DNA from: Thermoplasmata archaeon
GTDB lineage: Archaea; Thermoplasmatota; E2; UBA202; JdFR-43
NCBI GenBank assembly: GCA_021161135.1
Contig: JAGHBD010000088.1
Location: 1 to 16,821 of the forward strand
Reading direction: 5' to 3'
Length of the DNA: 16,821 nt
A program made the position numbers and the translations under genes. Of the stretch, positions 1-16,821 are shown in pieces; position 1 is the first letter of the stretch, and each line of letters begins with the position of its first letter. The notes below the pieces were generated by a model. It searched no databases, had not been told where the DNA came from, and saw only the letters and a program-made list of their open reading frames with translations.

Positions 1-1
1 A

Positions 2-145
2 TATACAAGTGTTGCAGAACTGTGCAAGGAAGCTATAAGATTGAGACTTTCAGAAATAAAAATGGAGCAGCAGGAAAACTATCTCACACAGAAAGAAGTT
101 GAAGAGCTTTTGATGCATATAGATAAGAGGCTAAGGAAGAGATAA
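2..145 (+). CDS. C-terminal end of a ribbon-helix-helix-like small regulator (5' truncated by window)
   Basis: An open frame enters from the left edge and ends at TAA 143-145. The visible 47 residues begin with a Ser-Val-Ala-Glu-Leu helix running into KEAIRLRL. That resembles the second helix of ribbon-helix-helix (CopG/MetJ-type) DNA-binding proteins, where a serine caps a helix ending in R-x-A-I-R-x-x-L. The rest is charged and helical (about residues 20-47). The N-terminal beta strand that would contact DNA lies outside the window, so the family call is inference. The next ATG is one base after the stop, so it probably shares a transcript with the two genes that follow. It could equally be an unrelated helical protein. 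Confidence 0.4.
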   Translation, partial: YTSVAELCKEAIRLRLSEIKMEQQENYLTQKEVEELLMHIDKRLRKR

Positions 146-146
146 A

Positions 147-368
147 ATGAAGATAGAGATAAAGCTTGAGGGAGAAAGTATTGATGAGATAGTGAAAGGT
201 TTGGTTAGTCTTATAGAGAATAATAGAGAAGAGATAAAGAAATTACTTAATATGCTGGCTAGAGATGCGATAGAAGTGCTTGAAGAGGATCCTATTCTGG
301 AAAAAGGAGCCGATTTATATATTAAGCTTAATAGAGCCATAAATTATAAGTATAGAAAAGGAAAGTAA
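147..368 (+). CDS. Small hypothetical protein, 73 residues
   Basis: I do not recognise this protein. It is short, soluble and very charged, with many Glu, Lys and Ile residues and a mostly helical pattern after an amphipathic first strand (IEIKLEG). It has no signal peptide, membrane segment or Cys/His cluster. The ATG lies one base after the stop of the preceding gene. A purine-rich stretch (AAGGAAGAG) just upstream can serve as ribosome binding site. The stop is one base before the ATG of the downstream phosphoesterase. The tight three-gene packing argues that it is a real coding sequence. A partner role for the upstream ribbon-helix-helix-like protein is possible but unproven. Confidence 0.6.
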   Translation: MKIEIKLEGESIDEIVKGLVSLIENNREEIKKLLNMLARDAIEVLEEDPILEKGADLYIKLNRAINYKYRKGK

Positions 369-369
369 A

Positions 370-924
370 ATGCTTCTGCAGTGTGCTGCAGATTTTCATG
401 GAAGACGAGAAAGATATGAAAAATTCGTAAGAGTTTTTGAGGAGAGACAGCCTGATTTAGTTATTATTGCTGGAGACTGGGGAAATATAGATGATAAAAT
501 ACTGGAGAAAATAGATGTTCCAATATATGGTGTATATGGTAACATGGATGGAAATCTTTCCCATTTGAACAATTTAGTTCATTTCATAGATGGAAAGATT
601 ATAGAATATGAAAATCTCGTTTTTTTGGGCATTGGAGGCAAATATCCAGAAAATATTGAAAAAAGGATAGATATCATTGTTACTCACGTTCCTCCATATA
701 AAACAAAGGACAGAGCTTTCTTAGGAATGCATATAGGGAGCAAATGGCTGCGCCGGCTTATGGAGGAGAAAGAGCCACGTTACATCATATGCGGACATGT
801 GCATGAAGACGCAGGATATGAAATGTATGGGAAGTGTTATGTTGTGAATTGCAGCATAGGTAAAAAAGGTATAGCAACCCTTATAGATACAGAAAGCAAT
901 GAAATAGAGATGATCGGATATTAA
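370..924 (+). CDS. Calcineurin-like metallophosphoesterase, YfcE/MJ0936-type
   Basis: A cytosolic two-metal phosphoesterase of 184 residues, the usual size for the YfcE/MJ0936 group of small archaeal and bacterial phosphodiesterases. All signature blocks are present in order: D8-x-H10 in AADFHG, G35-D36 in IIAGDWGN, G57-N58-M59-D60 (the GNMD variant of GNHD), H106 in VTHVPP and G142-H143-x-H145. Members of this family cleave phosphodiester or phosphomonoester bonds with Mn, Ni or similar metals. The natural substrate cannot be read from sequence. It follows the 73-residue gene by one base and is convergent with arcS. The ATG start fits the N-terminal strand leading straight into the first metal motif. 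Confidence 0.88.
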   Translation: MLLQCAADFHGRRERYEKFVRVFEERQPDLVIIAGDWGNIDDKILEKIDVPIYGVYGNMDGNLSHLNNLVHFIDGKIIEYENLVFLGIGGKYPENIEKRIDIIVTHVPPYKTKDRAFLGMHIGSKWLRRLMEEKEPRYIICGHVHEDAGYEMYGKCYVVNCSIGKKGIATLIDTESNEIEMIGY

Positions 925-942
925 ATTATATCATTCATGCTT

Positions 943-958
943 CCAAGACTTTTCTCAT
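943..958 (+). terminator. T-rich segment between convergent genes
   Basis: Only 34 bases separate the stops of the phosphoesterase (plus) and arcS (minus). The plus strand here is pyrimidine-rich, with a T4 run followed by CTCATTTATTTG. This is compatible with archaeal intrinsic termination, which relies on T-tracts without needing a hairpin. I see no stable inverted repeat. Confidence 0.28.
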
Positions 959-2704
959 TTATTTGTAATGCCTGACTTTAACTGCTTCTCCTGTTTTTAC
1001 TTCCACCATTTCCTCTCCATTCATTTTAGCTACTCCAACACCTCTAACCTCATTTTCATGGAATATGACAACTTCATCTCCTACTCTTATCCTTTCATCG
1101 GCTCCTTTTACACCAACTGCAAATACACTCCCTTTTGGTGTGAAATCATCAATTTCAACCCAGTAATTTTTACCAAGTTTTTTCCCTCCGGGGAAAGTTA
1201 ATGCAAAAAGACCCCTTCTAGCAGAAAACGATGCAATTTGTTTTCCTTCAAAATATATTTTATATTCTGGAAATTTCCCTTTGGTTTCACATCCTTCAAG
1301 AAATTTCTCAGCAACCTCACCAAACTGATATCTTAAAATTGCCTCTATATTATCCCTCCGCCTCTTCGTATGCTTTATATATTCAAAATCATCCGCCGCC
1401 CTCACAGCTTCCTCAAGTTTTTTAAGAGATTCCTCACTTGTAGGGTGTTCAACACATGTCCTTATCGCATCTATCTCCATATAATCTGCTATCTCGGGCG
1501 GGAGATGATTTATGATTATTTCGTAACTGTTTTTCTCAATATATTTTTTGAGCATTCTGTTTATCATTTCCACTTCCTCTCTATCCCAGTAGCCTATAGT
1601 GGATATGTCATAGTGGGCAGCTGGATATGTAAGTTCCATTTCTCTGGGTACGAGTCCGAGAGGAGAGGTTACAATAACCTCATGAATCACCTGCCTATTT
1701 GATGTAACCGAGATTGCCCGATTGAAAAGCTGGTGAGATTTTGATGCAGAATATGGTTTTTTAGCCGAACAGGGAAGGAGGAGGAGAATTTTGGTGCATT
1801 TTGGCTTTGAATATCTCTCTATTATCCTTTCCCTGAATCTTCTTATGTCAGGGCGATTGAGAGAGTATGGAGATGCAATTATATTGGCGCCAACTATAGC
1901 ATATCTTTTTTCCTGAAAGTTGTAAAAGGAGGAGTCGAAAATCCTTATTATGGAGGCAAAATTTGCATTGAAGTGACTTTTAGCCTCCACATATTCTCTC
2001 AACATGCCCTTTTTTATCAATTCTCTTATTTTTACCAGCTCGTTTTGCATGACATTATAGTTGTGCATGAGCAAATCGTTAAAGCCATCTATGCCTTTTG
2101 TACAGTATTTGCAGCTACATGGATAATCTTCAATTTCCTCAATTTTATATTCCTGTTCTGATGTGAAATAAATCCCTTTCCTCGTTTTTATTATTACATC
2201 GAGGGAATCAAATAAATCAATGCCTGCATAACATAAAATTGGAAGATTGATTGGATTTGCTATGCCGGGAGCATACAGCAACGAGTATCCTATTTTTTCT
2301 CTTATTTTTACAATATTTTCAACAAAGTTGCGAGAATTGGAAAATAATTCTTTTGCATTCGCCATTATATATATGAAAGAATCAATTTTATCCCATTTGG
2401 GAGAAATAATGCTGAAAAACTCATTAAAATATTCTCTGCTTATCTCAAAAGCCTCCCGATGCACTTCGTCAGGAAAGAAATGAGGATATATCAGCGAAGG
2501 TGGAATACAAAATTTACACTCTTTTGGATAAAAAAACGTCCCTCCGCCTCCTATCTCCTCACCCAATTTAAGCTCGGCGAAGGGCGGCGGAGGAATGCGA
2601 GCAGAAGCATACCACAGAATATTGGGTGTGCTGCACTTTTTTCCATTGATCTCTATTTCTCCCACCCTTGCGTTGCAATTTCTTGCCTTTGCTTCGAATC
2701 TCAC
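959..2704 (-). CDS. arcS: Archaeosine synthase ArcS (TgtA2-type tRNA-guanine transglycosylase homologue with PUA domain)
   Basis: ArcS converts the preQ0 base, placed at position 15 of archaeal tRNA by TgtA, towards archaeosine. At 581 residues it has the expected full-length euryarchaeal size. The N-terminal two thirds is a TGT-like domain with the zinc signature C196-x-C198-x-x-C201 and a following His (H214). Residues 311-324 carry the ArcS-specific PCSxKKPYxxSKSH block, which separates ArcS from the base-exchanging TgtA. A C-terminal PUA RNA-binding domain spans about 505-578 (FPGGKKLGKNYWVEI onward). The start is GTG 2704, supported by AAGGAG ten to eleven bases upstream. It is the last gene of a minus-strand run behind the serA-like gene (24-base gap). 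No tgtA, gat-queC or queF-like gene is in view. Confidence 0.92.
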   Translation of the reverse strand: MRFEAKARNCNARVGEIEINGKKCSTPNILWYASARIPPPPFAELKLGEEIGGGGTFFYPKECKFCIPPSLIYPHFFPDEVHREAFEISREYFNEFFSIISPKWDKIDSFIYIMANAKELFSNSRNFVENIVKIREKIGYSLLYAPGIANPINLPILCYAGIDLFDSLDVIIKTRKGIYFTSEQEYKIEEIEDYPCSCKYCTKGIDGFNDLLMHNYNVMQNELVKIRELIKKGMLREYVEAKSHFNANFASIIRIFDSSFYNFQEKRYAIVGANIIASPYSLNRPDIRRFRERIIERYSKPKCTKILLLLPCSAKKPYSASKSHQLFNRAISVTSNRQVIHEVIVTSPLGLVPREMELTYPAAHYDISTIGYWDREEVEMINRMLKKYIEKNSYEIIINHLPPEIADYMEIDAIRTCVEHPTSEESLKKLEEAVRAADDFEYIKHTKRRRDNIEAILRYQFGEVAEKFLEGCETKGKFPEYKIYFEGKQIASFSARRGLFALTFPGGKKLGKNYWVEIDDFTPKGSVFAVGVKGADERIRVGDEVVIFHENEVRGVGVAKMNGEEMVEVKTGEAVKVRHYK

Positions 2705-2714
2705 AAAAGATTAT

Positions 2715-2720
2715 CTCCTT
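2715..2720 (-). promoter_or_regulatory. Shine-Dalgarno site for arcS
   Basis: Read on the minus strand this is AAGGAG, about ten bases before the GTG at 2704. It decides the non-ATG start of arcS. It also indicates that arcS is translated from an internal position on a longer transcript, unlike the leaderless-looking genes elsewhere in the window. Confidence 0.6.
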
Positions 2721-2728
2721 TTCATTAA

Positions 2729-3676
2729 TTAACTTTTCATCTTGTCTTTATTAACCCAGTAATCCGGTTCCTTGCCATCGAGCACCTTCAAAATCTGTTC
2801 CGCACATATTACGCCTGCCCTTATCTGCCCCTCCTTCGTCGCCGCTCCTATATGGGGTGTGAAAACGACGTTCTCCAGTTCAAAGAGAGGAGATTTTTCG
2901 GGTGGCTCTTTTTCATATACGTCAAGGGCGGCTCCTGCTATTTTTCTCTCCTTGAGAACTTTATATAATGCCTCTTCATCAACAACTCCTCCTCTTGCCA
3001 CATTAATTAAATATGCAGTGGGCTTCATGAGAGAAAGGAGGCGTTCATCTACCATGTGATATGTTTCTTCAGTTTTTGGTATATGGAGGGAGACAAAATC
3101 TGATTCTCTGAAAATATCCTCCAAACTCTTTAGTTCTGCTCCCATTTCTGATGCCTTTTCCTGTGTGCAATGAGGGGAATATACGAGAACCTTCATTCCA
3201 AGGCAGTTTGCCATTTTCGCTACTTCTCTTGCTATATTTCCAGAACCGATTAAACCAAGTGTTTTTCCCAAAAGTTCTATGCCCTTCAATTTCTTCTTTG
3301 CCCATATTCCCTGACGCATTGTAGCATCAGCCCTATGAATATGCCTTGCTAAAGCAAACATGAGGGCAAATGTGAGTTCCGCAACAGAACGGGTAGAGCC
3401 AGTGGGAGAGTTAACAACATATATGCCCTTCTCACTTGCAGCATCTATATCAATGTTGTCAACGCCTATTCCTGCTCTTCCTATAACCTTAAGCCTTTCA
3501 GCCCTTTCAATGATATCTCTCGTTACTTTTGTTGCACTTCTTACCATCAAAGCATCGTATTTTCCTATCTCTCTCGCCAACTCTTCTCCTCGCAATTCTT
3601 TAAAAACAACCTCGTGTTTTTCTTTCAACAAATTCATTGCCTCTTCCGCAACCTCATCAGTTATAAGTATCTTCAT
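2729..3676 (-). CDS. serA: D-2-hydroxyacid dehydrogenase, D-3-phosphoglycerate dehydrogenase-like, short form without ACT domain
   Basis: A D-isomer-specific 2-hydroxyacid dehydrogenase of 315 residues, the length of catalytic plus nucleotide-binding domains with no C-terminal regulatory domain. The Rossmann turn is G144-S-G146-N-I-A149. The catalytic triad is R228 (VARGG), E257 (YEKEPP) and H275 (TPHIGAAT). The substrate-side segments RAGIGVDNID and NSPTGSTRSVAE match the phosphoglycerate dehydrogenase subgroup, so the first step of serine synthesis is the leading role; glyoxylate or hydroxypyruvate reduction is the alternative. The residue at the end of the second Rossmann strand, usually Asp in NAD-dependent members, is Ser (VYSPH), which may relax cofactor choice towards NADP. 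ATG 3676 has a GGTGG element upstream. It is preceded by a phosphoesterase gene 25 bases away. Confidence 0.85.
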   Translation of the reverse strand: MKILITDEVAEEAMNLLKEKHEVVFKELRGEELAREIGKYDALMVRSATKVTRDIIERAERLKVIGRAGIGVDNIDIDAASEKGIYVVNSPTGSTRSVAELTFALMFALARHIHRADATMRQGIWAKKKLKGIELLGKTLGLIGSGNIAREVAKMANCLGMKVLVYSPHCTQEKASEMGAELKSLEDIFRESDFVSLHIPKTEETYHMVDERLLSLMKPTAYLINVARGGVVDEEALYKVLKERKIAGAALDVYEKEPPEKSPLFELENVVFTPHIGAATKEGQIRAGVICAEQILKVLDGKEPDYWVNKDKMKS

Positions 3677-3701
3677 TTTGCCACCATTTCATAATGTCTC
3701 C

Positions 3702-4445
3702 TCACCTTAAATTTTTTATCCTGCCGAGATTTACTCCATTAAGCAAATATACGTGGGCATTGTCCATATCAAATATCTTTACCATCCCCTCCTTTATTTT
3801 CGCCTCATTTACGGCGATGCCACCGCATAAAGGATTAAAAGGAGGCATTATGATAAATTTCATTTTATGATTTCCGCTGCTGTATCTTTTTAGAAAAGCA
3901 TCTTTTTTCATTTTGCCCTTTACCCAACAGGGTTGCATATAACTATATCCTATTTCAGTCGATATTTTGACAAATGGATGTATATGGGCTGTGATCATAT
4001 ATTTTCGATCCATTATTTCTTCATCTGCCCATGAATGACCATGAGCAAGAGCAATATCTCCAATGAATATACCTCTTGCTCCAAATATCTTTGCGTATTT
4101 ACTCCTTAATCTCCCATCATGATTTCCTCTTACTATCCAGATTTCAGCATATTCATTTAAAATTTTAAGAAATTTTCTTACAGATTTTCTCTCAATCTTC
4201 AACATTTCTTTGTCTTCTTCCTCTTTTGCAACTATCATATGTTTTACATCTCCTAAGAGAACGAGTATCTCCGCTCCAGTCTCCTTGATCAATTTTATAC
4301 ATCTTTCCAGCAGCTTATCTGTTTGAAGGGCAATATTTATTCCCTGTCTCCTGTATTCAAACTCGATACCGATATGTAAATCTGCAATAACAAGAGTTTT
4401 TTCAGCATCAATGAATAGTGCTCTTTCATTCCATACAGGCATCAT
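3702..4445 (-). CDS. Calcineurin-like phosphoesterase of the archaeal SbcD-related / PdeM-like group
   Basis: A soluble metallophosphoesterase of 247 residues. Metal-binding blocks: D22-x-H24 (IADLHIG), G65-D66 (LLGDVKH), G107-N108-H109-D110, H135-x-H137 (LAHGHS) and H154-x-H156 (TAHIHP), followed by the family-typical MPPFNPLCGG near residues 200-209. This arrangement fits the archaeal phosphoesterase group related to bacterial PdeM, the nuclease-like partner of Lhr helicase and ligase in DNA repair. None of those partners lies in this window, so a repair role is only family-based. Its ATG lies one base downstream of the stop of the membrane-protein gene, so translation is probably coupled. 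A second ATG one codon in is equally usable. Confidence 0.85.
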   Translation of the reverse strand: MMPVWNERALFIDAEKTLVIADLHIGIEFEYRRQGINIALQTDKLLERCIKLIKETGAEILVLLGDVKHMIVAKEEEDKEMLKIERKSVRKFLKILNEYAEIWIVRGNHDGRLRSKYAKIFGARGIFIGDIALAHGHSWADEEIMDRKYMITAHIHPFVKISTEIGYSYMQPCWVKGKMKKDAFLKRYSSGNHKMKFIIMPPFNPLCGGIAVNEAKIKEGMVKIFDMDNAHVYLLNGVNLGRIKNLR

Positions 4446-4446
4446 T

Positions 4447-5571
4447 TTAACCGAGCAATCTAAGCAAAGGCGATAGTGTTAGATTGAGTAAGGAGCTTAT
4501 TAGAGAAATGCCCCAGAATGTTGTAAGAGAGAAGCCAATTGCTCTTCCAATACCCTTTCCAACATTTGATAACCCTATCATTTCGAAAATTGCCGCCACC
4601 GCCACCTTTGCAGGAAATCCTATTATGCCCACTGCCACGAGATAGGGGACAATGAATAACGAAAGAAAAAGGAGACTGCCTATTGTTATTTTTTTAACAT
4701 CCATAAGGCTTAAACCGAAAATTCTTTCCATCTCGCAACTCCATAAATAAATGGAAATGCCAAAGAAGAGAAGCCACATAATGGCGGAGAAACCAGCAAA
4801 CATTTCATCTTTTTCAATGAAAATATTTTTCTTCAGAAAAGAGGAAATTATGAAGAGGGCTATCGCTACAACCCACAATGCGAATATTTTGAGAGGAATG
4901 AAATAAATTTTCTTTTCATCATCATAAAATTTTCCATCTATTGCAAGAAGATAGCCAGAGGCATTTAATCTATTTTTGTTATATTTTCCTTCTCCTCTAA
5001 AGAAAACATATTTGCTGAAATTTTTCTCTTCCCCCTCAATTTCTATTTTTCCACTTCCATTAATGAAGAATATTTTGTTGAATTTTGCTGGAAAGATTTT
5101 TATAAAACTTTCAGGCACTACTTCAATGCTTTTATTTTCCATCCCTTCCATTAGCTTTATTTCCCCCTCTATTTCAATTAAAATTTCTCCTTTTATTTTC
5201 CCATCAATGGATTCATAAAAAGTGCTGTTATTATCTGTTGTTACCCAGCAATTTTTTCCGTGAATCTCTATTTCTTTTGTAAATATTTTCTCCGCCACAA
5301 ATAAGGCACTATAACTGACAAAAACAAAGCTTCCATTAACCAAAATTTTTCCTTCAATGCTCATATTGTTCAAAATCGCGGATGAATTGATGGAATATAG
5401 TTTGCTACCCTCGCCTTCTATGCCTCCATAGAATTTAAAGTCCCTTCCCTCATATTTGATATCCAAAGGAGAGGAAATTTTTATTCCTTCAGGGAAAGCA
5501 GATATAAAGATGGAGAATGCAATTATTGAGGCAACTATTGAAATAAATGTTACCGTCGAAGTCTTTCCCAT
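4447..5571 (-). CDS. Membrane protein with large extracytoplasmic, N-glycosylation-site-rich domain; function unknown
   Basis: I do not recognise a family. From ATG 5571 the protein has 374 residues. There is one hydrophobic segment at about residues 6-26, a beta-strand-rich domain of roughly 200 residues (about 27-225), then about four membrane segments in the C-terminal 145 residues. The middle domain holds ten Asn-x-Ser/Thr sequons and alternating charged/hydrophobic strands, consistent with an S-layer-side domain carrying N-glycans. An in-frame TTG at 5625 would add 18 residues. I prefer ATG 5571 because a TATA-like box (5591-5598) sits 24 bases upstream and would fall inside the longer version. 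It heads the minus-strand run and is one base from the phosphoesterase gene. Confidence 0.7.
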   Translation of the reverse strand: MGKTSTVTFISIVASIIAFSIFISAFPEGIKISSPLDIKYEGRDFKFYGGIEGEGSKLYSINSSAILNNMSIEGKILVNGSFVFVSYSALFVAEKIFTKEIEIHGKNCWVTTDNNSTFYESIDGKIKGEILIEIEGEIKLMEGMENKSIEVVPESFIKIFPAKFNKIFFINGSGKIEIEGEEKNFSKYVFFRGEGKYNKNRLNASGYLLAIDGKFYDDEKKIYFIPLKIFALWVVAIALFIISSFLKKNIFIEKDEMFAGFSAIMWLLFFGISIYLWSCEMERIFGLSLMDVKKITIGSLLFLSLFIVPYLVAVGIIGFPAKVAVAAIFEMIGLSNVGKGIGRAIGFSLTTFWGISLISSLLNLTLSPLLRLLG

Positions 5572-5590
5572 GTCGAAATAAGGATTAAAA

Positions 5591-5598
5591 GAATAAAT
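5591..5598 (-). promoter_or_regulatory. TATA-like box for the membrane-protein gene
   Basis: On the minus strand this reads ATTTATTC, centred about 24 bases before ATG 5571. That is the distance expected for an archaeal promoter driving a leaderless message. There is no Shine-Dalgarno sequence before either ATG 5571 or the alternative TTG 5625. Confidence 0.4.
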
Positions 5599-5806
5599 AA
5601 TTTCTGAAATTTTTGAGGTTATCAAAAAATTTCGTGAAATTTATGTTTCCATCTCGCAGGAGGCACGAGATGGAAAAGATTGGTGGAGAATTGAATACCT
5701 TCCATCGGATGATTGTGAAGGGAAGGAATATTTGGAGGATTGGAAAACAAGAAAGTTATTATTCACAAGATATAAAAATTTCAAGAATGAAACACATGTT
5801 CTATAG
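5597..5806 (+). other. Open frame without a normal start codon, possible gene remnant
   Basis: This plus-strand frame is open for about 69 codons and ends at TAG 5804, but contains no ATG, GTG or TTG near its beginning. The conceptual translation (EARDGKDWWRIEYLPSDD in the middle) is acidic and has the residue mix of a folded protein, more so than the overlapping 60-codon ORF in another frame. It may be a fragment of a decayed gene, or chance. I recognise no family. Bases 5572-5885 otherwise hold the hairpin at 5646-5676, the small ORF at 5670-5852 and two promoter-like boxes. Confidence 0.2.
5646..5676 (+). repeat. Perfect 11-bp inverted repeat (hairpin) with AGGAGG loop
   Basis: The arms are TTTCCATCTCG (5646-5656) and CGAGATGGAAA (5666-5676), exactly complementary, around the nine-base loop CAGGAGGCA. 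As plus-strand RNA it would form a stable stem. The loop presents a consensus ribosome binding site, and the ATG at 5670 lies inside the 3' arm. There is no T-tract after it on the plus strand, so it does not look like a terminator. Confidence 0.75.
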
Positions 5807-5852
5807 CAACTTCTTCATTCATTCTGAGCCACAAATTAAAATCAATTTGTAA
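5670..5852 (+). CDS. Possible small ORF, 60 codons, start codon inside a hairpin
   Basis: ATG 5670 follows AGGAGG by six bases, the best Shine-Dalgarno arrangement in this intergenic region, and the frame stays open to TAA 5850. The product would be a basic, hydrophilic 60-residue peptide with no recognisable motif, membrane helix or Cys pair. The same frame extends back to TTG 5613 but without ribosome-binding support. Against it: the residue composition is unremarkable, the overlapping frame at 5597-5806 looks more protein-like, and no clear TATA box precedes it. I hold this as a weak candidate. Confidence 0.25.
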   Translation: MEKIGGELNTFHRMIVKGRNIWRIGKQESYYSQDIKISRMKHMFYSNFFIHSEPQIKINL

Positions 5853-5857
5853 AAAAA

Positions 5858-5865
5858 TTTTAAAT
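5858..5865 (+). promoter_or_regulatory. TATA-like box for the sulfotransferase gene
   Basis: TTTTAAAT preceded by an A-tract, centred about 25 bases before ATG 5886, with no Shine-Dalgarno sequence in between. The spacing suggests transcription starts at or next to the ATG. This supports ATG 5886 over the upstream in-frame TTG 5871. Confidence 0.5.
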
Positions 5866-5885
5866 GATGTTTGCATTACCCATGC

Positions 5886-7001
5886 ATGAAACTTAAATTT
5901 AACAAAGATGCTTACCTGAATTTTTCACAGCAACCTCTCGGTGGCTCCTCCTTCACTAACTGGCTCTATTTGCTTGCGGAAAATAAATTTTGCATAGATT
6001 GGCGGTTTGTCCCTCGTGCCTTATATGTAACAATGCTTATTCTTTTTCTTACTCCTTCTAGAATTAAAGAAAAGAGGATGGTTGAGAGAAAGCTGCGGGA
6101 TGTGGAAATAGTTCCCCCTTTATTTATTGTGGGTCATTTCAGAAGTGGAACAACGTTCCTTCATTATTTGATGGGTCAGGATAAGTCTTTGGCGTATGTT
6201 TCAACTTTTGAAACAATGGCTCCATGGGTGCTACTCAATGATAAATTAAGGAAACTGGTGGAGGAAAGATTACCTGAAAAGCGCCCCATGGATGACTTGG
6301 AAATGGATGCAGGGCTTCCGTACGAGGAAGAATATGCTATAGCAAATCTCTGTTCATATTCTTTTTATCATGGATGGTATTTCCCAAAAAAAATAAACTA
6401 TTATTTTAGGAAATATGTTTTATTTGAAGGAGTGAGTGAAGAAGTGAAGCAAAAATGGAAAAATTGGTATGAATACTTGCTCAAGAAAATAACGCTGAAA
6501 CACGATGGAAAGAGAATCTTACTCAAAAGTCCTGTAAATACTGGCAGAATAAAACTTTTATTAGAAATATTTCCTGATGCAAAATTCATTCATATTTATC
6601 CAAATCCATACAAGGTGTATCTTTCGACGTGGAGGTTATATGAAAAAATTCTCCCCATCTTTTCTTTCCAACACATAGAAAAAGAAATGTTGGATAGATT
6701 CATTCTTGATTTCTATAAGGAAGTTTATAGTAAGTATTTCGAGGAAAAGCACCTTATAGATAAGGGCAATCTTGTTGAAATAAGCTATGAAGAATTTGTA
6801 AAGGAGCCAATGAAAAAATTGAAATGGATATATGAAAAACTTGGCTTGGATGGATTTGAAAAGGCTGAGCCATATTTCAGGCGATATGTGGAGAAACACA
6901 AAAACTACAAGCCCCATAGTTATGTTATCACAGATAAGATAAGAGAAAAAGTATATAGTGAATGGAAATTCGCATTTGATGAGTTTGGCTATAAAAAATA
7001 A
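5886..7001 (+). CDS. PAPS-dependent sulfotransferase family protein
   Basis: The protein has 371 residues from ATG 5886. The 5'-phosphosulfate-binding loop is at residues 83-92, reading GHFRSGTTFL, the hallmark of the Sulfotransfer_3-type family after a PPLFIVG strand. The 3'-phosphate-binding segment is about residues 236-248 (HIYPNPYKVYLST, with the conserved Ser). LLKSPVNTGRI at about 212-222 takes the place of the family's K-x-P-x-H block. Such enzymes move sulfate from PAPS onto a hydroxyl or amino group of a sugar, lipid or small molecule. The acceptor is not evident. The stretch at about 45-56 is hydrophobic but too short and broken to call a membrane helix. No PAPS-synthesis genes are nearby. 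Sulfotransferases of this type are uncommon in archaea, so acquisition by transfer is possible. Confidence 0.8.
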   Translation: MKLKFNKDAYLNFSQQPLGGSSFTNWLYLLAENKFCIDWRFVPRALYVTMLILFLTPSRIKEKRMVERKLRDVEIVPPLFIVGHFRSGTTFLHYLMGQDKSLAYVSTFETMAPWVLLNDKLRKLVEERLPEKRPMDDLEMDAGLPYEEEYAIANLCSYSFYHGWYFPKKINYYFRKYVLFEGVSEEVKQKWKNWYEYLLKKITLKHDGKRILLKSPVNTGRIKLLLEIFPDAKFIHIYPNPYKVYLSTWRLYEKILPIFSFQHIEKEMLDRFILDFYKEVYSKYFEEKHLIDKGNLVEISYEEFVKEPMKKLKWIYEKLGLDGFEKAEPYFRRYVEKHKNYKPHSYVITDKIREKVYSEWKFAFDEFGYKK

Positions 7002-7007
7002 TTTATT
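6998..7007 (+). promoter_or_regulatory. TATA-like box before the 207-residue gene
   Basis: ATAATTTATT overlaps the sulfotransferase stop codon and is centred 23-26 bases before the two adjacent ATGs at 7025 and 7028. No ribosome binding site is seen in the short gap, so a separate leaderless message for the downstream genes is plausible. Confidence 0.35.
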
Positions 7008-7024
7008 GTCCTCGCCATTTATAT

Positions 7025-7648
7025 ATGATGGATGAGGAACAATGGAAGGATAAATTTGTTAAATGGTTTGAAGAAGAAATTGCTGATCCTGATAAACCGC
7101 TTGATGAACATTGGGATGTTGAAGTAGAGGAGATTGAAGATGAAATATTGATAAAGGCTATTAGTCCTAAAACCCCATATAGCGTTTATGTTCATATAAG
7201 CAAAGGTTTTGCATCCCTGCAAATATATACTGGAATTGAGACAGCTGTAATGGAATTAAAAGAGAGACTCAAAATATATCGCACTCTTCTCCTGCTTAAT
7301 GGCAGATGGAGAATGGCAAAATATATTATAGGCGGAGATAACGATGAGATAATCATTCATACAGATTTGGATCTCGTTTCATTGAGCAGAGAAGAATTTA
7401 GTGATGCCCTTGCCGCCACCCTTTTCGCCTTAAATGATATGGTGGAAAGACTTGGATTCAGCGAGGATTATATGGTAAAATGGGTTTCACATCTTCTTCA
7501 GATTGTGGAAGAAAAGCTTGAGGAGGAGAGCGAGAGAGAAGTGGAAGAGTATCTAATGAAAACCTTTGGAATGACAAAAGAGATGGCAAAAGAAATAATT
7601 AGAACAGCGAAGGCAGGCGATGAAGGCCCCTCATTAATGTACAGATAG
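7025..7648 (+). CDS. Hypothetical acidic soluble protein, 207 residues
   Basis: I do not recognise the family with confidence. The first 130 or so residues alternate short strands and helices (DVEVEEIEDEILIKAI, then YSVYVHISKGFASLQIY, then a central helix and DEIIIHTDLDL), a layout reminiscent of YbjN or type III secretion chaperone-like folds. Residues 145-200 are a long charged helical tail. There is no signal peptide, membrane segment or metal motif. Tandem ATGs at 7025 and 7028 are both possible starts. The gene following it begins one base after its TAG, so the two are almost certainly co-transcribed, suggesting a cytosolic partner or chaperone for the exported enzyme (inference). Confidence 0.65.
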   Translation: MMDEEQWKDKFVKWFEEEIADPDKPLDEHWDVEVEEIEDEILIKAISPKTPYSVYVHISKGFASLQIYTGIETAVMELKERLKIYRTLLLLNGRWRMAKYIIGGDNDEIIIHTDLDLVSLSREEFSDALAATLFALNDMVERLGFSEDYMVKWVSHLLQIVEEKLEEESEREVEEYLMKTFGMTKEMAKEIIRTAKAGDEGPSLMYR

Positions 7649-7649
7649 A

Positions 7650-9194
7650 ATGAAAAGAAAAGTTATTGTTGTGATAGCAGCAGCAATTTTCATTTTTCCA
7701 CCATCATCCAGTTTTGAGAAAAATATTGAAAATATCAAGCACTCTTCCACAATTTTTCCAGGAGAATGTAAATTGGTGATGGCAGTTGGCAACGCCACCG
7801 CTGGCAATTACAGCATTTTGCTCAAAGTTCGTGATCCTGCACGCCCGGGCTGGCAAGCGTTGTGTAAAGTGCCAAGAGGATATGAATATGATTATCGCCA
7901 TCCATGGTTTGGATATAAAATGCATTTTGTGGTTGAACGATCTTTTATAGGAACGACAACTTTCAATGATGTTCTACCAAATATAACAAAGCCAGGCATG
8001 CTCATTAACGATGCCGGGATAGCTTTCGGAGACGCAGATACCATCTCCTATCTCATTAATCCCTCTCGCCATGCATGGGATGACTTTGACTGGCTGCGAT
8101 ATGCCGCTCAGTCTGCAGACAATATTGAAGAGGCGGTGGAACTTCTAATCCATGTTGTGAAAAAACTTCATGCAACCTCTGTTGCAGAAAACATATTTGT
8201 TATTGACTCAAAAAAGGGTGTTGTTATAGAGGCAGATGCATTCAATTACAGAATTAAGGAAATCGAAAATGGTGTGGAGATACAGTCTAACTATCCTAGG
8301 TTGTTATGGAATGTCCATCTTTTATATCCTCTTTTTACTGCTGCGAATTTCAACAGCACATTTTTGGGATGGGTAAAGAAAGGAGATGTGGTGAGGCTTG
8401 GGGGTATGTTTGGTGTCTATATTGCTGACATTGGAAATAATTTCATAAAGGCTCGATTTTATCCAATTGGTCTTTTAAAAGAAGTAAAAGTCGGAAAAGG
8501 CGTTGTTATAGGAAATTTCTGGCTAAAACTCTATGAAATAAAAGAAGGAAAAGCAAGGTTGTTTCTCTGTTTCAAGTATTATGAGTGGGAAAGAAAAATG
8601 AGGGGGATTGTTGAGCAGAATTATGGCAAAATAGATGTTCAGGATGCAATGAAATGGGCGAGAGTGCATAGCTACGAAATAGAGGGATTGCGGGGCATGT
8701 GTCAAGGTGGATATGAAGTTGCAACAGTGTACAAAATTCCTGAAGATTATCCAGATATTTTGAGTTGCCTCTGGTTTGCTCCAAACCAATGCGCGGCAAT
8801 TTTTGTACCCTGTCATATTGCCTCTCTTGATATTTATGATGCTTATGAAAATGGTGAGGCACATAAACTGGCAGCTAAATTGCTTGAAAAATATGGACAT
8901 GGAAATCTTACAGAAGTATTTGAAAAAGTGGAGGCAGAATTCGTGAATATAACACAGGCTACGGAAAGAAAGGCAAGACAGCTATTGGAGGAAGGAAAAC
9001 GTGAGGAGGCGATAATGCTACTCACTTTGTCGGATTTAGAATTGCAAATGAAGGCGATAGAAATAGAAAAAATGTGGTTAAATGCAAGTTTTTATGGTGA
9101 AAAGGAATTCAAAAGAATTTATCCCATGTTAATGAAAGAGAGCATAGACTATGCTTCTGAAGCCAGAACATCTATAAAGGCGGCAAAATTATAA
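7650..9194 (+). CDS. Secreted Ntn-hydrolase, peptidase C69/C45 (dipeptidase/acyltransferase)-like
   Basis: The protein has 514 residues with an N-terminal signal peptide (Lys/Arg then VIVVIAAAIFIF, about residues 1-21). After it, E39-C40-K-L-V-M-A-V-G-N-A-T-A matches the start of C69/C45 Ntn-hydrolases, where a cysteine freed by processing is the nucleophile and is followed by a GxxAT strand-turn and an Arg-Asp (R61-D62). Further family-like features are GMLINDAGIAFGD (about 116-128), the helix EEAVELLIHVVKKL (about 160-173), a VIDSKKGVVIEAD strand pair and SNYPR (about 213-217). Seven or more N-glycosylation sequons fit an exported protein. Residues 410-514 are helical and charged. Likely role: hydrolysis of peptides or amides outside the cell; the exact substrate is unknown. 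Confidence 0.7.
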   Translation: MKRKVIVVIAAAIFIFPPSSSFEKNIENIKHSSTIFPGECKLVMAVGNATAGNYSILLKVRDPARPGWQALCKVPRGYEYDYRHPWFGYKMHFVVERSFIGTTTFNDVLPNITKPGMLINDAGIAFGDADTISYLINPSRHAWDDFDWLRYAAQSADNIEEAVELLIHVVKKLHATSVAENIFVIDSKKGVVIEADAFNYRIKEIENGVEIQSNYPRLLWNVHLLYPLFTAANFNSTFLGWVKKGDVVRLGGMFGVYIADIGNNFIKARFYPIGLLKEVKVGKGVVIGNFWLKLYEIKEGKARLFLCFKYYEWERKMRGIVEQNYGKIDVQDAMKWARVHSYEIEGLRGMCQGGYEVATVYKIPEDYPDILSCLWFAPNQCAAIFVPCHIASLDIYDAYENGEAHKLAAKLLEKYGHGNLTEVFEKVEAEFVNITQATERKARQLLEEGKREEAIMLLTLSDLELQMKAIEIEKMWLNASFYGEKEFKRIYPMLMKESIDYASEARTSIKAAKL

Positions 9195-9216
9195 AAATGT
9201 AAAGATATTTTCCCTC

Positions 9217-9720
9217 ATGGATTTGGAGGTGGTGTTTCCCCTGCTGAAAGAGATAAGAGATGAAGAATTAAGAGAAAAAGTAAAAAAATGTTACGAGATT
9301 GCAATGGAAAGAGGTGGATGGAATAATCTGGAAGAAATACCTTTTACTCTTCTTGTTCAGGATGCATATTCGTACGTGAAACATGTTAATAATGTTGCTA
9401 AGATGGCATATGAAATAGGAAGAGTAAGGGGAGACCTCGATATGGATATTTTGATAGCTGGTGCATTGCTGCATGATGTGGGCAAGCTGCTGGAATATGA
9501 AAAGAGAGATGGAAAGGTTGTTAAATCTGATTTTGGAAAATATATTCGCCACCCTGTTTCTGGGGCGGCAATAGCCATGGAGGTAGGGCTGGACGAAAAG
9601 ATAGTGAATATAATAGCAGCTCATTCCAAAGAAGGAGAGTTTGTTGAAAGATGCAAAGAAGCGATTGTTATTCATCATTGTGATTTTATTGATTTTGAAA
9701 TTGTGAGGGGAGAAAAATGA
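9217..9720 (+). CDS. HD-domain phosphohydrolase
   Basis: A soluble protein of 167 residues with the complete HD metal-binding pattern: H56, H86-D87 (LLHDVGK), H112 (RHPVSGA), H136 (AAHSKEG) and a terminal H153-H-C-D156. HD proteins hydrolyse phosphate esters of nucleotides or other metabolites, or act as phosphodiesterases. The spacing resembles the short predicted HDIG-type hydrolases of archaea. The substrate is not readable. Its TGA overlaps the ATG of the CitD-CitE gene (ATGA, 9717-9720), so the two are translationally coupled. This is the main hint that they belong to one pathway. ATG 9217 has no clear ribosome binding site. Confidence 0.82.
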   Translation: MDLEVVFPLLKEIRDEELREKVKKCYEIAMERGGWNNLEEIPFTLLVQDAYSYVKHVNNVAKMAYEIGRVRGDLDMDILIAGALLHDVGKLLEYEKRDGKVVKSDFGKYIRHPVSGAAIAMEVGLDEKIVNIIAAHSKEGEFVERCKEAIVIHHCDFIDFEIVRGEK

Positions 9721-10844
9721 AGATTATGGAAGAAGCGGTTGCGGGAACAGAAAATAAGAGAGACTGTATAGTTAGGGTAAAGCCTGGAGAAGGTAATGTG
9801 ACAATTAAGAGCAAAACAGGATGGATGTTTGAAGAACATATAAAAGATATTGTTGGTAAAAGACTCGAGGAGATAGGGATAGAGGCGGATGTTGAAATAC
9901 AGGAGAGTGGGGCTATCGATTATGTAATCATGGCACGCTTAGAGGCGGCACTAAGTAAAGCAATAAGGGAAGAAATCCCAGATAAGAAGGCGAGGCGTGG
10001 GAAAACATCAAAAGATAGAATGAGGAGGAGCAGGCTTTATGTTCCAGGGAATAATCCTCGTTTCATAAATAATGTGGCAGTATATGGCTGCGATTGTACA
10101 ATTCTTGATCTCGAAGACTCTGTGACTGTTGAACAAAAACACGATGCCCGCTATTTAGTGAAAAATGCATTGAAAGAAATGGATTTTGGAAATGCAGAGA
10201 TATGGGTGAGAATAAACAAGGAAATGGCGAGGGAAGATTTGGCAGTTATATCATATGGAAATCCCCATGGACTTTGCATTCCAAAAGTGGAAAGCAGAGA
10301 AGACATAGAAGTCATTGAAAAAATAATGGCAGAAGCCAATCTTGATTGTCACCTCATGCCAATTATAGAAACTGCTAAGGGAATAGCAAATGCTAAAGAA
10401 ATAGCGAATGCAAGCGATAAAATAGTTGCCATTGCCTTTGGTGCAGAGGATTATACGAGAGATACCGGGGCTAAAAGAACCTGGGAAGCTTTGCTCTATC
10501 CAAGAAGCCAGATAGTTGTGGCGGCAAAGGCGGCAGACATTCAGGCACTCGATACGATATATCCAAATATAGAGGATAATGAGGGATTGAGGGAGGAAAC
10601 AATGAAAATAATTGAACTTGGTTTCGATGGAAAGGGAGCTATACATCCTGGCCAGATAGAAATCATTCATGAATGCTTTATGCCATCGCAAGAAGAAGTA
10701 GAGGAGGCAAAGAAGATTATTGCTGCCATAGAGGAAGCGAAGAAAAGTGGTGAAGGAGTGGCGACGCTTAATGGGAGAATGATTGACTTACCGGTGGAAA
10801 AGAAAGCAAGAAGGATACTTAAACTTGCAGAAATGTACAAATAA
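9717..10844 (+). CDS. Fusion of citrate lyase acyl carrier (CitD-like) and citrate lyase beta subunit (CitE-like) domains
   Basis: The protein has 375 residues. Residues 1-90 align by eye with citrate lyase gamma chain CitD: AVAGT near the start, then GAIDYVIMARLEAAL against CitD's GALDCxLRARLEALL. Residues 102-375 are a CitE/HpcH-type lyase: RSRLYVPGNN at the entry, LDLEDSV, the Mg ligands E of IIETAKG and D of AFGAEDYTRD, and the family-typical FDGKGAIHPGQ near the end. CitE splits citryl- or related acyl thioesters to acetyl thioester plus a keto acid. In CitD the serine of GTLES carries a phosphoribosyl-dephospho-CoA group; here the aligned residue is Lys14 (AGTENKRD), with no serine nearby. 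No citF, citC, citX or citG is present. It may use free CoA thioesters (citramalyl-, malyl-CoA) instead. Confidence 0.85.
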   Translation: MKIMEEAVAGTENKRDCIVRVKPGEGNVTIKSKTGWMFEEHIKDIVGKRLEEIGIEADVEIQESGAIDYVIMARLEAALSKAIREEIPDKKARRGKTSKDRMRRSRLYVPGNNPRFINNVAVYGCDCTILDLEDSVTVEQKHDARYLVKNALKEMDFGNAEIWVRINKEMAREDLAVISYGNPHGLCIPKVESREDIEVIEKIMAEANLDCHLMPIIETAKGIANAKEIANASDKIVAIAFGAEDYTRDTGAKRTWEALLYPRSQIVVAAKAADIQALDTIYPNIEDNEGLREETMKIIELGFDGKGAIHPGQIEIIHECFMPSQEEVEEAKKIIAAIEEAKKSGEGVATLNGRMIDLPVEKKARRILKLAEMYK

Positions 10845-10880
10845 CTTTTCCCAAACCTTTTTTAATTCTTTTACTTTTCC
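10845..10880 (+). terminator. Pyrimidine-rich transcription terminator after the CitD-CitE gene
   Basis: Directly after the stop codon the plus strand is CTTTTCCC, then a run of six T's, then TTCTTTTACTTTTCC. Repeated T-tracts of this sort act as terminators in archaea. They separate the preceding gene run from the carrier gene. Confidence 0.45.
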
Positions 10881-10919
10881 ATTTCGGGGGATAGTATTCT
10901 CGAGTTAATAGATAAAGTG

Positions 10920-11930
10920 ATGCCATATATAACAGGGCTTTACACACTTCCATGGATAGTTGTAGGTTTTGTAGTCAATATTATTTTAGCCAGAATTTAT
11001 GGAGAGGAAAGAATAAGCAGGGCAATGAAGAAGGCAGGAATAGTATTGCTTTTTGTTTTCATACCCATTTTACTTTTCAAACACTTTCTCAATGTCAATT
11101 TTGGCGAGGAGGAAATTGATTTTGTGATAGTTTCTTGCATCGTAATGGCTTTTCTTTATATGATTGCCTATTTCTTTGCCATTTCAAGAGTAAAAAAGGC
11201 ATGTGCCGATAAAAGAAAAGGGGAATTTTTGAAAACAGTTATAGTGAATCAAGGTAGAAGTGCTGCTTTTGTTGGGGGGGCGATGCTTGCCTTCGATAAA
11301 ATTGCCATTCCCGCTGCCATTTATATAAGTCTCTTAGGTATCTATCTTTTTGCTATCGTGCCTTACGTGCTTGCCTATTTGCACAAAAAAGAAATGCACA
11401 AAGAGGAAAAAAGCCCCCTCCCTGTGTATTTAAGACTCTATCCGTGGTATCTTATAATATTCCCCATAACAGCTGCTCTCATTCATCGGCAATATGGAAT
11501 AACAACTGCTTCGCTGGAGTATGGAAGATTGTTAGATTTTATGGCGGCAATTACTATTCCCGCCGCCTTGTATTATGTGGGAGCCAGCATAAAATACAAG
11601 GATTTGCATGTGAATGAACTTAAAAAATTAATTTTCAGCAAAGAAGGGGAAATGGCGTGGGTAAGGGAAATTCTCCTGCTAACAATAATTGTCACACCGT
11701 TGATTATTGCATTGATATTTGGAAGCCTTTTTGTTCTCGATATAATACCATCAGAATGGTTTATTGTTCTCTTTTTAAATTCAATTTTACCCATAACAAG
11801 CACAAATATGTTTCTTATTCCTTATGGGATAAATAAAAAGGTTACTGCACTGGCAGTAACCTGGACAACCGTTATTTCAATACCTCTTTTCATCCTTTTC
11901 ATGAATATTTTTTCTTACACCCTTATGTAG
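10920..11930 (+). CDS. Auxin efflux carrier (AEC) family membrane transporter
   Basis: An integral membrane protein of 336 residues with nine to ten hydrophobic segments arranged in two halves around a charged central loop (about residues 155-170). Family-like features are NQGRSAAFVGGAML at the start of the fourth segment, the ALYYVGASI segment that closes the middle helix, and a C-terminal ITSTNMFLIPYGINKKVTA followed by a last helix rich in Thr/Ile. AEC proteins move organic anions such as malate, malonate or other carboxylates, or auxin in plants. ATG 10920 is chosen; GTG one codon earlier is in frame. It ends one base from the convergent acyl-CoA ligase gene. The substrate is inferred only loosely from its neighbours. 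Confidence 0.75.
   Translation: MPYITGLYTLPWIVVGFVVNIILARIYGEERISRAMKKAGIVLLFVFIPILLFKHFLNVNFGEEEIDFVIVSCIVMAFLYMIAYFFAISRVKKACADKRKGEFLKTVIVNQGRSAAFVGGAMLAFDKIAIPAAIYISLLGIYLFAIVPYVLAYLHKKEMHKEEKSPLPVYLRLYPWYLIIFPITAALIHRQYGITTASLEYGRLLDFMAAITIPAALYYVGASIKYKDLHVNELKKLIFSKEGEMAWVREILLLTIIVTPLIIALIFGSLFVLDIIPSEWFIVLFLNSILPITSTNMFLIPYGINKKVTALAVTWTTVISIPLFILFMNIFSYTLM
11840..11861 (+). repeat. Perfect 9-bp inverted repeat inside the carrier gene end
   Basis: GGTTACTGC and GCAGTAACC flank a four-base loop (ACTG), 70 bases before the carrier's stop codon. It lies where the convergent minus-strand transcript of the ligase gene would run on. It could form a hairpin in either transcript, but no T-tract follows closely, and it encodes ordinary protein (KVTALAVTW). 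Confidence 0.5.
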
Positions 11931-11931
11931 G

Positions 11932-13218
11932 TTATTCTTCTACAATTCTTTTCGCTTTTCCCTCGCTTCTTGGCAATGTATTTGGCTTAACTATTTCAAC
12001 CGGAATCCTTAAATTCAATATTGTGTAGATTTCCCCCTCAATTTTTTCTGCCAATTCGTCAAGATTCCCTTCTTTATATCTCTCTTCTGTGGGTTCTACT
12101 CTGACAATGAGCGTCGTCATTTCCTTCTCCTTTTTCTTTACAAGTTGATAGTTCCCGCTCACTCCCTCAACTTTCATCATTGCCTCCTCAATCTGGCTCG
12201 GGAAAACAATAACTCCTTTAACCTTCATCATGTCATCGCTCCTTCCTTTTATACGTGTCTGTATAGGCAAAGTACGTCCGCAATCGCACGGCTCTTCAAT
12301 ATATCCTGCTATATCCCTCGTCCTAAAACGAATCGCTGGAAAAGCTTCTTTCGTCAATGTTGTAAAAACAAGCTCTCCCTCCTCTCCCGGCTCTAAACGC
12401 TCACCTGTTTTGGGATCTATAATTTCTGCAAGGAAATGGTCAGCATTTATATGGAGTTTTTTTTCCTCGCATTCTGTGACAACACCTGGCCCTATTATTT
12501 CAGTCAATCCATAATGTTCATGGGCAACTATACTCCATGTTTCTTCTATTTTTTTCCTCATCTCATCGCTCCATGCCTCCGCCCCAAAAAGCCCGAGACG
12601 GAGTTTGAAATCTTTGTTTGGCTCGAAACCCATTTGTTTCGCTACTTCTGCCATATATAAGGAATAAGAAGGGGTGCAGGCAAGTGCTGTTGTTCCAAAA
12701 TCTTTCATTATGTTAATCTGCCGTTTTGTGTTGCCAGAACTCGTAGGTACAACCAAAGCCCCTATTTTCTGTGCACCTTTTTCAAAACCATGAGCGCCAG
12801 TAAATAAACCATAGCCATATGCATTCTGCAATACATCTCCTTTCCTTAAACCATTAGCCCATAAAGAACGGGCCATCACCTCCGCCCATACTTCCAAATC
12901 ATTTTTTGTATATACTGCTACAACTGGTTTTCCGGTTGTGCCCGAAGAAGCATGAATTTCAACACAATCTTCAAGCTGCACGCACAGCAGGCCAAAAGGA
13001 TAATAATTGCGAAGTTCATCCTTTGTCAAAAAGGGTATTTTTTCCAAATCATCCAGACTTTTTATGTCATCTGGCTTCAAACCAGCCTCATCAAACTTCC
13101 TATGATATATCTCGTTGTTTTCATAAGCATGCTTTACAATTTTTTTGAGACGGGAAAGTTGCAATTCCTTCAAATCCTTTAAAGGCATTGTCTCTATTTT
13201 TTCATCCCAGAATTTCAT
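11932..13218 (-). CDS. paaK: Phenylacetate-CoA ligase (PaaK)-like acyl-adenylate enzyme
   Basis: An AMP-forming acid-CoA ligase of 428 residues, the typical PaaK length. The phosphate-binding loop SSGTTGKP is at 91-98, the adenine/acid-site motif YGLTE at 236-240, and the RTRD arginine-aspartate hinge at about 299-302. A C-x-C-G pair at 311-314 is typical of PaaK relatives. The catalytic Lys of the C-terminal domain lies in EGKAKRI (421-423). It activates an aryl- or acyl-carboxylate, classically phenylacetate or indoleacetate, with ATP and CoA. ATG 13218 has a TATA box 25 bases upstream, so it may be a leaderless message of its own even though larA lies only 35 bases upstream on the same strand. 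The exact acid is unknown. Confidence 0.88.
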   Translation of the reverse strand: MKFWDEKIETMPLKDLKELQLSRLKKIVKHAYENNEIYHRKFDEAGLKPDDIKSLDDLEKIPFLTKDELRNYYPFGLLCVQLEDCVEIHASSGTTGKPVVAVYTKNDLEVWAEVMARSLWANGLRKGDVLQNAYGYGLFTGAHGFEKGAQKIGALVVPTSSGNTKRQINIMKDFGTTALACTPSYSLYMAEVAKQMGFEPNKDFKLRLGLFGAEAWSDEMRKKIEETWSIVAHEHYGLTEIIGPGVVTECEEKKLHINADHFLAEIIDPKTGERLEPGEEGELVFTTLTKEAFPAIRFRTRDIAGYIEEPCDCGRTLPIQTRIKGRSDDMMKVKGVIVFPSQIEEAMMKVEGVSGNYQLVKKKEKEMTTLIVRVEPTEERYKEGNLDELAEKIEGEIYTILNLRIPVEIVKPNTLPRSEGKAKRIVEE

Positions 13219-13237
13219 GGGATTAAATGCCCAAACA

Positions 13238-13247
13238 CTATAAAAAA
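13238..13247 (-). promoter_or_regulatory. TATA box for the PaaK-like gene
   Basis: On the minus strand this is TTTTTTATAG, centred 25 bases before ATG 13218, with no ribosome binding site between. It lies in the 35-base gap after larA, so the ligase can be transcribed independently of larA. Confidence 0.5.
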
Positions 13248-13253
13248 TTAAAG

Positions 13254-14471
13254 TTATTGGAGGGTGGCGAGTGTTGTTGAAGCATGAGGAGACGCCAGAA
13301 TTTTTACTTTTTCTCCATGCCTCTCATAAATTTTATCGAGGATTTCATCACCATCTATTTTTTCCATTCTGAAATGAGCAACAAGCTCGCTGTCCATATC
13401 TGTAACCATATAAAGTTTTACTTTCTCTGTTGCTTTCAACATGTAATATACTTTGTGCTTGCCCATTATAAATTTCTTCATTAAATCCTCCTTTATTTCT
13501 TCGCTACTTCCATATTTTCCCATTTCATTATAGAATTTTTCACTTCCATGCCCTTCTTTACATTGGGCTATAAGCACAATAGTCCCTCCTTCCTTGACAA
13601 CGTCTATAACTGTCTGTATGGCTTTCATGGCTTGATATAAATTTATATCATGGGGGAAGCCATCTGCAGCTATTATGGCTGCCTCCACTTTGTGAGGCAC
13701 ATTCACTCTATACATTTCATCGACCAGTTGTGCTCCCTTCCTTAACACTTCCTTATGATTCCCTGCAAAAGCACCAACTATTTCATGCTTTCCATTCATA
13801 ACAACATTTAGGCAAAAATCTACGCCCACAATTCCAGCAGCCTCCTCCATGTCTTCATGAACTGGGTTTCCATCAAGTATTCCAAATCTTGCTTTCTCAT
13901 GAAACATTCTCTTATGATTTGCTTCTATCGTTATTTCCGTAGCCACACCAGGTAAAACACTTTTCCTTCCCCCTCCATAGCCAGCAAAATAATGGTATTC
14001 TACATCTCCAATCAAAATTTTGGCATCTGCATTGGCAAAAGCTGCATTGAAAAAGAGAGGTGTTCCAAAGCTTGTTACCCCGTAATCGACAAATTTTGCA
14101 TCTTGGCTGTGGCTGAGCCATTCATAGCTGTTTGCTATTTCTTTTCCCAGCAATTCCTCTGCTTCCTTTTCATTTACAGGCACATGTGTTCCAGTTGCAA
14201 AAATTATCCTTACATTACCCTTTATTTTATCCAGCAAATGCGGAAGAATTTTTTTGGTTGGGCATGGACGAGTTTTGTCATCAACAACAATCGCAATTTT
14301 TCCCTTCAATTTTTTAAGTATTTTCAAATTTGCTGGTTCATTCAGTGCTTTTTCTATAATTTGCTCCTCATTTTCTGCCTTTTTTTCTTTTGCCTCTACG
14401 ACTTTAACCAAATTTTTTTCTGGAATATCAATAACTATTTTTTCCTTGCCATATGGGAATGAAACCTCCAT
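13254..14471 (-). CDS. larA: LarA-family nickel-dependent 2-hydroxyacid racemase
   Basis: A cytosolic protein of 405 residues. Every catalytic position known from Lactiplantibacillus plantarum LarA has a counterpart: D65/R68 (VVDDKTRPC), H96 (ATGTHVP), H160 (YHYFAGYGGG), K170 (GGRKSV) and H186 (EANHK). The intervals 160-170-186 equal the reference intervals 174-184-200. The Lys binds the nickel-pincer (NPN) cofactor, and the His residues and nickel carry the hydride during racemisation. The genes making the cofactor (larB, larC, larE) are not in this window, so they must lie elsewhere or the protein must use another cofactor. LarA relatives racemise lactate and other 2-hydroxyacids, including aromatic ones, which fits the neighbouring aryl-CoA ligase. 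ATG 14471 has a TATA-like box 22 bases upstream. Confidence 0.83.
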   Translation of the reverse strand: MEVSFPYGKEKIVIDIPEKNLVKVVEAKEKKAENEEQIIEKALNEPANLKILKKLKGKIAIVVDDKTRPCPTKKILPHLLDKIKGNVRIIFATGTHVPVNEKEAEELLGKEIANSYEWLSHSQDAKFVDYGVTSFGTPLFFNAAFANADAKILIGDVEYHYFAGYGGGRKSVLPGVATEITIEANHKRMFHEKARFGILDGNPVHEDMEEAAGIVGVDFCLNVVMNGKHEIVGAFAGNHKEVLRKGAQLVDEMYRVNVPHKVEAAIIAADGFPHDINLYQAMKAIQTVIDVVKEGGTIVLIAQCKEGHGSEKFYNEMGKYGSSEEIKEDLMKKFIMGKHKVYYMLKATEKVKLYMVTDMDSELVAHFRMEKIDGDEILDKIYERHGEKVKILASPHASTTLATLQ

Positions 14472-14488
14472 GATGTAAAAAGCATACC

Positions 14489-14496
14489 ATATAAAA
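14489..14496 (-). promoter_or_regulatory. TATA box for larA
   Basis: The minus strand reads TTTTATAT here, centred about 22 bases before ATG 14471. There is no Shine-Dalgarno sequence, suggesting a leaderless or nearly leaderless larA transcript. Confidence 0.42.
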
Positions 14497-14504
14497 TAAT
14501 GTTG

Positions 14505-15083
14505 TTATATGTATTCCTCCATCGCTTTAACAACTTCTGCACTGCTTTTTGCTTTTCTGTAATCATCGAGAGGCATTTTGTTAAGCTGCAGAAAATGTTC
14601 CCCCCATTTAAATTTACTCAGGATTTGCTTTGCCATCTCTTCATTTCCAAATATGTATAGGGCTGCTGCAAGTGCTTCTGCAGTACTAAGTTTATATGGT
14701 CTGCCATAGTTTGTTGGATTTGCAGCCACTAAATAAGGCAATGCTCTTTCCTTCATTCTGTGACGAAACTTTTTGAAAAATTTGTCTGCATTCTTCCATG
14801 AGCAATCTATTGCAACTATATTCTTTATATTGGCATCTTCCCTCGAAAGAGCTTTTTTTGCCAATGGGCTTAAAAGAACAGCATGTGATGGTAGCTCTCT
14901 TGCTCTTTTCACAATTTTTACCATGCCAAATTTTGCAAGTTTTTTGGCTGTGCATTTTTTAGCATCGTCCTCATTCAAATCATAGACGTATAGTCTGTAA
15001 TCCACGCATTTAATTGTCGGCACATTATTAAGTATTGTGATTTCATTCATTGCTGTCCCAATTTTTTTATAACGACTCTGCAT
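14505..15083 (-). CDS. tsr3: Tsr3/DUF367 rRNA aminocarboxypropyltransferase
   Basis: Tsr3 transfers the 3-amino-3-carboxypropyl group of S-adenosylmethionine to a modified uridine near helix 31 of small-subunit rRNA. Family blocks are clear: DDAKKCTAKKL near the start, LLSPLAKKALSREDA, the IVAIDCSWKNA strand, RALPYLVAANPTNYGRPYKLST, EALAAALYIFG, KFKWGEHFLQLN and a final DDYRKA. The start is uncertain. ATG 15083 gives 192 residues, which is about 28 more at the N-terminus than usual, and lies only ten bases from the divergent nrdJ start. ATG 15050 or GTG 15005 are alternatives. The promoter of nrdJ falls inside the longest version, which favours a shorter protein. Confidence 0.87.
   Translation of the reverse strand: MQSRYKKIGTAMNEITILNNVPTIKCVDYRLYVYDLNEDDAKKCTAKKLAKFGMVKIVKRARELPSHAVLLSPLAKKALSREDANIKNIVAIDCSWKNADKFFKKFRHRMKERALPYLVAANPTNYGRPYKLSTAEALAAALYIFGNEEMAKQILSKFKWGEHFLQLNKMPLDDYRKAKSSAEVVKAMEEYI
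15066..15072 (+). promoter_or_regulatory. TATA box for nrdJ
   Basis: TTTATAA preceded by a T-tract, centred 25 bases before ATG 15094 with no ribosome binding site after it. This is textbook spacing for an archaeal leaderless transcript. It overlaps the 5' end of the longest tsr3 reading frame. Confidence 0.55.
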
Positions 15084-15093
15084 TTACAATACA

Positions 15094-16821
15094 ATGGTTA
15101 AGCTCACAGAAAATGCCATAAAGGTTCTGGAGAAAAGATATCTAAGAAAAGATGAAAATGGAAAGGTTATAGAAACACCAGAGCAAATGTTCAGAAGAGT
15201 AGCAAAAAATATTGCCAAAGCAGATGAAAAATATGGAGGAGATGTAAAAAAGACGGAAAAGGAATTTTATGATATGATGATCAATCTGTATTTTTTGCCA
15301 AATTCCCCCACACTAATGAATGCTGGCACGAGCATTCAGCAGCTTTCTGCCTGCTTTGTTTTGCCCGTCGAAGATTCCATGGACAAAATTTTTGAAACAC
15401 TGAAACATACAGCCCTCATTCATCAGAGCGGAGGAGGCACAGGTTTCTCCTTTTCACGTATAAGACCAAAAGGAGATATAGTAAGGAGTACAGGAGGTAT
15501 TGCAAGCGGACCAGTTTCATTCATGAAAGTTTTCAACTCTGCTACGGATGTAATAAAGCAGGGAGGGAGAAGAAGAGGAGCCAATATGGGTATTTTGCGA
15601 GTTGATCACCCAGACATAATGGAATTTATAACCTGTAAGGAAAATCCTAAGGAACTCACAAATTTCAATATATCAGTTGCCGTTACAGATGATTTTATGG
15701 AAAAAGCGATGAAGGGTGAAGATTACGAGCTTATAAATCCTCGCACTGGTGAGACGGTGGGTAAATTAAATGCTGCGGAAGTTTTCAATAAAATAGTTGA
15801 GGAGGCATGGAAAAGTGGTGAGCCAGGAGTTATTTTTATAGATGAAATAAATCGCCATAACCCCACACCTCATGTGGGTGAGATAGAGGCAACAAATCCA
15901 TGTGGAGAGCAGCCATTGCTGCCTTATGAATCATGCAATCTCGGAAGTATAAACTTATCGAGATTTGTTAAAAATGGAGATATTGATTGGGAAAAATTGA
16001 AGGACATAACATGGAAGGCTGTGCATTTTCTCGATAATGTAATCGACATGAATAAGTATCCGATACCACAAATCAAAAAAATGACCTTAGCAAATAGAAA
16101 AATAGGTCTTGGTGTCATGGGCTTTGCTGACATGCTTATCCAGCTAAATATTCCGTATGACAGTAACGAAGCTTTGGAACTTGCTGAAAAAATAATGTCA
16201 TTCATACAGAAAGAGGCGAAAGCAGCGAGTGTGGAGTTAGGAAAACAGCGCGGCTCATTCCCGAATTTTAAAGGAAGCGTATATGATGGAAAATATGAGG
16301 CAATGAGAAATGCAACTGTAACAACGATCGCCCCAACAGGCAGCATTTCAATAATAGCAGGCTGCTCTTCTGGCATCGAGCCACTCTTTGGCATTTCATT
16401 TGTGAGAAATGTGCTTGATGAGGAAGACCGCCTTTATGAAATAAATCCTTATTTTGAAAAAATTGCAAAAGAGATGGGATTCTTTAGCGAGGAATTACTC
16501 AAAAAAATTGCAGATAATAACGGCTCAGTGCAGGGGATAGAAGAGGTGCCTCAGGAAGTGCAACGCATATTCGTTACAGCTCTCGACATACCCCCAGAAT
16601 GGCATGTTCGCATGCAGGCAGCTTTTCAGAAATATGTTGATAATGCTACATCAAAGACCATAAATTTGCGGGAGGATGCAAGTGTGGAAGATGTCAGAAA
16701 AGCCTATCTTCTTGCATACAAACTTAAATGCAAAGGGATAACAGTTTATAGATATGGCAGTCGACCAGAGCAAGTCATCTCCGCCAAGGAAGAGAAGCCA
16801 TCCATTGTTACTCCGCGCCCC
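15094..16821 (+). CDS. nrdJ: Adenosylcobalamin-dependent (class II) ribonucleoside-diphosphate reductase, 3' end beyond window
   Basis: An uninterrupted frame of 576 codons runs from ATG 15094 to the last base. It reduces ribonucleotides to deoxyribonucleotides with a B12-derived radical. Key residues: C87 in LSACFVLP and C281 in ESCNLGSINL form the redox cysteine pair, and C270 of NPCGEQ is the thiyl-radical site. The 11-residue step from C270 to C281 equals that of the Thermotoga class II enzyme (322 to 333). Other conserved blocks are LPNSPTLMNAG, HQSGGGTGFSFSRIRP, ANMGILRVDHPDI, the NRKIGLGVMGFADML helix and TIAPTGSISIIAGCSSGIEP. The visible C-terminal part reaches GITVYRYGSR; the remainder probably holds a zinc-ribbon tail. 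No ATP-cone precedes the catalytic domain. No nrdB-type partner is expected for this class. Confidence 0.94.
   Translation, partial: MVKLTENAIKVLEKRYLRKDENGKVIETPEQMFRRVAKNIAKADEKYGGDVKKTEKEFYDMMINLYFLPNSPTLMNAGTSIQQLSACFVLPVEDSMDKIFETLKHTALIHQSGGGTGFSFSRIRPKGDIVRSTGGIASGPVSFMKVFNSATDVIKQGGRRRGANMGILRVDHPDIMEFITCKENPKELTNFNISVAVTDDFMEKAMKGEDYELINPRTGETVGKLNAAEVFNKIVEEAWKSGEPGVIFIDEINRHNPTPHVGEIEATNPCGEQPLLPYESCNLGSINLSRFVKNGDIDWEKLKDITWKAVHFLDNVIDMNKYPIPQIKKMTLANRKIGLGVMGFADMLIQLNIPYDSNEALELAEKIMSFIQKEAKAASVELGKQRGSFPNFKGSVYDGKYEAMRNATVTTIAPTGSISIIAGCSSGIEPLFGISFVRNVLDEEDRLYEINPYFEKIAKEMGFFSEELLKKIADNNGSVQGIEEVPQEVQRIFVTALDIPPEWHVRMQAAFQKYVDNATSKTINLREDASVEDVRKAYLLAYKLKCKGITVYRYGSRPEQVISAKEEKPSIVTPRP

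Follow-up and report, generated by a model that had tools for sequence, protein, structure and literature searches.

Fused CitD–CitE proteins without the prosthetic-group serine: a putative citrate lyase that would work with free acetyl-CoA

The citDE gene of a Thermoplasmata archaeon encodes a CitD-like carrier domain fused to a CitE lyase domain, and together with a separately encoded CitF it probably (at roughly 0.7 by our estimate) forms an ATP-independent citrate lyase without a covalently bound prosthetic group, in which free acetyl-CoA would be a dissociable cofactor and the CitD domain a scaffold, perhaps also a CoA clamp. Textbook citrate lyase relies on a covalent CoA-like arm and dedicated biosynthesis genes. 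We observed the fusion itself, the loss of the attachment serine and its replacement by a basic residue, the presence of citF, no detectable citX, citG, or citC, and aconitase-family and dehydrogenase partners.

The citDE fusion and its attachment loop

The fusion lies in a stretch of 16,821 nt, hereafter the window, with the following features relevant to the analysis:

9217..9720, + strand: HD-domain protein (PF01966, 50.2 bits), its last 4 nt shared with the start of citDE
9717..10844, + strand: citDE (P0001), fused CitD-like carrier domain and CitE lyase domain (ORF of 375 aa; Pfam and NCBIfam)
9717..9986, + strand: CitD-like domain, residues about 1–90 (PF06857; matched to MdcC 5vit_C by profile and by fold)
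9756..9761, + strand: codons of Lys14 and Arg15, Lys14 being the prosthetic-group serine position in alignments
9963..10016, + strand: interdomain linker, residues about 83–100, without regular secondary structure between helix 68–83 and strand 105–110 of the AlphaFold2 model
10017..10832, + strand: CitE lyase domain, residues about 101–372 (TIGR01588, 277.3 bits at 101–372)
10032..10040, + strand: Arg106-Leu107-Tyr108, with group-specific Arg106 and Tyr108 where canonical CitE has Met and Phe

On the opposite strand, the window also encodes a phenylacetate-CoA ligase-like AMP-binding enzyme (11932–13218; TIGR02155, 485.7 bits, below the cut-off of 646.3) and a nickel-dependent malate racemase-like LarA homologue (13254–14471; NF052593, 403.4 bits, below the cut-off of 500).

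A reading made from the sequence alone (the sequence-only reading) had described a CitD-like domain fused ahead of CitE, and Pfam bears this out, placing PF06857 (ACP/CitD, 57.1 bits against a cut-off of 25.1) at residues 5–81 and PF03328 (HpcH_HpaI, 178.9 bits) at residues 104–311 of an ORF that was confirmed as real. The CitD half belongs to the carrier family by this sequence score and also by fold: modelled alone (pLDDT 82.1), the domain matches MdcC 5vit_C best among PDB folds (Foldseek E 5e-4, TM 0.67). A phmmer search of the PDB with the same domain gave no useful match. It scores below the CitD equivalog cut-off (TIGR01608, 51.2 vs. 63.5) and below that of PRK13253 (62.4 bits vs. 65). 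The best NCBIfam match of the CitE half is citE TIGR01588, below its cut-off of 443.4, and its acidic residues E218 and D245 align with canonical CitE, where they are present in all five sequences compared. An AlphaFold2 model of the whole fusion, built from a 38-sequence alignment, reached a pLDDT of 95.1 and a pTM of 0.91.

Residues 7–16 read AVAGTENKRD in the window protein and AVAGTLESGD in Escherichia coli, so that Lys14 stands opposite Ser14. This placement of lysine at the prosthetic-group position, as the sequence-only reading had it, is common to an alignment anchored on E. coli CitD, an 18-sequence alignment including five canonical CitDs, and a profile alignment to MdcC 5vit_C, and an alignment slip was therefore rejected. 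In the last of these, whose top match is weak (E 0.058), position 14 falls on chain residue 25; the attachment serine of MdcC is Ser25 (PMC5534430, in excerpt). That reading had also found no serine within the segment, which holds for the attachment loop and fails for the first 100 residues, where Ser32, Ser64, Ser80, and Ser98 occur; Arg15 and Cys17 are further residues of this region. As a domain, the CitD half is still conserved, G10, D16, D68, and R74 being invariant in the 18-sequence alignment. A second, serine-bearing CitD in the same genome was rejected, as PF06857 matches there once.

Aligned Ser14 was present in 10 of 10 canonical CitD controls, from Gluconobacter, Peptoclostridium, Secundilactobacillus, Melissococcus, two E. 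coli records, K. pneumoniae, K. aerogenes, E. faecium, and Azospirillum. Eight of nine control stretches have an annotated citX or phosphoribosyl-dephospho-CoA transferase, the exception being K. pneumoniae, whose table shows citG; citG or triphosphoribosyl-dephospho-CoA synthase is likewise annotated in eight of nine, the exception being Peptoclostridium.

Spread of the fusion and conservation at positions 14 and 15

Of 7998 candidates scored in a protein search, 4308 were relatives at E ≤ 0.001, and the 120 of these that were listed make up our protein set. Scanning of genome contigs found at least 562 stretches encoding a relative, not necessarily a fusion, and the best 80 were taken as the set of fusion loci. 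With the window these give 81 sequences; three loci lack the attachment loop, leaving 77 plus the window, or 78 readable fusions. By record titles, and hence depositors' labels, the best 80 of the at least 562 span about 15 groups at phylum level: Thermoplasmatota, Bipolaricaulota, Calditrichota, Neomarinimicrobiota, Latescibacterota, Krumholzibacteriota, Cloacimonadota, Zixiibacteriota, Riflebacteria, Planctomycetota, Acidobacteria, Anaerolineae, Ignavibacteria/Melioribacter, Atribacteria, Deltaproteobacteria, and one Methanomicrobia MAG.

Among the 78 readable fusions (from the best 80 loci and the window), position 14 is Arg in 41, Lys in 29, Glu in four, Ala in two, and Pro and Gln in one each; Ser was found there in none of the 78, nor in any of 118 sequences of the protein set as listed. 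Because the fusion recurs in 80 loci, the best of at least 562, and position 14 is never Ser in those that are readable, we do not regard it as a product of chance. An assembly artefact or one-off event was likewise rejected, the fusion being found also in all three other genomes of the genus that were searched (in pieces in G003). A basic residue occupies position 14 in 70 and position 14 or 15 in all 78 of the readable fusions, and position 14 or 15 in 112 of 118 sequences of the protein set (matches listed). Within the CitD domain, only the column of an invariant Arg is more basic than column 14, against a background of 13%. What the fusions conserve at 14 or 15 is a basic residue, not lysine: with Lys at 14 in only 29 of 78, conserved lysine chemistry was rejected, and the new chemistry at lysine raised by the sequence-only reading is unlikely.

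Six members of the protein set have neither Lys nor Arg at 14 or 15. Two of them (P0109 and P0113) are otherwise intact fusions, and the other four (P0060, P0074, P0076, and P0077) also lack the catalytic residues of the CitE half. Together with L058 6154–7263 (G010:C58), these four are degenerate CitDE paralogues missing both the catalytic residues and the basic residue, and by their sequences they are possibly pseudo-enzymes.

Replacement of the serine extends to CitDs that are not fused. Three stand-alone archaeal CitDs encoded beside citE and citF have R14 (G010 and G015) or K14 (G020, in which Ser13 adjoins Lys14), and those of G010 and G015 pass TIGR01608 (68.5 and 70.4 vs. 63.5). Searching with the stand-alone archaeal CitD yielded no more than 13 relatives.

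The CitE half and CitF also carry residues that distinguish them from the canonical enzymes. Arg106 is present in 116 and Tyr108 in 117 of 121 sequences of the protein set (matches listed), where nine of nine canonical CitEs have Met and Phe, respectively; the protein set gives the fair figure here, since the 83/83 obtained for the genome set is biased by a scan pattern that contained both residues. In a CitE-domain tree rooted at its midpoint, the canonical CitEs were not separated from the others. The nine canonical CitFs group in a single clade (support 0.975) and have Gly (E. coli Gly392) at the position of His393 of the archaeal CitF, a histidine shared by all 65 noncanonical CitFs aligned.

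CitF, recurrent neighbors, and prosthetic-group genes

The sequence-only reading had noted the lack of citF, which is true of the window and not of the genome: citF is encoded at G000:C103:1471–2856, on another contig than citDE, with a PF04223 score of 555.4 bits, and its product passes the citF equivalog TIGR01584 (629.5 vs. 501.45). In the best 80 of at least 562 loci, many of which end at contig ends, citF lies no more than 200 nt from citDE in 50 and no more than 3 kb from it in 66. Nine of the 14 loci without citF nearby are Thermoplasmatota relatives of the window. Among 59 relatives, the archaeon itself included, citF was found in 21 of the 23 genomes with a CitD domain, the two without a detected citF being G003 (66% complete) and G036 (87% complete), and in none of the four with a CitE-like protein and no CitD domain.

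The sequence-only reading had also called for a genome search for citC, citX, and citG, having seen none in the window; none was found in the 87% complete assembly either, so that only citF came to light. CitX, CitG, and CitC were found in none of the 59 relatives (own genome included), 25 of which are ≥90% complete with ≤5% contamination. CitX and CitG were likewise found in none of 49 further genomes of unstated completeness, drawn from 50 of 67 candidate loci. Positive controls were matched in E. coli for CitX, in E. coli and four archaea for CitG, and in seven bacteria for CitC.

The archaeal citF overlaps an aconitase-family (LeuC-type) gene by 4 nt, and contig C85 carries an aconitase small-subunit (LeuD-type) gene together with the single Iso_dh of the genome. 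A Bipolaricaulota locus (L082) has citDE, citF, HD, LeuC, LeuD, and IDH in one run, so that all six of these genes are also present in the archaeon, over three contigs. Of the best 80 loci, 50 have an HD homologue, 38 have a LeuC homologue, and 19 have an IDH, and citF, HD, LeuC, and IDH occur together in 16. A second LeuC–LeuD pair of the genome (L166 17582–19332, G000:C43) lies apart from the citF-linked one. HD relatives adjoin citDE or citF, or IDH and aconitase genes, or citF and citryl-CoA lyase-like genes (L065 and L068).

The last of these arrangements is a module of HD, citF, and a citrate-synthase-like citryl-CoA lyase at L065 6303–12101 and L068 2401–5275, followed at L065 by LeuC, LeuD, and IDH. 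These are class relatives or paralogous loci in which CitF passes its cut-off. The L068 citrate-synthase-like protein exceeds the cut-offs of subfamily models for citryl-CoA lyase (294.5 vs. 212 and 286.6 vs. 245), and that of L065 has the same best family and scores below the cut-off (206 vs. 245). No CitD or CitE match was found at either place, and with a citryl-CoA lyase-like protein beside CitF in their stead, this type of CitF is evidently able to partner a CoA-thioester lyase.

Proposed reaction, rival readings, and comparison with known systems

Isolated subunits of canonical citrate lyase reportedly act on CoA thioesters in vitro (work of Dimroth and Eggerer in 1975). CitF-type transferases are family II enzymes, which work through a ternary complex without a covalent enzyme adduct (PMC5534430, in excerpt), and free CoA thioesters are what the characterized CitE-like enzymes cleave (PMC3832036, in excerpt). 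Taken together, these properties make a citrate lyase using free acetyl-CoA chemically plausible, and such an enzyme would account jointly for the loss of the serine, for CitX, CitG, and CitC not being found, and for the retention of CitF. In the proposed cycle, CitF would move CoA from free acetyl-CoA onto the tricarboxylate (acetyl-CoA + citrate → citryl-CoA + acetate), and the CitE domain would split citryl-CoA into oxaloacetate and acetyl-CoA, the latter going back into the cycle, for a net reaction of citrate → oxaloacetate + acetate. If CoA is free in CitDE–CitF, retention of CitD requires a role for it, predicted to be that of a scaffold or bridge joining CitF and CitE, as MdcC bridges the malonate decarboxylase complex (PMC5534430, in excerpt). 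We infer the free-CoA chemistry, this scaffold role, the CoA clamp, cleavage rather than synthesis as the direction, and the exact substrate.

The former attachment loop, now basic, may grip the phosphates of free CoA noncovalently; the recurrent Lys or Arg at the old attachment point suggests, as a hypothesis, such an electrostatic hold. More tentatively, it is possible that in many phyla a salt bridge has taken the place of the covalent phosphodiester at Ser14, with Lys or Arg at or beside position 14 holding the 3'-phosphate of free CoA and the carrier acting as a reversible CoA-binding domain that would pass citryl-CoA from CitF to CitE. Such a salt-bridge carrier may be the state ancestral to the covalent arm.

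A carrier that keeps a covalent modification, made by an unknown enzyme at Ser15 (in the fusions that have it), Cys17, or Lys14, appears quite improbable. Ser15, which the window protein lacks, occurs in 45 of the 78 readable fusions, and only 22 have no Ser anywhere in positions 11–16 (20 of those that do have it at the Thr11 position), so some members of the family may have their attachment serine at a shifted position; Cys17 occurs in 58, the window included, and the loop surroundings are kept, with D16 in all 78 and G10 in 76. However, no candidate residue is universal, Ser15 being absent from 33 of the 78, Cys17 from 20, and Lys14 from 49, and neither CitX nor CitG was found in the 108 genomes searched. 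Canonical loops, moreover, read ESSD in seven of nine cases and ESGD in two; Ser15 next to Ser14 is thus normal there and needs no special role. A further suggestion of the sequence-only reading, a stand-alone acyl-CoA lyase, here a malyl- or citramalyl-CoA-type enzyme with a decorative CitD domain and independent of CitF, is very improbable given the citF of the genome and of nearly all CitD-domain relatives. The nearest solved folds to the fusion model are those of human CLYBL (with CoA) and of malyl-CoA lyases, and the separate contig of citF would suit such an enzyme, but the close linkage of citF and citDE in most of the best 80 loci and the lack of citF in the four relatives with a CitE-like protein and no CitD domain speak against it. 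The RipC model gives 203.7 bits, below both its cut-off of 375 and the CitE score of 277.3, itself under cut-off, and with a carrier domain and citF present the protein falls outside the RipC/CLYBL-type stand-alone lyases.

A more serious alternative concerns the substrate: the same free-CoA lyase may act naturally on homocitrate (or 2-methylcitrate), which we consider unlikely. This version would join 2-oxoglutarate and acetate to 2-oxoadipate via homoaconitase and homoisocitrate dehydrogenase. It is raised to a serious alternative by three observations. The aconitase-family neighbors in all four scanned clusters of the Melioribacter/Phycisphaerae type (L116, L126, L132, and L140) pass the homoaconitase model TIGR00139 (733–877 vs. 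529.9), these being bacterial, single-chain proteins inside citDE/citF clusters; the dehydrogenases of L065, L082, L105, L116, and L140 and the archaeal Iso_dh match best, all below cut-off, to the methanogen homoisocitrate dehydrogenase AksF2; and MmgE/PrpD proteins occur in three of three clusters scanned for them. The genome also has no citrate synthase match, as is the case in 13 of the 16 genomes examined from its family (its own among them), and two of the three same-family matches are short and lie inside ORFs of about 620 aa; however, a reductive route from 2-oxoglutarate to citrate would need no citrate synthase either. Against homocitrate, CitF passes a citrate lyase model, TIGR01584, and at G010:C30 the aconitate hydratase passes its equivalog (995.5 vs. 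612) and the dehydrogenase is best matched, below cut-off, to isocitrate dehydrogenase. Given these neighbors of the stand-alone R14 CitD, CitE, and CitF, citrate fits best at that locus.

If lyases without the arm and the arm genes are widespread, annotation may misjudge citrate cleavage in uncultivated lineages, and comparison of Ser14 with Lys/Arg14 forms would be a simple test of why the covalent arm evolved. We found no account of a CitDE citrate lyase that is fused or lacks the serine in a search of mainly open-access literature, nor in the passages of PMC5534430, PMC9802188, PMC3832036, PMC3534657, PMC9196870, and PMC11237513. In these passages, a carbon-fixation survey excluded ordinary citrate lyase from its analysis (PMC9802188), and a survey of archaeal fusions has "citrate lyase" in its reference list only (PMC11237513). 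The Melioribacter roseus genome paper, in excerpt, reports no ATP-citrate lyase and leaves open "another enzyme" filling the gap (PMC3534657). Both citDE and citF are present in a MAG labelled M. roseus (L116).

The canonical ATP-independent CitDEF (EC 4.1.3.6; E. coli, Klebsiella, and lactic acid bacteria) has in common with the present system a TIGR01584 CitF, a CitE-type barrel with catalytic acidic residues, and the CitD fold. In contrast, CitD and CitE are fused here, Ser14 is replaced by Lys or Arg, CitX, CitG, and CitC were not found in the genomes searched, CitF lies outside the clade of nine canonical sequences and has His393, and an HD protein, aconitase-family proteins, and (homo)isocitrate-type dehydrogenases are recurrent neighbors. 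A Peptoclostridium locus (L154), inferred to be of the citramalate lyase type from its place beside methylaspartate mutase, shares the CitD/E/F architecture and differs in having the aligned Ser14, citX, and citC. CLYBL, malyl-CoA lyase, and RipC differ from the fusion in having no CitD domain, and they are not known to be part of a CitF complex. They share with it the barrel fold, and free CoA thioesters are their substrates (PMC3832036, in excerpt). MdcC/MdcA (PDB 5vit and 5vj1) have in common the carrier fold, with position 14 as Ser25, and the family II transferase logic (PMC5534430, in excerpt), whereas MdcC keeps its serine and arm and has a decarboxylase as partner. The L065 and L068 clusters share the HD protein and a CitF with His393 that passes TIGR01584, and L065 also shares LeuC, LeuD, and IDH; they differ in that C–C cleavage would fall to a PRK06224-type protein instead of CitDE. 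By Ser14 and CitX/CitG, CitDE–CitF stands apart from the canonical citrate lyases, and it probably functions like one.
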